Shown: positions 1 through 64,000 of the stretch, in pieces
Layout of the letters: each line of letters opens with the position of its first letter
How positions within the stretch are numbered: position 1 is the first letter of the stretch
DNA from: an uncultured Lachnospiraceae bacterium
GTDB taxonomy: Bacteria > Bacillota > Clostridia > Lachnospirales > Lachnospiraceae
NCBI GenBank assembly: GCA_902775485.1
Contig: CACYMJ010000006.1
Coordinates: 1 to 64,000, forward strand
Length of the DNA: 64,000 bases
Direction of reading: 5' to 3'
Notes under the pieces: model-generated
What the model saw: only the letters and a program-made list of their open reading frames with translations
Databases searched by the model: none
Told to the model about the DNA's origin: nothing
Position numbers and translations under genes: made by a program

Positions 1-1
1 T

Positions 2-775
2 ACTCTCGAGGATGCTATCTACGTGAGTATGAAAAACGATATCTCATTTGTCTTCTGCGACAGTTTGAACCTTTACGAACACCAGTCAACATTAAATCCT
101 AATCTTCCGCTTCGGAATCTGTTCTATGTATCAGATCTGTTACAGGAGATGACAGCAGAGATGAACCTATATGGGAGCAGGCGGCTGGAGATCGCAACAC
201 CGAGGTTTATCATGTTTTATAACGGTGAGGATGATCCGGGAGATGTAAGCGAGTACCGCTTGTCTGAGATGTTTGTAAAGGCCGAGGAAGAACCGCAGCT
301 GGAACTGATTGTAAAGATAGTAAATATCAATGATGGGCAGAACAACAGAGTACTCAATAACTGTAAGACTCTTCGGGAGTATTCGCAGTTTGTAGCCATG
401 ATCCGTACTAATCGTAAGACAATGGGTATTGAGGACGCCGTCAGAAGAACAGTTGATGATTGTATCAGACAGGACATACTGCGTGAGTTCCTGCTTAAGC
501 ACAAGACGAGGGTTATAAAGATGAGCATACTATACGAATATGATGAGAAGAAACAGAGAAGGCTTGATCGGGAAGAAGGTCGGGAAGAAGGCCGTGAAGA
601 AGGCCGTGAAGAAGGTCTGATCGAACTGGTTCAAATTAAGGTCGCAAAGAATAAATCGATCGAGACCATAGCGGATGAACTTGAGACTACGGTAGACGAG
701 ATTAGGCCTATTTATGAAGCAGTGAAAGCTGCAGCGGTAGATGCCGATCCAATGGAGGTTTATTCTAAACTTTGA
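2..775 (+). CDS. Rpn family recombination-promoting nuclease / PD-(D/E)XK transposase-like protein (5' end outside window)
   Basis: The reading frame is open back to the first base, so the true start lies upstream; the GTG at 23 is not a convincing start. Visible features are the EHQS and NPNLPLRNLFYVSDLL region, a TPRFIMFYNG strand and the KTLREYSQFVAMIRTN segment. These are typical of the Rpn/PD-(D/E)XK 'transposase' family common in Lachnospiraceae. The catalytic N-terminal motifs are mostly lost off the window edge. The C-terminal part holds a GREE tetrapeptide repeat encoded by near-identical 12-base units (about 568-617), then a small helical domain ending MEVYSKL. Rpn proteins are DNA endonucleases; E. 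coli members have been linked to recombination and to phage defence. No recombinase genes are adjacent. The family call is confident; the activity of this copy is not known. Confidence 0.8.
   Translation, partial: TLEDAIYVSMKNDISFVFCDSLNLYEHQSTLNPNLPLRNLFYVSDLLQEMTAEMNLYGSRRLEIATPRFIMFYNGEDDPGDVSEYRLSEMFVKAEEEPQLELIVKIVNINDGQNNRVLNNCKTLREYSQFVAMIRTNRKTMGIEDAVRRTVDDCIRQDILREFLLKHKTRVIKMSILYEYDEKKQRRLDREEGREEGREEGREEGLIELVQIKVAKNKSIETIADELETTVDEIRPIYEAVKAAAVDADPMEVYSKL
521..775 (+). CDS. Possible intragenic RpnS-like C-terminal product
   Basis: An in-frame ATG at 521 inside the Rpn-type gene is preceded by GAGGG at 508-512, eight bases upstream, a plausible ribosome binding site. It would give an 84-residue product with the GREE repeat and the C-terminal helical domain. 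In E. coli rpn genes, a small C-terminal protein is translated from within the long gene and inhibits the toxic nuclease. The same start context recurs in the separate downstream copy at 851. This is an inference from sequence and precedent, and expression is unproven. Confidence 0.35.
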   Translation: MSILYEYDEKKQRRLDREEGREEGREEGREEGLIELVQIKVAKNKSIETIADELETTVDEIRPIYEAVKAAAVDADPMEVYSKL

Positions 776-777
776 AG

Positions 778-806
778 TGTGTCAAAGGGACGGTTCTTTT
801 GACACA
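778..806. repeat. REP-like hairpin between the Rpn gene and its partial copy
   Basis: Nine-base arms TGTGTCAAA (778-786) and TTTGACACA (798-806) flank the 11-base loop GGGACGGTTCT. From memory this hairpin resembles a short element dispersed in many anaerobe genomes. It starts two bases after the Rpn stop codon and ends where the duplicated Rpn sequence begins (804), so it marks the recombination or insertion junction. There is no T-tract, so it is not a typical terminator. Confidence 0.6.
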
Positions 807-1081
807 TACTGCGTGAGTTCCTGCTTAAGCACAAGACGAGGGTTATAGAGATGAGCATATTATATGAATATGATGAGAAGAAACAGAGAAGGCTCGATCG
901 GGAAGAAGGTCGCGAAATCGCGATGGTTCAACTTGTTCAAAAGAAAATCGCTAAGAACAAAACAATCGAGACCATAGCGGATGAACTTGAAACAACCGTC
1001 GACGAGATTAGGCCGATATATGATACTGTAAAGAACTTCCCGGCTGATGCCAATCCAATGGAGGTTTATTCTCATCTTTGA
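804..1081 (+). repeat. Partial direct duplication of the Rpn gene 3' end
   Basis: This segment repeats the sequence starting at 474 nearly base for base (ACATACTGCGTGAGTTCC onward) through the end of the gene. It lacks most of the GREE-encoding 12-base repeats and has scattered substitutions. Homology starts exactly at the right arm of the REP-like hairpin. The copy therefore descends from an Rpn gene that lost its 5' part. Confidence 0.85.
851..1081 (+). CDS. Stand-alone Rpn C-terminal domain protein (remnant or RpnS-like antitoxin)
   Basis: A 76-residue reading frame starts MSILYEYDEKKQRRLDREEG, matching the internal methionine at 521 of the preceding gene. A TGA at 800-802 closes the frame upstream, so no longer product is possible. 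GAGGG at 838-842 sits eight bases before the ATG, as in the parent gene. The frame has stayed open through the C-terminal helical domain and ends MEVYSHL in place of MEVYSKL, and it keeps only one GREE unit. It may be a simple 3' remnant, but the preserved frame and start make an expressed small inhibitor of the neighbouring Rpn nuclease plausible. Confidence 0.5.
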   Translation: MSILYEYDEKKQRRLDREEGREIAMVQLVQKKIAKNKTIETIADELETTVDEIRPIYDTVKNFPADANPMEVYSHL

Positions 1082-1113
1082 TAGTAGTGGATAAATATTC
1101 CGAATGCGTTTTG

Positions 1114-1157
1114 CCGGATGTATGTGAGAATTGTTTCTCATACATCCGGTTTTATAT
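1114..1157 (+). terminator. Rho-independent terminator after the Rpn remnant
   Basis: CCGGATGTA...TGAGAA (1114-1130) pairs with TTCTCATACATCCGG (1135-1149) around the loop TTGT, with a two-base bulge. A T-rich run (TTTTATATTT) follows. It closes the Rpn unit and separates it from the ligase gene. Confidence 0.75.
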
Positions 1158-1184
1158 TTCAAAGGTCTCAAATACTTGAATTTC

Positions 1185-1213
1185 TTGACATACGTTATAT
1201 GGTGATATAAAGT
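1185..1213 (+). promoter_or_regulatory. Candidate SigA promoter of the acyl ligase gene
   Basis: A perfect TTGACA at 1185-1190 is followed by TATAAA at 1206-1211 (15-base spacer) or TAAAGT at 1208-1213 (17-base spacer). It lies between the upstream terminator and the ligase start. The spacing of the better -10 hexamer is short, so the exact -10 is uncertain. Confidence 0.4.
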
Positions 1214-1263
1214 TTTAGTTGATTTTTTGCATTTTAATTACAAAGTGACTTGACAGATATGAC

Positions 1264-3021
<1,758 letters not shown>

Positions 3022-3039
3022 AGAATGATAAATTGACTG

Positions 3040-3068
3040 TTGACGAAACAGTTTGCATAGTTTATCCT
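3040..3068 (+). promoter_or_regulatory. SigA promoter of the SAM riboswitch-metK unit
   Basis: TTGACG (3040-3045) and TATCCT (3063-3068) are separated by exactly 17 bases. Transcription would start near 3075, about 14 bases before the riboswitch P1 stem. Confidence 0.55.
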
Positions 3069-3088
3069 ATACACGAACTAAATAGTTG

Positions 3089-3192
3089 TTCTCTTATTCA
3101 GAGTGGTGGAGATACATAGGATCTGTGAAGCCACGGCAACCCCTTCGGGAAGGTGCCAACCTGAGCGAGCAATCGAACAATAAGAGGATTTA
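3089..3192 (+). promoter_or_regulatory. SAM-I (S-box) riboswitch
   Basis: The S-box core is visible in order: CTCTTATTCAGAG, GTGGTGGAGA, GATCTGTGAAGCC, GGCAACC, a TTCG-capped hairpin, AAGGTGCCAACC and the closing strand AATAAGAGGA (3179-3188). P1 pairs about 3089-3098 with 3179-3188. Binding of S-adenosylmethionine should stabilise P1 and let the downstream terminator form, switching off metK when SAM is abundant. Confidence 0.93.
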
Positions 3193-3210
3193 AAACAATA
3201 AGAGGATTTA
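3176..3210 (+). repeat. Tandem duplication of the riboswitch P1/antiterminator strand
   Basis: AACAATAAGAGGATTTA occurs at 3176-3192 and again at 3194-3210, with a period of 18. It contains AATAAGAGGA, which can pair either with the P1 5' strand or, with one mismatch, with TCCGCTTATT (3224-3233) of the terminator. The switch therefore has two copies of its switching strand. Confidence 0.9.
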
Positions 3211-3223
3211 ATTGAAACCTAAG

Positions 3224-3256
3224 TCCGCTTATTCCTATGATGAGCGGATTTTTTAT
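3224..3256 (+). terminator. Riboswitch-controlled terminator before metK
   Basis: TCCGCT (3224-3229) pairs with AGCGGA (3243-3248), followed by TTTTTTTA. The 5' arm and its continuation CTTATT are complementary to the AATAAG strands upstream, as expected for a terminator/antiterminator pair. Confidence 0.8.
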
Positions 3257-3286
3257 GGCTCTTTAAGAGCACGGAAAGGAGACTAA

Positions 3287-4468
3287 ATGGAAAAGTTTTT
3301 ATTCACGTCCGAGTCCGTAACCGAGGGACATCCCGACAAGGTCTGTGATGCGATCTCAGATGCGATCCTTGATGCATGCATGCAGCAGGATCCCATGAGC
3401 CGTGTTGCATGTGAGACTGCATGCTGCACAGGTTTTGTACTGATCACAGGTGAGATCACAACAAACGCATATGTTGATATGCAGAAGGTTGTCAGAGACA
3501 CGGTTAAGGAGATAGGTTACACAAAGAGCGAATACGGATTCGACGGAAATACCTGTGCGGTATTTGTTGCTATCGATGAGCAGTCAGCCGATATCGCAAT
3601 GGGAGTTGATAAGGCTCTCGAGGCAAAGAAGGGTGATCTTAAGGATGATCTTGATACAGGTGCCGGCGACCAGGGTATGATGTTCGGTTTTGCAACGAAT
3701 GAGACGGAAGAGTATATGCCTTATCCCATCTCACTTGCACACAAGCTGGCTCTTCAGCTTACCAAGGTTCGTAAGGACGGAACGCTTAAATACCTTCGCC
3801 CCGACGGAAAGAGCCAGGTTTCTGTTGAGTATGATGAGAACGGCAAGCCCCTTCGTCTTGAAGCGGTTGTTCTTTCAACTCAGCATGACGATGATGTGAC
3901 TCAGGAGCAGATCCATGAGGATATCAAGAAGTACGTATTCGATCCGGTTCTTCCCAAGGAGCTGATCGATGACAATACAAAGTTCTTCATCAATCCCACG
4001 GGGCGTTTTGTTATCGGTGGACCTCACGGTGATGCAGGTCTTACGGGACGTAAGATCATTGTTGACACATACGGCGGATACGCAAGACACGGCGGCGGTG
4101 CATTTTCCGGTAAGGACTGCACAAAGGTTGACCGTTCGGGAGCATACGCTGCAAGATACGTTGCAAAGAACATTGTTGCAGCAGGCCTTGCAGACAAGTG
4201 CGAGATACAGCTGTCATACGCGATCGGTGTTGCACAGCCCACATCCATCATGGTTGATACATTCGGTACCGGCAAGATTTCCGATGAGAAGCTTGTTGCC
4301 ATAGTAAGAGAGAACTTCGACCTTCGTCCGGCGGGTATCATCAAGATGCTCAACCTGCGTCGTCCGATCTACAAGCAGACTGCAGCATACGGTCACTTCG
4401 GACGTAATGACCTTGATCTTCCCTGGGAAGCACTTGATAAGGTTGACGCACTCAAGAAGTATCTGTAA
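3287..4468 (+). CDS. metK: S-adenosylmethionine synthetase
   Basis: This 393-residue enzyme has the usual family length and makes SAM from methionine and ATP in the cytoplasm. Visible signatures are [10 protein letters not shown] near the N-terminus, the [12 protein letters not shown] loop and [20 protein letters not shown]-type sequence around residues 244-265. The ATG follows AAGGAG at a good distance. The SAM-I riboswitch immediately upstream gives direct feedback control by the product. A strong terminator follows, so the gene appears monocistronic. Confidence 0.98.
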
Positions 4469-4502
4469 AAAGTGTTTTAAGCAGTTAATGCACCATATAA
4501 AG

Positions 4503-4536
4503 AACAGGCAGAGGATAGTTTCTGCCTGTTTTTTTG
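4503..4536 (+). terminator. Terminator of metK
   Basis: ACAGGCAGA (4504-4512) pairs perfectly with TCTGCCTGT (4521-4529), followed by TTTTTTTG. Confidence 0.9.
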
Positions 4537-4583
4537 TGTATAATAAATGGTGCAGTCGGGGGATTTACAAAACGGAGGATGCC

Positions 4584-6941
4584 ATGAACATTGAAGAGAT
4601 CTTTGCCGAAATTGACAGATTATACAGCCAAAATGAAGGCGGTAAGGTAGAGGAATATATACTTGAGAAGTTAAGTGAGGCGGCAAAGTTGTCGGATGAG
4701 AGTGTGATGATACAGCTTCTCAACGAGCTGATAGGGCACTACCGTGAGACCGGAGAGTTTGACAAGCTTAAGGTTTTTTCGCAGAAACTTCTCGATATTC
4801 TTGAAGGAAGTTCCATCAAGGGGTCGCAGGCACATGCGACATCACTTCTTAATGTTGCAAATGCATATCGTGCGGCAGGTCTTCTGAAAGAATCAAACAG
4901 ACTGTATCAGGAGGTAAAATCGTACTATGATGCAAACGTTGCCCCTGATTCAATGTTATATGCCTCGCTTCTTAACAACATGTCACTGCTGTTTCAGGAG
5001 ATGGGAGACTATGAGAGTGCCGCTGACTGTCAGGAAAGAGCGCTTGGCATATCGCTGCTGTATCCTGAGTGTCGTATAGAACAGGCAAGCACATATGCAA
5101 ATCTGGCAACCTCGCTTATAAAGCTGGATCGCCTTGATGAGGCCGAGGATGATCTTTCAAAGGCTTTTGAACTGTTCGAGGAGGACGAGGAGCCGGACTA
5201 CCACTACAGTGCCGCGCTTTCCGCAATGGCGGAGGTAAAGTACATTCGCGGCGAATTCGATGCATCGGTCGGGTATTACGAGAAAGCTCTTGATGAGATC
5301 GAAAAGTGCGTCGGAAAGAGCAACGCATACATGATAACAAAACAGAACATGGAAGCGGCGATGCGCAAGGCACAGCAGAAAAAATCTTCACAGGGCAGAC
5401 CGGCTGACGGCATATCGGGACTGGATATATCGCGTAAGTATTATGAGCAGTATGGCAAACCCATGATCCACGGAATGTTTCCCGAATACGAGGACAGGAT
5501 CGCGGTCGGTCTTGTCGGGGAAGGGAGCGAGTGCTTCGGATTTGATGATGAGATAAGCCGTGATCATGACTATGGTCCGGGATTTGTCATGTGGCTTAAT
5601 AAAAAAGACTATAAAAAGATCGGAAAGGATCTGCAGAAGGAATATGACATGCTCCCCAAGGAGTATATGGGATATAAGAGGCTTGAGACCCCGGAGGCCG
5701 GAAAGAGAGTCGGAGTATTTACGATCAACCGGTTCTGTAAAAAACATCTGGGGATTAAGAGCGTACCCGAAACAGACGAGGAATGGCTTTCGATCGGTGA
5801 TGAGAGCTTTGCGCATATGGTAAACGGAGAGGTATTTACCGATGAGCCCGGTGTCATCTCGGCGATCCGGACAGAGCTTATGAAATATTATCCGGACAGG
5901 GTATGGCGCTGCAAGATCGCACGCTGTGCGGCCGCAATGTCACAGACAGGGCAGTATAATTATGCGCGTATGTTAAGGCGCGGCGACAGGGTTACGGCAT
6001 CGGTATGCCTCGCCGAATTCATCAGACAGACAATGCAGATGATGTATTATATTAACCGTAGTTACGCTCCGTATTACAAATGGATGTACAGGGGACTTGA
6101 ACGGTTTGAGAATGCCGGGGCGGTCAGGGAAAGGATAGCATCTCTTGCCGATGCCGGCTGTGCAGGAGAAAACACTGTCGATATCATTGAAGACATATGT
6201 ACAATGATACTCCATGAATTGGCAGGGATGGGCCTTGTAAGGGATGAAGACAATTACCTTGATCATCATGTTCATGAGATAATGAACGGCATTAAAAGCG
6301 ATGATGGCAATAAGAGCAGAGACATGAACATGATCCTGAAGGATGATCTTATCGACAAGATCATAGATCTTGAGTGGAATGCATTTGATAAGGTTGAGAA
6401 TGCGGGCGGAAGAGCAAGCTGTCAGGATGATCACGAAACGTTTTATATTATGAGAAAGTCTCAGTACATGCTCTGGGATGAACAGATGCTTGCATCATTT
6501 ATAAATGATTTTGAACAGGCAAATGCAAGAGGATGGAATCTTATCACGGAAAAATACGGCCGTATGGAAGAGAGTACGGCCCCGGAAGAGTATGCGAAGA
6601 TAAGGGACAGCCTTCCTGAAATATCCGATGAAAAGAAACAGATCATAGAAGCGATCGTTGCCGTACAGGTCGGAATGATGGAAGAGTTTGCAGGTGAGTA
6701 TCCGAAGGCAGCAGGCGAGGCCAGAAGCATTCACACGTCGGAGGATGGTCCGTTTAATACTTCATACGAGACATATCTTCGCGGAGAGATATCGACCTAT
6801 TCCGATGAAACACTCGCACTTTACGGTCGCTTTGTTGCAGCGATGGCACAGTCCGGCCGCAACATAGCAAAGGAGACCATCGGAAACTCCGCACTCCTGT
6901 ACGGTTATTCATCACTTGACGATATGGAGTCAAAGCTTTGA
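4584..6941 (+). CDS. TPR - DUF4037 - DUF4125 fusion protein
   Basis: The 785-residue protein starts at ATG 4584, preceded by GGAGG at 4574-4578; the frame is open further upstream but runs through the metK terminator. Residues 1 to about 265 are tetratricopeptide-type helical repeats. A DUF4037 region follows, with GLVGEGSECFGFDDEIS and HDYGPGF at about 308-335, reminiscent of a nucleotidyltransferase fold. The last 200 or so residues, containing ECRAS-like GGRASCQDD and QYMLWDEQ, match DUF4125. Both domains are of unknown function. The stop codon overlaps the start of the DNA glycosylase gene, so the two are translationally coupled. A role in nucleotide or nucleic-acid metabolism is possible but is inference. 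Confidence 0.75.
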   Translation: MNIEEIFAEIDRLYSQNEGGKVEEYILEKLSEAAKLSDESVMIQLLNELIGHYRETGEFDKLKVFSQKLLDILEGSSIKGSQAHATSLLNVANAYRAAGLLKESNRLYQEVKSYYDANVAPDSMLYASLLNNMSLLFQEMGDYESAADCQERALGISLLYPECRIEQASTYANLATSLIKLDRLDEAEDDLSKAFELFEEDEEPDYHYSAALSAMAEVKYIRGEFDASVGYYEKALDEIEKCVGKSNAYMITKQNMEAAMRKAQQKKSSQGRPADGISGLDISRKYYEQYGKPMIHGMFPEYEDRIAVGLVGEGSECFGFDDEISRDHDYGPGFVMWLNKKDYKKIGKDLQKEYDMLPKEYMGYKRLETPEAGKRVGVFTINRFCKKHLGIKSVPETDEEWLSIGDESFAHMVNGEVFTDEPGVISAIRTELMKYYPDRVWRCKIARCAAAMSQTGQYNYARMLRRGDRVTASVCLAEFIRQTMQMMYYINRSYAPYYKWMYRGLERFENAGAVRERIASLADAGCAGENTVDIIEDICTMILHELAGMGLVRDEDNYLDHHVHEIMNGIKSDDGNKSRDMNMILKDDLIDKIIDLEWNAFDKVENAGGRASCQDDHETFYIMRKSQYMLWDEQMLASFINDFEQANARGWNLITEKYGRMEESTAPEEYAKIRDSLPEISDEKKQIIEAIVAVQVGMMEEFAGEYPKAAGEARSIHTSEDGPFNTSYETYLRGEISTYSDETLALYGRFVAAMAQSGRNIAKETIGNSALLYGYSSLDDMESKL

Positions 6942-7756
6942 AGTTAACGATAGAAGACGATTTCGATCTTGATAAGATAATTGACAGCGGACAATGCTTC
7001 AGACCACGCAGGATCTCAGAGGGAGCATATGTGTTTGTAACGGGCGATCATCGTGTTGAGATCGTGGATGAGACTCTTCTGTCAGGACAAAAGAATAAAA
7101 AAGGATGGGACGGCGTTACCGAACTGACCGTCTCGTGCACAAAAAAAGAATGGGATATCTGGCATTCGTACTTTGACCTTGATACGGACTATAAAAAGAT
7201 CAGAAGAAGCATCCCCAAGGACGAGGTGTTTCTGAAAAGAGCAGCAGACGCCGGTGCAGGTATCAGGATACTTAAGCAGGACAAGTTTGAGATGCTCATC
7301 AGTTTTATCATCTCCCAGAGAAAGAGCATTCCGGCCATCAGGACAAGCGTGGAAAGACTGGTTGATATGTACGGACATGACGGGTTCTTTCCGAAACCGT
7401 CGGATATGCTTCGTGCAACGGATGAGGAGCTTGCATCATGCGGACTCGGTTACCGCCTGCCCTATATCCGCAAAGCCGTTGAGCGCATCGCACTGCAGGA
7501 TACAGATCTTAACGCGCTCGACAATCTGCCGGATGAGGAACTGTTTGAGGAGTTAAAAACGTTTGCCGGTGTCGGAGACAAGGTGGCAAACTGTGTGGAG
7601 CTGTTTGCATACCACAGGACGGGACGTGCTCCGGTCGATACATGGATCGCCCGCATAATAAACGAGCAGTATGACGGCATCAATCCATTTCCGCGCTACG
7701 GAAATGTTGCCGGCATCATGCAGCAGTATATGTTCTATTATGTACTTAGGAAATGA
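6938..7756 (+). CDS. OGG-type DNA N-glycosylase/AP lyase (HhH-GPD)
   Basis: The 272-residue protein resembles 8-oxoguanine DNA glycosylase. It has an OGG_N-like N-terminal domain with DSGQCFRPRRI, then a helix-hairpin-helix region with the catalytic lysine in GVGDKVANC (Lys215) and the conserved aspartate in PVDTWI (Asp234). It would excise oxidised purines and nick the strand by beta elimination. The proposed TTG start (6938-6940) overlaps the previous stop codon by four bases; no later ATG keeps the conserved N-terminus. Another member of the HhH-GPD family is possible, but the OGG1-like motif order favours this call. Confidence 0.88.
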   Translation: MKLTIEDDFDLDKIIDSGQCFRPRRISEGAYVFVTGDHRVEIVDETLLSGQKNKKGWDGVTELTVSCTKKEWDIWHSYFDLDTDYKKIRRSIPKDEVFLKRAADAGAGIRILKQDKFEMLISFIISQRKSIPAIRTSVERLVDMYGHDGFFPKPSDMLRATDEELASCGLGYRLPYIRKAVERIALQDTDLNALDNLPDEELFEELKTFAGVGDKVANCVELFAYHRTGRAPVDTWIARIINEQYDGINPFPRYGNVAGIMQQYMFYYVLRK

Positions 7757-7800
7757 GCGGGAGCGCGTTTTTGAGGAATATGTTATGATCCGTACACGTA

Positions 7801-8889
7801 TTACTTTAGTATAAACTCAATACCAATTGTATTGTCTGCTGCCTTTACATTTGCGTATGCTCCGGATATGATCGGCATTTGCGGAAACTGATGTCCGATA
7901 TCAAGATCCATCAGTATGGGAACATTATATTTTCCGAGTATCCCGAGCACTGCATCATAGTGGTCAAATTCACCGAACGTATCATCAAATCTCAGAGGCC
8001 GTCCGATAAGAAATCCGTTTACATGATCAAACCAACCGGCGTTTTCCATCTGCCATAGTGCACGCCGTATCGACATTACGGACAGATCGCAGCTTTCCAG
8101 GAACCATATGATCCCGTCCTCTTTATATCTGTCGGTAAATTCCGAGACCCTATCAAACTTTGTACCTGCAAGATTTACCAGACAGTCCATGCATCCTCCG
8201 ATGAGCCTTCCCGAAACAGAGACGGAGCTTACGGGAGCAGGGCCTTCGTACAGGAACTGTTTATATGCGTAAACGTCGAAGGTATCCCCTGTTTTTTCAT
8301 TGGTCCATTTTCCTATCGGAGCATCTTTTTTTGACGCGGTATCATCAGTATCTTCGACATCGCCGCCCCAAACGTCTTTGTACCATTTATCGTAATTTGT
8401 TACGGACAGTTTGCTGCCGCATAATATATCAAACGCATCATCGACACAGCGATGGTGATCGTTTGTAAACTTTGATGCGCAAACGGAGTAAACGGATGCC
8501 GTATCGGTAAGCGTGTTCAAAAGAAACGTAAGGTTTGTGTTGTCGGAGTATCCCATAAACCATTTGGGAGGGGCATTTTTGATCCCGTCAAAATCAACGA
8601 AAGGCAGTATCTCGCACATCAGCTCTCCGCCGCCGCACGATATGATCACATCACTCTTATCGTTTTTGAAAAAATCGTTAACCTCATCCGCACATTTTTG
8701 CGGATGATTACTGATACCGGTACCTTCATCGCAAAAGCAGTTCGGTCCCGTTACGGTTTTGTAACCAAGATCCGAAAACCGGCGAAGAGATTCCTCAAAA
8801 TCTGACCGGTAAGGCTCGGTTGCACATCCGAAACTTGGAGCTATAAAACCGATACGGCCACCTTTGCTTAAAAACCGCGGGTATCTCAT
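7801..8889 (-). CDS. S66 family LD-carboxypeptidase / MccF-like serine peptidase
   Basis: The 362-residue protein opens with GGRIGFIAPSFG, as in S66 enzymes. The Ser-Glu-His triad is visible: Ser115 in MGYSDNTNL, Glu265 in FLESCD and His333 in DIGHQFPQMP. Family members either cleave the tetrapeptide L-Lys/meso-DAP-D-Ala bond in murein recycling (LdcA) or hydrolyse microcin C-type aminoacyl-adenylates (MccF). There is no signal peptide, so it acts in the cytoplasm. It stands alone on the minus strand, convergent with the glycosylase gene and divergent from the HerA-like gene. Sequence alone does not separate the two activities. Confidence 0.88.
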   Translation of the reverse strand: MRYPRFLSKGGRIGFIAPSFGCATEPYRSDFEESLRRFSDLGYKTVTGPNCFCDEGTGISNHPQKCADEVNDFFKNDKSDVIISCGGGELMCEILPFVDFDGIKNAPPKWFMGYSDNTNLTFLLNTLTDTASVYSVCASKFTNDHHRCVDDAFDILCGSKLSVTNYDKWYKDVWGGDVEDTDDTASKKDAPIGKWTNEKTGDTFDVYAYKQFLYEGPAPVSSVSVSGRLIGGCMDCLVNLAGTKFDRVSEFTDRYKEDGIIWFLESCDLSVMSIRRALWQMENAGWFDHVNGFLIGRPLRFDDTFGEFDHYDAVLGILGKYNVPILMDLDIGHQFPQMPIISGAYANVKAADNTIGIEFILK

Positions 8890-8974
8890 GCTTTTTCTCC
8901 TTTATCAAACACTGCCGACATGAAAACATATCATCCGAAACGTATCAGAAGCTTTCCCACTGACACCGTGTATA

Positions 8975-8983
8975 TGTTATAAT
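8975..8983 (+). promoter_or_regulatory. Extended -10 promoter of the HerA-like gene
   Basis: TGTTATAAT (TG at 8975-8976, TATAAT at 8978-8983) is a perfect extended -10 element about 50 bases before the start codon. No good -35 hexamer lies at the proper distance, as is usual for extended -10 promoters. Confidence 0.55.
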
Positions 8984-9033
8984 ATACGATATTGTTTGTT
9001 AAGTAAATTCACCGTTTGACAAGGAGGGTTTGT

Positions 9034-10629
9034 ATGTTCTACGAGGATAAGATCTGGATCGGAACCGCAGGAGATAAAAAGGTTTCAATACTTCCTAAAA
9101 TGGCCAACAGGCACGGACTCATCGCGGGTGCTACCGGTACCGGTAAGACGGTCACGCTGAAGGTTTTGGCAGAGAGTTTTTCGGATGCGGGTGTTCCTGT
9201 TTTTCTGGTTGATATAAAGGGCGATCTTTCGGGAATGTGCAAGGCTGGTGTCGACAGCGAGGACATGAGCAAGAGGATCAGTTATTTCGGACTTGAAGAA
9301 GCCGGTTTTTCATTCAAGGAATATCCGACCACTTTCTGGGACATATACTGTGAATCCGGTATCCCTCTTCGGACAACGGTTTCCGAGATGGGCCCCATAC
9401 TGCTCGCAAAGCTTATGAATCTTAACGACACGCAGGCCGATATTCTTACATGCCTGTTCAAGATGGCAGATGATGAGGAACTTCTTCTTGTTGATATCAA
9501 GGACCTGAAGGCGATGCTCCAGTATGCGAGTGACAATGCATCGGAGCTGTCAAAGCAGTACGGTAACATTACGAAACAGAGTGTTGCCGCTATCATAAGA
9601 GGTGTTGTTGCGCTTGAAGCGGCAGGCGGTGATATGTACTTTACGGAGCCGGGTATCAATATCAGAGACTTCTTCAAAACGGGACTTGACGGAAGAGGTA
9701 CGATCAATGTTCTTGATGCCAGAAAGCTTGTAAAGGACCAGACGCTTTATTCGGCATTCCTGTTATATCTTCTGTCCGAATTGTTTGAGACTCTGCCTGA
9801 GGTGGGAGATATGGAAAAACCGAGGATGATCTTCTTCTTTGATGAGGCCCATCTTCTGTTTGATGATATTTCAAAGGTACTTCGACAGAAGATCGAGCAG
9901 ATAGTAAAGCTTATCAGAAGTAAGGGAGTAGGTGTTTACTTCTGCACCCAGAACCCGAGGGATATTCCCGATGAGGTTCTTGCACAGCTCGGTAACAAGA
10001 TAGAGCATGCACTTCATGCATATACACCTGCGGAGGAACGTGCAGTCAAGACCGCAGCGGATTCATTCCGCGCAAATCCCGAGTTTGACACTAAAAAGGC
10101 AATAATGGAGCTTGGAGTCGGCGAAGCACTCGTATCCGTACTTGACGAGGAAGGTGTGCCCACGATGGTTGAAAGATGCAGGATCCTGCCTCCCAGATCG
10201 TTCATGGGTGCCATAGACGAATCCGAAAAGGAGAGTATCTACAAGGCTGATAATCTCTATATAACATATAAGGATACGGTAGATCCGGACAGCGCATTCG
10301 AATTTCTTGAAAGATTAAAGAGCCAGCAGGAATTTGCCGCAAAGGAAGCCGAAGAGGCGGCTCTGGCTCAGAAGGAAGCTGACAAACAGGCCGCACTTGA
10401 AGCCAAGGAAGCGGAAAAGGCTGCAAAGGAAAAAGAGCGTGCGGAGGCAGCAAAGAAGCGCAAGGTAAAGAGCGCGGCGGGTTCCGTCGCAAGTTCAGCG
10501 GCAGGAACTATCGGAAGGGAATTCGGTAAGAGCATCGGAGGCAAGGTCGGCGGAAAGTTCGGAAAGACGCTCGGCGGTAATCTTGCCGCACAGCTTGGCC
10601 GGAGCATCATGGGTACTTTCTTTAAATGA
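9034..10629 (+). CDS. HerA-like / DUF853 family P-loop ATPase
   Basis: Start ATG 9034 is chosen because AAGGAGG (9021-9027) precedes it at seven bases; an upstream in-frame TTG would place this site inside the gene. The 531-residue protein has Walker A GATGTGKT at 32-39 and Walker B FFFDEAH with Asp270-Glu271. It belongs to the DUF853 group of HerA-FtsK-type ATPases, generally taken as DNA-translocase-like but uncharacterised. From about residue 430 there is an Ala/Glu/Lys-rich coiled coil, then a Gly-rich tail (GGKVGGKFGKTLGG) that resembles a membrane-interacting or oligomerising segment. No NurA nuclease gene is nearby, so a HerA-NurA repair pair is not indicated. Confidence 0.85.
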   Translation: MFYEDKIWIGTAGDKKVSILPKMANRHGLIAGATGTGKTVTLKVLAESFSDAGVPVFLVDIKGDLSGMCKAGVDSEDMSKRISYFGLEEAGFSFKEYPTTFWDIYCESGIPLRTTVSEMGPILLAKLMNLNDTQADILTCLFKMADDEELLLVDIKDLKAMLQYASDNASELSKQYGNITKQSVAAIIRGVVALEAAGGDMYFTEPGINIRDFFKTGLDGRGTINVLDARKLVKDQTLYSAFLLYLLSELFETLPEVGDMEKPRMIFFFDEAHLLFDDISKVLRQKIEQIVKLIRSKGVGVYFCTQNPRDIPDEVLAQLGNKIEHALHAYTPAEERAVKTAADSFRANPEFDTKKAIMELGVGEALVSVLDEEGVPTMVERCRILPPRSFMGAIDESEKESIYKADNLYITYKDTVDPDSAFEFLERLKSQQEFAAKEAEEAALAQKEADKQAALEAKEAEKAAKEKERAEAAKKRKVKSAAGSVASSAAGTIGREFGKSIGGKVGGKFGKTLGGNLAAQLGRSIMGTFFK

Positions 10630-10650
10630 TGCACCCTGTACTGGTAAAAC

Positions 10651-12546
10651 ATGACAGACCACAGATTTTATGAAGACGAAATAAGATGTGATTTTATCGT
10701 GCCGTCGATGATAAAGCGTACATGGGCGGCGCAGCTTGAGATACTCACGGAAGTTGACAGGGCATGTGCTGAGCATGGCCTGTCATACTTTGCGGAGTGG
10801 GGAACCCTTCTCGGTACGATACGGCACGGCGGGTTCATTCCCTGGGATGATGATCTGGACATATGCATGAAGAGGAAGGATTATGACCGGTTCGTGAAAA
10901 ACATCGGCAGCATCATTCCCGAAGGGTGCTCGATAGTCAATTACAGATCGAACCCTGATTTTAAGCAGATGCTCTCGCGTATTGTTTCGAGTGACCATTA
11001 CAGGTTCGATCCGGAATATATGAGGAAGTATTCAGGTCTTCCGTTTGCTCTCGGGATAGATATTTTTCCGCTTGATTTTATGACGGATGATGAGGATTAC
11101 GAGAGAGACAGGGAGGCAAGGATCAAGCTCGTATATGATGCAGTAAATGAGATCGCCCATTTCGGAACGGACCCTTCCGACATAAAGCATCACCTGAGTA
11201 AAGTGGAAAAGGCCTGCAATATAAGGATCGACTACTCGAACGATGTACTCAGACAGCTTCGTGAACTGCTAGAGGTATTGTTTGCGGAGGTTGATGAGAA
11301 GGATGCAAAATATATCACACTCTACCCTCTGTGGATGAACGTTCACCGGTACCGTTTTCCGAAGGAATACTACGACCGATCGGTCCGGATGATGTTTGAG
11401 AACACATCGATCCCTGTGCCGGTCTGTTATGATGACATATTAAAGCTTAAGTACGGAAACAACTATATGACTCCGGTAAGAAGCGGAGGCGCACATGAAT
11501 ACCCGTATTATGAGATGCATGAGAAGATCCTGAAGGACAGCTTCGGTTTTGAGTGGCCGTCATATAAATTTTGCGCAAATGACCTTGCATCTCCGCGCGA
11601 AAGAGCAGAAACATTCGACGGCGGAACGGCTGTATTTGTAACGTATTTGCCGGCCGCTTTTGAAAATATGAGGCGTATCGTAAAGCAGTATCTTCGAAAA
11701 GGCTATGACGTTACGATCCTTCCGGCAAAACGTTATGATATTGCACCGGATATGTCAGGCATTGTTCCGGCAGCAGAAGATGCCTCTGACGAATTTTATC
11801 TGACAGGACTTGAGGGAGCTGTGATTTCGCATGATCCCGGCATACTCGGATCGCATCCCGATGAGATCATAACCGATTTTCCGTACGATGAATACAACCT
11901 TATAACGACGGTCGATAAGGAGTATTATTCGACAGCGCTTCGAAGGTGCTGCAGCAGGCTTATTTATGTACCGCCGTTTGAAGCAAAGTCAATGAAAGCG
12001 GATGACGAGCGTGCAAAAAAACTCATGCCGCAATATGTCTGTACACCGATGTTCGCAGCCTGCGATGAGATAATCCTCGGAAGTGTCGAGATGAAGGAAA
12101 GATATGTCGAATGTCTGACCGGTTTCTCGGGTGAAAAATATAAAGATTACTGGCGGGGGAAGATAAGCGTATCAAAGGATAATACCGCTGACATCGTTAA
12201 ATCTCCGGCTGCCGGTAAAAAGAAAAAGATCCTTTTCTATGTCGGACTTGCGACCTTTGCACAATACAAAATGAATGCGATCGAAAAGATCGAAAGAGCG
12301 TTTCGCATTTTCGATGAAAACAGCGACAGCGTTGAGGCGGTTTATCTGTTGCAGGAAGGACTTCTTGAAAACCTGTGCGGGATGTTTCCCGAACTGTATA
12401 AAGAATACATGGCACGTGATTTTCGCCCTGAGGCGGATTATGTGGATACGGATATGATAGATGCGTATTACGGTGAGGCATCGATGTTTGCGACCGAGTT
12501 CGTAAATACAAGGAAACCCGTTATGATAATGGATGTGAATATATAG
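10651..12546 (+). CDS. LicD family phosphotransferase with extra C-terminal domain
   Basis: The first 260 or so residues of this 631-residue protein are a LicD (fukutin-related) domain: FAEWGTLLGTIRHGGFIPWD and the metal-binding WDDDLDI motif at 65-71. LicD enzymes transfer phosphorylcholine or similar nucleotide-activated groups to cell-wall or surface glycans. Residues of about 300-630 form a second domain with Rossmann-like strands (AVFVTYLPAAFENM, KILFYVGLATFAQ). It looks like the CDP-glycerol glycerophosphotransferase/GT-B type, but this is a weak call. The gene sits 21 bases after the HerA-like gene and 16 before the clostripain gene, suggesting one transcript. The substrate is unknown. 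Confidence 0.8.
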   Translation: MTDHRFYEDEIRCDFIVPSMIKRTWAAQLEILTEVDRACAEHGLSYFAEWGTLLGTIRHGGFIPWDDDLDICMKRKDYDRFVKNIGSIIPEGCSIVNYRSNPDFKQMLSRIVSSDHYRFDPEYMRKYSGLPFALGIDIFPLDFMTDDEDYERDREARIKLVYDAVNEIAHFGTDPSDIKHHLSKVEKACNIRIDYSNDVLRQLRELLEVLFAEVDEKDAKYITLYPLWMNVHRYRFPKEYYDRSVRMMFENTSIPVPVCYDDILKLKYGNNYMTPVRSGGAHEYPYYEMHEKILKDSFGFEWPSYKFCANDLASPRERAETFDGGTAVFVTYLPAAFENMRRIVKQYLRKGYDVTILPAKRYDIAPDMSGIVPAAEDASDEFYLTGLEGAVISHDPGILGSHPDEIITDFPYDEYNLITTVDKEYYSTALRRCCSRLIYVPPFEAKSMKADDERAKKLMPQYVCTPMFAACDEIILGSVEMKERYVECLTGFSGEKYKDYWRGKISVSKDNTADIVKSPAAGKKKKILFYVGLATFAQYKMNAIEKIERAFRIFDENSDSVEAVYLLQEGLLENLCGMFPELYKEYMARDFRPEADYVDTDMIDAYYGEASMFATEFVNTRKPVMIMDVNI

Positions 12547-12562
12547 AAAAGAGGTAGTAAAA

Positions 12563-14926
12563 ATGGCTCCTGATAACAGACCCAGAAGCAGGGAAAAGAA
12601 AATAGCCGAAGGAGAGGCAAGCGTAAAAAGACGTGGAAGCGGGCTTGACTCAAAGCCGGTCACAAGCAGCGGACATTCGTCCGGATCAAGACCCGGTGGA
12701 GGAGTTCGTTTCGGCGGTGGTATTGGAATAGGTACGATCATTATAATCGCGATCGTATACTTTCTGTTCGGGGGAGGCGCATCTTCGGACGGATATGATA
12801 CAACGGTTCCGTCTTCGGGGCAAAGTACGGAAACGCCGGCCGAAACAGGTATGGGCGGCAGCTCGGTTTCAGATGTTCTGGGAAGCCTTATCGGAGGCTA
12901 TACCACATCCGAGAGTGATTACACATCGTACTCGCAGGATATGTCTGAAAGCGCGGCATCCCTTCCCCAGCTCGATACGAGCGTGAATCCTGCGGCAAGA
13001 CAGAAGTTTACATCGATAATCGGACAGGGCGCGGATATGGTCACGATAATGGTATATCTGTGCGGTACCGATCTTGAATCAAAGAGCGGAATGGGAACAG
13101 CCGATCTGCAGGAGATGGCGGCATCGACTCTTTCCGATAATGTCAGGGTTATCGTATATACGGGCGGCTGCAAAAAGTGGAAGAACAATCTTGTAAGCAG
13201 TAAGGTAAATCAGATCTATCAGGTTAAGGGCGGAGGAGTCAAACTTCTGGAAGATAACATGGGACAGGCTTCCATGTCAGAACCCGCAACGCTTACGACA
13301 TTTATCAAGTATTGCAATGACAACTTCCCGGCCAACAGGAACGAGCTTATTCTCTGGGATCACGGAAGCGGATCTTTGTCGGGATACGCCTATGACGAGA
13401 AGTTCCCGACAAGCGGATCCATGAGTCTGTCCGGGATCAAAAAAGCGATAGCCGATTCCGGGGTTAAGTTTGATTTTGTCGGATTCGACGCTTGTCTTAT
13501 GGCAACGGTCGAGACTGCGCTGATGTTGTCTGATTATGCGGATTACATGATCGCATCAGAAGAGACCGAGCCGGGTGTGGGCTGGTACTATACCAACTGG
13601 CTAAGTAAGCTTTCGGCCGACACAAGCATGCCGACGGCTGAGATCGGTAAGAATATAGTAGATGATTTTGTAAACGTATGCGGCAGGAAATGTCCCGGTC
13701 AGAAGGCAACGTTGTCGGTTACCGACCTTGCCGAGGTAGCGGCGACGGTTCCGGATAAACTGAACAGTTTCTCAAAGAACACGAGCGATCTTATCGCCGA
13801 TATAAACGGATACATGAAGGTTTCCGATGCAAGGAACAATGCCAAGGAATTTGCCGTATCATCCAAGATAGACCAGATCGATTTCATCCACTTTGCAAAT
13901 CTTCTTGATACGCCGCAGAGCAGGGAACTGTCGGATGCACTGTCGGGATGCGTAAAATATAACAGGTGCGAGCGCTCCATCGCAAATGCGAACGGACTGT
14001 CCGTATATTTCCCGTATAAGAAGGCTTCAAAGGCCGGAGCAATGGCCAAAACATATGAACAGATCGGAATGGACAGCGCCTATGCCGACTGTATCAGAGC
14101 GTTTGCGGCAAATGAGCAGTCGGGACAGTCGACAGCCGACGGTGAAGGCTCACCGCTGGGCTCGCTGTTCGGAAGCCTCTATGGAAGCCATTATGCGGAT
14201 GCGTCGGGAGACAGCTACGCGGGATATTCGGATGCACTCGGCGGACTGATGTCGGCGCTTCTTACCGGAAGAGGACCCGCGCAGGATGAGATAGGACAGA
14301 ACAAACTGACACCTGTTGATAACGGCAGGGGACAGAAGGTGTTCAGATTTTCCGAACAGGAATGGTCGGAGGTTTCGATGGTGGATCTTGGCGTGTTCGT
14401 TGATGACGGAGAGGGATTTATCGATCTCGGTCTTGATAATACGTTTGAGTTCGATCAGGATAATAACCTTATCGCAGGCTTTGACGGGACATGGATGTCG
14501 ATAGACGGACATATAGTCGCTTATTATCACACCGGTAACAGGGATGACGGGGTTCACTACAGTTTTGACGGATATGTGCCGGCACTTCTTAACGGAGAAA
14601 GAGTAGAGCTTCTCATCACTTTCACGGATGAATTCCCGGACGGTATCATAAGCGGAGCAAGATATGTTTATGATAACGCCGAGACGGAGACGGTTGCAAA
14701 AAATACGATAGCGTTATCGCCCGGCGACCGGATCGATTTCGTATGCAGGTATTATGATTATGACGGTAAATATCTTGATTCGTACAAGTTCGGAGAGCCG
14801 CTCATCCTCGACTCGACGGATGTGGATATCAGGAACATTAAGATAGCTGACGGAGAGCCGCTGGCTGCATACAAGTTTACCGATATGTACCAGCAGCAGT
14901 ACTGGTCTCCCGTTGTTAACAAATGA
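12563..14926 (+). CDS. Membrane-anchored clostripain-family (C11) cysteine peptidase
   Basis: The 787-residue protein has a basic N-terminal cytoplasmic segment, one membrane helix at about 52-70 (GIGTIIIIAIVYFLFGG) and a long outer part. The C11 fold is recognised from MVTIMVYLCGTDLESKSG, the catalytic histidine in LWDHGSGS (His267) and the catalytic cysteine in FDACLMAT (Cys311). Clostripain relatives cleave after basic residues and act on extracellular proteins. Residues beyond about 580 form an extra beta-rich region of unknown role. The type II-like orientation with a cytoplasmic N-terminus suggests a cell-bound protease. It lies between the LicD and MATE genes. Confidence 0.87.
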   Translation: MAPDNRPRSREKKIAEGEASVKRRGSGLDSKPVTSSGHSSGSRPGGGVRFGGGIGIGTIIIIAIVYFLFGGGASSDGYDTTVPSSGQSTETPAETGMGGSSVSDVLGSLIGGYTTSESDYTSYSQDMSESAASLPQLDTSVNPAARQKFTSIIGQGADMVTIMVYLCGTDLESKSGMGTADLQEMAASTLSDNVRVIVYTGGCKKWKNNLVSSKVNQIYQVKGGGVKLLEDNMGQASMSEPATLTTFIKYCNDNFPANRNELILWDHGSGSLSGYAYDEKFPTSGSMSLSGIKKAIADSGVKFDFVGFDACLMATVETALMLSDYADYMIASEETEPGVGWYYTNWLSKLSADTSMPTAEIGKNIVDDFVNVCGRKCPGQKATLSVTDLAEVAATVPDKLNSFSKNTSDLIADINGYMKVSDARNNAKEFAVSSKIDQIDFIHFANLLDTPQSRELSDALSGCVKYNRCERSIANANGLSVYFPYKKASKAGAMAKTYEQIGMDSAYADCIRAFAANEQSGQSTADGEGSPLGSLFGSLYGSHYADASGDSYAGYSDALGGLMSALLTGRGPAQDEIGQNKLTPVDNGRGQKVFRFSEQEWSEVSMVDLGVFVDDGEGFIDLGLDNTFEFDQDNNLIAGFDGTWMSIDGHIVAYYHTGNRDDGVHYSFDGYVPALLNGERVELLITFTDEFPDGIISGARYVYDNAETETVAKNTIALSPGDRIDFVCRYYDYDGKYLDSYKFGEPLILDSTDVDIRNIKIADGEPLAAYKFTDMYQQQYWSPVVNK

Positions 14927-14945
14927 TCGATAAGATATAAATTGA

Positions 14946-16316
14946 ATGTCAACTTCAGAAAGTAAAAGATCATATAAGATCGATATGTGCACGGGGCCGA
15001 TCGTGCCGAGACTCCTTCTTTTTGCGGTGCCCCTGATACTCTCGTCCAACTTGCAGCTCCTGTTTAACGCGGCTGATGTGGTTGTTGTCGGTAAATATGC
15101 GGGTGACAATTCGCTTGGAGCCGTAGGTTCGGTAGGACCGCTCATCAATCTCATGGTCGCCGCGTCCATGGGACTGTCAATAGGAAGCAATGTTGTTGCA
15201 TCGAGGTATTACGGAAGCGGAAATGAGAAGCAGCTTTCAAAAACCGTACATACGTCCATGCTCGTTGCTCTTATCAGCGGAGTCATACTGGCTGTTGTGG
15301 GGTTTGCTTTTGCGCATACGATCCTTGTATGGATGAACTCGCCGGATGAGACACTTCCGCTTGCAAGTCTGTATCTTAAGATATATTTCCTCGGCATGCC
15401 CGCTTCGATGATCTATAACTTCGGAAGTGCGATACTCAGGGCGGTAGGGGATACGAGGCGGCCGCTCTATTATCTGACTGCTGCCGGAGTCGTAAATGTA
15501 ATACTGAACCTGATCTTTGTCATAAACTTTCATATGGATGTTGCAGGTGTGGGTCTTGCAACCGTAATAGCCCAGATCATATCGGCAGGCCTTGTTATAA
15601 GATGTCTGATGAAGGAGGAGGGTGCGCTGAGACTTGTTATCGGGAATCTTTCGATAGATAAGGACATCTTCGCAAAGATCATCCGTATCGGACTTCCCGC
15701 AAGTTTTCAGGGAATGCTGTTCTCATTTTCAAATGTGATAATACAGTCGTCGGTGAACAGTTTCGGAGCAACGATCGTTGCCGGTAATTCGGCCGCGCAG
15801 AACATAGAAGGATTTGTGTATATATCCATGAACTCGTTCTATCAGGCATGTATTTCATTTGTGAGTACAAATGTCGGAGCACGGAAATACGACCGGATCA
15901 ATAAAGTACTGATCCGTGCCGAGATCTGTGTTGTTGTTACCGGAATGATACTCGGGGGACTGGTATACCTGTTCGGATATCAGCTTTTATCGATATATAC
16001 CGATTCGGAAGCTGTTGTCGCGGCCGGACTGATAAGGCTGATGTATATCTCGCTACCGTATTTTCTGTGCGGGATGATGGATGTGATGGTCGGAGGACTT
16101 CGCGGACTCGGATATGCGATCCTGCCGATGGTCGTATCACTTGTCGGAGCCTGCGGGCTGCGTCTGTTATGGATATTTACGTTCTTCAGACTTGACCGAT
16201 TTCATGAACCAAAATATCTGTACATAACGTATCCGGTTTCCTGGACGGTGACATTTCTGGCACATGTCGTGTGTTATATAATAGTTAAACGCAGATTCGA
16301 CAGGGCGCATATGTGA
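14946..16316 (+). CDS. MATE family multidrug/Na+ antiporter
   Basis: The 456-residue polytopic protein has about twelve hydrophobic segments in two similar halves, with MATE signatures PRLLLFAVPLILSSNLQLLF, ADVVVVGKYAG and the second-half GLPASFQGMLFSFSNVIIQ. It would export cationic compounds in exchange for Na+ or H+. The ATG is weakly preceded by a purine-rich stretch; it lies 19 bases after the protease gene. The substrate cannot be inferred. Confidence 0.93.
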   Translation: MSTSESKRSYKIDMCTGPIVPRLLLFAVPLILSSNLQLLFNAADVVVVGKYAGDNSLGAVGSVGPLINLMVAASMGLSIGSNVVASRYYGSGNEKQLSKTVHTSMLVALISGVILAVVGFAFAHTILVWMNSPDETLPLASLYLKIYFLGMPASMIYNFGSAILRAVGDTRRPLYYLTAAGVVNVILNLIFVINFHMDVAGVGLATVIAQIISAGLVIRCLMKEEGALRLVIGNLSIDKDIFAKIIRIGLPASFQGMLFSFSNVIIQSSVNSFGATIVAGNSAAQNIEGFVYISMNSFYQACISFVSTNVGARKYDRINKVLIRAEICVVVTGMILGGLVYLFGYQLLSIYTDSEAVVAAGLIRLMYISLPYFLCGMMDVMVGGLRGLGYAILPMVVSLVGACGLRLLWIFTFFRLDRFHEPKYLYITYPVSWTVTFLAHVVCYIIVKRRFDRAHM

Positions 16317-16365
16317 TCGACGGAATAATGGATGGCGGAATACTGAAAAAAATGGAGATTTGATC

Positions 16366-17112
16366 ATGAAGGAATATTATATTGATTGTGACGGGATAAA
16401 ACTTCACGCTAAGCTTGAAAGGCCGGAGGGCGTGGATAAATGTCCGCTCGTGATAGTTGTGCACGGGTTTACGGGGCATATGGAAGAGCAGCATATAGTT
16501 GCGGTTTCGGATGCGATCGGCGAGATCGGTTTTGCGACCCTTCGCGTGGAAATGTACGGACACGGAAAGAGCGGCGGGACCTTCAAGGATCATACCTTAT
16601 ATAAATGGATCACAAACATGCTTGCCGTTGTCGATCATGTAAAGAGTCTTGATTTTGTTACGGACATATATCTGTGCGGACATTCACAGGGGGGACTGCT
16701 CGTTATGATGATAGCGGGCATGTGTCCCGACCGTTTCAAGGCGATAATCCCGATGTCTCCGGCGTGGATGATCCCTGAATACGCAAGGCGCGGGGAGATA
16801 CTTGATACAGCGATCGATCCTGTGAACATCCCGGATGAGTTTTTGCAAAACGGAGAAAACCTGCTGTCGGGAAATTATGTAAGGGTAGCCCAGACACTGC
16901 ACGTGGAAGATGAGATAGAGCGTTACAGAGGACCTGTCCTTATCATACACGGCGAAAACGATGAATCGGTCCCGTTCGAGTACGGCCAAAAGGCAGCGAA
17001 GTTGTATAAAGACGCAAAGCTTGCAGCCATAAGCGGTGATGATCATTGTTATGACTACCATCTTGATAAGGTTATCGAAGCCGTAAAGGAATTTCTGATA
17101 CAGTTTAAATAA
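16366..17112 (+). CDS. Alpha/beta hydrolase (serine esterase/peptidase type)
   Basis: Start ATG 16366 is eight bases after GGAG (16354-16357). The 248-residue protein shows the nucleophile elbow GHSQGG with Ser107, an acid in HGENDESVPF (Asp199) and a histidine in GDDHCYDYH (His227), plus the oxyanion region VVHGFTG. It resembles cinnamoyl-/feruloyl-esterase-like and acylaminoacyl-peptidase-like small hydrolases. There is no signal peptide, so it is cytoplasmic. A terminator follows. Confidence 0.87.
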   Translation: MKEYYIDCDGIKLHAKLERPEGVDKCPLVIVVHGFTGHMEEQHIVAVSDAIGEIGFATLRVEMYGHGKSGGTFKDHTLYKWITNMLAVVDHVKSLDFVTDIYLCGHSQGGLLVMMIAGMCPDRFKAIIPMSPAWMIPEYARRGEILDTAIDPVNIPDEFLQNGENLLSGNYVRVAQTLHVEDEIERYRGPVLIIHGENDESVPFEYGQKAAKLYKDAKLAAISGDDHCYDYHLDKVIEAVKEFLIQFK

Positions 17113-17142
17113 TGATGAAACATAAGATATATGTGTTGATCG

Positions 17143-17170
17143 CGGGACCGGAACAGGTCCCGTTTTTGTT
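17143..17170 (+). terminator. Terminator after the hydrolase gene
   Basis: CGGGACC (17143-17149) pairs with GGTCCCG (17156-17162), followed by TTTTTGTTTT. Confidence 0.88.
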
Positions 17171-17204
17171 TTGTACACGGTCACAAACAATTCACATTTA
17201 CTTA

Positions 17205-17233
17205 TTGACAATGAAATAGGTCGGTGGTATGTT
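17205..17233 (+). promoter_or_regulatory. SigA promoter of the hrcA operon
   Basis: TTGACA (17205-17210) and TATGTT (17228-17233) are separated by 17 bases. The CIRCE operator begins 13 bases downstream, over the expected transcription start. Confidence 0.8.
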
Positions 17234-17245
17234 ATGTATTGGGTG

Positions 17246-17272
17246 TTAGCACTCTAGCGAGTCGAGTGCTAA
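17246..17272 (+). promoter_or_regulatory. CIRCE operator (HrcA binding site)
   Basis: TTAGCACTC - nine bases - GAGTGCTAA, a perfect match to the CIRCE consensus, lies between the promoter and hrcA. HrcA bound here represses the whole hrcA-grpE-dnaK-dnaJ operon until heat shock. No CIRCE is seen in the 69-base grpE-dnaK gap. Confidence 0.98.
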
Positions 17273-17307
17273 CAAAACGGAACCGAAGCTCGGAAAGGAC
17301 GATTTTC

Positions 17308-18357
17308 TTGGATCTTGATGACAGAAAGAAAAAGATACTGCTTGCCATAATCAAGACTTATCTGGACACAGGTGAGCCTGTTGGATCCCGGACGATCTCA
17401 AAGATCGATGGATTGTCCTTAAGTTCAGCTACGATCAGAAATGAAATGGCGGATCTGGTTGATATGGGATATATCCTGCAGCCCCACACATCCGCGGGAC
17501 GTATTCCGTCGGATAAGGGATACAGGTTCTATGTAGACCAGCTGATGGCCGAAAAAGAGCAGGAGATCGTAGAGAGGGAACGCGAGACCGATGAGATGAA
17601 GGATATGCTCATCGAAAAAGCGGACAAGATGGAGCGGCTCTTAAAACAGGTGGCAAAGAGCCTGTCGGTAAACACCAATTATGCCGCGATGATCTCAGCG
17701 CCCCAGTATCATATGAACAGGCTCAAGTTCATACAGCTCTCGAGAATGGAGCAAAACCGTATTGTGGCAGTCATCGTTGTCGAGGGAAATATGATCAAGA
17801 ACCAGATCATAGATGTGGAAGAACCGATCGATGATGAGACGCTTTTAAAGCTGAACATGCTGCTGAACACAACACTTAACGGTATGGCAATAGAGGACAT
17901 AAACCTCTCGATCATAGCCAGGATGAAGCAGCAGGCAGGTGAGCAGGCGGGTATAATCGCCGAGGTCATAGATGCGGTAGCCGAATCGATAAAGGCCGAT
18001 GAGGACCTTGAGATATACACAAGCGGTGCAAACAACATCTTCAAATATCCCGAACTTGCCGATAATCAGAAGGCCAGTGAGATCATTACGGCATTTGAAG
18101 AGAAGAAGCAGTTGACAGATCTCGTGTATGAGACGCTGTCGCATTCAGACGAGCACGGAATACAGGTATATATCGGCGAGGAGTCGCCGGTACCGAACAT
18201 GAAAGACTGCAGCGTTGTCACCGCAACATACGAACTCGATGAGGGAATACACGGAACGATCGGTATCATAGGACCGAAGCGAATGGATTATGACAAGGTG
18301 CTGTCAACGATCAAGAAACTGACGAATGAGCTTGACAGTATGTTCAAGAAAGGATAA
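17308..18357 (+). CDS. hrcA: Heat-inducible transcriptional repressor HrcA
   Basis: The 349-residue repressor begins with a winged-helix DNA-binding domain (ILLAIIKTYLDTGEPVGSRT, SSATIRNEMADL, HTSAGRIPSDKGYR) and continues into the HrcA dimerisation domain. The conserved protein starts at LDLDDRKKK, so TTG 17308 is taken as the start, with GGAAAGGA a few bases upstream. The open frame further upstream runs through the CIRCE element and is not expected to be translated. It autoregulates through CIRCE and relies on GroEL for activity in known systems. It is first in the operon, 11 bases before grpE. Confidence 0.96.
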   Translation: MDLDDRKKKILLAIIKTYLDTGEPVGSRTISKIDGLSLSSATIRNEMADLVDMGYILQPHTSAGRIPSDKGYRFYVDQLMAEKEQEIVERERETDEMKDMLIEKADKMERLLKQVAKSLSVNTNYAAMISAPQYHMNRLKFIQLSRMEQNRIVAVIVVEGNMIKNQIIDVEEPIDDETLLKLNMLLNTTLNGMAIEDINLSIIARMKQQAGEQAGIIAEVIDAVAESIKADEDLEIYTSGANNIFKYPELADNQKASEIITAFEEKKQLTDLVYETLSHSDEHGIQVYIGEESPVPNMKDCSVVTATYELDEGIHGTIGIIGPKRMDYDKVLSTIKKLTNELDSMFKKG

Positions 18358-18368
18358 AGGACAGGGAA

Positions 18369-19076
18369 TTGAGCAGCGAAGAAGGAATAAAGATAGACAT
18401 AGAATCCCCCGAGCAGTTTGAAAAGGATGTGGAAGCTATAATGGAAGAGTCAGAAGAGAAAAAAGAAAAAAAAGAAGAAAAGATGCCGGAAGAGACGGGC
18501 GAAAATGCCGGTGAACAGGTAAGCGAAGAAGCACCCCGGGAAGATTCTGAAGCACAGGCGGAATCGAAAGAGAGTGCTGAAGAAACCGGTGATAATGATA
18601 AGAAGAAGCACCACGGCAAGAAGGATAAAAAGGATAAAAAAGATCCCAGAGACGAGAAGATAGCCGATCTTGAAGACAGAGTAAAGCGTCAGATGGCTGA
18701 ATTCGAGAACTTCAGAAAGAGAACCGACAGGGAAAAATCCCAGATGTTCGATATGGGTGCAAAAAGCGTCATAGAAAAGATCCTGCCCGTGATCGATAAC
18801 TTTGAAAGAGGTCTTTCAAATATCCCCGAAGGATCGGATGAGGCATTCGTAAGCGGGATGCAGATGATATACAAACAGATGACTGATGAGCTCGATAAGA
18901 TCGGGGTCAAGCCGATTGAAGCGGTAGGTCAGCCGTTTGACCCAAACTTTCATAACGCTGTAATGCAGGTTGAGAGCGAGGAGTACGAAAGCGGAACTGT
19001 GGCACAGGAATTACAGAAGGGATACATGTACAGGGATACGCTTGTAAGACCTTCAATGGTAGGAGTTGTACAGTAA
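18369..19076 (+). CDS. grpE: Nucleotide exchange factor GrpE
   Basis: GrpE releases ADP from DnaK. The 235-residue protein has a long charged N-terminal part (Glu/Lys-rich to about residue 100, including KKHHGKKDKKDKK), then the coiled-coil RQMAEFENFRKRTDREK and the beta domain ending LQKGYMYRDTLVRPSMVGV. This is longer than the usual ~200 residues because of the acidic extension. The start is probably TTG 18369, after AAAGGACAGGGA. It is the second gene of the CIRCE-controlled operon. Confidence 0.96.
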   Translation: MSSEEGIKIDIESPEQFEKDVEAIMEESEEKKEKKEEKMPEETGENAGEQVSEEAPREDSEAQAESKESAEETGDNDKKKHHGKKDKKDKKDPRDEKIADLEDRVKRQMAEFENFRKRTDREKSQMFDMGAKSVIEKILPVIDNFERGLSNIPEGSDEAFVSGMQMIYKQMTDELDKIGVKPIEAVGQPFDPNFHNAVMQVESEEYESGTVAQELQKGYMYRDTLVRPSMVGVVQ

Positions 19077-19118
19077 CTTAAGCAGTTACGATCCAAATAC
19101 AGACAGTTATTCTCATAA

Positions 19119-21041
<1,923 letters not shown>

Positions 21042-21050
21042 TAAAGAAAA

Positions 21051-22232
21051 ATGGCAGAGAGTAAAAGAGATTACTATGAGGTCCTCGGCGTCGACAAGAA
21101 TGCCGATGACAGCGCGATAAAAAGTGCATATCGTAAGCTCGCCAAGAAATACCATCCGGATATGAATCCCGGCGATAAGAACGCGGAGGCCAAGTTTAAA
21201 GAGGCCTCCGAGGCTTATGCCGTGCTTTCCGATCCCGATAAGAGACGCCAGTACGATCAGTACGGACATGCCGCATTTGAACAGGGCGGTCCGGGAGGAT
21301 ACGGCGGATTCGATTTCGGATCGATGGATTTCGGAGACATATTCGGCGATATATTCGGAGATCTGTTCGGCGGCGGAAGGTCGCGCGGAGGCAGGACAAG
21401 CAACGGACCGATGAAGGGACAGAACCTGCGCGCAAGCGTAAGGATCACTTTCGAGGAAGCGGTCTTCGGATGCGAGAAGGAGATAGAGCCCCTTCAGAAG
21501 GATGAGTGTAAGACCTGCCACGGTACGGGTGCAAAACCGGGGTCAAGCCCTGTAACATGCAGCAAGTGCGGAGGAAGAGGACAGGTAGTGTTCACTTCAC
21601 AGTCGCTGTTCGGAACGGTCCGTAACGTACAGACGTGTCCGGATTGTAACGGTTCGGGTAAGATCATAAAAGATAAGTGTCCCGACTGCCACGGTATGGG
21701 ATATATCTCAAGCCGTAAAAAGCTTGCGGTTTCCATTCCGGCAGGTATAGACAGCGGGCAGGCCGTACGTCTTCGTGATAAGGGAGAACCGGGAGTTAAC
21801 GGAGGTCCGAGAGGAGATCTACTTGTAGAGGTAGTAGTGGCTCCGCATCCTATTTTCCAGAGACAGGATATGGATATATTCTCAACAGCGCCGGTATCAT
21901 TTGCAGTAGCCGCACTGGGCGGAGATATTCTGATAGATACGGTTGACGGAAAGGTTGCGTACACCGTCAAGCCCGGCACACAGACCGATACAAAGGTAAG
22001 ACTGAAGGGCAAGGGTGTGCCTTCGCTCAGATCGGCAAATGTCAGGGGCGATCATTACGTTACGCTTGTGGTACAAACTCCTGCAAAGCTGTCTAATGAT
22101 GCAAAGCGGCTGATAAGGGAATTCGATGCGGCGACTGACGATTCGCTGACTGCTGTTGAGCGGTATAAAGCGTCAAAAGCAGGCGGAGATGCCGAAAAGA
22201 GTGATAAGAAGCGCCACGGCTTCAAAAAATAA
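21051..22232 (+). CDS. dnaJ: Chaperone protein DnaJ
   Basis: The 393-residue Hsp40 has a J domain with HPD at 35-37, a Gly/Phe-rich linker ([18 protein letters not shown]), four zinc-finger repeats ([32 protein letters not shown]) and the C-terminal substrate domains. It stimulates the DnaK ATPase and delivers clients. It starts 9 bases after dnaK and is followed by the operon terminator. Confidence 0.98.
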
Positions 22233-22251
22233 GACGGTAAATATATAAAAC

Positions 22252-22296
22252 AAAGGGTCCGGATACATTTGAACGATATCCGGGCCCTTTATTTTT
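22252..22296 (+). terminator. Terminator of the hrcA-grpE-dnaK-dnaJ operon
   Basis: AAAGGGTCCGGATA (22252-22265) pairs with TATCCGGGCCCTTT (22277-22290) apart from one T-G wobble, followed by ATTTTTC. Confidence 0.9.
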
Positions 22297-22324
22297 CAGG
22301 CGTTTCGCTCCTTTGCCCCTCCCC

Positions 22325-22353
22325 TTGAATTGTGGATATAAATAACGTATAAT
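22325..22353 (+). promoter_or_regulatory. SigA promoter of the DUF3048 lipoprotein gene
   Basis: TTGAAT (22325-22330) and a perfect TATAAT (22348-22353) are separated by 17 bases. Confidence 0.7.
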
Positions 22354-22410
22354 GTCTTGTGTTTACGCAACATATCAGGTATGGACATTGTCCCGAAGGG
22401 GATTATGAAT

Positions 22411-23550
22411 ATGAGAAAAAATAAGATAGCAACCGTGGCGGCAACACTTGTATGTGCGCTCGTCCTGTCATCCTGTTCGGGATGTTCAAAAGAGCCGGAA
22501 CCCGCAAGTGTAGCTCCTGCACAGGATAATATCACAGAGCCGGAGAGTGATCCCAAGGACGGCAGCGATAAAGAGGAGACCGTACAGGAGGAAGATCCGA
22601 ACGCACTTCCTGAAGGACAGATGAGAAGTTTTCTGTCAGGTCTTCCGGTTGATGAGAAGATCGGAAACCGTCGTCCTGTGGCGATAATGCTCAACAACCT
22701 CAAGCCCGCACAGCCGATGAGCGGCGTGTCATATGCGGACGTCGTATATGAGTATGTGGTTGAGGGAGCGATCACGAGACTGATGGGAGTGTTCGAGAAT
22801 TACGACAGTCTCGAGAAGATCGGATCGGTCAGGAGCTGCCGTGAATATTTTGTATATACGGCTCTCGAATTTGATGCAATATACTGCCACTTCGGACAGG
22901 CATCCTATGCGGTCGAGCTTCTCGATCAGGATTATGTCGATAATATCAACGGCCTTGGACCCGCAGGCGATGTTACATATTACAGGACCACGGACCGCCA
23001 GGCACCGCACAATGTGTATACGAGCAAAAAGGGTATAGATGCCGGCATAGACATGCTCGGATACCGCAGGGATCATTACGACGGTTATAAAGGGAAGTTC
23101 AAATTCTGCGATCTGGACAAAGAGGTCACGAACGAAGGCGGATACAGCGCTAAGCATATAGAACCCAAATACAAGATCAACAAACCGTGGTTCGATTATA
23201 ACGAGAAGACGGGCAAGTACGACAGGTTCCAGTATGACGGACCGCAGATCGACGATCTTAACGGCGAGCAGCTTTCATATGACAATGTCATACTCCAGTA
23301 TAATTTCTGGGTACAGCTCGATGACAAGGATTATCTGGCATTTGACTGTCATCAGGGAGGAGCGATCCAGTACTGTACAAAGGGAAAATGCGTTCCCGGA
23401 ACATGGAAGCGTGAGATCAATGAAGAGAATTACAATCTTTCCGCCATACGGTACTACGATATGGATGGCAACGAGCTGGAGATCAACAACGGTAAGACGT
23501 TCGTATGCGTCATCCAGAACGACTTAGTTGACGAAGTAGTGATTGAATGA
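22411..23550 (+). CDS. DUF3048 (YerB-like) lipoprotein
   Basis: The start is ATG 22411, nine bases after AAGGGG; in-frame ATGs upstream are poorly spaced or precede the signal. The N-terminus MRKNKIATVAATLVCALVLS runs into the lipobox LSSC, so the protein is likely lipid-anchored outside the membrane. An acidic linker (EPESDPKDGSDKEE) leads to the DUF3048 domain, with RRPVAIMLNNLKPAQPMSG, VEGAITRLMGVFE and IGSVRSCREYFV. B. subtilis YerB is the best-known relative, and the function of the family is unclear. It is flanked by its own promoter and terminator. Confidence 0.9.
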   Translation: MRKNKIATVAATLVCALVLSSCSGCSKEPEPASVAPAQDNITEPESDPKDGSDKEETVQEEDPNALPEGQMRSFLSGLPVDEKIGNRRPVAIMLNNLKPAQPMSGVSYADVVYEYVVEGAITRLMGVFENYDSLEKIGSVRSCREYFVYTALEFDAIYCHFGQASYAVELLDQDYVDNINGLGPAGDVTYYRTTDRQAPHNVYTSKKGIDAGIDMLGYRRDHYDGYKGKFKFCDLDKEVTNEGGYSAKHIEPKYKINKPWFDYNEKTGKYDRFQYDGPQIDDLNGEQLSYDNVILQYNFWVQLDDKDYLAFDCHQGGAIQYCTKGKCVPGTWKREINEENYNLSAIRYYDMDGNELEINNGKTFVCVIQNDLVDEVVIE

Positions 23551-23554
23551 TATT

Positions 23555-23590
23555 CAGGACCTTTGATCTTACCAAAGGTCCTGTTTTATA
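23555..23590 (+). terminator. Terminator after the DUF3048 gene
   Basis: CAGGACCTTTG (23555-23565) pairs perfectly with CAAAGGTCCTG (23573-23583), followed by TTTTATAT. Confidence 0.88.
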
Positions 23591-23617
23591 TACCGCATCA
23601 TCAATGCAGGGAGAGAA

Positions 23618-24571
23618 ATGAAATACATACGATATACCATTGAAACAACAACAGTTGCGGAAGATCTGATCATCAGCATGCTTGACGATCTCGGAGTATG
23701 GGGAGCCCAGATAGAGGATGGGATACCTCTTACGGAGGATGAACTTCGGGGCATGTTTGTGGATATCATGCCGCAGCAGAAGGAAGATGACGGCAGTGCA
23801 CTTGTCTCGTTTTACCTTGAGGCCGGCAGCGATCATGAGCAGCTGCTTTCGGATATCAGGGCCGAACTTGAAGACATGAAGACTTACCTGAATGTCGGAA
23901 GCTGTACGATAACAAAGTCGGAAACAGAGGATGAGGATTATCTTAATAACTGGAAAAAGTATTTTCATCAGTTCTATGTTGACGATATTTTATTCATTCC
24001 ATCCTGGGAGGATACAAGGGAAGGCGAGGATGCAAAGCTTGTGATCCACATAGATCCCGGAACGGCATTCGGGACTGGAATGCATGAGACAACGCAGCTG
24101 TGTATCCGTGCACTCAGAAAATATGTAACACCCGATTGCAGGGTTCTTGATGTCGGAACAGGCAGCGGTGTTCTGTCGATACTTGCATATAAGTTCGGTG
24201 CCGGAGAGATCACGGGAACTGACCTTGATATATGCGCAGAGACCGCGGTAGCCGACAACATGGCGGCAAACGGTCTGGCCGATGCCGGATTCAGACTGAT
24301 CATCGGAAACCTCATAGATGACGAATCGGTCCGGCAGCAGGTAGGGGACGGTTATGACATAGTGGTCGCGAATATCCTTGCCGAAGTTCTGATACCTCTG
24401 ATGCCGGAGGGGATCAAGTGCTTAAAGCCCGGCGGGATATATATCATGTCGGGGATCATAGACGATAAGGAAGATGCCGTTGTAAACGCATGCCGCAGCA
24501 ACGGCCTTGAAGTTATTGAAGTAAACAGACAGGGTGAATGGGTCGGAGTTACGGCCAGGAAAAGATCGTGA
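23618..24571 (+). CDS. prmA: Ribosomal protein L11 methyltransferase
   Basis: The 317-residue enzyme trimethylates L11 using SAM. It has the PrmA N-terminal domain, then the conserved PGTAFGTGMHETTQL and SAM-binding LDVGTGSGVLSI (from about residue 177), followed by VANILAEVL in place of the usual NILA motif. The start follows GGGAGAG. It is six bases before rsmE, the usual pairing in Firmicutes. Confidence 0.97.
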   Translation: MKYIRYTIETTTVAEDLIISMLDDLGVWGAQIEDGIPLTEDELRGMFVDIMPQQKEDDGSALVSFYLEAGSDHEQLLSDIRAELEDMKTYLNVGSCTITKSETEDEDYLNNWKKYFHQFYVDDILFIPSWEDTREGEDAKLVIHIDPGTAFGTGMHETTQLCIRALRKYVTPDCRVLDVGTGSGVLSILAYKFGAGEITGTDLDICAETAVADNMAANGLADAGFRLIIGNLIDDESVRQQVGDGYDIVVANILAEVLIPLMPEGIKCLKPGGIYIMSGIIDDKEDAVVNACRSNGLEVIEVNRQGEWVGVTARKRS

Positions 24572-24577
24572 CAGGCC

Positions 24578-25336
24578 ATGTACAGATTTTTCGTTGACAG
24601 GGATCAGATAGATACCGAGGGAAAAAGAGTATATATCACCGGCGAAGACAGGAATCATATTAAAAATGTCCTGAGGATGAAAACCGGTGAGGAAGCGGCC
24701 GTTATGGTGCCCGGAGATGATAATGAATATCGCTGCGCCGTAAGTGCATATACAGATGATGCCGTTTGGCTTGAACTGCTGTTTGTTAAGGAGTGCGATG
24801 TCGAACTGCCCTGTAAGGTTGTGATCTGCCAGGGACTTCCCAAAGCGGACAAGATGGAGACGGTCATAACCAAATCGGTTGAACTCGGAGCTTCCGAAAT
24901 AATCCCCGTTGCCACATCACGTGCCGTTGTAAAGCTTGACGGCGCAAGGGAAGATAAAAAGATAACAAGGTGGAATGCGATCTCGGAAGCTGCTGCCAAG
25001 CAGTCAAAGAGGGCAGTCATTCCCGAAGTCCTCCCCGTTATGTCGATGTCTGAAGCCATCGACAGATGCAGGGATTTTGATGTAAAACTGATACCGTATG
25101 AGCTTTCGGACCATGATGCAATGGACGATACGAGGAAGGCGGTAGAGCGTATAAAAGCAGGCTCAAATGTGGCTGTTTTTATCGGGCCCGAGGGCGGATT
25201 TTCCGAGGAAGAGGTCAGGGAGGCGATAGAGGCCGGATTTGTCCCGATCACGCTCGGGCACAGGATTCTGCGTACTGAAACCGCGGCAATGGTAGTGCTG
25301 TCGTGGATCATATATAACACCGAAGGAAAAAGATGA
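24578..25336 (+). CDS. rsmE: 16S rRNA (uracil(1498)-N(3))-methyltransferase
   Basis: The 252-residue SPOUT methyltransferase modifies U1498 of 16S rRNA. It has a PUA-like N-terminal domain (GEDRNHIKNVLRMKTGEE), CQGLPKADKMETVITKSVELG, and the C-terminal trefoil-knot motifs IGPEGGFSEEEV and LGHRILRTETA. Its stop overlaps the next start by four bases. Confidence 0.97.
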   Translation: MYRFFVDRDQIDTEGKRVYITGEDRNHIKNVLRMKTGEEAAVMVPGDDNEYRCAVSAYTDDAVWLELLFVKECDVELPCKVVICQGLPKADKMETVITKSVELGASEIIPVATSRAVVKLDGAREDKKITRWNAISEAAAKQSKRAVIPEVLPVMSMSEAIDRCRDFDVKLIPYELSDHDAMDDTRKAVERIKAGSNVAVFIGPEGGFSEEEVREAIEAGFVPITLGHRILRTETAAMVVLSWIIYNTEGKR

Positions 25337-26511
25337 GAGCATATCTTGATAACAGCGCGACGACGCGCACGTTTGATGAAGTAACGGAATATATGTCGCA
25401 TGTGATGAAGGATGTGTTCGGAAATCCCTCGAGCATGCATATGTGCGGAGTAAATGCCGAACGCGAGATAAGGACGGCAAAAGAGGCATTATCGCGCATT
25501 TTTAAAGCCCGTGAAAAGGAGATCGTCTTCACTTCGGGCGGTACGGAATCGGATAATCTTGCACTTATCGGCTGTGCAAATGCATACAGACGTGACGGAA
25601 TGCACCTCATAACCACAAAGGTCGAACACCCGGCGGTCCTCGAGACCATGAAACATCTTGAAGAATCCGGTTTTACAGTCACGTATCTTGATGTTGCAAA
25701 GGACGGAAGGGTCGATCCGAAGACGCTGGAGGCGGCGCTTACGGAAGATACGATACTTGTATCGATAATGCATGTAAATAATGAGATCGGCGCGGTAAAT
25801 AATGTGGAGATGCTGGCACAGACGGTCAAATCGTATAAACCGTCGATCCTGTTTCATACGGATGCCGTGCAGTCGTTCGGAAAGTATAATATATATCCGG
25901 AAAGATCGAAGATAGATCTTGTTTCGGTCAGCGCCCATAAGATCCACGGACCGAAGGGCGTGGGTGCGCTGTATGTCAACGAAAAGGTTAAGATAAAACC
26001 GGTAATATTCGGAGGCGGGCAGCAGAAAGGCCTGCGGTCGGGTACGGAAAATGTTCCGGGTATCGCGGGACTCGGACTTGCTGCCGGCATCATATACAAG
26101 GACCTTGAGGCAAAGACAGTCAGGCTTTATGAACTGAAGGAATACTTTGTAAATGCTCTTTGCGGTATGGAAGGTGTATTTGTAAACGGCATACCCGAAG
26201 CTGATGACCGTTCCGCGGCAATAAGGATGAGCGCTCCGCATATAGTAAGCGCCTCGTTTACCGGAGTACGTGCCGAGGTTCTGCTGCATGCGCTTGAAGA
26301 AAAAGAGATATATGTATCCTCGGGAAGTGCATGCGCCACGAACAAGCCTTCAATAAGCGCAACTCTTTCGGCTATAGGTCTTGACAGGAACCTCCTGGAC
26401 AGTACGCTCCGATTTTCTTTCTCAGTCGAAACGACAAAGGAAGAACTGGAGTATACTCTTTCGGTAATTGATGATATACTTCCGATGCTCCGAAAATATA
26501 CGAGAGGCTGA
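25333..26511 (+). CDS. Cysteine desulfurase (NifS/IscS family)
   Basis: The 392-residue PLP enzyme takes sulfur from cysteine as a protein persulfide. It begins with AYLDNSATTRTFDEV, carries the PLP lysine in SAHKIHGPKG (Lys203) and the persulfide-forming cysteine in SSGSACATN (Cys334). It overlaps rsmE by four bases and lies 12 bases before thiI. The pairing suggests that its main job is to supply sulfur to ThiI for 4-thiouridine in tRNA and perhaps thiamine thiazole, rather than Fe-S assembly; no iscU is adjacent. Confidence 0.95.
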   Translation: MRAYLDNSATTRTFDEVTEYMSHVMKDVFGNPSSMHMCGVNAEREIRTAKEALSRIFKAREKEIVFTSGGTESDNLALIGCANAYRRDGMHLITTKVEHPAVLETMKHLEESGFTVTYLDVAKDGRVDPKTLEAALTEDTILVSIMHVNNEIGAVNNVEMLAQTVKSYKPSILFHTDAVQSFGKYNIYPERSKIDLVSVSAHKIHGPKGVGALYVNEKVKIKPVIFGGGQQKGLRSGTENVPGIAGLGLAAGIIYKDLEAKTVRLYELKEYFVNALCGMEGVFVNGIPEADDRSAAIRMSAPHIVSASFTGVRAEVLLHALEEKEIYVSSGSACATNKPSISATLSAIGLDRNLLDSTLRFSFSVETTKEELEYTLSVIDDILPMLRKYTRG

Positions 26512-26523
26512 AACGGTGAAGAA

Positions 26524-27705
26524 ATGAAATATTCGACTTATCTTATAAAATATGCCGAGATCGCGATAAAGGGCAAGAACCGCTATGTGTTCGAAGATGC
26601 CCTGATGCATCGTATGAGGCTTGCCCTTAAATATGTGGACGGAGAATTTGCTGTGTCAAAGACCCAGGGCAGGATGTACGTTGACTGCAGGAGTGAGCAT
26701 GATACCGAAGAGGTCATTCGCGCACTCGGCAGGGTATTTGGCATCAACTGGATATGCCCTGTTGTAAGGGTTGAAAAATCGGATCTTGAAACACTCAAGC
26801 AGGACGTGGTCCGGTACATCGGAGAGGAATACCCCGAGGGAGAGGGCACGTTCAAGGTGTTTGCAAGGCGTGCCGACAAATCATTCCCGGTAAGATCGAC
26901 AGAGCTTAACTGCCTGCTCGGAGATGCCGTTCTTGACGCATATCCCGGGATGAAGGTTGATGTTCACAAGCCTCAGATAGAGTTAAACGTTGAGGTTCGT
27001 GAGGATATCTGCATTTATTCGAAACAGATCGCAGGCCCCGGCGGAATGCCGATCGGGACGAACGGCAAGGCGATGCTGCTGTTGTCCGGCGGGATAGATT
27101 CGCCTGTTGCGGGCTATATGATCGCAAAGCGCGGAGTCAAGATCGACGCCGTATATTTTCACGCGCCCCCGTATACGAGTGAAAGGGCAAAACAGAAGGT
27201 TATCGATCTTGCAAAACAGGTGGCATCATATACAGGTACCATCTGCCTTCATGTGATCAACTTTACGGACATTCAGCTTGCGATATACGAAAAATGTCCG
27301 CATGATGAACTTACAATAATCATGCGAAGATATATGATGAGGATCGCGGAGCATATAGCGAAGGAGAATGAAGCCCTGGCGCTGATAACAGGTGAGAGCA
27401 TCGGTCAGGTTGCCAGCCAGACAGTTCAGTCGCTGTCTGTTACAAATGAGGTATGCACACTTCCCGTGTTCCGTCCCCTTATAGGTTTTGACAAGCAGGA
27501 GATCATAGAGATATCAGAGAAGATCGGAACTTTTGAGACATCCATTCTTCCGTATGAGGACTGCTGTACGATATTTGTTGCCAAGCATCCGGTAACAAAA
27601 CCCAATCTTAATGTGATCAAAAGATCCGAGGAAAAACTTGCAGACTGCATTGACGAACTTGTCGCAAAGGCAATTGAAACCGACGAAGTAATCAATGTCA
27701 TATAG
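26524..27705 (+). CDS. thiI: tRNA 4-thiouridine synthase ThiI (no rhodanese domain)
   Basis: The 393-residue protein has a ferredoxin-like/THUMP N-terminal part (YAEIAIKGKNR, FKVFARRADKSFPV) and a PP-loop adenylation site SGGIDS (188-193) within LLLSGGIDSPVAGYMIAKRG. It adenylates U8 of tRNA and exchanges it for sulfur. It ends after the PP-loop domain and lacks the rhodanese domain of E. coli ThiI, as in most Gram-positives. Sulfur must then come directly from a desulfurase such as the one encoded 12 bases upstream. Confidence 0.96.
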   Translation: MKYSTYLIKYAEIAIKGKNRYVFEDALMHRMRLALKYVDGEFAVSKTQGRMYVDCRSEHDTEEVIRALGRVFGINWICPVVRVEKSDLETLKQDVVRYIGEEYPEGEGTFKVFARRADKSFPVRSTELNCLLGDAVLDAYPGMKVDVHKPQIELNVEVREDICIYSKQIAGPGGMPIGTNGKAMLLLSGGIDSPVAGYMIAKRGVKIDAVYFHAPPYTSERAKQKVIDLAKQVASYTGTICLHVINFTDIQLAIYEKCPHDELTIIMRRYMMRIAEHIAKENEALALITGESIGQVASQTVQSLSVTNEVCTLPVFRPLIGFDKQEIIEISEKIGTFETSILPYEDCCTIFVAKHPVTKPNLNVIKRSEEKLADCIDELVAKAIETDEVINVI

Positions 27706-27716
27706 GTATATACCAG

Positions 27717-29378
27717 ATGTTTGATCCCGCAGATTCCAAAAGAATATCACCGGCTCTTCTGTTTACGCTGTGCGCGATAGCGGGCGCACTGTGTTTTGTC
27801 GGCATATATTCGTTCAGGGTTCTTGATTTTACAAACACAGGATGGTTGTTCAACAATGACCATGACCTTCGGCAGCATTATCTGGGGTGGTGCGCGTTCA
27901 GACGTGATCCCTGGACATTTCCCATCGGACTGATAGAATCGCTTTCCTACCCCGACAGCATGTCTGTCATATACACGGACTCGATACCGCTTTTTGCGGT
28001 GATCTTTAAACTGTTCGCACCGTATCTTCCGGTTGATTTCCAGTATTTCGGACTGTTTGGTATTATCTGTTTCATGCTGATGGGAGGGATCTCGGGAATC
28101 CTTCTTCGCAGGTTCATCGCCGATGACATACAGTGCATGATAGGATCCGTGTTCTACGTGATCAGTTCGGGAGTCATTCACAGGATGTATTATCATACGG
28201 CTCTTGCGGCACAGTGGATCGTCGTCCTCGCTCTGGCGGTGTGGGTATATGACGGAGTTATCTCATCGAACGTAAGGAAGGTCGTATACTGGGGGCTGAT
28301 CTCCTTTTTGTGTGTAGTGATACACTCGTATTTTCTGCCGATGACGGGAATGATCCTTGCGGCGCTTATGATCACGCAGTTTTTTAACGGAAAAAAGGTG
28401 CTTCTTCCGCTGGCGGAATTTGCATCGTTTTGTGCGGTTGGTCTTATAAGTCTGTATGTGCTTGGCGCGTTCTACGGCGGGACGAGTCCGTCAGGTCCGG
28501 GACTCGGAACATTTGTCAGCAATCTCAATACATTCATCAATCCGTGGGAGATCGGACAGCTCCTGCCGCGGCTGCCTCTTTTATATGATTTCCAATATGA
28601 GGGAATGGCATATCTTGGAGCCGGAATACTGCTATTGTACGCTATCGTAGCGGCCGGACTCGTTATCAGGCGCGCACGGGGCATTCCCGAGGAGGCATTC
28701 CATACCCGTAAGGTCTACGGAAGAGTATCGGCGGCTCTTGTACTTGTATCATTTTTTGCTGCCGTGCTCCCGACGATCTCATATAATGACATCAAGATAA
28801 AAATGATCCCCTACCCACGCATGGTGGAGAAGGTCCTGTCGGTTTTCAGATCGAACGGGCGGCTCATATGGCCTGCAATGTATATACTCATAACGGCAGC
28901 CATCGCATTTACGGCATATACTTTCAGGCACTATCGTCAGATAGCGATAATAACGCTTGCCGCGGCACTGGTGATCCAGATATGTGATATGTCCCGGGCA
29001 TTCGCGCTTCGATACGAGCTGTATACAACCGATTTTACCCTGAACCTGTTCTGGGACGAACCTGAGATATCGTCTTTTATCGACGGAAAGAGCGAGTTCA
29101 TATTCCTGTATCCGGAAAACGATATCACCATGTCGAGTGCGTATTACGGATATCTGCACGGAATGAGACAGAATAATTTTTATTTTGCCAGGGATATAGA
29201 TGAGAAGGTCCTCAGACAGATCGATCATTATTATTCGGAACTGATGGGAGGCAATGTAAGAGAAACGGCGGTTTATGTGATAAAAGAGGAAGATTATGAG
29301 ATCAACAGGCAGTTTTACGACAGGCTTCCTGTCGATATCATGGAGTGTTTCGGACATGTGCTCTTAAAGGCCAGGTGA
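27717..29378 (+). CDS. Polytopic membrane protein, DUF6311 / GT-C-like
   Basis: The 553-residue protein has roughly ten membrane segments and the signature NNDHDLRQHYLGWCAFRRDP followed by YPDSMSVIYTDSIPLFAV, which I recognise from DUF6311 membrane proteins. The acidic ND.D motif in the first outer loop and the topology recall GT-C glycosyltransferases that use polyprenyl-phosphate sugars, but no activity is established. The last 110 residues form a soluble domain. It lies 12 bases after thiI and may share its transcript. Confidence 0.75.
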   Translation: MFDPADSKRISPALLFTLCAIAGALCFVGIYSFRVLDFTNTGWLFNNDHDLRQHYLGWCAFRRDPWTFPIGLIESLSYPDSMSVIYTDSIPLFAVIFKLFAPYLPVDFQYFGLFGIICFMLMGGISGILLRRFIADDIQCMIGSVFYVISSGVIHRMYYHTALAAQWIVVLALAVWVYDGVISSNVRKVVYWGLISFLCVVIHSYFLPMTGMILAALMITQFFNGKKVLLPLAEFASFCAVGLISLYVLGAFYGGTSPSGPGLGTFVSNLNTFINPWEIGQLLPRLPLLYDFQYEGMAYLGAGILLLYAIVAAGLVIRRARGIPEEAFHTRKVYGRVSAALVLVSFFAAVLPTISYNDIKIKMIPYPRMVEKVLSVFRSNGRLIWPAMYILITAAIAFTAYTFRHYRQIAIITLAAALVIQICDMSRAFALRYELYTTDFTLNLFWDEPEISSFIDGKSEFIFLYPENDITMSSAYYGYLHGMRQNNFYFARDIDEKVLRQIDHYYSELMGGNVRETAVYVIKEEDYEINRQFYDRLPVDIMECFGHVLLKAR

Positions 29379-29383
29379 CGGGC

Positions 29384-29414
29384 AAAAAAAATCGCCTGAC
29401 TGCTGTCAGGCGAT
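29384..29414 (-). terminator. Terminator of the HPr-like gene (minus strand)
   Basis: ATCGCCTGAC (29391-29400) pairs perfectly with GTCAGGCGAT (29405-29414). On the minus strand the hairpin is followed by a run of T (plus-strand AAAAAAA at 29384-29390). Confidence 0.9.
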
Positions 29415-29430
29415 GTAAAGCTTGAATATA

Positions 29431-29661
29431 TCAGATGATGTACTGTGAAAGTACTGCCATAACGTCATCGGCATTTCCGTCCGTATGGATGTTGAGGTCG
29501 ATGGGCTTTGAAAGATCAAGACTGAAAATACCCATGATGGACTTTGCATCGATAACGTATCTTCCTGATACAAGGTCGAAATCGTAATCAAACTTGGTAA
29601 CGTCATTTACGAAAGACTTAACCTTATCGATCGAGTTTAAAGAAATCTGTACTGTTTTCAT
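29431..29661 (-). CDS. HPr/Crh-like protein without the active-site histidine
   Basis: The 76-residue protein has the HPr fold pattern but no histidine where HPr has GLHARPA; the region reads SLNSIDKVKSFVND. The regulatory serine motif is kept as KSIMGIFSLDL (Ser41), the equivalent of Ser46 of HPr. This matches the Crh logic of Bacillus: no phosphotransfer, but possible HPr-kinase phosphorylation and a role with CcpA in carbon control. The minus-strand start has an excellent GGAGG site and its own promoter and terminator. The call rests on fold-level similarity, and the kinase target role is inferred. Confidence 0.8.
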   Translation of the reverse strand: MKTVQISLNSIDKVKSFVNDVTKFDYDFDLVSGRYVIDAKSIMGIFSLDLSKPIDLNIHTDGNADDVMAVLSQYII

Positions 29662-29715
29662 GAAAAATACCTCCTTTTCATATTACTTTAACCTATTCTC
29701 TTTGTTTACGAGACT

Positions 29716-29744
29716 ATCTTAATTCCGGCAGGAATAAAAGTCAA
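29716..29744 (-). promoter_or_regulatory. SigA promoter of the HPr-like gene
   Basis: On the minus strand TTGACT (plus 29739-29744) and TAAGAT (plus 29716-29721) are separated by 17 bases. Transcription would start about 45 bases before the start codon. Confidence 0.65.
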
Positions 29745-29778
29745 TTCTCAAAAAACACCAAAAATACGGAGTTTCACA

Positions 29779-31137
29779 ATGAAAAAGGTAGCATTTCACA
29801 ACCTCGGTTGTAAAGTCAATTCATATGAGTTGGATGGAATTTCACAGATGTTCCAAAAACGAGGTTACGAAATTGTGGATTTTGCACAAAATGCAGACAT
29901 ATATATCGTTAACACATGTACGGTGACAAATATCGCGGACCATAAGAGCCGGCAGATGCTTAACCGCGCGAAGGCGCAAAATCCGGATGCCATAGTGGTC
30001 GCGGCAGGATGTTTTGTTCAGACTGCTCCGGATGCGGCAGAACTGCCATCGGTAGACATAGCTGTCGGAAACAACCATAAGGCCGATATCGTCGATATAG
30101 TCGAAGATTACATCCGAAATAGCGCAGGCAGCGGGCCTTCGGAAGATAAAACGGGCACAAGCTATGTCAGTGACCTGGGCGAGGGCTGCGGTTACGAGGA
30201 AATGTCAGTGGATCACACTGCCGGGCATACACGTGCGTACATGAAGATCCAGGACGGATGTAACCAGTTCTGCAGTTACTGCGCCATTCCCCTGGCAAGG
30301 GGAAGGGTCAGGAGCAGGGATATGAGCGATATAGCGGCGGAGGCGGAAAGGCTTGCCGCAAACGGATACAAAGAGATAGTAGTGACAGGGATACATATCA
30401 GTTCATACGGACTCGACAGCGCTTATAACGCTTTTACGGATGCAGGAGGTACCAATAAGGCGCTTCTTGATGCCATACGGACCATAGCATGCACAGAGGG
30501 GATAGAGCGCGTAAGGCTGGGATCATTGGAGCCAAGACTCCTGACCGATGAATTTATCGCTTCGCTTACGGATATCAAAGGACTGTGTCCTCATTTTCAT
30601 CTGTCGCTCCAGAGCGGCTCAGACAGTGTCCTTAAGAGAATGAAGAGACATTACAGTACAAAAGAGTATGCCGAGAAGGTCAAAAAGCTTCGCGGTGCAT
30701 TTGAGCATCCCGCGATCACGACGGATATCATAGTCGGTTTCCCGGGCGAGACGGATGATGAGTTTGCCGCAACGCGCAATTTTCTGAAAGAGTGCGAGCT
30801 GTATGAGTGCCACATATTCAAGTATTCGCGAAGAAGGGGGACCGCGGCGGATGCGATGAACGGCCAGATCACGGAAGCTGTCAAGTCGGAAAGGGCACAG
30901 ATGCTCTCAGGTGATTCACAGGCGAGAAAACGCGCTTTTATGGAGTATTACCGGGGAAAACAGGTGGAGGTTCTGACTGAGGATACGACACAGCTTGACG
31001 GCAGAGAGGTAACGTGCGGTTTTACCCCCGAATATGTCAAGGTTTCCATGCCTCCCTGCGAGGGCGGAATGATAACGCAAATCTTGTGTTTTGAATACTT
31101 TTGCGATACAATGTTTGGTAAGTGTGTGGACAGATAA
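29779..31137 (+). CDS. mtaB: tRNA t6A37 methylthiotransferase MtaB
   Basis: The 452-residue radical SAM methylthiotransferase turns t6A into ms2t6A at tRNA position 37. The N-terminal UPF0004 domain opens VAFHNLGCKVNSYELD and has the second-cluster cysteines in NTCTVTNIADHKSR and AAGCFVQ. The radical SAM motif is CNQFCSYC (Cys161, 165, 168). The C-terminal TRAM-like region is short. It is oriented divergently from the HPr-like gene. Confidence 0.95.
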   Translation: MKKVAFHNLGCKVNSYELDGISQMFQKRGYEIVDFAQNADIYIVNTCTVTNIADHKSRQMLNRAKAQNPDAIVVAAGCFVQTAPDAAELPSVDIAVGNNHKADIVDIVEDYIRNSAGSGPSEDKTGTSYVSDLGEGCGYEEMSVDHTAGHTRAYMKIQDGCNQFCSYCAIPLARGRVRSRDMSDIAAEAERLAANGYKEIVVTGIHISSYGLDSAYNAFTDAGGTNKALLDAIRTIACTEGIERVRLGSLEPRLLTDEFIASLTDIKGLCPHFHLSLQSGSDSVLKRMKRHYSTKEYAEKVKKLRGAFEHPAITTDIIVGFPGETDDEFAATRNFLKECELYECHIFKYSRRRGTAADAMNGQITEAVKSERAQMLSGDSQARKRAFMEYYRGKQVEVLTEDTTQLDGREVTCGFTPEYVKVSMPPCEGGMITQILCFEYFCDTMFGKCVDR

Positions 31138-31166
31138 GACAGCATTTTACGAAAGGCGGAAATACC

Positions 31167-31430
31167 ATGCAGAATTTAGGAAACACCCAGTTCTTTAACG
31201 TTCAGACAGAACCTGAAACGGGAGTGAAAGTGGTTCTTGAGACTGTTTATGATGCACTCAATGAGAAAGGTTATAATCCGGTGAACCAGATCGTAGGTTA
31301 TATCATGTCGGGTGACCCTACTTATATCACGAGCCATAACGGCGCAAGAAGCATGATCATGAAGGTCGAAAGAGACGAACTGGTTGACGAGCTTCTGACT
31401 TCATATATTAAGAGCAACGGATGGCATTGA
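31167..31430 (+). CDS. ireB: IreB family regulatory phosphoprotein (UPF0297)
   Basis: Start ATG 31167 follows AAAGGCGGA; the longer frame overlaps mtaB and lacks a site. The 87-residue protein contains [41 protein letters not shown] and HNGARSMI, and is typical of the family in length and sequence. In Enterococcus, IreB is a substrate of the Ser/Thr kinase IreK and controls cell-wall stress and cephalosporin resistance. It is followed directly by ruvX, as in Bacillus and other Firmicutes. Confidence 0.95.
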
Positions 31431-31431
31431 C

Positions 31432-31878
31432 ATGCGAATACTCGGTCTTGACTTCGGCAGCAAAACCGTGGGTGTCGCGATCAGCGATCCGCTTTTGATC
31501 ACGGCGCAGGGAGTCGAGATCATACGCAGGGAGCAGGAGAACAAGCTTCGACGGACTTACGCAAGGATCGAGGAGATCATTAGCGGTTACGGCGATGTTG
31601 ACCGCATAGTGCTGGGCTATCCGAAGAACATGAACAGCACCATAGGAGAGCGTGCGGTCAAAACAGAGGAATTCAAGGCTGCTCTTGAGAGAAGGTGCAA
31701 ACTGCCGGTCATACTCTGGGATGAGAGACTGACGACGGTAGCGGCGGAAAATGCCATGATGGAAGCGGGTATCAGGAGAGAAGAGCGAAAAGAGTATGTC
31801 GACGAGATCGCGGCAATGCTCATACTGCAGGGATACCTTGACCGGTTAAAAAATACTGATGGAAAAGATCAAATTTGA
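31432..31878 (+). CDS. ruvX: Putative pre-16S rRNA nuclease / Holliday junction resolvase YqgF
   Basis: The 148-residue RNase H-fold protein has [20 protein letters not shown] with the catalytic aspartate, then [16 protein letters not shown] and [14 protein letters not shown]. Relatives process the 5' end of 16S rRNA or resolve Holliday junctions. It starts one base after the ireB stop and overlaps the DUF1292 gene by 20 bases. Confidence 0.95.
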
Positions 31879-32110
31879 AACTGATGACGGCGTACAGGAA
31901 TTCTATGTCATAGACGAGACGCGCATCAGCAACCGTAATTACATATTGGTGGCGGACTCGCTTGAAGACGGCGCCGAAGGCATGATACTGAAGGATATTT
32001 CGGCCGAGGACGATGCCGAAGCCATATATGTTCCGGTGGATGACGAGACGGAGCATGAAGCAGTGGCCGGCGTTTTTGCCGAGAGTCTGGGAGACATAGA
32101 TCTTGAATGA
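31859..32110 (+). CDS. DUF1292 (YrzB-like) protein
   Basis: The 83-residue acidic protein has the DUF1292 pattern [28 protein letters not shown]. Its function is unknown. It is conserved as the third gene of the ireB-ruvX-yrzB cluster in Firmicutes. It overlaps both neighbours, so the cluster is translationally coupled. Confidence 0.88.
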
Positions 32111-33764
32111 CGGAAAAATGCGCATAATACCCCTGGGCGGACTCGACCAGATCGGTATGAACATAACTGCGTTTGAATATGATGAAGATATAGTCGTGGT
32201 CGATTGCGGCTTGGCGTTTCCAGAAGACGACATGCTCGGAATCGACCTTGTAATTCCCGACACAACATATCTTGAAGACAACATCGACAGGGTCAGAGCG
32301 CTTGTGATAACTCACGGGCATGAGGATCATATCGGCGCCATTCCGTATGTCCTTCGGAAGATACCGATCCCGGTATACGGAACCAGACTTACGATGGCAC
32401 TTGTCGATAACAAGCTGGAAGAACACGAGCTGCTCGATACGACCGTCAGACATGTCGTATCATTCGGAGACAGGATCAGGCTGGGTAAGATAGAGGTTGA
32501 ATTTATCAGGACCAATCACAGCATTTCCGATGCCTGTGCGCTTGCCATAACTTCTCCGGTTGGAACGATAGTGCATACGGGAGATTTTAAGATCGATTAC
32601 ACACCTGTGTTCGGAGATCCGATCGATCTTACAAGATTTGCGGAACTGGGAAAGCAGGGTGTTCTTGCCCTCATGTGCGATTCCACAAATGCCGAAAGAA
32701 GCGGATTTACCAATTCCGAAAGGACCGTAGGACGTGCTCTTGATACGATCTTTTCGGATCATGCGTCATCCCGTATACTGGTCGCGACCTTTTCGTCAAA
32801 TGTTGACAGGGTGCAGCAGATAATCAATACCGCACAGCGTTACGGCAGAAAAGTCGTCCTTGAAGGACGCAGCATGAGAAACATCATAAAGACTGCGATA
32901 GATATCGGTTATGTGAAGATCCCCGAAGGTATACTGATCGACATAGCCCAGATCAAGGATTATCCGGATGAGAAGACCGTGATAATAACAACGGGAAGCC
33001 AGGGAGAGTCCATGGCGGCTCTGTCAAGGATCGCCACGAACATGCATAAGATGGTATCCATCAGACAGGGTGATGTTGTTGTTTTTTCATCAAATCCGAT
33101 CCCCGGAAACGAAAAGGCGGTTTTCAAGATCATCAATGAACTGAGCCTTAAGGGCGCAGAGGTAATATTCCAGGATACACATGTCAGCGGACATGCATGC
33201 CAGGAAGAGATAAAGCTGATATACACATTGACGAAGCCGAAGTTTGCAATCCCGGTACACGGTGAACACAGACATCTGATGGCGCAGAGAAAAACCGCCA
33301 TAGACGTCGGGGTTGACAAGGACAATGTCATAATACTTTCCAACGGAGCGGTACTTGAGCTTGACAGGGACAGCGCCAGGATAAACGGAGAGGTTCAAAA
33401 CGGTGCCGTATTTGTGGACGGACTCGGAGTAGGTGATGTCGGAAACGTTGTGCTGCGTGACAGGCAGAGGCTGGCAGAGGACGGCATAGTGATAGTCTGC
33501 ATGACTCTTGAGCCGGGAACGAACATAATGGTATCCGGTCCGCTGGTAATGTCCAGAGGATTTGTATATATCAAGGAATCCGATGAGTTCATGGAAGAAG
33601 CAAGAGATGTGGTCATCGGCGCGATGGAAAAGATCCGTGACAGGAATATCACCAGCAGGAACAAGATCAGGGATAACATCAAGGATGCCCTTTCCGGATT
33701 TATATGGAAACGCATCAAGAGAAGCCCGATGATCCTGTCCATAATTATGGAAAACGGGGAGTAA
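32103..33764 (+). CDS. rnj: Ribonuclease J
   Basis: The 553-residue metallo-beta-lactamase/beta-CASP ribonuclease has the zinc motif HGHEDH at 71-76, MRIIPLGGLDQIGMNITAF at the start, GDFKIDYTP, and HVSGHACQEEIK and IPVHGEHRHL in the beta-CASP part. It is a 5'-to-3' exonuclease and endonuclease for mRNA decay and rRNA maturation. TTG 32103 is nine bases after GGGAG; ATG 32118 is an alternative with a poorer site. Its position inside the ireB cluster differs from Bacillus. Confidence 0.95.
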   Translation: MNDGKMRIIPLGGLDQIGMNITAFEYDEDIVVVDCGLAFPEDDMLGIDLVIPDTTYLEDNIDRVRALVITHGHEDHIGAIPYVLRKIPIPVYGTRLTMALVDNKLEEHELLDTTVRHVVSFGDRIRLGKIEVEFIRTNHSISDACALAITSPVGTIVHTGDFKIDYTPVFGDPIDLTRFAELGKQGVLALMCDSTNAERSGFTNSERTVGRALDTIFSDHASSRILVATFSSNVDRVQQIINTAQRYGRKVVLEGRSMRNIIKTAIDIGYVKIPEGILIDIAQIKDYPDEKTVIITTGSQGESMAALSRIATNMHKMVSIRQGDVVVFSSNPIPGNEKAVFKIINELSLKGAEVIFQDTHVSGHACQEEIKLIYTLTKPKFAIPVHGEHRHLMAQRKTAIDVGVDKDNVIILSNGAVLELDRDSARINGEVQNGAVFVDGLGVGDVGNVVLRDRQRLAEDGIVIVCMTLEPGTNIMVSGPLVMSRGFVYIKESDEFMEEARDVVIGAMEKIRDRNITSRNKIRDNIKDALSGFIWKRIKRSPMILSIIMENGE

Positions 33765-33775
33765 CAGCGAAGGTC

Positions 33776-34111
33776 ATGCTTAATTCAAATCTGTCAAAAT
33801 CAGTGGAATCCGTTATTGCACAGCTTCGGCAGTCGCAGGAGTTTATTGATTACAGGGAACAGAAAAGGATAGCCAATTCAAACAGGGAAACAGCTTCTCT
33901 TATCGAGAGGGCCAGGAGCCTTCAGAACAGACTGATGGAGATACCCGAGGATGAGCGTAACAGCGATTATGCGGAGTCGCTCCAGAACGAATATGAGGAG
34001 ATAACAGAGAACACGGCCGTTTATGAATTTGCCAGGTGTGAAGCGATCTATATGACCATGCTTCAGGAGGTACTCGGCAGCATTATCGAACAGGCTGATA
34101 TAGATATCTGA
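33776..34111 (+). CDS. YlbF/YmcA family regulator
   Basis: ATG 33776 is the first start after the rnj stop; the open frame upstream overlaps the end of rnj. The 111-residue helical protein has the YlbF-domain pattern (ESVIAQLRQSQEFIDYREQK, with CEAIYMTMLQEVLGSII at the end). In Bacillus, YlbF, YmcA and YaaT form the Y-complex, which directs RNase Y maturation of operon mRNAs. Coupling to an RNase J gene here fits a role in RNA turnover. Confidence 0.85.
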   Translation: MLNSNLSKSVESVIAQLRQSQEFIDYREQKRIANSNRETASLIERARSLQNRLMEIPEDERNSDYAESLQNEYEEITENTAVYEFARCEAIYMTMLQEVLGSIIEQADIDI

Positions 34112-34124
34112 TCGGGAGTTTAAG

Positions 34125-34709
34125 ATGAATGTAAAAAGTATTGCCCTCGGATTTATGGGGTTCATAGTAAGAGCATCGATCCTTGCCGTACTGATACTTG
34201 TTGTGGCAAGAGTCGGAAAGGCGGCATATGATTTCGGTTTCAGGATATTCACGGAGGAAGCCATGAGTCCAGAGCCCGGGCGCGATGTGGCGGTTACCAT
34301 TGTTGCCGGCGATTCGACGATGGATGTCGGAAAGATGCTTGAGGAAAAGGGACTGATAAGAGACTACAAGCTTTTCTATGTCCAGAAGAAATGCTCCGTA
34401 TATGACGATGATATCAAGCCCGGTTTTTACACACTGAACACTTCGATGACGGCGGATGACATGTTTTCGATCATTGCGGGCAAAAAGGATTCCGAAGGCG
34501 AAGAGGAAGAGATCGATCAGACCGATGAAGGCCTGATGCCGGCCCAGCCGTCCGAAGAAGGAGAAAGTGCTCTTGATAAGGTATCGGGCGAATGGGAAGG
34601 TACGGAAGAAAATCAGGAAGAAGCCACGCATGATCCGTACGACGAAGGCGGAACGGATGACGGCGACGGCGAAGAGGCACCTGCGGAAGACGGCGGTGAA
34701 GGCCAGTGA
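34125..34709 (+). CDS. MltG-like membrane protein lacking the transglycosylase domain
   Basis: The 194-residue protein has an N-terminal membrane helix (about 13-33) and then a region resembling the LysM-like subdomain of MltG: VTIVAGDSTMDVGKMLEEKG and IKPGFYTLNTSMTADDMF. From about residue 125 to the end it is a low-complexity acidic tail. The catalytic YceG/MltG domain with its glutamate is absent. The position, before trmR and trhP and after ireB-ruvX-DUF1292, is that of mltG (yrrL) in Bacillus. It may be a reduced MltG that keeps a binding or regulatory role. Confidence 0.7.
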   Translation: MNVKSIALGFMGFIVRASILAVLILVVARVGKAAYDFGFRIFTEEAMSPEPGRDVAVTIVAGDSTMDVGKMLEEKGLIRDYKLFYVQKKCSVYDDDIKPGFYTLNTSMTADDMFSIIAGKKDSEGEEEEIDQTDEGLMPAQPSEEGESALDKVSGEWEGTEENQEEATHDPYDEGGTDDGDGEEAPAEDGGEGQ

Positions 34710-35374
34710 TAACCGATGAGAGGACCGCTTCGTTCATAGAATCGCTTTCCGGTCCGAACACACCGTTTCTCGAGCAGCTGGAACAAAGAGCCATTGCAGA
34801 CGGGATACCGGTGATCAGACCGTCGACACAGGGTGTGCTTAAGTATATTCTCGCATCATCCTGTCCCGAAAGGATATTGGAGATCGGTACGGCGGTCGGA
34901 TTTTCGGCCATATTCATGGCAACATACGGGAGTAAAAATCTCCATATAGATACAATAGAGAACTATGAAAAGCGTATAGGACCTGCCGGACAGAATATAA
35001 AAGAGGCGGGCATGGAAGACAGGATCGATCTGATCGAAGGCGATGCACAGATGCAGATCGAAAGACTTGCCGATGAGGGTAAGGTGTATGACATGATCTT
35101 CATGGATGCAGCCAAGGCCCAGTACATCAGTTATCTCCCGGTGTGTAAGAGGCTTCTTAAATGCGGCGGGATACTCGTGGCTGACAACGTTCTGTTCGAC
35201 GGAGATATAGTCCAGTCGAGATTTGCGGTACGCCGCAGGGACAGGACGATCCATTCGAGGATGAGGGAATTCCTTCGTGCCGTATCCGAAGATGAGGATA
35301 TGGTAACGACTATCCTTCCGGTCGGAGACGGTATGACGCTCAGCGTTGTAAGGTGCGTGGAAAATGAACAGTAA
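34706..35374 (+). CDS. trmR: tRNA 5-hydroxyuridine methyltransferase (class I, O-MT family)
   Basis: The 222-residue enzyme has ILEIGTAVGFSAIFMAT, FMDAAKAQYISYLP and GGILVADNVLFDG, typical of caffeoyl-CoA-type O-methyltransferases. The Bacillus relative YrrM (TrmR) methylates ho5U34 of tRNA to mo5U. The U32 protein that makes ho5U is encoded next door, which supports the assignment. It starts at GTG 34706, overlapping the previous gene by four bases, and ends overlapping trhP by 11. Confidence 0.88.
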   Translation: MITDERTASFIESLSGPNTPFLEQLEQRAIADGIPVIRPSTQGVLKYILASSCPERILEIGTAVGFSAIFMATYGSKNLHIDTIENYEKRIGPAGQNIKEAGMEDRIDLIEGDAQMQIERLADEGKVYDMIFMDAAKAQYISYLPVCKRLLKCGGILVADNVLFDGDIVQSRFAVRRRDRTIHSRMREFLRAVSEDEDMVTTILPVGDGMTLSVVRCVENEQ

Positions 35375-36608
35375 ACCGGAACTGCTGGTCCCTGCCGGCA
35401 GTCTTGAAGTATTAAAGACAGCGGTAAGATACGGTGCAGATGCCGTTTATATCGGCGGAGAGGCATTCAGTCTCAGGGCAAAGGCAAAGAACTTCTCTTT
35501 GGAGGAGATGGCTGAGGGGGTTGAATATGCCCACCTGCACGGCGTTAAGGTATATGTCACCGCAAATATCTATGCACATAATGATGACATGGATGAAGCG
35601 GCAAGATACTTTGAACAGCTGCGGGCAATAAGGCCCGATGCGATACTTATCGCGGATCCGGGTATCTTTCTTACCGAAAGGGAAGTCTGTCCCGAGATAC
35701 CGGTACATATCAGCACCCAGTCCAATAATACAAACTGGCGTACATTTGAATTCTGGCACAGACAGGGAGTTGAGAGGGTCGTCTGCGCAAGGGAACTGTC
35801 CCTTGATGAGATAGCCGGTCTGAGAGAGAAGATCCCTTCGGACATGGAGATAGAGTGCTTCGTTCACGGAGCAATGTGCATATCATATTCCGGAAGATGC
35901 CTGCTGTCCGCATACATGACGGGAAGAAGCGCCAATACCGGCGAATGTACCCATCCCTGCAGATGGAAGTATTCGGTTGTCGAGGAAAAACGTCCCGGCG
36001 AGTACATGAACGTTGAAGAAACGGATCGGGGAACGTTTATATTCAATTCCAAGGATCTGTGCATGATAGAACACATCCCGGAGATGATCGATGCCGGGAT
36101 AAACAGTTTCAAGATAGAAGGACGCATGAAGACGGCACTGTATGTTGCGACCGTTGCCAGAACGTACCGAAAGGCGATAGACGATTATTTTACGGATCCG
36201 AAGCTTTATGAGCGGAATCTTGAATGGTACCGGCAGGAGATAGGCAAGTGCACATACAGGCAGTTCACTACCGGTTTTTATTTCGGAAAACCGGATGAGA
36301 ACGCGCAGATATACGATAACAGCACGTATATAGTCGAGAGCGTATTTCTCGGGATCATTGAGGAAACACTGCCTGACGGCAGGATAAAGATCACTCAGAA
36401 AAACAAGTTCTGCGTGGGTGATGAGATAGAAGTTATGAAACCGGATCTTTCTAACATCCGGGTCAGGGTCGCAAAGATAGAAAGCGAGGACGGACAGTCC
36501 CAGGAATCCGCTCCGCATGCCTGCCAGGTCATATTCGTAACACTTGAGAAGACGGATGACCGGGATGGCAGCTGGAGTGAAGGGAATCTGCTTAGGATCG
36601 TTTTATAG
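35364..36608 (+). CDS. trhP: U32 family tRNA hydroxylation protein
   Basis: The 414-residue 'peptidase U32' protein starts KPELLVPAGSLEVLKTAVRYGADAVY (split here over two motifs) and has the iron-sulfur cysteine region FVHGAMCISYSGRCLLS and GECTHPCRWKY. TrhP proteins hydroxylate U34 of tRNA from prephenate. Bacillus has two adjacent copies (yrrN, yrrO); here there is one full-length copy with the C-terminal beta domain. It forms a mo5U34 pathway with trmR. Confidence 0.9.
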   Translation: MNSKPELLVPAGSLEVLKTAVRYGADAVYIGGEAFSLRAKAKNFSLEEMAEGVEYAHLHGVKVYVTANIYAHNDDMDEAARYFEQLRAIRPDAILIADPGIFLTEREVCPEIPVHISTQSNNTNWRTFEFWHRQGVERVVCARELSLDEIAGLREKIPSDMEIECFVHGAMCISYSGRCLLSAYMTGRSANTGECTHPCRWKYSVVEEKRPGEYMNVEETDRGTFIFNSKDLCMIEHIPEMIDAGINSFKIEGRMKTALYVATVARTYRKAIDDYFTDPKLYERNLEWYRQEIGKCTYRQFTTGFYFGKPDENAQIYDNSTYIVESVFLGIIEETLPDGRIKITQKNKFCVGDEIEVMKPDLSNIRVRVAKIESEDGQSQESAPHACQVIFVTLEKTDDRDGSWSEGNLLRIVL

Positions 36609-36645
36609 ATGACGTGGCTCTTATGAAATTTGACAAGGAGAAAAG

Positions 36646-37584
36646 ATGAGTCTGCTATCGGTCATAGTTCCGTGTTATAACGAGGAAGCCGCCATTCCGT
36701 TTTTCTATGAAGAGATGAAAAAGACGGAAGAGCAGTTTGCTGCGCGCTTTTCGGGCGTTGAATTCGAATATGTTTTTATTGATGACGGATCAAAAGATGC
36801 GACTGTTGAGGTCATAAAGAAACTTCGCGAAGAGGACAAAAGGATCCATTTTGTTTCATTTTCGCGGAATTTCGGAAAGGAAGCGGCATTGTATGCCGGC
36901 CTTTCCAAAGCGGCGGGAGATTATGTCGTATGTATGGATGCGGATCTTCAGGATCCGCCGCAACTGCTTGCGGATATGTATGCGGCCGTGACGCAGGAAG
37001 GATATGACTCTGCGGCAACAAGGCGTGTGACCAGAAAGGGTGAACCAAAGATCCGGTCGTTCTTTGCAAGGATGTTCTACAGGATCATGAACAGGATAAG
37101 CGACATCGAGTTTGTGGACGGCGCAAGGGATTACCGGATAATGTCACGAAAGATGACGGATGCCATCCTGGAACTGGGTGAGAATAACCGCTTTACAAAG
37201 GGTATATACAGCTGGGTAGGATTTTCAACGAAGTGGATAGAGTTTGAGAATGTGGAAAGAGTCGCGGGAGAGACGAAATGGTCCTTCTTCGGACTGCTGA
37301 GGTATTCATTCGAAGCGATCCTCGGTTTTTCAACGGCTCCGCTCTCATTCGTGATAACGCTCGGATTTATAGTTACGGTCTTTGCATTTGTACTGATCAT
37401 TTTCATCGTGATCAAGACGCTTTTGTACGGAGATCCGACAAGCGGATGGCCTTCTATGATATGTATAGTAGTGTTCTTTGCGGGAACGCAGCTGCTTTGC
37501 ACGGGTATCGTCGGAGCGTATCTGGGTAAGACATATCTCGAAACCAAGAACAGACCGATATTTATTGCCAGGGAAGAAGAATAG
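36646..37584 (+). CDS. Family 2 glycosyltransferase (DPM1/GtrB type)
   Basis: The 312-residue protein has the GT-A start SVIVPCYNEEAAIPFFYEEM, the DxD in CMDADLQDPP (Asp98, Asp100) and two C-terminal membrane helices (about 240-265 and 275-298). GtrB- and DPM1-like enzymes attach a sugar to undecaprenyl phosphate for use outside the cell. GACAAGGAG precedes the ATG. The stop is directly followed by the next ATG, so it leads the operon with the GGDEF and radical SAM genes. Confidence 0.92.
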   Translation: MSLLSVIVPCYNEEAAIPFFYEEMKKTEEQFAARFSGVEFEYVFIDDGSKDATVEVIKKLREEDKRIHFVSFSRNFGKEAALYAGLSKAAGDYVVCMDADLQDPPQLLADMYAAVTQEGYDSAATRRVTRKGEPKIRSFFARMFYRIMNRISDIEFVDGARDYRIMSRKMTDAILELGENNRFTKGIYSWVGFSTKWIEFENVERVAGETKWSFFGLLRYSFEAILGFSTAPLSFVITLGFIVTVFAFVLIIFIVIKTLLYGDPTSGWPSMICIVVFFAGTQLLCTGIVGAYLGKTYLETKNRPIFIAREEE

Positions 37585-39648
37585 ATGACAATATCAGGAA
37601 ATTTTTATGCCGTTACAGGACTCGTAAGTGCGCTTGTGTGTGTGGCGATCCTGATCTGTAACAATACAATATATGATCGTAAAAACGTGATCAGAAGTTA
37701 CTTTTCGTTTCTTCTGACCGTTTTCGTTATGTGTGATATCGTGGACTGCGTGTGGGGATTCATGAATACCAAGACCCTGAATCTCGGCAGGCTCGGATTT
37801 AATATAGTATCATATCTGATACACCTGCTTATCATATTTTCGATCAGCTGCTGGTGTATTTTCCTGACCAATTATTTCGGATTCCACGAGAGCCGTGTGG
37901 CGATGATCTTACAGTGCATACCTCTTGCTGTTGCCATGGGTATATTTGTCACACAGATCATGAACCATACGGTTTTTTATATCGATGACGAATGCAATTA
38001 TTATTCGGGCCCTTACCGTCTGTATCTGTTTGCGATACAGTACGGCTATTATCTCATCACGCTGGCCAAGATCATATATTTCCTTATCAAACATCGGAAG
38101 GAACACTCTTTGCGGTACAGACTGATAGTGTTTGAATGCGCGGTGATACCGGCGTTGTTTGGCATTCTTCAGTACTACAATTCCAATGCACCGTATTCTT
38201 CCATGGGTCTGATGTTTTCAGCGATCATTGTTTTTAACGGCATGATGGTCATAGAAAAGCACAGAAGCTCACGCAATTATGAAGTTATCTCCAAGGAAAT
38301 GTTCATGGGACTGGATGCATTGTCTGACAGTTTTGTGTCTGTGGTACTTATCGATCTTGAAAACAAAACAGATATGCCGATAAAGACAACTCCGCATGTC
38401 GACAGTCTGCAGAGACCGAATATGGACCTGCGCGAGAGGATCATCGTTCCGTTTGTAACGGCTGCGGCCCCCGAGTTTAAGGAAAAACTCGAAGAATTTG
38501 CAGACATAAATACGATGAACGAGCGTATGTTCAACCGCAGAAGCATAACCACCCAGTACCGTTCGGAAGAGATCGGATGGTGTGATCTGACGTTTGTGGC
38601 GGCTGAGCGTGACGAGGCCAGAAATCTTAAAAAGGTTGTCATGGCCATCCGGTCAATAGACGAGAGAAAGCGCAAAGAGCAGGAATACGAAAATGCCCTG
38701 ATACGTGCATACAAAGACGATAATGCCGTGCTTGCCGAACTGATCAAGATGGAATCCACGGGAGTTGTGGCATCGATAGACCGTAAGATCATCATAGTAA
38801 ATGATGCCGCACTTGAAATGTTTAATGCAGTCGGTACCGATCCTATAGGAACGGATGTGCTTGAATTCTGGAACAGTCATAACTGTGTAAAGGTATCGGA
38901 TGAGGTCAAAAAGAGGACTCATGAGATCGAGTCATACGGCGGATACTATTCGTATCAGACAGTCACGTGTCCGGACGATGATGAGGAAAAAATGCGTCAT
39001 CTGCGCGTGGATGTAAAACGTGTGGAACTGCTTGACGGCACTCCGGTCATGCTTACGTGCTTTACGGATATCACAGCCGCAAAGCAGCTTGAGGAAAAGC
39101 TGCGTACCCTGTCCGAGACGGATTCCCTGACGCGAATGGCGAACAGAAGATGCGGCGAATCGCAGATAAAGCTCCTTATGAGAGAAGGAGTATCCGGAAT
39201 ATACGGGCTGTTTGATGTTAACGGTTTCAAGACGATAAACGATACATTCGGACACCAGACCGGAGATGATACACTTGTAGCGGTCGCGAAAGCGGTCAAG
39301 TCCAGCTTCCGAAGTGATGATGTGTTCATGCGCCTCGGAGGTGATGAGTTCGCGATCTACATGAGAGGAGTGGCAACACCGGAACTTGCTCGGATCAGGA
39401 TAGCAAGACTGTTTGAGAACATTGCGAGAATAGAGCTTCCGAACATCCCGAAAGGATCCGTTTCGATCAGCTTCGGTGCGGTTATAGTCGAGGCAGCGGA
39501 CGATGTAACGGATATAGATGCACAGTACCGTGATGTTTACAGACGAGCAGATGCTCAGATGTATAAGTGCAAGGGCAGACCCGGAAGCAACATGTCCATA
39601 GAAGAGCCGAAAAAAACAGAGGAAGGAAGTACAGATGAAGAATCCTAA
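37585..39648 (+). CDS. 7TM-PAS-GGDEF diguanylate cyclase
   Basis: The 687-residue protein starts with about seven membrane helices (to about 220, with a 7TM/histidine-kinase-like sensory pattern), then a linker, a PAS-like domain (about 385-500, VVASIDRKIIIVNDAALEMF) and a GGDEF domain. The active motif GGDEF is intact at 585-589, and an inhibitory I-site RSDD is at 576-579, exactly five residues upstream. It should synthesise cyclic di-GMP with product inhibition. It begins one base after the glycosyltransferase and overlaps the radical SAM gene by 14 bases. Confidence 0.9.
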   Translation: MTISGNFYAVTGLVSALVCVAILICNNTIYDRKNVIRSYFSFLLTVFVMCDIVDCVWGFMNTKTLNLGRLGFNIVSYLIHLLIIFSISCWCIFLTNYFGFHESRVAMILQCIPLAVAMGIFVTQIMNHTVFYIDDECNYYSGPYRLYLFAIQYGYYLITLAKIIYFLIKHRKEHSLRYRLIVFECAVIPALFGILQYYNSNAPYSSMGLMFSAIIVFNGMMVIEKHRSSRNYEVISKEMFMGLDALSDSFVSVVLIDLENKTDMPIKTTPHVDSLQRPNMDLRERIIVPFVTAAAPEFKEKLEEFADINTMNERMFNRRSITTQYRSEEIGWCDLTFVAAERDEARNLKKVVMAIRSIDERKRKEQEYENALIRAYKDDNAVLAELIKMESTGVVASIDRKIIIVNDAALEMFNAVGTDPIGTDVLEFWNSHNCVKVSDEVKKRTHEIESYGGYYSYQTVTCPDDDEEKMRHLRVDVKRVELLDGTPVMLTCFTDITAAKQLEEKLRTLSETDSLTRMANRRCGESQIKLLMREGVSGIYGLFDVNGFKTINDTFGHQTGDDTLVAVAKAVKSSFRSDDVFMRLGGDEFAIYMRGVATPELARIRIARLFENIARIELPNIPKGSVSISFGAVIVEAADDVTDIDAQYRDVYRRADAQMYKCKGRPGSNMSIEEPKKTEEGSTDEES

Positions 39649-41110
39649 AAAAGTGGTGAACTACATCAAGGAGAACTTAAATGAGGTAAAGCATACTACG
39701 CTGAACCCCGAGGGTCCCGGCGTCGTGCGCATCCATATGGTTCCTCCGAAATATGACGGTCCCGAACCTGTCGAGAGCCTGGTCATTTTGAACGGCCAGG
39801 ACATAATTCCGATAGGTGTTTCGTGGGCGGTGCTGTTGTCGATGATGATCGATGCTGTCAATGAATATCACGGACGCCCGATCAATGAAGAGGATACGAA
39901 AAAGATCATCGACAGTACGGTAATCGCAGCCAAAAGCGTGTACAGATTTCTGCCGAAGTTCATCATCAGGAAGGATATCTTCAGGATCATGAACACGTTC
40001 AAGCAGATCGCCTACGGCGAAAAACCGGACGAGGAGATCAGATATATCAATATCGGTGAGTATTCCGATAATATGAGGGCACCCCACAGGATGGATCTGA
40101 TGGTATCCGCGATGAAGAAGGATAATAAGTGGAACTGTAATCAGAACTGTGTTCACTGTTATGCGGCGGGACAGGATCAGTCCGAAGAGAGCGAGCTGTC
40201 CACCGAGCAGTGGAAGGAGATACTTGATAAGTGCAGAAAAGTCTGCATTCCCCAGGTAACATTTACCGGAGGAGAGCCGACGATGAGAGAGGATCTTATC
40301 GAGCTGATCGATCATGCAAGATGGTTTGTCACAAGGCTCAACACAAACGGTATCAAACTGACGAGGGAGTATTGCGATAAGCTGTATGAGGCTTCTCTTG
40401 ACAGCATGCAGATTACTTTCTATTCACATGATGCCGCAGTTCACAACGAACTTGTAGGTGCACCGATGTATGACAAAACGCTTGACGGAATAAAGAATGC
40501 ACTTGCAGCGGGCATCAACATCAGCATCAACACGCCGCTTTGTACGAAGAACAGGGATTACGTTGAGACACTTAAGTTTTTAAAGGACCTCGGTGTCACA
40601 TATGTCACATGCTCGGGCCTGATAACAACGGGTAATGCGGCAAAAGAGACTTCGGAGAGCCTTCAGCTGTCAAAGGATGAGATAAAGGATATACTGCAGC
40701 AGGCCATAGATTTTGCCTATGCAAACGGGATGGAGATCAGCTTTACGTCTCCGGGATGGATAGATGACGAGGAGTTCTTCGAAAAGAACGGTATAGCAAC
40801 CCCGACCTGCGGAGCGTGCCTTTCAAACATGGCTATCACTCCCGGCGGAAATGTTGTTCCTTGCCAGAGCTGGCTTACGGATGCCAATCTAGGAAATTTC
40901 CTTGATGATGACTGGGAAAAGATATGGTACAGCGGTAAATGTGAGAACAGAAGATATTACTCTGCGATGATGACGGGCGCTTGCCCGTTGCAGATAGGAG
41001 GGGCCCGTGATAACGGGAAGAACCTGTCTGCACCGCGAGCCCCCATCGACGAAGTCGATTCAGACGGGCTAGCGACCGACAGTCGGGAAGGAGGTTCATA
41101 TGAAAAATAA
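39635..41110 (+). CDS. Radical SAM protein with SPASM-type C-terminal cysteines (candidate peptide-modifying enzyme)
   Basis: The 491-residue enzyme has the radical SAM cluster motif CNQNCVHCY (Cys168, 172, 175), FTGGEPTMRED just after, and a SPASM-like set of cysteines C-terminally (Cys392, 395, 410, 436, 450) in CGACLSNMAITPGG and VVPCQSW. Residues 1-160 form an extra N-terminal domain without a clear family. SPASM proteins typically carry auxiliary Fe-S clusters and modify ribosomal peptides or proteins, for example by Cys thioether links. The next gene overlaps by 11 bases and encodes a Cys-Ala-repeat protein, the obvious substrate candidate. The last 38 or so residues (from Ile455) are encoded by a dispersed structured repeat and look like an acquired tail. 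The start has GGAAGG upstream. Confidence 0.87.
   Translation: MKNPKKVVNYIKENLNEVKHTTLNPEGPGVVRIHMVPPKYDGPEPVESLVILNGQDIIPIGVSWAVLLSMMIDAVNEYHGRPINEEDTKKIIDSTVIAAKSVYRFLPKFIIRKDIFRIMNTFKQIAYGEKPDEEIRYINIGEYSDNMRAPHRMDLMVSAMKKDNKWNCNQNCVHCYAAGQDQSEESELSTEQWKEILDKCRKVCIPQVTFTGGEPTMREDLIELIDHARWFVTRLNTNGIKLTREYCDKLYEASLDSMQITFYSHDAAVHNELVGAPMYDKTLDGIKNALAAGINISINTPLCTKNRDYVETLKFLKDLGVTYVTCSGLITTGNAAKETSESLQLSKDEIKDILQQAIDFAYANGMEISFTSPGWIDDEEFFEKNGIATPTCGACLSNMAITPGGNVVPCQSWLTDANLGNFLDDDWEKIWYSGKCENRRYYSAMMTGACPLQIGGARDNGKNLSAPRAPIDEVDSDGLATDSREGGSYEK
40990..41082 (+). repeat. Structured dispersed repeat, copy 1 (inside the 3' end of the radical SAM gene)
   Basis: The element runs GCAGATAGGAGGGG, hairpin CCCGT/ACGGG (41004-41008/41013-41017), CTGTCTGCACCGCGAGCCCC, hairpin ATCGAC-GAA-GTCGAT (41045-41059), TCAGAC, GGGCTAGCGAC and GACAG. 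An outer stem CTGTC (41024-41028) pairs with GACAG (41078-41082), and AGCCC with GGGCT. It aligns with copies at 55986 and 60987. Confidence 0.8.
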
Positions 41111-42320
41111 GATCACCGGGTTTATCATAGCCCTCCTTTCATTTGTAATGCTGTTTGCCGTTCCCGTAATGGCGGACACGGACGAGATATTAAACTATAC
41201 GATAATGGTTGATGTCAACGATGATGCGACTCTGCATCTGCAGTACCACATAGACTGGAAGGTACTTGATTCGGGCTCGGGTATCGGGCCGCTGAGCTGG
41301 ATGAAGATCGGTATACCGAACAGCCATGTCAAGGAATACAAAGGTAAAAGCTCAACCGTAGACCACATCAACCGTTCGGGCAACTATCTGGAAGTATATC
41401 TGGATCGTGATTACTACGAGGGAGATGTTGCCAGCGTTGATTTTGAAGTGGTACAGGACTATATGTACCAGGTCGATAAGTTAAAAGAAGGCGAGACCGT
41501 TTACTCATTCACACCCGGATGGTTTGACGACATCAAGGTCGATGAGCTGGTGATCCTGTGGAATAACGATAAAGCGGTTGCGTTCACTCCCGAATGTGAG
41601 ATACAGGACGGATACAATGTCTGGACCGACAGTCTTTCAAGAGGTGAGAAGTTCACGGTGACAATGACCTATCCGAATGATGCTTTCGCATTTGATCTGT
41701 CAAAGAGTCAGGAGGAAGAGTCCGGTGGGAACTTTGGCGACACTTTGGCCGAGATCCTCGGTTCTTTGATGTGCGTGCTGATGACAGGAGGCTTCATTGC
41801 ATTTCCAGTGCTTCTCGGATACCTTGCCAACAGAGGATTTGGCGGCAACAGTCCGACAATCAACAAGACAACGAGAACAAAGATAGTTTACTACGATTCT
41901 TGTCCCGGCTGCGGAGCTCCGAGAAAAGAAGGCGCGAAGTTCTGCGAGTATTGCGGCAAGTCCATGATAAAGAGCGAAGAGACGATCACGGAGGAGCAGC
42001 TGAAGAAGGAAGAGAAGGCTGCGGCGGCATTTACCAAGAACGGGGAATTCAGATACGGTTCAAGTCCGAACACGTTTATCCGTGTCAATTCCGTAAGGGT
42101 TCCGAACCCTCATTACCACAAACCGTCCTCGTCAGGCAGGAGCAGCGGCAGCCATCACTCGTCATGCGCCCACAGTTCATGTGCGTGTGCATGTGCCTGC
42201 GCATGTGCGGGCGGCGGAAGAGCCGGATGTACAACAAAGGATTTCTACAATACCGATCTTAAACTGACAGCCATTGCAAAGGCTACAGGTGTAAAGACCG
42301 TGCCGGAGGAGAAGAAGTGA
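41100..42320 (+). CDS. Membrane protein with zinc ribbon and Cys-Ala-repeat tail (candidate radical SAM substrate)
   Basis: The 406-residue protein has a signal peptide (cleavage likely after Ala25, PVMA/DTDE), an outer beta-rich domain resembling DUF2207-type regions (26 to about 210), one membrane helix (about 218-240) and a predicted cytoplasmic part. That part holds a zinc ribbon C268-X2-C271-X10-C282-X2-C285, then a Ser/His-rich linker and the tail SSCACACACACAGGGRAGC. Cysteines are at 356, 361, 363, 365, 367, 369 and 377. The topology places the tail on the same side as the radical SAM enzyme encoded just upstream. GGAGG (41089-41094 region) precedes the ATG. The function is unknown; a thioether-linked or metal-binding tail is inference. 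Confidence 0.82.
   Translation: MKNKITGFIIALLSFVMLFAVPVMADTDEILNYTIMVDVNDDATLHLQYHIDWKVLDSGSGIGPLSWMKIGIPNSHVKEYKGKSSTVDHINRSGNYLEVYLDRDYYEGDVASVDFEVVQDYMYQVDKLKEGETVYSFTPGWFDDIKVDELVILWNNDKAVAFTPECEIQDGYNVWTDSLSRGEKFTVTMTYPNDAFAFDLSKSQEEESGGNFGDTLAEILGSLMCVLMTGGFIAFPVLLGYLANRGFGGNSPTINKTTRTKIVYYDSCPGCGAPRKEGAKFCEYCGKSMIKSEETITEEQLKKEEKAAAAFTKNGEFRYGSSPNTFIRVNSVRVPNPHYHKPSSSGRSSGSHHSSCAHSSCACACACACAGGGRAGCTTKDFYNTDLKLTAIAKATGVKTVPEEKK
42165..42230 (+). other. Cys-Ala repeat tract in the substrate-candidate gene
   Basis: Codons for C-A-H-S-S then five Cys-Ala pairs and GGGRAGC. Codon choice varies (TGT/TGC; GCG/GCA/GCC), so the repeat is held by selection on protein rather than being a recent DNA slippage product. 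Confidence 0.9.
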
Positions 42321-43237
42321 TCTCTGAGGATATAGGTAAGAAGGCAAAGATCATAGACAACATCATAGAGTCATTCCTTCCGAAGGAGGAAGGTCCTGCC
42401 AAAACGGTCATGGAGGCGATGAACTACAGCATTCACGCGGGCGGCAAGAGGCTGCGTCCTATGCTGATGATGGAGACTTTTCTCATGTTTGCGGGAGAGG
42501 ATCCCGAGAAGGTTCTGTATCCGTTCATGGCAGCCATCGAGATGATACATACGTATTCACTGTGTCATGATGACCTTCCGGCGATGGATAATGACGAGTA
42601 CCGCCGGGGGCAAAAGAGCACTCACGCCATGTTCGGAGAAGCCATGGGGATACTGGCAGGTGATGCGCTTCTTAACTATGCGTTTGAGACTGCGCTTTCT
42701 GCCTTTGATACGACCACGGATGCTAACAGGATGCGGCGCATCGCATATGCTCTTTCGGTACTTGCCAAAAAGGCCGGGATATACGGTATGGTAGGCGGAC
42801 AGGTCGTAGATATTAAGGCCGAAGAAAAGAGTGCCGATGAAGTTACCATGGATACGATAAAGTTTATTCATGAGAACAAAACTGCGGCAATGATAGAATC
42901 CTCATTGATGATAGGAGCGATACTTGCAGGTGCGGATGACGCGGACATCAAAACCCTTGAGAGGATAGGTTCCGATGTGGGTCTTGCATTCCAGATACAG
43001 GACGATATCCTTGATGTTACCGGTGATGAGAAAGCTCTCGGCAAACCCGTGGGGAGCGACGAGGCAAACGGTAAGACCACATATGTTTCGCTGGTCGGAC
43101 TTGAGAAGGCAAAAGAGGATGTGGCAGCCCTGTCATCAAATGCTCTTTCGGAACTGGCGTGCCTTGAGGGGAGCGTGAATGAACACGGTATCTTCCTGAA
43201 GGATCTTATCGCAAGTCTTACATACAGGGACAGATAG
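42317..43237 (+). CDS. ispA: Short-chain polyprenyl diphosphate synthase (farnesyl/geranyl type)
   Basis: The 306-residue trans-prenyltransferase has both aspartate-rich motifs: DDLPAMD (85-91) in YSLCHDDLPAMDND and DDILD (229-233) in FQIQDDILDVTGD. It condenses isopentenyl diphosphate to farnesyl-length chains, precursors of the undecaprenyl carrier. It starts at GTG 42317, overlapping the previous stop codon, so it is part of the same operon. No xseB or dxs is adjacent. The chain length cannot be fixed from sequence here. Confidence 0.93.
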   Translation: MISEDIGKKAKIIDNIIESFLPKEEGPAKTVMEAMNYSIHAGGKRLRPMLMMETFLMFAGEDPEKVLYPFMAAIEMIHTYSLCHDDLPAMDNDEYRRGQKSTHAMFGEAMGILAGDALLNYAFETALSAFDTTTDANRMRRIAYALSVLAKKAGIYGMVGGQVVDIKAEEKSADEVTMDTIKFIHENKTAAMIESSLMIGAILAGADDADIKTLERIGSDVGLAFQIQDDILDVTGDEKALGKPVGSDEANGKTTYVSLVGLEKAKEDVAALSSNALSELACLEGSVNEHGIFLKDLIASLTYRDR

Positions 43238-43241
43238 AATA

Positions 43242-43270
43242 TTGTGAGAATCCCGTAAATATGGTATATT
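43242..43270 (+). promoter_or_regulatory. SigA promoter of the sensor-GGDEF operon
   Basis: TTGTGA (43242-43247) and TATATT (43265-43270) are separated by 17 bases, ahead of the gene at 43318. Confidence 0.6.
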
Positions 43271-43317
43271 GACGATGATCATATGTTAAAAGACCGGGTC
43301 AAAACGAGGTAAAAACC

Positions 43318-45228
43318 ATGGCCAGAAAGATCGCCCTGTTTTCATGCGGATGGGCCTTTGATCTGTTACATGAATATTCAAAAGGAATTGTAAAGCGTTT
43401 GCAGGGAACGGATGTTGACCTGTATATGTTCGTGTGCTATCCGCCTTATGTTGAAAGCGAGACGAAAAAGCTTGGCGAACTGAATATGTTCAATCTTCCC
43501 TATATAGAGGATTTTGACGGAGTAATCATACTTGGCAGCACCATCGATCACGAGGGTGTATATGATTCCATAATCAAAAGGTGCGAGGATGCAAATGTGC
43601 CCGTTGTTACAACGGGAAGAAAATCCGAATACGCATATTTTGTCGGAAGCGATAATTATAACGGTGCCAGGGATCTGTATACCCATCTTCTGGAAAAACA
43701 TGGCGTCAAAAAACCCATGTTTTTTGCAGGTAACGATAACAATTTTGATTCGAACACAAGACTGGATACACTGCGCGAGGTAATGCGCGAACACGGTCTG
43801 TCAACGTCGGATATCGGAGTGTTTTACAGCCAGTGGGAGCCGAAACTGGTTGTTGACTATATCCATGAGAAATTTGAAAACAGAGATAATCCGCTTCCGG
43901 ATGCCTTAATATGTGCAAACGATACACTGGCGATAGCGGTATGTCTTGCTCTTGAAGAGATAGGTTATGAGGTTCCGAGCGATACCATAGTCGTCGGATT
44001 TGATAACGATTATTCGGCAGAGATATATTTTCCTTCCATAACAAGTGTTGACCAGCGTTTTTCCGATCTGGGAGCATATGCCATAAGACTCCTTCTTGAT
44101 GTCATAGACGGTAATAAGCGCAACAGGGAAGTATACATTGCATGTGAGCTTTTTGAGAGTGAAAGCTGTGGATGCAATTGTATGAGAGATCTCGATTATA
44201 TGCGGCGGATGCAGGGTAAGAGCGTTTTCTTCGACCGCATGATGAATACGATATTTGAGAGAAAAGTATCGGCGATCGAGGCAGAGACCATCTCCTGCGT
44301 GACATATGAGGAGTTTAAGACAAACCTTGCCCGGGTGTTCATGAATGATACGACATTCATCGGAAAGACGTTTCATTTGATCTTAGAGCCGAACTTTCAA
44401 AAAGCGCTGTCAGACATTGACGTTAAGTTCCGTACAAAGGGATACAGCCGCCTGATGGATGCGGCATTCAGCCTGGAAAACGGGAAGGTCAGTCAGATCC
44501 CGGAGTTTGAGTCCAGAAAGCTTGTTCCGGTGATCGATCCGTCCAAAAAGAACAGGGTATTTGTGTTTGTGCCGCTGCATGACGGAATGGACAATTACGG
44601 TTATGTCATATTCGGAGATAACGTGGATATAGTCGGAAACGGCAAGCACCTGTTTGAGTTCATATCACGATTTGATATGGTGCTGTCCAAGGTCCGCCAG
44701 AACATAAGCCTCAGGGTACTTAACAAAAAGCTCATAGAGCTTACCGAAACGGATGTTCTGACCAAGGTCAAAAACCGTGCAGCCTATACCGCCAGGGAGG
44801 CGGAACTTAATTCCGTCATCCGTTCGGGTGGACACCGGCCGTTTGCGATAGGACTGTTTGATATCAATAATCTTAAAAAGATCAACGACAGCTACGGTCA
44901 TGAAGCCGGTGACGTTTATATCGTTAACTGCTGTCAGGTACTGTGTAAGATATTCAGAAACAGCCCGGTGTTCCGTATCGGAGGAGATGAGTTTGCCATC
45001 CTGCTTCAGGGAGATGATTACAGGGACAGGGAAGAACTGTATGCGAAGCTTAAAGAGCGCATGAAAGAGATTGACGCTTCTGACCCGGCTCCGGAGGACA
45101 GGGTATCAATAGCCGGAGGCATTGGCATATTTGATAAAGGTAATGATGATAAGGTTGCGGACGTTTTTTCCAGAGCGGATGCAGCCATGTATGAAGATAA
45201 GATTAAGATGAAGGAGAAGAGACAATGA
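43318..45228 (+). CDS. LacI-type ligand-binding domain fused to GGDEF (cytoplasmic diguanylate cyclase)
   Basis: Residues 1 to about 280 match a LacI/periplasmic-binding-protein sensor fold (IALFSCGWAFDLLHEYSKGI, FDGVIILGST, VVGFDNDYSAEIYFPSITSV) but without signal peptide or DNA-binding helix-turn-helix, so it senses inside the cell. A middle domain (about 290-440) follows, then GGDEF at 555-559 (FRIGGDEFAIL). The inhibitory RxxD is absent; the position reads FRNS. The ligand is unknown, perhaps a sugar-like molecule by fold analogy. It overlaps the DHH gene by four bases. Confidence 0.88.
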   Translation: MARKIALFSCGWAFDLLHEYSKGIVKRLQGTDVDLYMFVCYPPYVESETKKLGELNMFNLPYIEDFDGVIILGSTIDHEGVYDSIIKRCEDANVPVVTTGRKSEYAYFVGSDNYNGARDLYTHLLEKHGVKKPMFFAGNDNNFDSNTRLDTLREVMREHGLSTSDIGVFYSQWEPKLVVDYIHEKFENRDNPLPDALICANDTLAIAVCLALEEIGYEVPSDTIVVGFDNDYSAEIYFPSITSVDQRFSDLGAYAIRLLLDVIDGNKRNREVYIACELFESESCGCNCMRDLDYMRRMQGKSVFFDRMMNTIFERKVSAIEAETISCVTYEEFKTNLARVFMNDTTFIGKTFHLILEPNFQKALSDIDVKFRTKGYSRLMDAAFSLENGKVSQIPEFESRKLVPVIDPSKKNRVFVFVPLHDGMDNYGYVIFGDNVDIVGNGKHLFEFISRFDMVLSKVRQNISLRVLNKKLIELTETDVLTKVKNRAAYTAREAELNSVIRSGGHRPFAIGLFDINNLKKINDSYGHEAGDVYIVNCCQVLCKIFRNSPVFRIGGDEFAILLQGDDYRDREELYAKLKERMKEIDASDPAPEDRVSIAGGIGIFDKGNDDKVADVFSRADAAMYEDKIKMKEKRQ

Positions 45229-46139
45229 GACTTATCACAAGATCTGATTTTGACGGACTGGCATGCGGTGCACTTTTACTTGAAGCAGGCATCGTCGACA
45301 ACTGGAAATTTGCGCATCCCAAGGATCTGCAGGACGGACAGGTGGAGATCACAAGTGATGACTGCCTTGCAAATGTTCCGTTTGTTGAAGGCTGCGGATT
45401 GTGGTTTGACCATCATTCGAGCGAAGAGGAGAGGAACGAGCTCGCAGGCAGATATAAGGGAAAGTGTGACAGCGCCGCTCCTTCATGTGCAAGAGTAATA
45501 TATGAATACTACGGAGGAAAAGAGAAGTTCCCGCAGTTTGATGACCTTATGGTAGCAGTCGATAAGGTCGACAGCGGTAACCTTACGATAGATGAGATCC
45601 AGAATCCGAAGGGATGGATACTTGTAGGATTCCTGATGGATCCCAGGACCGGACTTGGAAGATTCCGTAATTTCACGATCAGTAACTATCAGCTGATGGA
45701 AAAGCTGCTCGTTGCCTGCAGAGAACTGACAACGGCTGAGATCCTCGAGCTTCCCGATGTTAAGGAGAGGATCGAACTTTATGAGGATCAGACAAGGAAG
45801 TTTAAAGAGATGGTGACCGAGCATACGGAAGTATTCGGCAATCTCATCGTAACGGATCTTCGAGGCGTTGAGACGATATACACGGGCAACCGTTTCCTTA
45901 TATACAGCATGTATCCCGACCAGAACATCTCCGTATGGATGACACCCGGAAAGGGCGGCCAGGGACTTGCATGCGCTATAGGCTACAGTATACTTAACAA
46001 GACGGCAACGCTTGATGTCGGAAGTCTGTGCCTTAAATACGGCGGAGGCGGACACGAGAAGGTCGGAACATGTCAGTTCGAATCATACGAAGATGCGTGT
46101 GTGATGCTCGAAGAACTGAAAAAGATGGCTAACTCCTGA
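45225..46139 (+). CDS. DHH family phosphoesterase-like protein
   Basis: The 304-residue protein starts MRLITRSDFDGLACGALLLE with the metal aspartates Asp8 and Asp10, and has the DHH motif at 62-64 (LWFDHHSSEE) and a C-terminal DHHA1-like glycine-rich stretch KYGGGGHEKVGTCQF. DHH enzymes cleave short RNAs, pAp, c-di-AMP or polyphosphate. Coupling to a diguanylate cyclase gene suggests nucleotide second-messenger work, but the substrate is not determined. Confidence 0.86.
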   Translation: MRLITRSDFDGLACGALLLEAGIVDNWKFAHPKDLQDGQVEITSDDCLANVPFVEGCGLWFDHHSSEEERNELAGRYKGKCDSAAPSCARVIYEYYGGKEKFPQFDDLMVAVDKVDSGNLTIDEIQNPKGWILVGFLMDPRTGLGRFRNFTISNYQLMEKLLVACRELTTAEILELPDVKERIELYEDQTRKFKEMVTEHTEVFGNLIVTDLRGVETIYTGNRFLIYSMYPDQNISVWMTPGKGGQGLACAIGYSILNKTATLDVGSLCLKYGGGGHEKVGTCQFESYEDACVMLEELKKMANS

Positions 46140-46169
46140 TCTGAAGGATATATACAAGGAGAAGCAATA

Positions 46170-46670
46170 ATGGCGGATGTTGGAAAAATGTTTCAGGTGC
46201 CTGAAGGAACGACGGTTCTTCAGGAAGGTGAACTCAGTCTTGATATGTACAAGATAGTACAGGGGTATGCCGAGGTTTATGTCGGATACGGGACAGAGAC
46301 CGAGACTCTTATAGGAATGATAGGTCCGCAGAGCTGTTTCGGAGAGTTCGGACTGCTACTTGAAAAACCTGCGATCTATACGGTGATAGCATATTCTGAT
46401 CTTTTGCTACTTCGTATCACAAAGGGTGAGATGGGTGATTTTGTTACGGAAAATCATAAGATCATCATCGATATAATGCAGAACATGGCAAAGACCATGA
46501 TGATCATGCATTCCCAGATAGACAGGCTCGTTGAGGAGATAAAGAGCGGCATCCAGCCGGATCCGCAGACAATAAACGATATCCGTAAGGCATTCGGCAA
46601 TTATACCGTATACAGGAACAAAGCGATGTCGGGCAAGTTCCATACACTTGATATGATAAGGAACAGGTGA
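46170..46670 (+). CDS. Cyclic-nucleotide-binding-domain protein without DNA-binding domain
   Basis: The 166-residue protein is a CRP-type cNMP-binding beta barrel (VPEGTTVLQEGELSLDMYKI, GPQSCFGEFGLLLEKPAIYTV) followed by a helix. It lacks the C-terminal helix-turn-helix of Crp/Fnr regulators. Stand-alone domains of this kind usually act as sensors or partners of another protein. It lies 30 bases after the DHH gene and is likely in the same operon. Confidence 0.85.
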   Translation: MADVGKMFQVPEGTTVLQEGELSLDMYKIVQGYAEVYVGYGTETETLIGMIGPQSCFGEFGLLLEKPAIYTVIAYSDLLLLRITKGEMGDFVTENHKIIIDIMQNMAKTMMIMHSQIDRLVEEIKSGIQPDPQTINDIRKAFGNYTVYRNKAMSGKFHTLDMIRNR

Positions 46671-46703
46671 CGCTTTTGTGACGTTTCATATGTTACGATA
46701 CTT

Positions 46704-46726
46704 GTGTATCGAAAGATACACTGTTT
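46704..46726 (+). terminator. Possible weak terminator or RNA hairpin
   Basis: GTGTATC (46704-46710) pairs with GATACAC (46715-46721) around a GAAA tetraloop, followed by TGTTTTG. The T-run is short, so termination may be partial. Confidence 0.45.
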
Positions 46727-46769
46727 TGGATATGATGTAAAAGGGTCTCAAATTAAGGAGGAAAAAACA

Positions 46770-47060
46770 ATGATCGATGACGCAAAGAAAGTTCAGGACG
46801 AGCAGCTTGGAAATATCAGCGGCGGAGAATCTGACGAAGAGAGAAGAAAACGTGAGGAGCAGGAAAGAAAGCTTCACGGACACATCACAAAGGACATGTT
46901 CGGAAATGTAACGTTTACAGACAAGACAGGCATGACAGGTAACTTCACAGCGGACGAGTGGGCAAAGCTTCGTACGAACTGGGATTACACGGGTGCCCCA
47001 GAGTATTGGATGGAAACGATCAATGTTGATGAGCTCAAGCAGAAGCTCGGTACCATGTGA
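46770..47060 (+). CDS. Small protein with double-glycine-type leader (unrecognised family)
   Basis: ATG 46770 follows AAGGAGG at 46755-46761. The 96-residue protein starts MIDDAKKVQDEQLGNISGG, which fits the bacteriocin-type leader pattern (acidic, L..I.GG) with the glycine pair at 18-19. The rest is hydrophilic and charged (ERRKREEQERK) then GHITKDMFGNVTFTDKTGM and ends ELKQKLGTM. It has no cysteines and no obvious membrane segment. No C39-peptidase transporter or modification enzyme is encoded nearby. It is a real gene by start site and following terminator; the leader reading is tentative. Confidence 0.65.
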   Translation: MIDDAKKVQDEQLGNISGGESDEERRKREEQERKLHGHITKDMFGNVTFTDKTGMTGNFTADEWAKLRTNWDYTGAPEYWMETINVDELKQKLGTM

Positions 47061-47092
47061 TCTTTCTTCATATTCAAACAACAGGTAAAATG

Positions 47093-47117
47093 CCGGCCCG
47101 AAAGGGCCGGTGTTTTA
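47093..47117 (+). terminator. Terminator after the double-glycine protein gene
   Basis: CCGGCCC (47093-47099) pairs with GGGCCGG (47104-47110) around GAAA, followed by TGTTTTATT. Confidence 0.85.
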
Positions 47118-47214
47118 TTGCATGTATTAAATGATACAAGAGTTACATAAATTATTATGCACTGTATAGAATCATGAAGAAGAAATACAAGATATTGTGG
47201 ACTTACAGTGACCA

Positions 47215-47234
47215 AACCACAACAAAAAGTGGTT
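47215..47234 (+). promoter_or_regulatory. Candidate operator upstream of the surface protein
   Basis: Inverted repeat AACCAC (47215-47220) / GTGGTT (47229-47234) with eight bases between. It touches the -35 hexamer of the promoter, the place for a repressor or activator site. No regulator is identified. Confidence 0.4.
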
Positions 47235-47261
47235 GTCATAACAATTATTATTGTATATAAT
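47233..47261 (+). promoter_or_regulatory. SigA promoter of the VPKTG surface protein
   Basis: TTGTCA (47233-47238) and a perfect TATAAT (47256-47261) are 17 bases apart. Confidence 0.8.
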
Positions 47262-47425
47262 TGCTATGTAGGTGTGTAAGTGGGTTTATACACCATATGT
47301 AGTGCATTTACCGGGTTCTGGGGAGTTCCCGAGCGCACCGCAATTTTACCGTTATCGGTTTATTACATAAAAATCTGATCATATTAAAGTAACAAAGGTT
47401 CGAATAATAAGGGGAGGACCAAAAA
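47262..47425 (+). promoter_or_regulatory. Long structured 5' leader of the surface protein mRNA
   Basis: About 158 untranslated bases separate the expected transcription start from ATG 47426. They hold CGGG/CCCG (TTACCGGGTTCTGGGGAGTTCCCGA region, about 47310-47330) nested in GTGC/GCAC. I see no known riboswitch core here. The segment 47118-47232 before the promoter holds no gene. GGGGAGGA precedes the start. Confidence 0.4.
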
Positions 47426-49948
47426 ATGAAGGGTTTCAGGAAACTATTCTTAGGACTTATCTTTTTGACACTGATCGGTGTCGGATTCAAAGTCGATGTA
47501 AAGGCGGCCGCAGCAAAGGCGCAGGCATCATTGCAAGTACCTTCCACATGGGCTACGGGAACAAAGATGCCAATGCGTTTTTTGGGTGATTATCCGGATG
47601 TAACAAATAATGGACAAGAGGCGACCTTTACGTATACAGTACAGATCACAGACGGAGGCACTCACGCTCTAACCGGAGAGTCAGGGTCTTCAGTTACGAT
47701 TGCATTAAAATCTGAAAAGGATGCGTTAGGTAATCAAACATACACATACAGTATCAATGGTGGAGCATTTCAGGCCGGCGGAACAACAGGAACGTCTGAT
47801 ATTCTGTTGAATGAATACACATCCAACCAGGTCAGGGGATTCGTAGAGTCTTATGGAACCGAAAGCGATTCCGGAAAGACAAAAACCGTAACGTTTGCTG
47901 CAACAACGACAGCAGCACCAGAACCAACAGGCAATGCTACAAACAATCAGATAGGCGTTGTTTCATTAAGATCCTCTGCAAGCAGTAGTATACATATGGT
48001 CACACTTGCCGCAAAGGATCCAAAGAACAACGATATCCCGGATGCAAAAGTAGGTTATGATCCTTCAAAAACATTCTTCCTGATCGAAGGTGAAAGTAAG
48101 AAAGTAACAGTAAATAAAGATATTGAAGTATATACGATCGATGACTGGTCGGATACCTTTGGAAGAGTAAACTCCCGTACAATAACAATGGGAACTTCTC
48201 CGGTCGATCTGACTGCCATATACATGCTCGATCCCAAAGCACTTTATATCCCGACTCTTAAGGGTAAGGTAGCAGCAGGAACGGAAACAAAGCATTTCCC
48301 GATCGCCGAAAAGAAATATACTGTATCAGATTGTGAAAATGCAACGGCAACTCTTGGTGGATCTCCCATACCTTTTAATTCGGACGGAACATATGTATCG
48401 TTCATTCCGAAGAAAACAATGGAAGGAACTATGCCGCTTGTTATCACCATGCCTGATGGAAATCAGTTTTCCTATACGGTCGATGTAGTTAATGTTTCAA
48501 ATGTCGGAATTGCTTTTGAGAAGGAAGTATATACTCTTGGAACAAAAACAACTGTAAAGCTTATACTGAAAGCTACCGGAGGAACACCTCCCGATGATGT
48601 GGATTACAGTGTAGTATCAGGAACGGGTCTGACAATTAACAAGGAAGAGATCAGTGGCGTGACTGTAATTACGGGAGATAACAGTGCTTCAAACATAAAG
48701 ATAGAGGCAGTTGCCACTTATACCGGAGATATTACCATTCCGCAAAAGACGGCTTCAACTATTGTTAATATCCAGTCCCTTAAGATGAAGGATGATCTGT
48801 TCGTCAACAAGGGACAGACGGTGTATCTTGGCGATTTTATCAGCTCGGGATCAAAGGATATGACTGTATCTTCGATCACAAACAATGCCGATTCGTATAT
48901 TGAACTTTCCGGCGGAGCAGGTTCAAAGCTTAAGGATATATCTGTAAAGGGTAAGACAAAGGTAGCGGCACTTGATAAAGAGAAGTTCGTTGTTGACGGA
49001 AACCAGATGAAGGTAACGGTTTATCCCGAACCTACACTCTCGGTTGAAACAACAAGCGGTTCATCAAGCTCCGGATCGTATACATACTCATATAACGTAA
49101 CGATGCCCAAGGGCGTATATTACGGAGATGATACGAGCGTATGGGTATCTGATCTGAAGAAAGCGATCCTTATCTTCAAGGGATCGGGTGATGACGGAAA
49201 GACCAAGGAAGTGGTTCTTGAAGATCTGAAAGAGGACGAGAAGAACCTGACAAATAAACAGAGTAAGAAGATCGACGTCAAGACTCTTACAGGATACCTT
49301 CGTGACATAGGTAAGAAGGACGAAGAGACGATCAGCGTTTACGCATGTGCCGTTAACGGTAAGGGCAACAATGACGACAAGATCAAAACAGAGACAAAGG
49401 AGATCAAGGCTTACAAGATCAGTCTTGATACAAACGGCGGAAAGACATCATATACCGTAAACGGTGATTCGGTATCCGATTTCTTCTACAAGATAGACGG
49501 TGTTGAATATACTGTTGTTGCAAGAGGAACAGGAACGCTTGACAAGAAGAACAGTGTGAACGCCGATAACGCTACAACATCAAGCGGAATGGCAACTATC
49601 GTTCTCGGTCCGAGCGGAGCCGGAGTTGCAGGCGAGAGAAGGATCAAGGCAGCATTCTCATCAAGCGGATCCGGCGGAACAGACGGTCCTGATGGTACAG
49701 GCGGAGACGATTATGATGATGTTCCCAAGACCGGTGAATCAAAGGCTGATATCTGGATCCTCTGGTCGGTACTCTTTATTGCGATCCTCGGAGCAGGTTT
49801 CATGATCTGGAAGAGGTTCGGGCTTGTAAGGGCCATCGCGGAAGCTGAACATCAGGAAGCTGTTATACAGCGCGAGGAACAGGTAAGAGCAGAGAAGAAA
49901 GCAAAGGAAGACAAGCTTAATATGCTCAAGGATCTGCGAAATCTTTGA
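47426..49948 (+). CDS. Large secreted sortase-anchored protein with VPKTG signal and cytoplasmic tail
   Basis: The 840-residue protein has a signal peptide (about 1-27, LFLGLIFLTLIGVG ... VKA), an Ala-rich start, and a long beta-rich, Thr/Ser/Gly-rich outer part with several Ig-like stretches. The linker GTDGPDGTGGDDYDDVPKTG ends in the sortase motif VPKTG at 766-770. A membrane helix follows (about 776-795) and then, unusually, a 43-residue charged helical tail (QEAVIQREEQVRAEKKAKED) instead of a few basic residues. The neighbouring sortase is encoded 19 bases downstream. No adhesin or enzyme domain is recognised. It has its own promoter and leader. Confidence 0.82.
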   Translation: MKGFRKLFLGLIFLTLIGVGFKVDVKAAAAKAQASLQVPSTWATGTKMPMRFLGDYPDVTNNGQEATFTYTVQITDGGTHALTGESGSSVTIALKSEKDALGNQTYTYSINGGAFQAGGTTGTSDILLNEYTSNQVRGFVESYGTESDSGKTKTVTFAATTTAAPEPTGNATNNQIGVVSLRSSASSSIHMVTLAAKDPKNNDIPDAKVGYDPSKTFFLIEGESKKVTVNKDIEVYTIDDWSDTFGRVNSRTITMGTSPVDLTAIYMLDPKALYIPTLKGKVAAGTETKHFPIAEKKYTVSDCENATATLGGSPIPFNSDGTYVSFIPKKTMEGTMPLVITMPDGNQFSYTVDVVNVSNVGIAFEKEVYTLGTKTTVKLILKATGGTPPDDVDYSVVSGTGLTINKEEISGVTVITGDNSASNIKIEAVATYTGDITIPQKTASTIVNIQSLKMKDDLFVNKGQTVYLGDFISSGSKDMTVSSITNNADSYIELSGGAGSKLKDISVKGKTKVAALDKEKFVVDGNQMKVTVYPEPTLSVETTSGSSSSGSYTYSYNVTMPKGVYYGDDTSVWVSDLKKAILIFKGSGDDGKTKEVVLEDLKEDEKNLTNKQSKKIDVKTLTGYLRDIGKKDEETISVYACAVNGKGNNDDKIKTETKEIKAYKISLDTNGGKTSYTVNGDSVSDFFYKIDGVEYTVVARGTGTLDKKNSVNADNATTSSGMATIVLGPSGAGVAGERRIKAAFSSSGSGGTDGPDGTGGDDYDDVPKTGESKADIWILWSVLFIAILGAGFMIWKRFGLVRAIAEAEHQEAVIQREEQVRAEKKAKEDKLNMLKDLRNL

Positions 49949-49967
49949 TCAGCGATAAACGGTAACT

Positions 49968-50885
49968 ATGGGGAAACAAAGTATTGATTCGATAAGGGGT
50001 CGAAGACAATTCTTAGAAAACTACAGGGTGGAGCTTACGGAGTGGGCTCCACCTGTTTCGGTTGCATTTCTTGTTATCCTCATATTCTTAACTGCAATGC
50101 TGCAATACCGTATGGGCTATATGGGAAGCGCATACGTTGCAACAAGAGATAATCTGACGGAAGCGCTTCAGAACATCTCTCCGACCGTTGAGGATGATAC
50201 TGTAGAGCGCGAGAGGCCTGCAGCTGATGGGAACGATGATACGGCTGTTCCCGTTCAGACTGCCGAGATGATCCCGCAGATGGAAGAAGTATATACCATA
50301 AACGATGACAGCGCCGGATGGATCAAGATCGACGGTACGGTCATAGATTATCCGGTAATGCAGACACCTTCCGATGAGCAGTATTATCTTAACCGCGATT
50401 TTAACGGAAAATACAGTGCATACGGCTGTATCATAGCGGACACCGATTCCACGATCGGTACAGGAACGGCTGCGGAAGGCTATACTGACGGAACCGCTCC
50501 GGGCACCAATATCATACTTCACGGGCATAACATGAAAAACGGCACGATGTTCGGCTCGCTTGATAAGTTCAGGGACAAGTCATACGAACAGAGTCATTCG
50601 AGGATCAAATTCTCAAGTCTTTATGAAGACAGGGAATATGAGATCTGTGCGGTTTTCCTAAGCCAGGTATATAAAAAGAATCAGACCGATGTTTTCAAAT
50701 ACTATCAGTTCTTCAATGCGGACACGGAAGAAGAGTTTAACGATTTTTACTCCAATATCAAGAGTATGAGCCTGTATGATACCGGAGTGGATGCCGTTTA
50801 CGGTGATGAATTCATCACGCTTTCGGTCTGTGCATATCACGTCGAGAACGGAAGACTCGTTGTTGTCGGAAAACGCATAAAGTAG
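49968..50885 (+). CDS. srtB: Class B sortase
   Basis: The 305-residue protein has an N-terminal membrane anchor (about 27-47) and a class B sortase domain: DDSAGWIKIDGTVIDYPVMQ, the catalytic histidine in LHGHNMKNGTMFG (His187), the catalytic cysteine in TLSVCAYH (Cys288) and the arginine in VVVGKRIK (Arg303). It is a transpeptidase that cuts after the threonine of a sorting signal. The gene order indicates the VPKTG protein upstream is its substrate. It is followed 12 bases later by the hybrid kinase gene. Confidence 0.93.
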   Translation: MGKQSIDSIRGRRQFLENYRVELTEWAPPVSVAFLVILIFLTAMLQYRMGYMGSAYVATRDNLTEALQNISPTVEDDTVERERPAADGNDDTAVPVQTAEMIPQMEEVYTINDDSAGWIKIDGTVIDYPVMQTPSDEQYYLNRDFNGKYSAYGCIIADTDSTIGTGTAAEGYTDGTAPGTNIILHGHNMKNGTMFGSLDKFRDKSYEQSHSRIKFSSLYEDREYEICAVFLSQVYKKNQTDVFKYYQFFNADTEEEFNDFYSNIKSMSLYDTGVDAVYGDEFITLSVCAYHVENGRLVVVGKRIK

Positions 50886-50897
50886 TAAAATCTATTT

Positions 50898-52742
50898 ATG
50901 GATTCTCTCAAGAGGTGGTTTAAATACTTTTTCAGGGATGAGCTGTCCATCAGACACAAGCTTGTCAATGTGATACTGGGCTGTGCTCTTATGGCGCAGA
51001 TTCCCGGATTCATAGTAACGATAGTGGTCGGAACGAGCTTATTGGGGATAATCACGCAGATCCTGATGGCCGTTGTCATTATCGTTGTCATTTATCTGAC
51101 CAACAGATTTCCGGAGTCACCGCTTCCTCCGATCCTTATAGCTACTGTCGGTAATATCTTTGTTTTTCCCGTCATGTATTTCCTGTGCGGGGGATACGGG
51201 ACCGGTATAGTCATATGGATGCTGTTTGGTGCCATTTTCACGTGGCTGTTGGTTGATGCCAAATGGGCAATCGTCATTTCGCTTGTCAATTTTGTATTGA
51301 TCAGCGGATGTTTCCATATCGAGAAAGCGTATCCCGAGTATGTTTCCTATCTGGCGACGAGAAATGATGAGATAACGGATACATCAGTTGCATTTGTCTT
51401 CGTAACGCTCATATTCGGACTTATCTTTAAATATCAGACCCGTTCTTACGAGAGTCAGGCCAGGGTCCTCAAGGAAAACGACGAAAAGCTGCGTAAGCTC
51501 AACGAAGAGCTCGAAGAGGCGAATGTCAGACTTGAGAGTGCAAGCGCTGCAAAATCAAGCTTTCTTGCCAATATGTCTCACGAGATCAGAACACCCATAA
51601 ATGCGGTGCTCGGCATGGATGAGATGATCCTTCGCGAGTGCACGGACAAACAGATACTTGAGTATGCAAACGACATAGACAGCGCGGGACATCAGCTTCT
51701 TTCACTGGTAAATGACATACTCGATTTTTCCAAGATAGAATCAGGCAAGATGGAACTTCATCCCGTGGAGTATGAATTGTTCTCGGTCATGAACGACTGC
51801 TATAACATGATCTTCATGAGGGCAAAGAGGAAGGACCTTGCATTTGTCGTTGAAAACGATCCGAACATACCCGCATTTCTGTATGGTGATGAGGTAAGGA
51901 TACGTCAGATCATCATGAATCTTCTGACAAACGCCGTTAAGTATACAAAGGACGGAACCGTAAAGCTCATAATCGGATACGAACGTATAGATGCCGACAA
52001 TATCAGACTGCTCATATCCGTCAAGGATACAGGTATAGGAATATCCGAGGAAAACAAGAAGTATCTGTTCGATTCATTCAGAAGACTGGAAGAAAAATCC
52101 AACAGGAACATAGAAGGAACCGGACTGGGACTGTCCATTACCAGGAAATTCACTGAGATGATGGGCGGAACGATAGAGGTCGAGTCTGTACTGTACGAAG
52201 GATCGACGTTTACGGTGGCTATTCCGCAAAGGGTTGCGGACACCGGAGTGATCGGACACTTTGACGAGAGGCTTAACAAGAGGAACCTTGGCGCCGGTGA
52301 GGGGCACAGTAAGGCAAAGCAGGAAAACAAAGAGAACTTTACCGCGCCGCATGCAAGGATACTGGTTGTTGATGATGTTAAGATGAACCTTAACGTGGTA
52401 AGACTGCTTCTTAAAAATACCGAAGCGCAGATAGATCTGGCATCAAGCGGTGACGAATGTCTGAAATATACGCTGATTAAACATTATGATCTTATACTGA
52501 TGGATCACATGATGCCGATTATGGACGGAATACAGGCGATGCACAGGGTTAAGGAGCAGGCAGACGGACTCAATAATGATACTCCGATAGTTGCTCTTAC
52601 CGCCAATGCACTCGTCGGGGCACAGGAGATGTATATTGAAGAGGGATTTGTTTCTTATCTGAGCAAACCCGTCAAGAGTACGGATCTTGAAGAGTGCCTG
52701 CTTAAGTTTCTGCCGGAAGAGAAAATAGAAAAGGCCGAATAG
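50898..52742 (+). CDS. Hybrid histidine kinase with receiver domain
   Basis: The 614-residue protein has about six membrane helices (to about 185), a coiled coil (LKENDEKLRKLNEELEEANV), a HisKA domain with the phospho-histidine in NMSHEIRTPINAVLG (His228), an HATPase domain (IIMNLLTNAVKYTKDG, GTGLGLSI) and a C-terminal receiver with the phospho-aspartate in LILMDHMMPIMDG (Asp536). No separate output domain or partner response regulator is encoded next to it. Its position after the sortase suggests a link to surface or cell-wall sensing, but this is inference. Confidence 0.93.
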   Translation: MDSLKRWFKYFFRDELSIRHKLVNVILGCALMAQIPGFIVTIVVGTSLLGIITQILMAVVIIVVIYLTNRFPESPLPPILIATVGNIFVFPVMYFLCGGYGTGIVIWMLFGAIFTWLLVDAKWAIVISLVNFVLISGCFHIEKAYPEYVSYLATRNDEITDTSVAFVFVTLIFGLIFKYQTRSYESQARVLKENDEKLRKLNEELEEANVRLESASAAKSSFLANMSHEIRTPINAVLGMDEMILRECTDKQILEYANDIDSAGHQLLSLVNDILDFSKIESGKMELHPVEYELFSVMNDCYNMIFMRAKRKDLAFVVENDPNIPAFLYGDEVRIRQIIMNLLTNAVKYTKDGTVKLIIGYERIDADNIRLLISVKDTGIGISEENKKYLFDSFRRLEEKSNRNIEGTGLGLSITRKFTEMMGGTIEVESVLYEGSTFTVAIPQRVADTGVIGHFDERLNKRNLGAGEGHSKAKQENKENFTAPHARILVVDDVKMNLNVVRLLLKNTEAQIDLASSGDECLKYTLIKHYDLILMDHMMPIMDGIQAMHRVKEQADGLNNDTPIVALTANALVGAQEMYIEEGFVSYLSKPVKSTDLEECLLKFLPEEKIEKAE

Positions 52743-52748
52743 GAAGAG

Positions 52749-53438
52749 ATGACGGTCATGAATAATGGTTTGAAATATAAACTGATGCCGGTGGCAAACA
52801 TCTTATCGCTTATTGTGTTGGGACTGGTATTACAGATAGGCGGCGCTTACCTTGTAAACGCCGCTGTTGATTTGCTGGGAGGATCCGCTGCAGATGCCGC
52901 ATCTGCCGGGGCGAAGGCGGCTGTGGAGTACTCTGCATACATGGAGTCGATCCGCGCCATAGAGCCGAGAAAATTTGCTCACATTCTGTTTGTCGCGCCG
53001 CTTATAGAAGAGATCGTATTCAGATTTCTGTTCCTGCGGGCCGGCAAGATGGTAATGCCGTTCTGGGCCGCCAATCTGGTGCAGGCAGTTCTGTTCGGTA
53101 TATACCATACGGTGATGATCCAGAGAGTATACGGTTTTATAATGGGGCTGATGATCGGCTGCGTGTGCCATTATTGTCCGATCATATACAGAAAGGCAAC
53201 GGGCAAAAACGATTTTCCCGACACCCTCTTGGGTGTAGCCATAACGTTTGTACTGCATGTCGTGATAAATGCGACGGGACTGTTTGTGGCACCGCTCCTG
53301 CCGGCTGATATAGTGATACCGCTGCAGATCTTCATAGGTTTGATCATGATGGCACTGGCAGCAGCTGCATGTTATATGCTTATGAGACAGTCAAGAAAAG
53401 AAAATATAAATATCACAATGGAACCGGACAGAAAGTGA
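52749..53438 (+). CDS. CPBP family intramembrane glutamic endopeptidase
   Basis: The 229-residue polytopic protein has the EExxxR motif in LIEEIVFRFLFLRAG (Glu87-Glu88, Arg92), a histidine in FGIYHTVMI and HVVINATG in the last part. CPBP (Abi/CAAX) proteases cut membrane-embedded or prenylated proteins and include Rce1 relatives and bacteriocin-immunity proteins. It starts six bases after the kinase gene. Confidence 0.9.
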   Translation: MTVMNNGLKYKLMPVANILSLIVLGLVLQIGGAYLVNAAVDLLGGSAADAASAGAKAAVEYSAYMESIRAIEPRKFAHILFVAPLIEEIVFRFLFLRAGKMVMPFWAANLVQAVLFGIYHTVMIQRVYGFIMGLMIGCVCHYCPIIYRKATGKNDFPDTLLGVAITFVLHVVINATGLFVAPLLPADIVIPLQIFIGLIMMALAAAACYMLMRQSRKENINITMEPDRK

Positions 53439-53446
53439 GGAATAGA

Positions 53447-54118
53447 ATGATCCTGAAGAAAACAACAGCAATACTGTTCGCCGCATCCATGGCATTTTGT
53501 CTGTGTGCATGCTCTGTTAAGATCAATATAGATGATAAATCAGATGATCCCGGGATACAGAAAGAATGTCCCGAGGAGGCAACAGATGAATTCCTGGGCA
53601 AGATCGCCGATGAAAACGCGCCGGACATAGATATAAGCGGCTGCGATACTTTCACGCAGATAGTCGACGCAAAACTGTCCGAAGGGATGGGCTATGCCAA
53701 CGAAAAGATCGGAAGCGAGGATGTACTTCTGGTGTGCTCGCAAACATATGACAATCTTGACGGAAACATGGCATCTACGGATGCAGCGGTTTTTATGTAT
53801 AAGGACAGCATGCCGTTTGAGGTCGGTAAGGTATGTTCGGGAGGAACGGCATATCCGCTTGCTGTAAAGGGCGGGATACTGTATGCGGGCAGCAATCACT
53901 GGATATGTAAATATACGATAAAGGATGATAAGCTTGTCATCACCGAGAAAGCCGCCGTCGTGTATAACGAAAACGGTGAGGGCACATATTACTGCGAATC
54001 GTTGGAAGGTGAGCAGATCAGTCCTGAAGATGCGGCAGGTTCGGAGGAGAGATTTAACTCAATGTTTGACGAGCTGTTTAATGCAAATATAGTGAATTTT
54101 TCCGTAGTGGCAAAATAG
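53447..54118 (+). CDS. Lipoprotein of unknown function
   Basis: ATG 53447 gives MILKKTTAILFAASMAFCLC followed by a lipobox-type cysteine (CLCAC), so a lipid-anchored outer protein is likely; the longer frame overlaps the CPBP gene and lacks the signal at its start. The mature 200 residues are acidic (CPEEATDEFLGKIADENAP) with several cysteine and aromatic residues. I do not recognise a family. It stops two bases before the convergent RimK-like gene. Confidence 0.75.
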   Translation: MILKKTTAILFAASMAFCLCACSVKINIDDKSDDPGIQKECPEEATDEFLGKIADENAPDIDISGCDTFTQIVDAKLSEGMGYANEKIGSEDVLLVCSQTYDNLDGNMASTDAAVFMYKDSMPFEVGKVCSGGTAYPLAVKGGILYAGSNHWICKYTIKDDKLVITEKAAVVYNENGEGTYYCESLEGEQISPEDAAGSEERFNSMFDELFNANIVNFSVVAK

Positions 54119-54120
54119 CC

Positions 54121-55002
54121 CTACCGGCTGAGGATATATTCAAACAGAGGATCTGTTATGTCGGTGCCGGTAGCGGCAAGAAGCCCGGTAAACTGCGCAT
54201 TTGAATTGACCTCACACAGAATGGGCTCATCGTTTTTTCCAAACAGTATATCAACTCCGGCAAAATCAAGACCGAGACCCTTTACGGCGGCAACGGCAAG
54301 GCTTTCCATATCTTTTGTGATGGCAAATGCTTTGGCACTTCCGCCGTTTGTGATGTTGGAGCGGAAATCGTCCGGATTGTACCGCTCCATGGCAGCAACA
54401 ACGCGATCGCCTATTACATATGCGCGAATGTCCCTGCCGCGGCTGGTTTCGATGAATTCCTGTGCAATGCAGTCTTTTCCTTCGATCTGCTTCAGTATCT
54501 GCCGTGCCTGATCGCTGTCATTTGCCAGATAAACCTGTCCGCCGTATGAACCGAGGCACTCTTTTATTACGTAGGGATACCCGAGCTGGGCACCGATAGA
54601 GGCTTCAAATGACAGATCGCCGTATCCTATCGTGTTAAATGTCATCGGAACTTTAATGGTCCTTGGCATACGGCATATGCCCTCGAGCATTTCAAATGTA
54701 AGAGCCTTGTTGTCGCATGCTTCTATTGCATCGGCACAGTTATACAATCTGTACCCCATTCTCTCAAGTGCCCGTCCCAAAAAAACATCCTTGTTCCAGA
54801 ACAGTATGAAACCGGTTCCTTCCAGGTTGTTATGCTTATGCGCTTTTACAAGACCGCTGTCAAGGTGTGTAAAAAAGTCGGCATTTGTCGCAACATTCAT
54901 ATCGATGCCTGCACGCTTTGCTCCCATTTTGAGCATATCGTAAGTCTTGTTTACCTGGGGGGTATCAAGGAACGCATTTATGATCAGAACACCTTTTTTC
55001 AT
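54121..55002 (-). CDS. RimK-like ATP-grasp ligase
   Basis: The 293-residue protein (minus-strand ATG at 55002, GGAGG five bases before) has the ATP-grasp pattern QLGYPYVIKECLGSYGGQVY, IAQEFIETSRGRDIRAYVIG and LDFAGVDILFGKNDEPILCEVNSN, with the metal-binding DILF...CEVNSNAQF. It is closest to RimK/LysX-type enzymes that add glutamate or build peptides by ATP-dependent amide formation. The substrate is unknown. It is on the minus strand, convergent with the lipoprotein. Confidence 0.87.
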   Translation of the reverse strand: MKKGVLIINAFLDTPQVNKTYDMLKMGAKRAGIDMNVATNADFFTHLDSGLVKAHKHNNLEGTGFILFWNKDVFLGRALERMGYRLYNCADAIEACDNKALTFEMLEGICRMPRTIKVPMTFNTIGYGDLSFEASIGAQLGYPYVIKECLGSYGGQVYLANDSDQARQILKQIEGKDCIAQEFIETSRGRDIRAYVIGDRVVAAMERYNPDDFRSNITNGGSAKAFAITKDMESLAVAAVKGLGLDFAGVDILFGKNDEPILCEVNSNAQFTGLLAATGTDITDPLFEYILSR

Positions 55003-55064
55003 ATCGACCTCCGTCTGCATACACATAATTCTACTACAAATTGCGTGGAATGGTACAATAATCC

Positions 55065-55093
55065 TTGCAATTATACAGGTGATACCGTATAAT
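55065..55093 (+). promoter_or_regulatory. SigA promoter of the DUF4190 gene
   Basis: TTGCAA (55065-55070) and TATAAT (55088-55093) are 17 bases apart, 62 bases before the start codon. Confidence 0.75.
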
Positions 55094-55154
55094 TCTGTTT
55101 GTGTGTAACACTTTAATTCGATAAAGTAATCAAAGTATCAGGGAGGAGTAATTA

Positions 55155-55565
55155 ATGGACGGATTTAACAACGATAACGTTGAAACGGTTGAGAATGTTG
55201 AGACGGTAGACAGCAATAAGGGGTCGTACAGCGAAACAACCGCTTATGATACGACATATGCATCGGAGCCGAATGCAAACGGATCAAAGGTGTTTGCGAT
55301 CATCTCTCTTGTATGCGGTATCCTTGCGATACTTTGCATGTGCTGTGGATGGTTCGGCATCATTCTCGGTGTGGCTGCGGTAGTTCTCGGTATTCTTTCG
55401 ATCAAGAAAGAGGAAGATGCAAAGGGTATGGCTATAGCAGGTATCGTCTGCGGAGGTATCGGCCTTCTCGTAGCTATCATTGTATTGGTTACGGCAGGTG
55501 CTCTCTCATCCATGGATCCCGATGCGATCACAGATTATGTTGAACAGCTTGAAAACAGCTTATAA
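55155..55565 (+). CDS. DUF4190 small membrane protein
   Basis: The 136-residue protein has a polar N-terminus (NVETVENVETVDSNKGS) and two membrane helices with the DUF4190 pattern AIISLVCGILAILCMC, GIILGVAAVVLGIL and GMAIAGIVCGGIGLLVAII. The function is unknown. GGGAGGAG precedes the ATG. It overlaps the DUF2752 gene by 29 bases. Confidence 0.87.
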   Translation: MDGFNNDNVETVENVETVDSNKGSYSETTAYDTTYASEPNANGSKVFAIISLVCGILAILCMCCGWFGIILGVAAVVLGILSIKKEEDAKGMAIAGIVCGGIGLLVAIIVLVTAGALSSMDPDAITDYVEQLENSL

Positions 55566-55989
55566 AAATAAACTCGGTAATACGGACAGAATATTATTTG
55601 AGTTGGGTTTAGTGGCACTGGGCATAGGTTTTGCGGCAGTGCTGCTTTACTTTATAACGGGCATTAACGTGCTTAGGATCAAGTATCCGTGCGCATTCAA
55701 CCGGGTTACGCACCTGTGCTGCCCCGGATGCGGCGGGACGAGGTCACTTCGTGCACTCTTAAACGGAGAGATATTAAAGAGCATCTATGATTACCCGCCT
55801 CTTCTGTATGGCGTTATCGTTTATGTCGTGTTCATGGTCAGATGTTTTCTTCATATCTGTTTCGGAGTGAAAAAATCACCTGACGGTGCAGTCGTCAAAT
55901 ATATATACATTTTTGTAGCACTCATGCTGATACAGTGGGTTGTAAAACTGGTGGCCCAGCTCGCATTCGGATATTATTGGTTCGTGTAG
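55537..55989 (+). CDS. DUF2752 membrane protein
   Basis: The start is taken as ATG 55537, inside the end of the DUF4190 gene; no ribosome site is visible, so translation is probably coupled. TTG 55549 is an alternative. The 150-residue protein has the DUF2752 signature HLCCPGCGGTRSLRALLNGE and three membrane segments. DUF2752 and DUF4190 genes often neighbour each other in Firmicutes. The function is unknown. Its stop codon lies at the left end of a structured repeat element. Confidence 0.85.
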   Translation: MLNSLKTAYKNKLGNTDRILFELGLVALGIGFAAVLLYFITGINVLRIKYPCAFNRVTHLCCPGCGGTRSLRALLNGEILKSIYDYPPLLYGVIVYVVFMVRCFLHICFGVKKSPDGAVVKYIYIFVALMLIQWVVKLVAQLAFGYYWFV

Positions 55990-56098
55990 ATAGGGGGAAC
56001 CGCGAAGCGGTGGGACCCTGTCTGCACCGCGAGCCCCTTCTGCGAAGCAGAATATAAATGGGCGAGCGTCATTGAAAATGTAGATAGGGGGAACCGCG
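55985..56098 (+). repeat. Structured dispersed repeat, copy 2, flanked by a 20-base direct repeat
   Basis: TGTAGATAGGGGGAACCGCG occurs at 55985-56004 and again at 56079-56098. Between them lie hairpin ACCGC-GAA-GCGGT (55999-56011), CTGTCTGCACCGCGAGCCCC, hairpin TTCTGC-GAA-GCAGAA (56038-56052) and GGGCGAGCG. The second direct repeat carries the ribosome site (AGGGGG) and GTG start of the next gene. The outer stem found in copy 1 is degenerate. Confidence 0.82.
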
Positions 56099-56976
56099 TG
56101 ATTCTTGCGGATAAATGGAAAGATTATGAAGTGATCGACACATGCGCCGGCGAAAAGCTTGAGCGCTGGGGCGATTATTATCTTGTACGTCCCGACCCTC
56201 AGGTCATATGGGATACTCCCAAAACGGATCCGCACTGGAGCAGGCCGAACGGACACTATCACCGCTCAAACAAAGGAGGCGGAGAGTGGGAATTTTTCAA
56301 GCTGCCTGATGAGTGGACGATCGGTTACGGCAACCTGAAATTCTGTCTGAAACCGTTTGCGTTTAAACATACCGGACTGTTTCCGGAACAGGCGGCAAAC
56401 TGGGACTGGTTTTCTTCAATAATAAAAAGCGTATTGGTAGCTGATCCGGATAAAGAGATAAATGTACTGAATCTGTTTGCATATACGGGCGGCGCAACGA
56501 TCGCGGCAGCCGCAGCAGGCGCAAAGGTTACACATGTGGACGCCGCAAAGGGCATGGTAGGCTGGGCAAAGGAAAATGCAAAGCACAGCGGTCTTGAAAA
56601 CGCGCCGATAAGATGGCTGGTCGATGACTGTGTTAAGTTCGTGGAGCGTGAGATAAGAAGAGGGAACAAATACGATGCCATCATCATGGATCCGCCGTCA
56701 TACGGAAGAGGTCCGAAGGGTGAGATCTGGAAGATCGAGGAGTGCGTGTTTTCTCTTATTGAAAAGACGGCAGATATTCTTGCAGACAAGCCGCTGTTTG
56801 TTCTTGTTAATTCATATACCACGGGGTTGCAGCCGGCTGTGCTTTCATATATGATGAACACTGTCTACGTCAGCCGTTTCGGAGGGAAAGTGTCTGCAGA
56901 TGAAGTCGGACTTCCCGTGACATCCAATTCTCTTGTACTTCCGTGCGGAGCAAGCGGACGATATACAGCATCTTAA
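56098..56976 (+). CDS. Class I SAM-dependent rRNA methyltransferase (RlmI/RlmK-like)
   Basis: The 292-residue enzyme has a SAM-binding NLFAYTGGATIAAAAAGAKV (about 124-143), DAAKGMVGWAKENA and the catalytic MDPPSYGRG (197-205). Its N-terminal part, with WDTPKTDPHWSRPNGHYHRS, is not the PUA domain of RlmI. It most likely methylates 23S rRNA, but the position is not determined. It starts at GTG 56098, inside the second copy of a 20-base direct repeat. No terminator is seen before the next gene. Confidence 0.87.
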   Translation: MILADKWKDYEVIDTCAGEKLERWGDYYLVRPDPQVIWDTPKTDPHWSRPNGHYHRSNKGGGEWEFFKLPDEWTIGYGNLKFCLKPFAFKHTGLFPEQAANWDWFSSIIKSVLVADPDKEINVLNLFAYTGGATIAAAAAGAKVTHVDAAKGMVGWAKENAKHSGLENAPIRWLVDDCVKFVEREIRRGNKYDAIIMDPPSYGRGPKGEIWKIEECVFSLIEKTADILADKPLFVLVNSYTTGLQPAVLSYMMNTVYVSRFGGKVSADEVGLPVTSNSLVLPCGASGRYTAS

Positions 56977-57052
56977 ATACAATGTACTTTAAACGGAATA
57001 TCATTGGCCTAATGGCATAATATAAAACCGGTATTAAGAGGAGGAATGAAAA

Positions 57053-58582
57053 ATGACAACATCATCATTGGTATGGATCATGATAGCGATAGCAGTCTAT
57101 TTGCTTATAATGATCTTCATCGGCGCTTCTTTCATGAGAAAGAACAACAATTCGGAGGATTATTTCCTTGGCGGACGTTCGCTTAACGGATTTGTAGCTG
57201 CCCTTTCCGCAGGCGCATCCGACATGAGCGGATGGATGCTGATGGGACTTCCGGGAAGTATCTATGCGCTCGGAACAGGTCAGGTGTGGATAGGTGTCGG
57301 ACTGATGCTCGGTACGATAGCAAACTGGCTCATAGTTGCCGGTCCGCTTCGTAAGTACACCATCAAGGCAAATAACTCACTGACGCTTCCGGAGTTTTTT
57401 GTTAACCGTTACCGCGACGATAAGAAAGTACTGCTCGGACTGTCATCGGCAGTCATAGTCATCTTCTTCGTTGTATATACCGCATCTGCATTTTCAGCAG
57501 GCGGTAAGCTCTTTAATTCCGTATTCGGAATGGATTATCATCTTGCGCTTATAATTGGCGCACTCGTCATTCTGACATATACGTTCATGGGCGGTTTCCT
57601 TGCGGTCTGTACAACAGACTTTATACAGGGACTGCTGATGCTTTTTGCCGTTATATTTGTTCCGATGATAGCACTCATCAACATGGGCCCTTCGAACTTT
57701 ACGGCCAATCTTGTTTCAACGGGTGTTGACCCCTCATCATTCCTTAATCCGATGCAGGAAGGCGGTGCAAAGATCACGGTGGTATCGATACTCTCATCGT
57801 TTGCATGGGGCCTCGGATATTTCGGAATGCCTCATATCCTTGTCAGATTTATGGCCATAAAGGATAAGGAAGAGCTTAAGAAGTCAAAATCGATCGCAAT
57901 AGTATGGGTAATACTCGGTCTTGCATTTGCATGTTTTATCGGTGTGCTCGGACGTGCATACCTGGCTGCAAAGTTCGGTGCGATGGATGATTCCGAGAAG
58001 GTATTCATCGAAATGATCAAAAAGGTATTTACCGAAGATACAAATATCGCAGTGCTTGCGGGACTGTTCATAGCGGCTATTCTTGCGGCTATAATGTCAA
58101 CTGCCGATTCACAGCTGCTTGTTGCATCATCAGCCGTATCGGAAGATCTGTATAAAGGTATCATCAAAAAGGATGCATCCGAATCAAGCGTGCTTAATGT
58201 GGGCCGCGGCGCTACGGTTGCCGTTGCCATAATCGCACTTCTTATCGCGTGGAATCCCGACAGCTCCGTAATGGCTCTTGTAAGTGATGCATGGGCAGGA
58301 TTCGGTGCGGCATTCGGACCCCTTGTTCTGTGTTCGCTCTTCTGGAGACGCACGAACTTCGCAGGAGCATTTGCCGGGATATTTACAGGTGCACTTACCG
58401 TTATCGTATGGGACTACATCCCTCTTATGCAGGGTGCGACGATCGGAAATGCAACCGGACTGTATTCCCTTCTTCCCGGATTTATCATCAGTCTGATCGC
58501 CATAGTTGTCGTATCTCTTTGTACGAAGGCTCCTTCCGAAGAGATAACAAAAGAGTTTGATGAAGTAAAAGCTGAGCAGTAA
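57053..58582 (+). CDS. putP: Sodium/proline symporter
   Basis: The 509-residue SSS-family transporter has about thirteen membrane helices, with YFLGGRSLNGFVAALSAGASDMSGW near the N-terminus (given here as its short forms LGGRSLNG and ASDMSGW), WLIVAGPLRKYT, LPEFFVNRY and STADSQLLVASSAVSEDLY. PutP takes up proline with Na+ as nutrient or osmoprotectant. AGAGGAGGA precedes the ATG. Confidence 0.95.
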   Translation: MTTSSLVWIMIAIAVYLLIMIFIGASFMRKNNNSEDYFLGGRSLNGFVAALSAGASDMSGWMLMGLPGSIYALGTGQVWIGVGLMLGTIANWLIVAGPLRKYTIKANNSLTLPEFFVNRYRDDKKVLLGLSSAVIVIFFVVYTASAFSAGGKLFNSVFGMDYHLALIIGALVILTYTFMGGFLAVCTTDFIQGLLMLFAVIFVPMIALINMGPSNFTANLVSTGVDPSSFLNPMQEGGAKITVVSILSSFAWGLGYFGMPHILVRFMAIKDKEELKKSKSIAIVWVILGLAFACFIGVLGRAYLAAKFGAMDDSEKVFIEMIKKVFTEDTNIAVLAGLFIAAILAAIMSTADSQLLVASSAVSEDLYKGIIKKDASESSVLNVGRGATVAVAIIALLIAWNPDSSVMALVSDAWAGFGAAFGPLVLCSLFWRRTNFAGAFAGIFTGALTVIVWDYIPLMQGATIGNATGLYSLLPGFIISLIAIVVVSLCTKAPSEEITKEFDEVKAEQ

Positions 58583-58594
58583 ATACAATATCTT

Positions 58595-58622
58595 GGGGCC
58601 GGGACAGTACCCGGCCCCATTG
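58595..58622 (+). terminator. Terminator after putP
   Basis: GGGGCCGGG (58595-58603) pairs perfectly with CCCGGCCCC (58610-58618). The T-tract after it (ATTGTACTT) is poor, so it may stop transcription only in part. Confidence 0.6.
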
Positions 58623-58678
58623 TACTTAAAAAAATACAATAATCAGGTCAAAAACTGTCAAATCCGTAAAAAAAGTCC

Positions 58679-58707
58679 TTGCCAATCCCAAAACCGTGTT
58701 ATATACT
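58679..58707 (+). promoter_or_regulatory. SigA promoter of the S10 ribosomal operon
   Basis: TTGCCA (58679-58684) and TATACT (58702-58707) are 17 bases apart. The leader that follows is about 255 bases long. Confidence 0.7.
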
Positions 58708-58968
58708 CGACATTGCTGTGACATTGATAGCGGTGAACCCGAAGTTACTAAAGGTTCCGCGAGGAACACAGATAATTCGGCGGAGCGAATGTCATGTTAT
58801 AAAACTGGCGACAAGTCACTGTACTAATCAGCAAGTCCTTCACAGAAAGGAAACGACGTGCGAAGTCCGGATCGGTATGTTTTTTGATCAGGACACACAC
58901 GGGAGAGTGTACAGTCACCGCTTGTCTCACTTATCATTAGAAAGTGCGAAAAGGAGGCGACTTTTTTT
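58708..58968 (+). promoter_or_regulatory. Structured leader of the S10 operon
   Basis: TGACATT (58719-58725) can pair with AATGTCA (58788-58794), enclosing the hairpin GTTCC-GCGA-GGAAC (58754-58767) and a second small stem (ATTCG/CGAAT). GGAGG at 58953-58957 lies before ATG 58969. No gene is visible in this stretch. Long leaders in ribosomal protein operons often bind one of the encoded proteins for feedback; which one cannot be told here. Confidence 0.5.
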
Positions 58969-59286
58969 ATGGCAACACAGGTAATGAGAATCACATTGAA
59001 GGCATACGATCATGTCCTCATCGATGACGCTGCAAAGAAGATCATCGAAACTGTAAAGAAGAACGGATCCGAGGTATCAGGACCGGTACCCCTTCCCACC
59101 AAGAAGGAAGTAGTAACGATCATCCGTGCCGTACATAAGTATAAGGACAGCCGTGAACAGTTCGAGCAGAGAACACACAAGCGTCTTATTGATATCTTAA
59201 CACCTACCCAGAAGACGGTAGATTCCCTGTCAAGGCTTGAGATGCCTGCAGGTGTTTATATCGACATCAAGATGAAAACAAAGTAA
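58969..59286 (+). CDS. rpsJ: 30S ribosomal protein S10
   Basis: The 105-residue protein reads [10 protein letters not shown] and the C-terminal [20 protein letters not shown]-type pattern, the usual S10 length and sequence. It also takes part in transcription antitermination as NusE. It is the first gene of the S10 operon; the start follows AAGGAGG. Confidence 0.98.
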
Positions 59287-59354
59287 ACCTTCAGCTTAAG
59301 AATCTTCTTTAATATTAAGAAGAGTCCGCTGAGACTAAACGAAGGAGGAAGAAA

Positions 59355-60038
59355 ATGAAGAAAGCGATTTTGGCAACAAAAGTCGGAATGACACAGATCT
59401 TCAACGAAGACGGCGTGCTCGTTCCGGTAACCGTGCTTGAGGCAGGCCCTTGCGTGGTTACACAGATCAAGACGGAAGAAAACGATGGCTACAAGGCAGT
59501 TCAGGTAGGTTTCGTTGACAAGAAGGACCGCATCGTAAACAAGGATGCAAAGGGCAAGAAAGAGATCGTTCACAGAAACGGTGTTAACAAGCCCCTCAAA
59601 GGTCACTTCGACAAAGCAGGAGTTTCATCAAAGAGATTTGTAAGAGAGTTCCGCTTTGAGAACAGTGAAGAATATCAGGTAGCTCAGGAGATCAAGGCAG
59701 ACATCTTTGAGGTTGGTGATAAGATCGATGCATCGGCTATCTCAAAGGGTAAAGGTTTCCAGGGCACGATCAAGAGACTCGGTCAGCACAGAGGACCCAT
59801 GAAGCACGGTTCAAAGTTCCATCGTCATCAGGGTTCAAACGGTGCATGTTCCTCACCTTCAAGAGTATTTAAGGGAAAAGGAATGCCCGGTCATATGGGT
59901 AGCGTCAAAGTAACGGTTCAGAATCTTGAAGTTGTACGCGTTGATGCTGAAAAGAATCTGTTACTTGTAAAGGGCGCTGTTCCCGGACCTAAGAAAGCAT
60001 TGATAACAGTTAAGGAAAGCGTAAAGGCCGGGAAATAA
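59355..60038 (+). CDS. rplC: 50S ribosomal protein L3
   Basis: The 227-residue protein starts [19 protein letters not shown] and has [21 protein letters not shown] and [20 protein letters not shown]-like sequence. It is about 15-20 residues longer than typical L3, with the extra material in the region [20 protein letters not shown]. It binds 23S rRNA early in assembly. An AAGGAGGAAG site precedes ATG 59355. Confidence 0.97.
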
Positions 60039-60067
60039 CCGAACCTTAGGAAAGGAGGAACATACAG

Positions 60068-60688
60068 ATGGCTAACGTATCTGTTTACAATATGGAAGGA
60101 AAAGAAGTTGGCAAGATGGAACTTAGCGATGCCGTATTCAATGCACCGGTTAATGAACATCTTGTACACATGGCAGTAGTACAGCAGCTTGCCAACAACC
60201 GTCAGGGTACACAGAAGGCAAAGACCCGCGGTGAGGTAAGCGGGGGCGGAAGAAAGCCCTGGAGACAGAAGGGAACCGGTCATGCAAGACAGGGATCCAC
60301 AAGATCTCCTCAGTGGACAGGCGGCGGAGTTGTATTCGCACCCGTACCGAGAGATTACTCATTCAAACTTAACAAGAAGGAAAAGAGGGCAGCACTTAAG
60401 AGCGCACTTACATCCCGCGTTCAGGCAGACAAGTTCCTTGTACTTGATGAGCTTAAGTTTGATGAAGTAAAGACAAAGAAGTTTGTAGAGGTTCTTAAGA
60501 ATCTTAACGTATCAAAGGCTGTTGTCGTTCTTGCTGACAACGATCAGAACGTGGTACTGTCCGCAAGGAACGTTCCCGATGTTATCACGGTCGGCATCAA
60601 CACGATCAACACCTACGACATAATGAAGTATTCAACGGTCATCGCTACAAAGGATGCCGTTGCGAAGATCGAGGAGGTGTACGCATAA
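60068..60688 (+). CDS. rplD: 50S ribosomal protein L4
   Basis: The 206-residue protein has the extended-loop motif [39 protein letters not shown] and the C-terminal L4 fold. In some bacteria L4 also represses its own operon via the leader. GGAGG precedes the start; its stop overlaps the rplW start by one base. Confidence 0.97.
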
Positions 60689-60987
60689 TGGCAGCATTAA
60701 ACTACTATGACGTTATCCTGAAGCCTGTTGTAACAGAAAAGAGTATGGCAGGCATGGGCGAAAAGAAGTACACGTTTTTGGTACATCCCGATGCAAACAA
60801 AACAATGATCAAGGATGCCGTTGAGAAGATGTTCGACGGTGCAAAGGTTAAGAACGTTAACACAATGAACCTTGACGGCAAGAAGAAACGTCGCGGAATG
60901 ATTTACGGCAGGACCGCAAAATCAAAGAAGGCGATCGTAACGCTCACAGAGGACAGCAAGGATATCGAGCTGTTCACAGGGCTGTAG
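60688..60987 (+). CDS. rplW: 50S ribosomal protein L23
   Basis: The 99-residue protein has [32 protein letters not shown] and [19 protein letters not shown], the standard L23. It sits at the tunnel exit and docks SRP and trigger factor. The start follows GGAGGTG. Its stop codon lies next to structured repeat copy 3. Confidence 0.97.
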
Positions 60988-61078
60988 GAAGGAGGGGCCC
61001 ATCGAAGATGGGAAGATTCCTTACTACACGTGGAGCGCCTATCTGCGAAGCAGATTCAGAATGCGCGACACTCCATAA
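60985..61078 (+). repeat. Structured dispersed repeat, copy 3 (between rplW and rplB)
   Basis: The element runs TAGGAAGGAGGGGCCC, hairpin CCCATC-GAA-GATGGG (60998-61012), TTACTACACGTGGAGCGCC, hairpin ATCTGC-GAA-GCAGAT (61041-61055), TCAGAAT, GCGCGAC and CTCCA. TGGAG (61031-61035) pairs with CTCCA (61071-61075). It fills most of the 141-base gap between rplW and rplB, and it has no T-tract. Confidence 0.82.
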
Positions 61079-61128
61079 TATAGGTCCAAGTGACCTGATA
61101 AGTAAAAGAAAGAAAAGGAGAATCAATC

Positions 61129-61971
61129 ATGGGAATCAAAAAATATAACCCATATACACCGTCCAGAAGACAGATGACATGTTCTGATTTTTCTGAGATC
61201 ACAAAGAAAACACCTGAGAAATCACTTGTTACATCACTTAAGAAAAATGCAGGACGTAATAACCAGGGTAAGATAACGGTTCGTCATCGCGGCGGCGGAA
61301 ACAGAAGAAAATACAGGATCATCGATTTCAAGAGACAGAAGGACGGAATACCCGCAACAGTAATCGGTATCGAATATGATCCGAACAGAACGGCTAACAT
61401 CGCTCTTATCTGCTATGCAGACGGCGAGAAGTCATACATCCTTGCACCTGAAGGACTTACGGACGGCATGAAGGTCATGAACGGACCCGAGGCCGAGATC
61501 AGGGTAGGTAACTGCCTTCCTCTTTCAGAGATACCCGTAGGTACGATGGTTCACAACATCGAGCTTTATCCCGGAAAGGGCGGACAGCTCGTAAGAAGCG
61601 CCGGTAACGGTGCACAGCTTATGGCTAAGGAAGGTAAGTATGCAACACTTCGTCTTCCTTCGGGCGAGATGAGAATGGTTCCCATCATCGCAAGAGCATC
61701 GATCGGTGTTATCGGAAACGGAGACCACAACCTTATCAACATCGGTAAGGCAGGACGTAAGCGTCACATGGGCATCAGACCTACAGTCAGAGGTTCGGTA
61801 ATGAACCCGAATGACCATCCGCACGGCGGTGGTGAAGGTAAGACAAGTATCGGTCGTCCCGGTCCCTGCACACCTTGGGGTAAGCCTGCTCTCGGTCTTA
61901 AGACGAGAAAGAAGAATCTTCGTTCAAATAAGCTCATTGTAAGACGCCGTGATGGCAGCACGATTAAGTAA
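61129..61971 (+). CDS. rplB: 50S ribosomal protein L2
   Basis: The 280-residue protein has [60 protein letters not shown] and [17 protein letters not shown]2 is central to subunit joining and the peptidyl-transferase region. AAAGGAG precedes ATG 61129. Confidence 0.98.
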
Positions 61972-61991
61972 GGTTATAGGAGGAAAAACAC

Positions 61992-62273
61992 ATGGCTAGA
62001 TCATTAAAGAAGGGCCCGTTCGCCGATGAGAGCTTACTTAAGAAAGTAGACGCCATGAACGAGTCAAACAATAAACAGGTCATCAAGACCTGGTCACGTC
62101 GTTCCACGATCTTCCCTTCGTTTGTAGGACATACGATCGCGGTTCATGACGGAAGAAAGCATGTTCCCGTATATATCACGGAAGACATGGTAGGACACAA
62201 GCTCGGTGAGTTCGTAAGCACAAGAACTTACAGAGGACACGGAAAAGACGAAAAGAAGTCAAAGGTTAAATAA
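61992..62273 (+). CDS. rpsS: 30S ribosomal protein S19
   Basis: The 93-residue protein has [34 protein letters not shown] and [15 protein letters not shown], the standard S19. It binds 16S rRNA with S13 in the head of the small subunit. AGGAGG precedes the start. Confidence 0.98.
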
Positions 62274-62304
62274 GACAGGATAGTTTGAAAGGAGGTATAT
62301 CCAA

Positions 62305-62691
62305 ATGGCAAAAGGACATAGAAGCCAGATCAAAAGAGAAAGAAACGCGAACAAGGATACCAGACCGTCAGCTAAGCTGTCATACGCAAGAGTATCAGTT
62401 CAGAAAGCATGTTTTGTTTTGGACGCCATCAGAGGAAAAGATGTCACAACAGCACTTGGCATCCTGACCTACAATCCCAGATATGCGTCTTCATTGATCA
62501 AAAAATTATTGGAATCAGCGATTGCTAATGCCGAGAACAACAACGGTATGAACCGTGACAATCTTTACATTGCAGAGTGCTTTGCAAACAAGGGACCTAC
62601 AATGAAGAGAGTTCAGCCTCGTGCACAGGGCCGTGCGTATCGTATCGAAAAGCGTATGAGCCACATTACAGTCGTCCTGGATGAGAAATAA
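62305..62691 (+). CDS. rplV: 50S ribosomal protein L22
   Basis: The 128-residue protein has [40 protein letters not shown] and [20 protein letters not shown]. The loop between them reaches the exit tunnel. AAAGGAGG precedes ATG 62305. Confidence 0.97.
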
Positions 62692-62702
62692 GGAGGAAGC
62701 AT

Positions 62703-63356
62703 ATGGGACAGAAAGTTAATCCCCACGGATTGAGAGTCGGTGTTATCAAAGATTGGGACAGCAGATGGTATGCCGAGAAGGATTTTGCTGATTTCCTCGT
62801 TGAGGACCACGAGATCAGGGAATTCCTTAAGAAAAAACTTTACAGCGCAGGTATCTCAAAGATCGAGATCGAGCGTGCTTCAGACCGTGTAAAGGTCATC
62901 ATATTTACGGCAAAGCCCGGTGTGATTATCGGTAAGGGCGGACAGGGTATCGAAGATCTTAAGGTAGAGCTTGCAAAACTTACCGACAAGAAGCTTGTTG
63001 TGGATATCAAGGAAGTAAAGAGACCCGACCGTGAAGCTCAGCTTGTTGCAGAGAACATCGCACAGCAGCTTGAAAATCGTGTATCTTTCAGAAGAGCAAT
63101 GAAGTCCACGATGGGCAGAACATTAAAGGCCGGAGCACTTGGTATCAAGACGGCCGTTTCAGGAAGACTCGGCGGTGCGGATATCGCCCGTACAGAGTTC
63201 TACAGCGAGGGAACGATCCCTCTTCAGACACTTCGTGCAGATATTGACTATGGTTTTGCGGAAGCAGATACCACATACGGAAAGCTTGGCGTTAAGGTAT
63301 GGATCTACAAAGGCGAAGTTCTTCCCCAGAAAGCAAAAGAAGGGAGTGAGCAATAA
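62703..63356 (+). CDS. rpsC: 30S ribosomal protein S3
   Basis: The 217-residue protein has the KH domain ([20 protein letters not shown]) and the C-terminal S3 domain ([19 protein letters not shown]-like sequence). It contributes to mRNA helicase activity at the entry site. Its stop overlaps the rplP start by one base. Confidence 0.97.
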
Positions 63357-63793
63357 TGTTAATGCCGAAAAGAGTAAAGCATCGTAAGCAGTTCCGCGGA
63401 ACGATGAGAGGTAAGGCACTTAGAGGAAATGTTATTTCATACGGTGAATTCGGTCTTGTGGCTTCAGAGCCCTGCTGGATCACATCAAACCAGATAGAAG
63501 CAGCCCGTATCGCGATGACGCGTTACATCAAGCGTGGCGGTAAGGTCTGGATCAAGATCTTCCCGGACAAGCCCGTAACGGCAAAGCCCGCTGAAACCCG
63601 AATGGGTTCCGGTAAAGGTGCCGTTGATTACTGGGTAGCGGTTGTAAAACCCGGACGTGTGATGTTCGAGATCGCAGGCGTTTCGGAGGAAGTTGCAAGA
63701 GAAGCATTAAGACTTGCAATGCACAAGCTTCCCTGCAAGTGTAAGATCGCTGCAAAGGCAGACCTGGAAGGCGGTGTGGCAAATGAAGAATAG
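63356..63793 (+). CDS. rplP: 50S ribosomal protein L16
   Basis: The 145-residue protein has [20 protein letters not shown] and [22 protein letters not shown] 63356 is nine bases after AGGGAG, better than the ATG at 63362. L16 helps position tRNA in the A site. It overlaps rpmC by 11 bases. Confidence 0.97.
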
Positions 63794-63986
63794 TAAATAC
63801 ATAGAAGATCTGAAGGCTAAGTCGGTCAACGAATTAAGCGAAGACCTTGTAGCTGCAAAGAAAGAATTATTTAACTTAAGATTCCAGAACGCAACCAATC
63901 AGCTTGACAACACAGCAAGGATCAAGGATGTTCGCAGGAACATAGCAAGGATCCGCACTGTTATGACTGAGAAGTCTAAGGCTTGA
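63783..63986 (+). CDS. rpmC: 50S ribosomal protein L29
   Basis: The 67-residue protein starts at ATG 63783 ([14 protein letters not shown]) and has [20 protein letters not shown] and [11 protein letters not shown]. The longer open frame upstream lies inside rplP and is not used. AAGGAGTAAGGA at the window edge is probably the ribosome site of the next gene (rpsQ). Confidence 0.96.
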
Positions 63987-64000
63987 GGAAGGAGTAAGGA

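Follow-up and report, generated by a model that had tools for sequence, protein, structure and literature searches.

The closest described systems to the gene pair considered here include radical SAM enzymes with a C-terminal auxiliary cluster domain, which may be of the Twitch type, a truncated SPASM domain that binds one auxiliary cluster. Cyclophane formation at Tyr-x-Thr is one reaction type, and in the ACGX system the targets are small repeat peptides, in which a short Cys-containing repeat is the presumed target. On the side of the membrane proteins, Gly-rich tails occur in the DUF2207 family, and we know of no described DUF2207 protein that combines a Cys-Ala tail with a radical SAM partner. 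The complete SPASM motif is given as seven Cys residues, CX9-15GX4C-gap-CX2CX5CX3C-gap-C, and SkfB is classified in the same source as a Twitch-type enzyme with five C-terminal Cys (PMC6231123). RREs are defined by a particular order of strands and helices and are described as binding leader or follower regions (PMC12710340). Ala is the acceptor of sactionine links in Trn-beta and ruminococcin C1, and the radical SAM enzyme QhpD puts thioethers into QhpC, which is retained as a working subunit of quinohemoprotein amine dehydrogenase (PMC8172795). A DUF2207 protein of Streptococcus mutans is reported to influence biofilm as well as the tolerance of acid and peroxide (PMC10457818).

In this report we analyze a window of 64,000 nucleotides from an uncultured Lachnospiraceae bacterium, on which an earlier note had described a radical SAM/SPASM enzyme (gene A) next to a membrane protein with a Cys-Ala tail (gene B), and had proposed the tail as the target of the enzyme. 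We find that A and B form a two-gene unit in some gut bacteria, and we weigh different explanations for what the enzyme does to the tail.

The gene pair and its neighborhood

Gene A (39635..41110, 491 aa) and gene B (41100..42320, 406 aa) are open reading frames on the forward (+) strand, as are all features given below, and they overlap by 11 bases at 41100-41110 as the earlier note had claimed. A was characterized through Pfam and NCBIfam searches, a model and fold comparison, and B through a model. A scan of genome contigs with B gave 66 loci, and 65 loci with relatives of B after L068, a zinc-ribbon-only match, was dropped. L025 and L064 look like a single gene of one metagenome-assembled genome (MAG) split over two overlapping contig ends, so that these 65 loci probably correspond to 64 genes. 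A lies immediately upstream of B on the same strand in 63 of the 65 (the A of L048 is partial, at a contig edge), and the remaining two, L025 and L060, start inside B at a contig end. The spacing among 64 pairs including the window ranges from the 11-base overlap, which is also the commonest arrangement (17/64), up to a gap of 102 bases. A second, divergent B is present in five loci, and genome G917 carries two B genes ahead of one A, so that a single enzyme may act on two or more tails.

Clustering of the open reading frames around the 66 loci showed that only A and B recur across the whole set, and among the 25 largest neighbor clusters there was neither a conserved third gene nor a recognizable peptidase-like cluster, where the names of neighboring genes are readings of their sequences alone. 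Read in this manner, 11 close relatives have a putative polyprenyl synthase after B, 16 loci contain GGDEF-type genes, and ABC-type ATPases appear in 13 loci at varied positions. In five loci that belong to one enzyme clade (L032, L033, L035, L040, and L052), an apparent ABC-type ATPase and a large permease-like gene are found downstream of B. The earlier view that no protease or exporter accompanies the pair therefore appears to be correct for the window and for most loci, and has to be modified for this clade, which could have transporter genes nearby.

Enzyme A

Both hallmarks of the radical SAM superfamily are present in A: the Pfam Radical_SAM family is matched with 80.1 bits against a cut-off of 29.5 (E 2.8e-22), and the CxxxCxxC motif at C168, C172, and C175 (40136..40159), the expected SAM-cleaving [4Fe-4S] site that had been noticed before, is kept in 48/48 homologues. 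The same 48 homologues also share Cys 303, 326, 392, 410, and 450 without exception, and Cys 247, 395, and 436 in 47 of them. Pfam SPASM is matched as well (27 bits against a cut-off of 21.5, E 5.6e-6, residues 392-440), and the segment CX9GX4C is present (C395, G405, C410), beyond which the only conserved Cys are C436 and C450. Since only five conserved Cys (C392, C395, C410, C436, C450) are found in the C-terminal part, the seven-Cys SPASM motif is incomplete despite the Pfam match, and the auxiliary cluster domain (40808..40990) is Twitch-like, with a Cys pattern that would be compatible with one auxiliary cluster. The previous assignment as a radical SAM/SPASM enzyme is accordingly right in its first half, and the second half has to be changed to SPASM/Twitch.

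The AlphaFold2 model of A, built with 48 sequences (pLDDT 82, pTM 0.83), places an N-terminal domain of four strands followed by three helices (residues 19-126, 39689..40012) before the radical SAM domain. This predicted order contains the strand-helix order by which RREs are defined, as given in PMC12710340, and the domain is RRE-like in topology only. By sequence the assignment as an RRE found no support, as the PDB sequence matches were 14 unrelated chains (best E 0.21) with no known RRE among them, and Pfam did not match PqqD in A; a PqqD family search of 21 genomes had 3 matches, which fall in 2 of the genomes. What the model indicates is thus resemblance to RREs and not membership.

The best solved fold matches of A are SkfB, SuiB, anSME, and CteB, followed by other radical SAM enzymes, with SkfB on top both by profile (E 6.9e-18) and by fold (E 2.0e-15). 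Against NCBIfam, the best 25 of 67 families were all far under their cut-offs, and the curated-family scores put A nearer to NirJ2 (105 of 500 bits), AhbD (102 of 500), and MoaA (99 of 325) than to SkfB (TIGR04403, 59.1 of 300 bits). For the 48 enzymes together, judged by E-values only, the best NCBIfam match was likewise NirJ2 (E 1.8e-35).

Membrane protein B

B begins with a probable signal peptide (residues 1-25, 41100..41174), read from hydropathy and from the VMA end before DTDEI, followed by an outer beta domain (about residues 27-200, 41178..41699), a membrane helix (about residues 212-247, 41733..41840) seen in both model and hydropathy, and a zinc ribbon with C268, C271, C282, and C285 (41901..41954). 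The Pfam model Zn_Ribbon_1 scores 25 bits, exactly at its cut-off of 25, and zinc ribbons are the only Pfam matches of the window protein. The outer domain is called DUF2207-like from Pfam matches of relatives, the model, and Foldseek: DUF2207 (PF09972) is matched at E<=1 by 29/48 relatives of B (best 1.1e-4), the window protein not being among the matches listed, and Foldseek finds weak likeness to beta domains of oligosaccharyltransferase subunits and of M1 aminopeptidases (query TM-scores 0.25-0.34). In NCBIfam the best score of window B is 14.5 of 117 bits, and the best E-value among 48 B proteins, for which E-values only are considered, is 1.8e-4. In the model, an N-terminal helix precedes the beta-rich outer domain, which is followed by one long helix, a small part in the cytoplasm, and a tail predicted to be disordered (pLDDT <50 for residues 338-385).

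Across 68 full-length B proteins, a hydrophobic N-terminus is found in 65 and a second hydrophobic segment in 67, and the charge is more positive after the second segment in 62, with one equal and five in reverse, four of which come from one clade. This pattern of hydropathy and charge predicts that the tail lies in the cytoplasm together with the enzyme, in agreement with the location first proposed.

The Cys-Ala tail

The predicted cytoplasmic tail of B reads SSCACACACACAGGGRAGC, then KDFY. Its Cys-Ala block occupies residues 361-370 (42180-42209 of the window) within a conserved core of residues 356-377 (42165..42230), the proposed modification site, which is recognized from conservation and codon comparison. 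The block is present as first described; it is not the extreme C-terminus, for 36 residues lie beyond it, beginning with GGGRAGC and also including the conserved KDFYxTxLKL, which in the window is KDFYNTDLKL (residues 380-389, 42237..42266), the proposed recognition segment.

In 70/70 B proteins with the 3' end present (the B of L064 is cut off ahead of the tail and left out), GGGRAGC stands after five to eight Cys-Ala (or Cys-Gly) units. Mean identity to the window residue among the 68 full-length proteins is 96% over residues 361-380 vs 52% for the whole of B. A comparison of the 17-codon core among the 70 tails gave 21,922 pairwise synonymous codon differences against 325 residue-changing ones, in counts that, like the tail counts, include pairs of close relatives, and this excess argues that the protein rather than a DNA repeat has been kept. 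The DNA pattern of four Cys-Ala units occurs at one site in the 2.3 Mb genome (two overlapping matches, 0 in controls), and together with the codon differences this rules out an origin of the tail by chance or as a simple repeat (microsatellite).

Among 95 tails read, 93 are distinct, and C[AG]CACA(GG/SS)GR[AV]GC[ST] is common to 92 of these. The downstream K[DE]F[YF] is also found in 92/93, and K[DE]FYxT in 80/93; the tail of genome G911 has lost KDFY and retains the Cys-Ala units and GR-x-GC, and its B protein contains a long Gly-rich stretch. Ala and Gly residues in the core match the Cys in conservation, and since Cys, Ala, Gly, and Arg are all near-invariant, the type of bond is not readable from the sequence.

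Co-occurrence and distribution of enzyme and tail

The same genome draws were searched with a tail profile (45 positions, E<=1e-3) and with an enzyme profile (462 positions) at a strict E<=1e-60 with at most five candidates per genome, so that remote enzyme relatives would go uncounted. In the family draw, tail and enzyme were each found in 24/299 genomes, and these are the identical 24 genomes; in the class draw both were found in the identical 5 of 291. Some genomes are common to both draws, giving 28 distinct positive genomes, in 26 of which tail and enzyme are adjacent on one contig; in the other two, G873 and G911, B breaks off at a contig end and the tail was matched on a different contig. 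Tails that occur widely without the enzyme had been named in the earlier note as the observation that would speak against the proposal, and neither a tail without enzyme nor an enzyme without tail appeared among the 299 genomes of the family draw or the 291 of the class draw. The co-occurrences are non-independent through shared ancestry; within the genomes searched they support the proposal that enzyme and tail are dedicated to each other, the likely target being a full-size membrane protein. The phylum draw of 398 genomes, in which the own genome was the sole match, was searched with the tail profile only and thus provides no test of the pairing.

Carriage is patchy, covering 23/298 genera in the family draw. 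At E<=1e-5 the outer domain of B was found in 25/299 family genomes, namely the same 24 and G479, whose relative of B is a weaker match (E 1.2e-22) of 281 residues that ends soon after the membrane helix; this genome has neither tail nor enzyme and represents a single natural control. Carriers are labeled as Lachnospiraceae, Oscillospiraceae, Coriobacteriaceae/Eggerthellaceae, one Bacilli, and one Spirochaetes MAG, and because they are mostly MAGs, the odd placements may be binning errors.

On an enzyme tree of 84 rows (82 different; L025, L048, L060, and L064, which have no full pair, and G873, G911, G420, G586, and G619 were left out), a zinc ribbon accompanies the tail in 69 rows of the GGG subtype and 7 of the SSG subtype, and is absent in 8 rows. 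The labels for tail subtype and zinc ribbon require two changes on this tree, which is the minimum and is reached by 0/200 shuffles, on a tree that leaves 23/79 inner branches open and has some long end branches, and with near-copies that favor clustering of this kind.

Proposed mechanism and alternative explanations

That the tail is the substrate of A is strongly implied by sequence comparison, since it is near-invariant and linked to the enzyme and no other candidate substrate accompanies A among the 25 largest neighbor clusters. We infer a modification of the tail, a thioether chemistry, and a role for the product, and it is probable, with a good deal of room for doubt, that A acts as a radical SAM/Twitch-like maturase with the cytoplasmic tail of B as its substrate, which becomes thioether-linked and is retained. 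In this mechanism A would dock on the tail via its N-terminal RRE-like domain, with GGGRAGC...KDFY serving as a follower, and would remove hydrogen atoms from residues in the (Cys-Ala)n core; the Cys sulfurs would then be linked to neighboring residues, in the likeliest case at the alpha-carbon of Ala, and each link would cost 2 Da. Thioethers are the most parsimonious choice of chemistry because the nearest structural relatives of A include sactisynthases and Ala is a known acceptor. As no gene for cutting or export lies beside the pair in the window, the modified segment would stay on the cytoplasmic side, where it might act within a sensing or stress protein as a stiff, cross-linked element responsive to redox state or metals, and the acid, peroxide, and biofilm effects of the S. 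mutans protein would suit a redox- or stress-responsive tail. More tentatively, and with doubt prevailing, the multiply cross-linked (Cys-Ala)n tail of the DUF2207-like protein could be a permanent protein modification of a previously unknown kind that gives gut and rumen anaerobes a built-in redox or metal sensor or a protein-derived cofactor, with the chemistry of peptide maturation serving a transmembrane protein rather than the making of an antibiotic.

It is unlikely, though worth serious attention, that A modifies the tail without making thioethers, for instance by epimerization, Cys oxidation, or a C-C link at Arg374 or the KDFY aromatics. The chemistry of SPASM/Twitch enzymes is described as varied (PMC6231123), and GR[AV]GC and K[DE]F[YF] are conserved about equally with the Cys-Ala core; a KDFY link is nevertheless difficult to reconcile with the G911 tail, and a cyclophane at Tyr-x-Thr, which would require the Thr that 80/93 tails possess, is disfavored on both grounds.

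A thioether-linked tail has also to be compared with one that is no substrate at all, binding a metal (Zn, Fe-S) or anchoring and regulating A at the membrane while A acts elsewhere. A Cys-rich segment near a zinc ribbon, predicted to be disordered like an unmodified metal-binding tail, could be expected to look this way, but an alternative substrate should then recur as a third gene, which is not seen in the 25 largest clusters, conservation equal to that of Cys would not be expected for the core Ala and Gly, and the architectures lacking a zinc ribbon (8/84 rows) retain tail and enzyme, all of which makes the explanation decidedly improbable. Finally, a RiPP pathway in which the modified tail is cleaved and released as a peptide is very improbable, for although the fold of A is near RiPP maturases and one clade has the ATPase and permease-like genes downstream of B, the tail is predicted on the cytoplasmic side, no peptidase-like cluster was recognized among the 25 largest, and B proteins, far from the small precursor peptides of RiPP clusters, have about 300-490 residues (406 aa in the window) with a conserved outer domain.

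Comparison with known systems

If the proposed mechanism is true, radical SAM peptide maturation would reach beyond small products and enzyme subunits and also cover the lasting modification of a transmembrane protein, which would offer a way into a poorly understood family of DUF2207-like membrane proteins, in a compact two-gene system that is testable in Escherichia coli by one mass measurement. The claim that the system is undescribed holds for the NCBIfam models listed and for the titles and abstracts listed in open-access literature searches, in which the A-B pairing is unnamed. The one text match to the tail motif, in a paper on lamb colon, is probably a chance string.

A shares with SkfB, SuiB, and CteB the radical SAM core, an N-terminal domain, and a C-terminal auxiliary cluster domain, and it resembles SkfB further in its incomplete SPASM motif with five conserved C-terminal Cys (for SkfB, PMC6231123), whereas the substrates of these three enzymes are small precursor peptides, unlike B. 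The enzyme of the ACGX system (NCBIfam TIGR04340) is a radical SAM/SPASM enzyme, as is A in type, and A scores 56.6 of 400 bits against that model. DUF2207 membrane proteins may have an outer domain like that of B, as the weak Pfam matches of 29/48 relatives suggest. By analogy the proposed A/B pair would be like QhpD/QhpC, where thioethers are placed in a protein that stays; QhpC is however a small enzyme subunit and not a membrane protein, and its thioethers are formed with Glu/Asp side chains, residues absent from the core of the B tail. The type of enzyme is thus known, and it is the kind of substrate and its retention that would be new.

A structured GC-rich stretch in the radical SAM gene

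The 3' end of the radical SAM/Twitch-like enzyme gene (A) contains a GC-rich structured stretch at window 40984-41085, located ahead of the start of B, the DUF2207-like membrane protein gene with the Cys-Ala tail, and A is longer by about 35 residues through this stretch. RNA folding of the 136 nt around it gave a folding energy of -49.6 kcal/mol (z -3.2), matched by none of 200 shuffles. When 11 relatives were aligned the stretch was found to be shared with loci L010 and L013, L006 being masked at that site. Both sides had changed in 3 of the 34 predicted pairs, and the covariation term was not favourable. The stretch is present as one copy in its own genome, and an Rfam search with it returned a sub-threshold match only.

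Gene neighborhood and diversity of the pair

A GGDEF gene (window 37585-39648) precedes A with a 14-base overlap. On the other side of the pair, B is overlapped by 4 bases by a polyprenyl synthase gene, and the gene after that one has a GGDEF-like end as well (window 42317-45228 for both).

The most divergent form of the system is found in the surveyed genome G911 (L130 and L131), where B has a long Gly-rich stretch and runs off the end of its contig; the end of a second contig carries a tail fragment, CACACACAGGGRVGCS, that lacks the conserved KDFY segment. Pieces of B are also located on two overlapping contig ends of a Spirochaetes MAG (L025 and L064); these look like one B gene, and the Spirochaetes label may be a binning error.

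Upstream of A in L032, L033, L035, L040, and L052 there is a second B gene in divergent orientation with its own Cys-Ala tail, and downstream of B at these loci there are genes that, as read from their sequences, are ABC transporter-like. Genome G917 has the order B-B-A (L129:2282-5575) instead of A-B, and in the tail of one B a Tyr replaces a repeat Cys.
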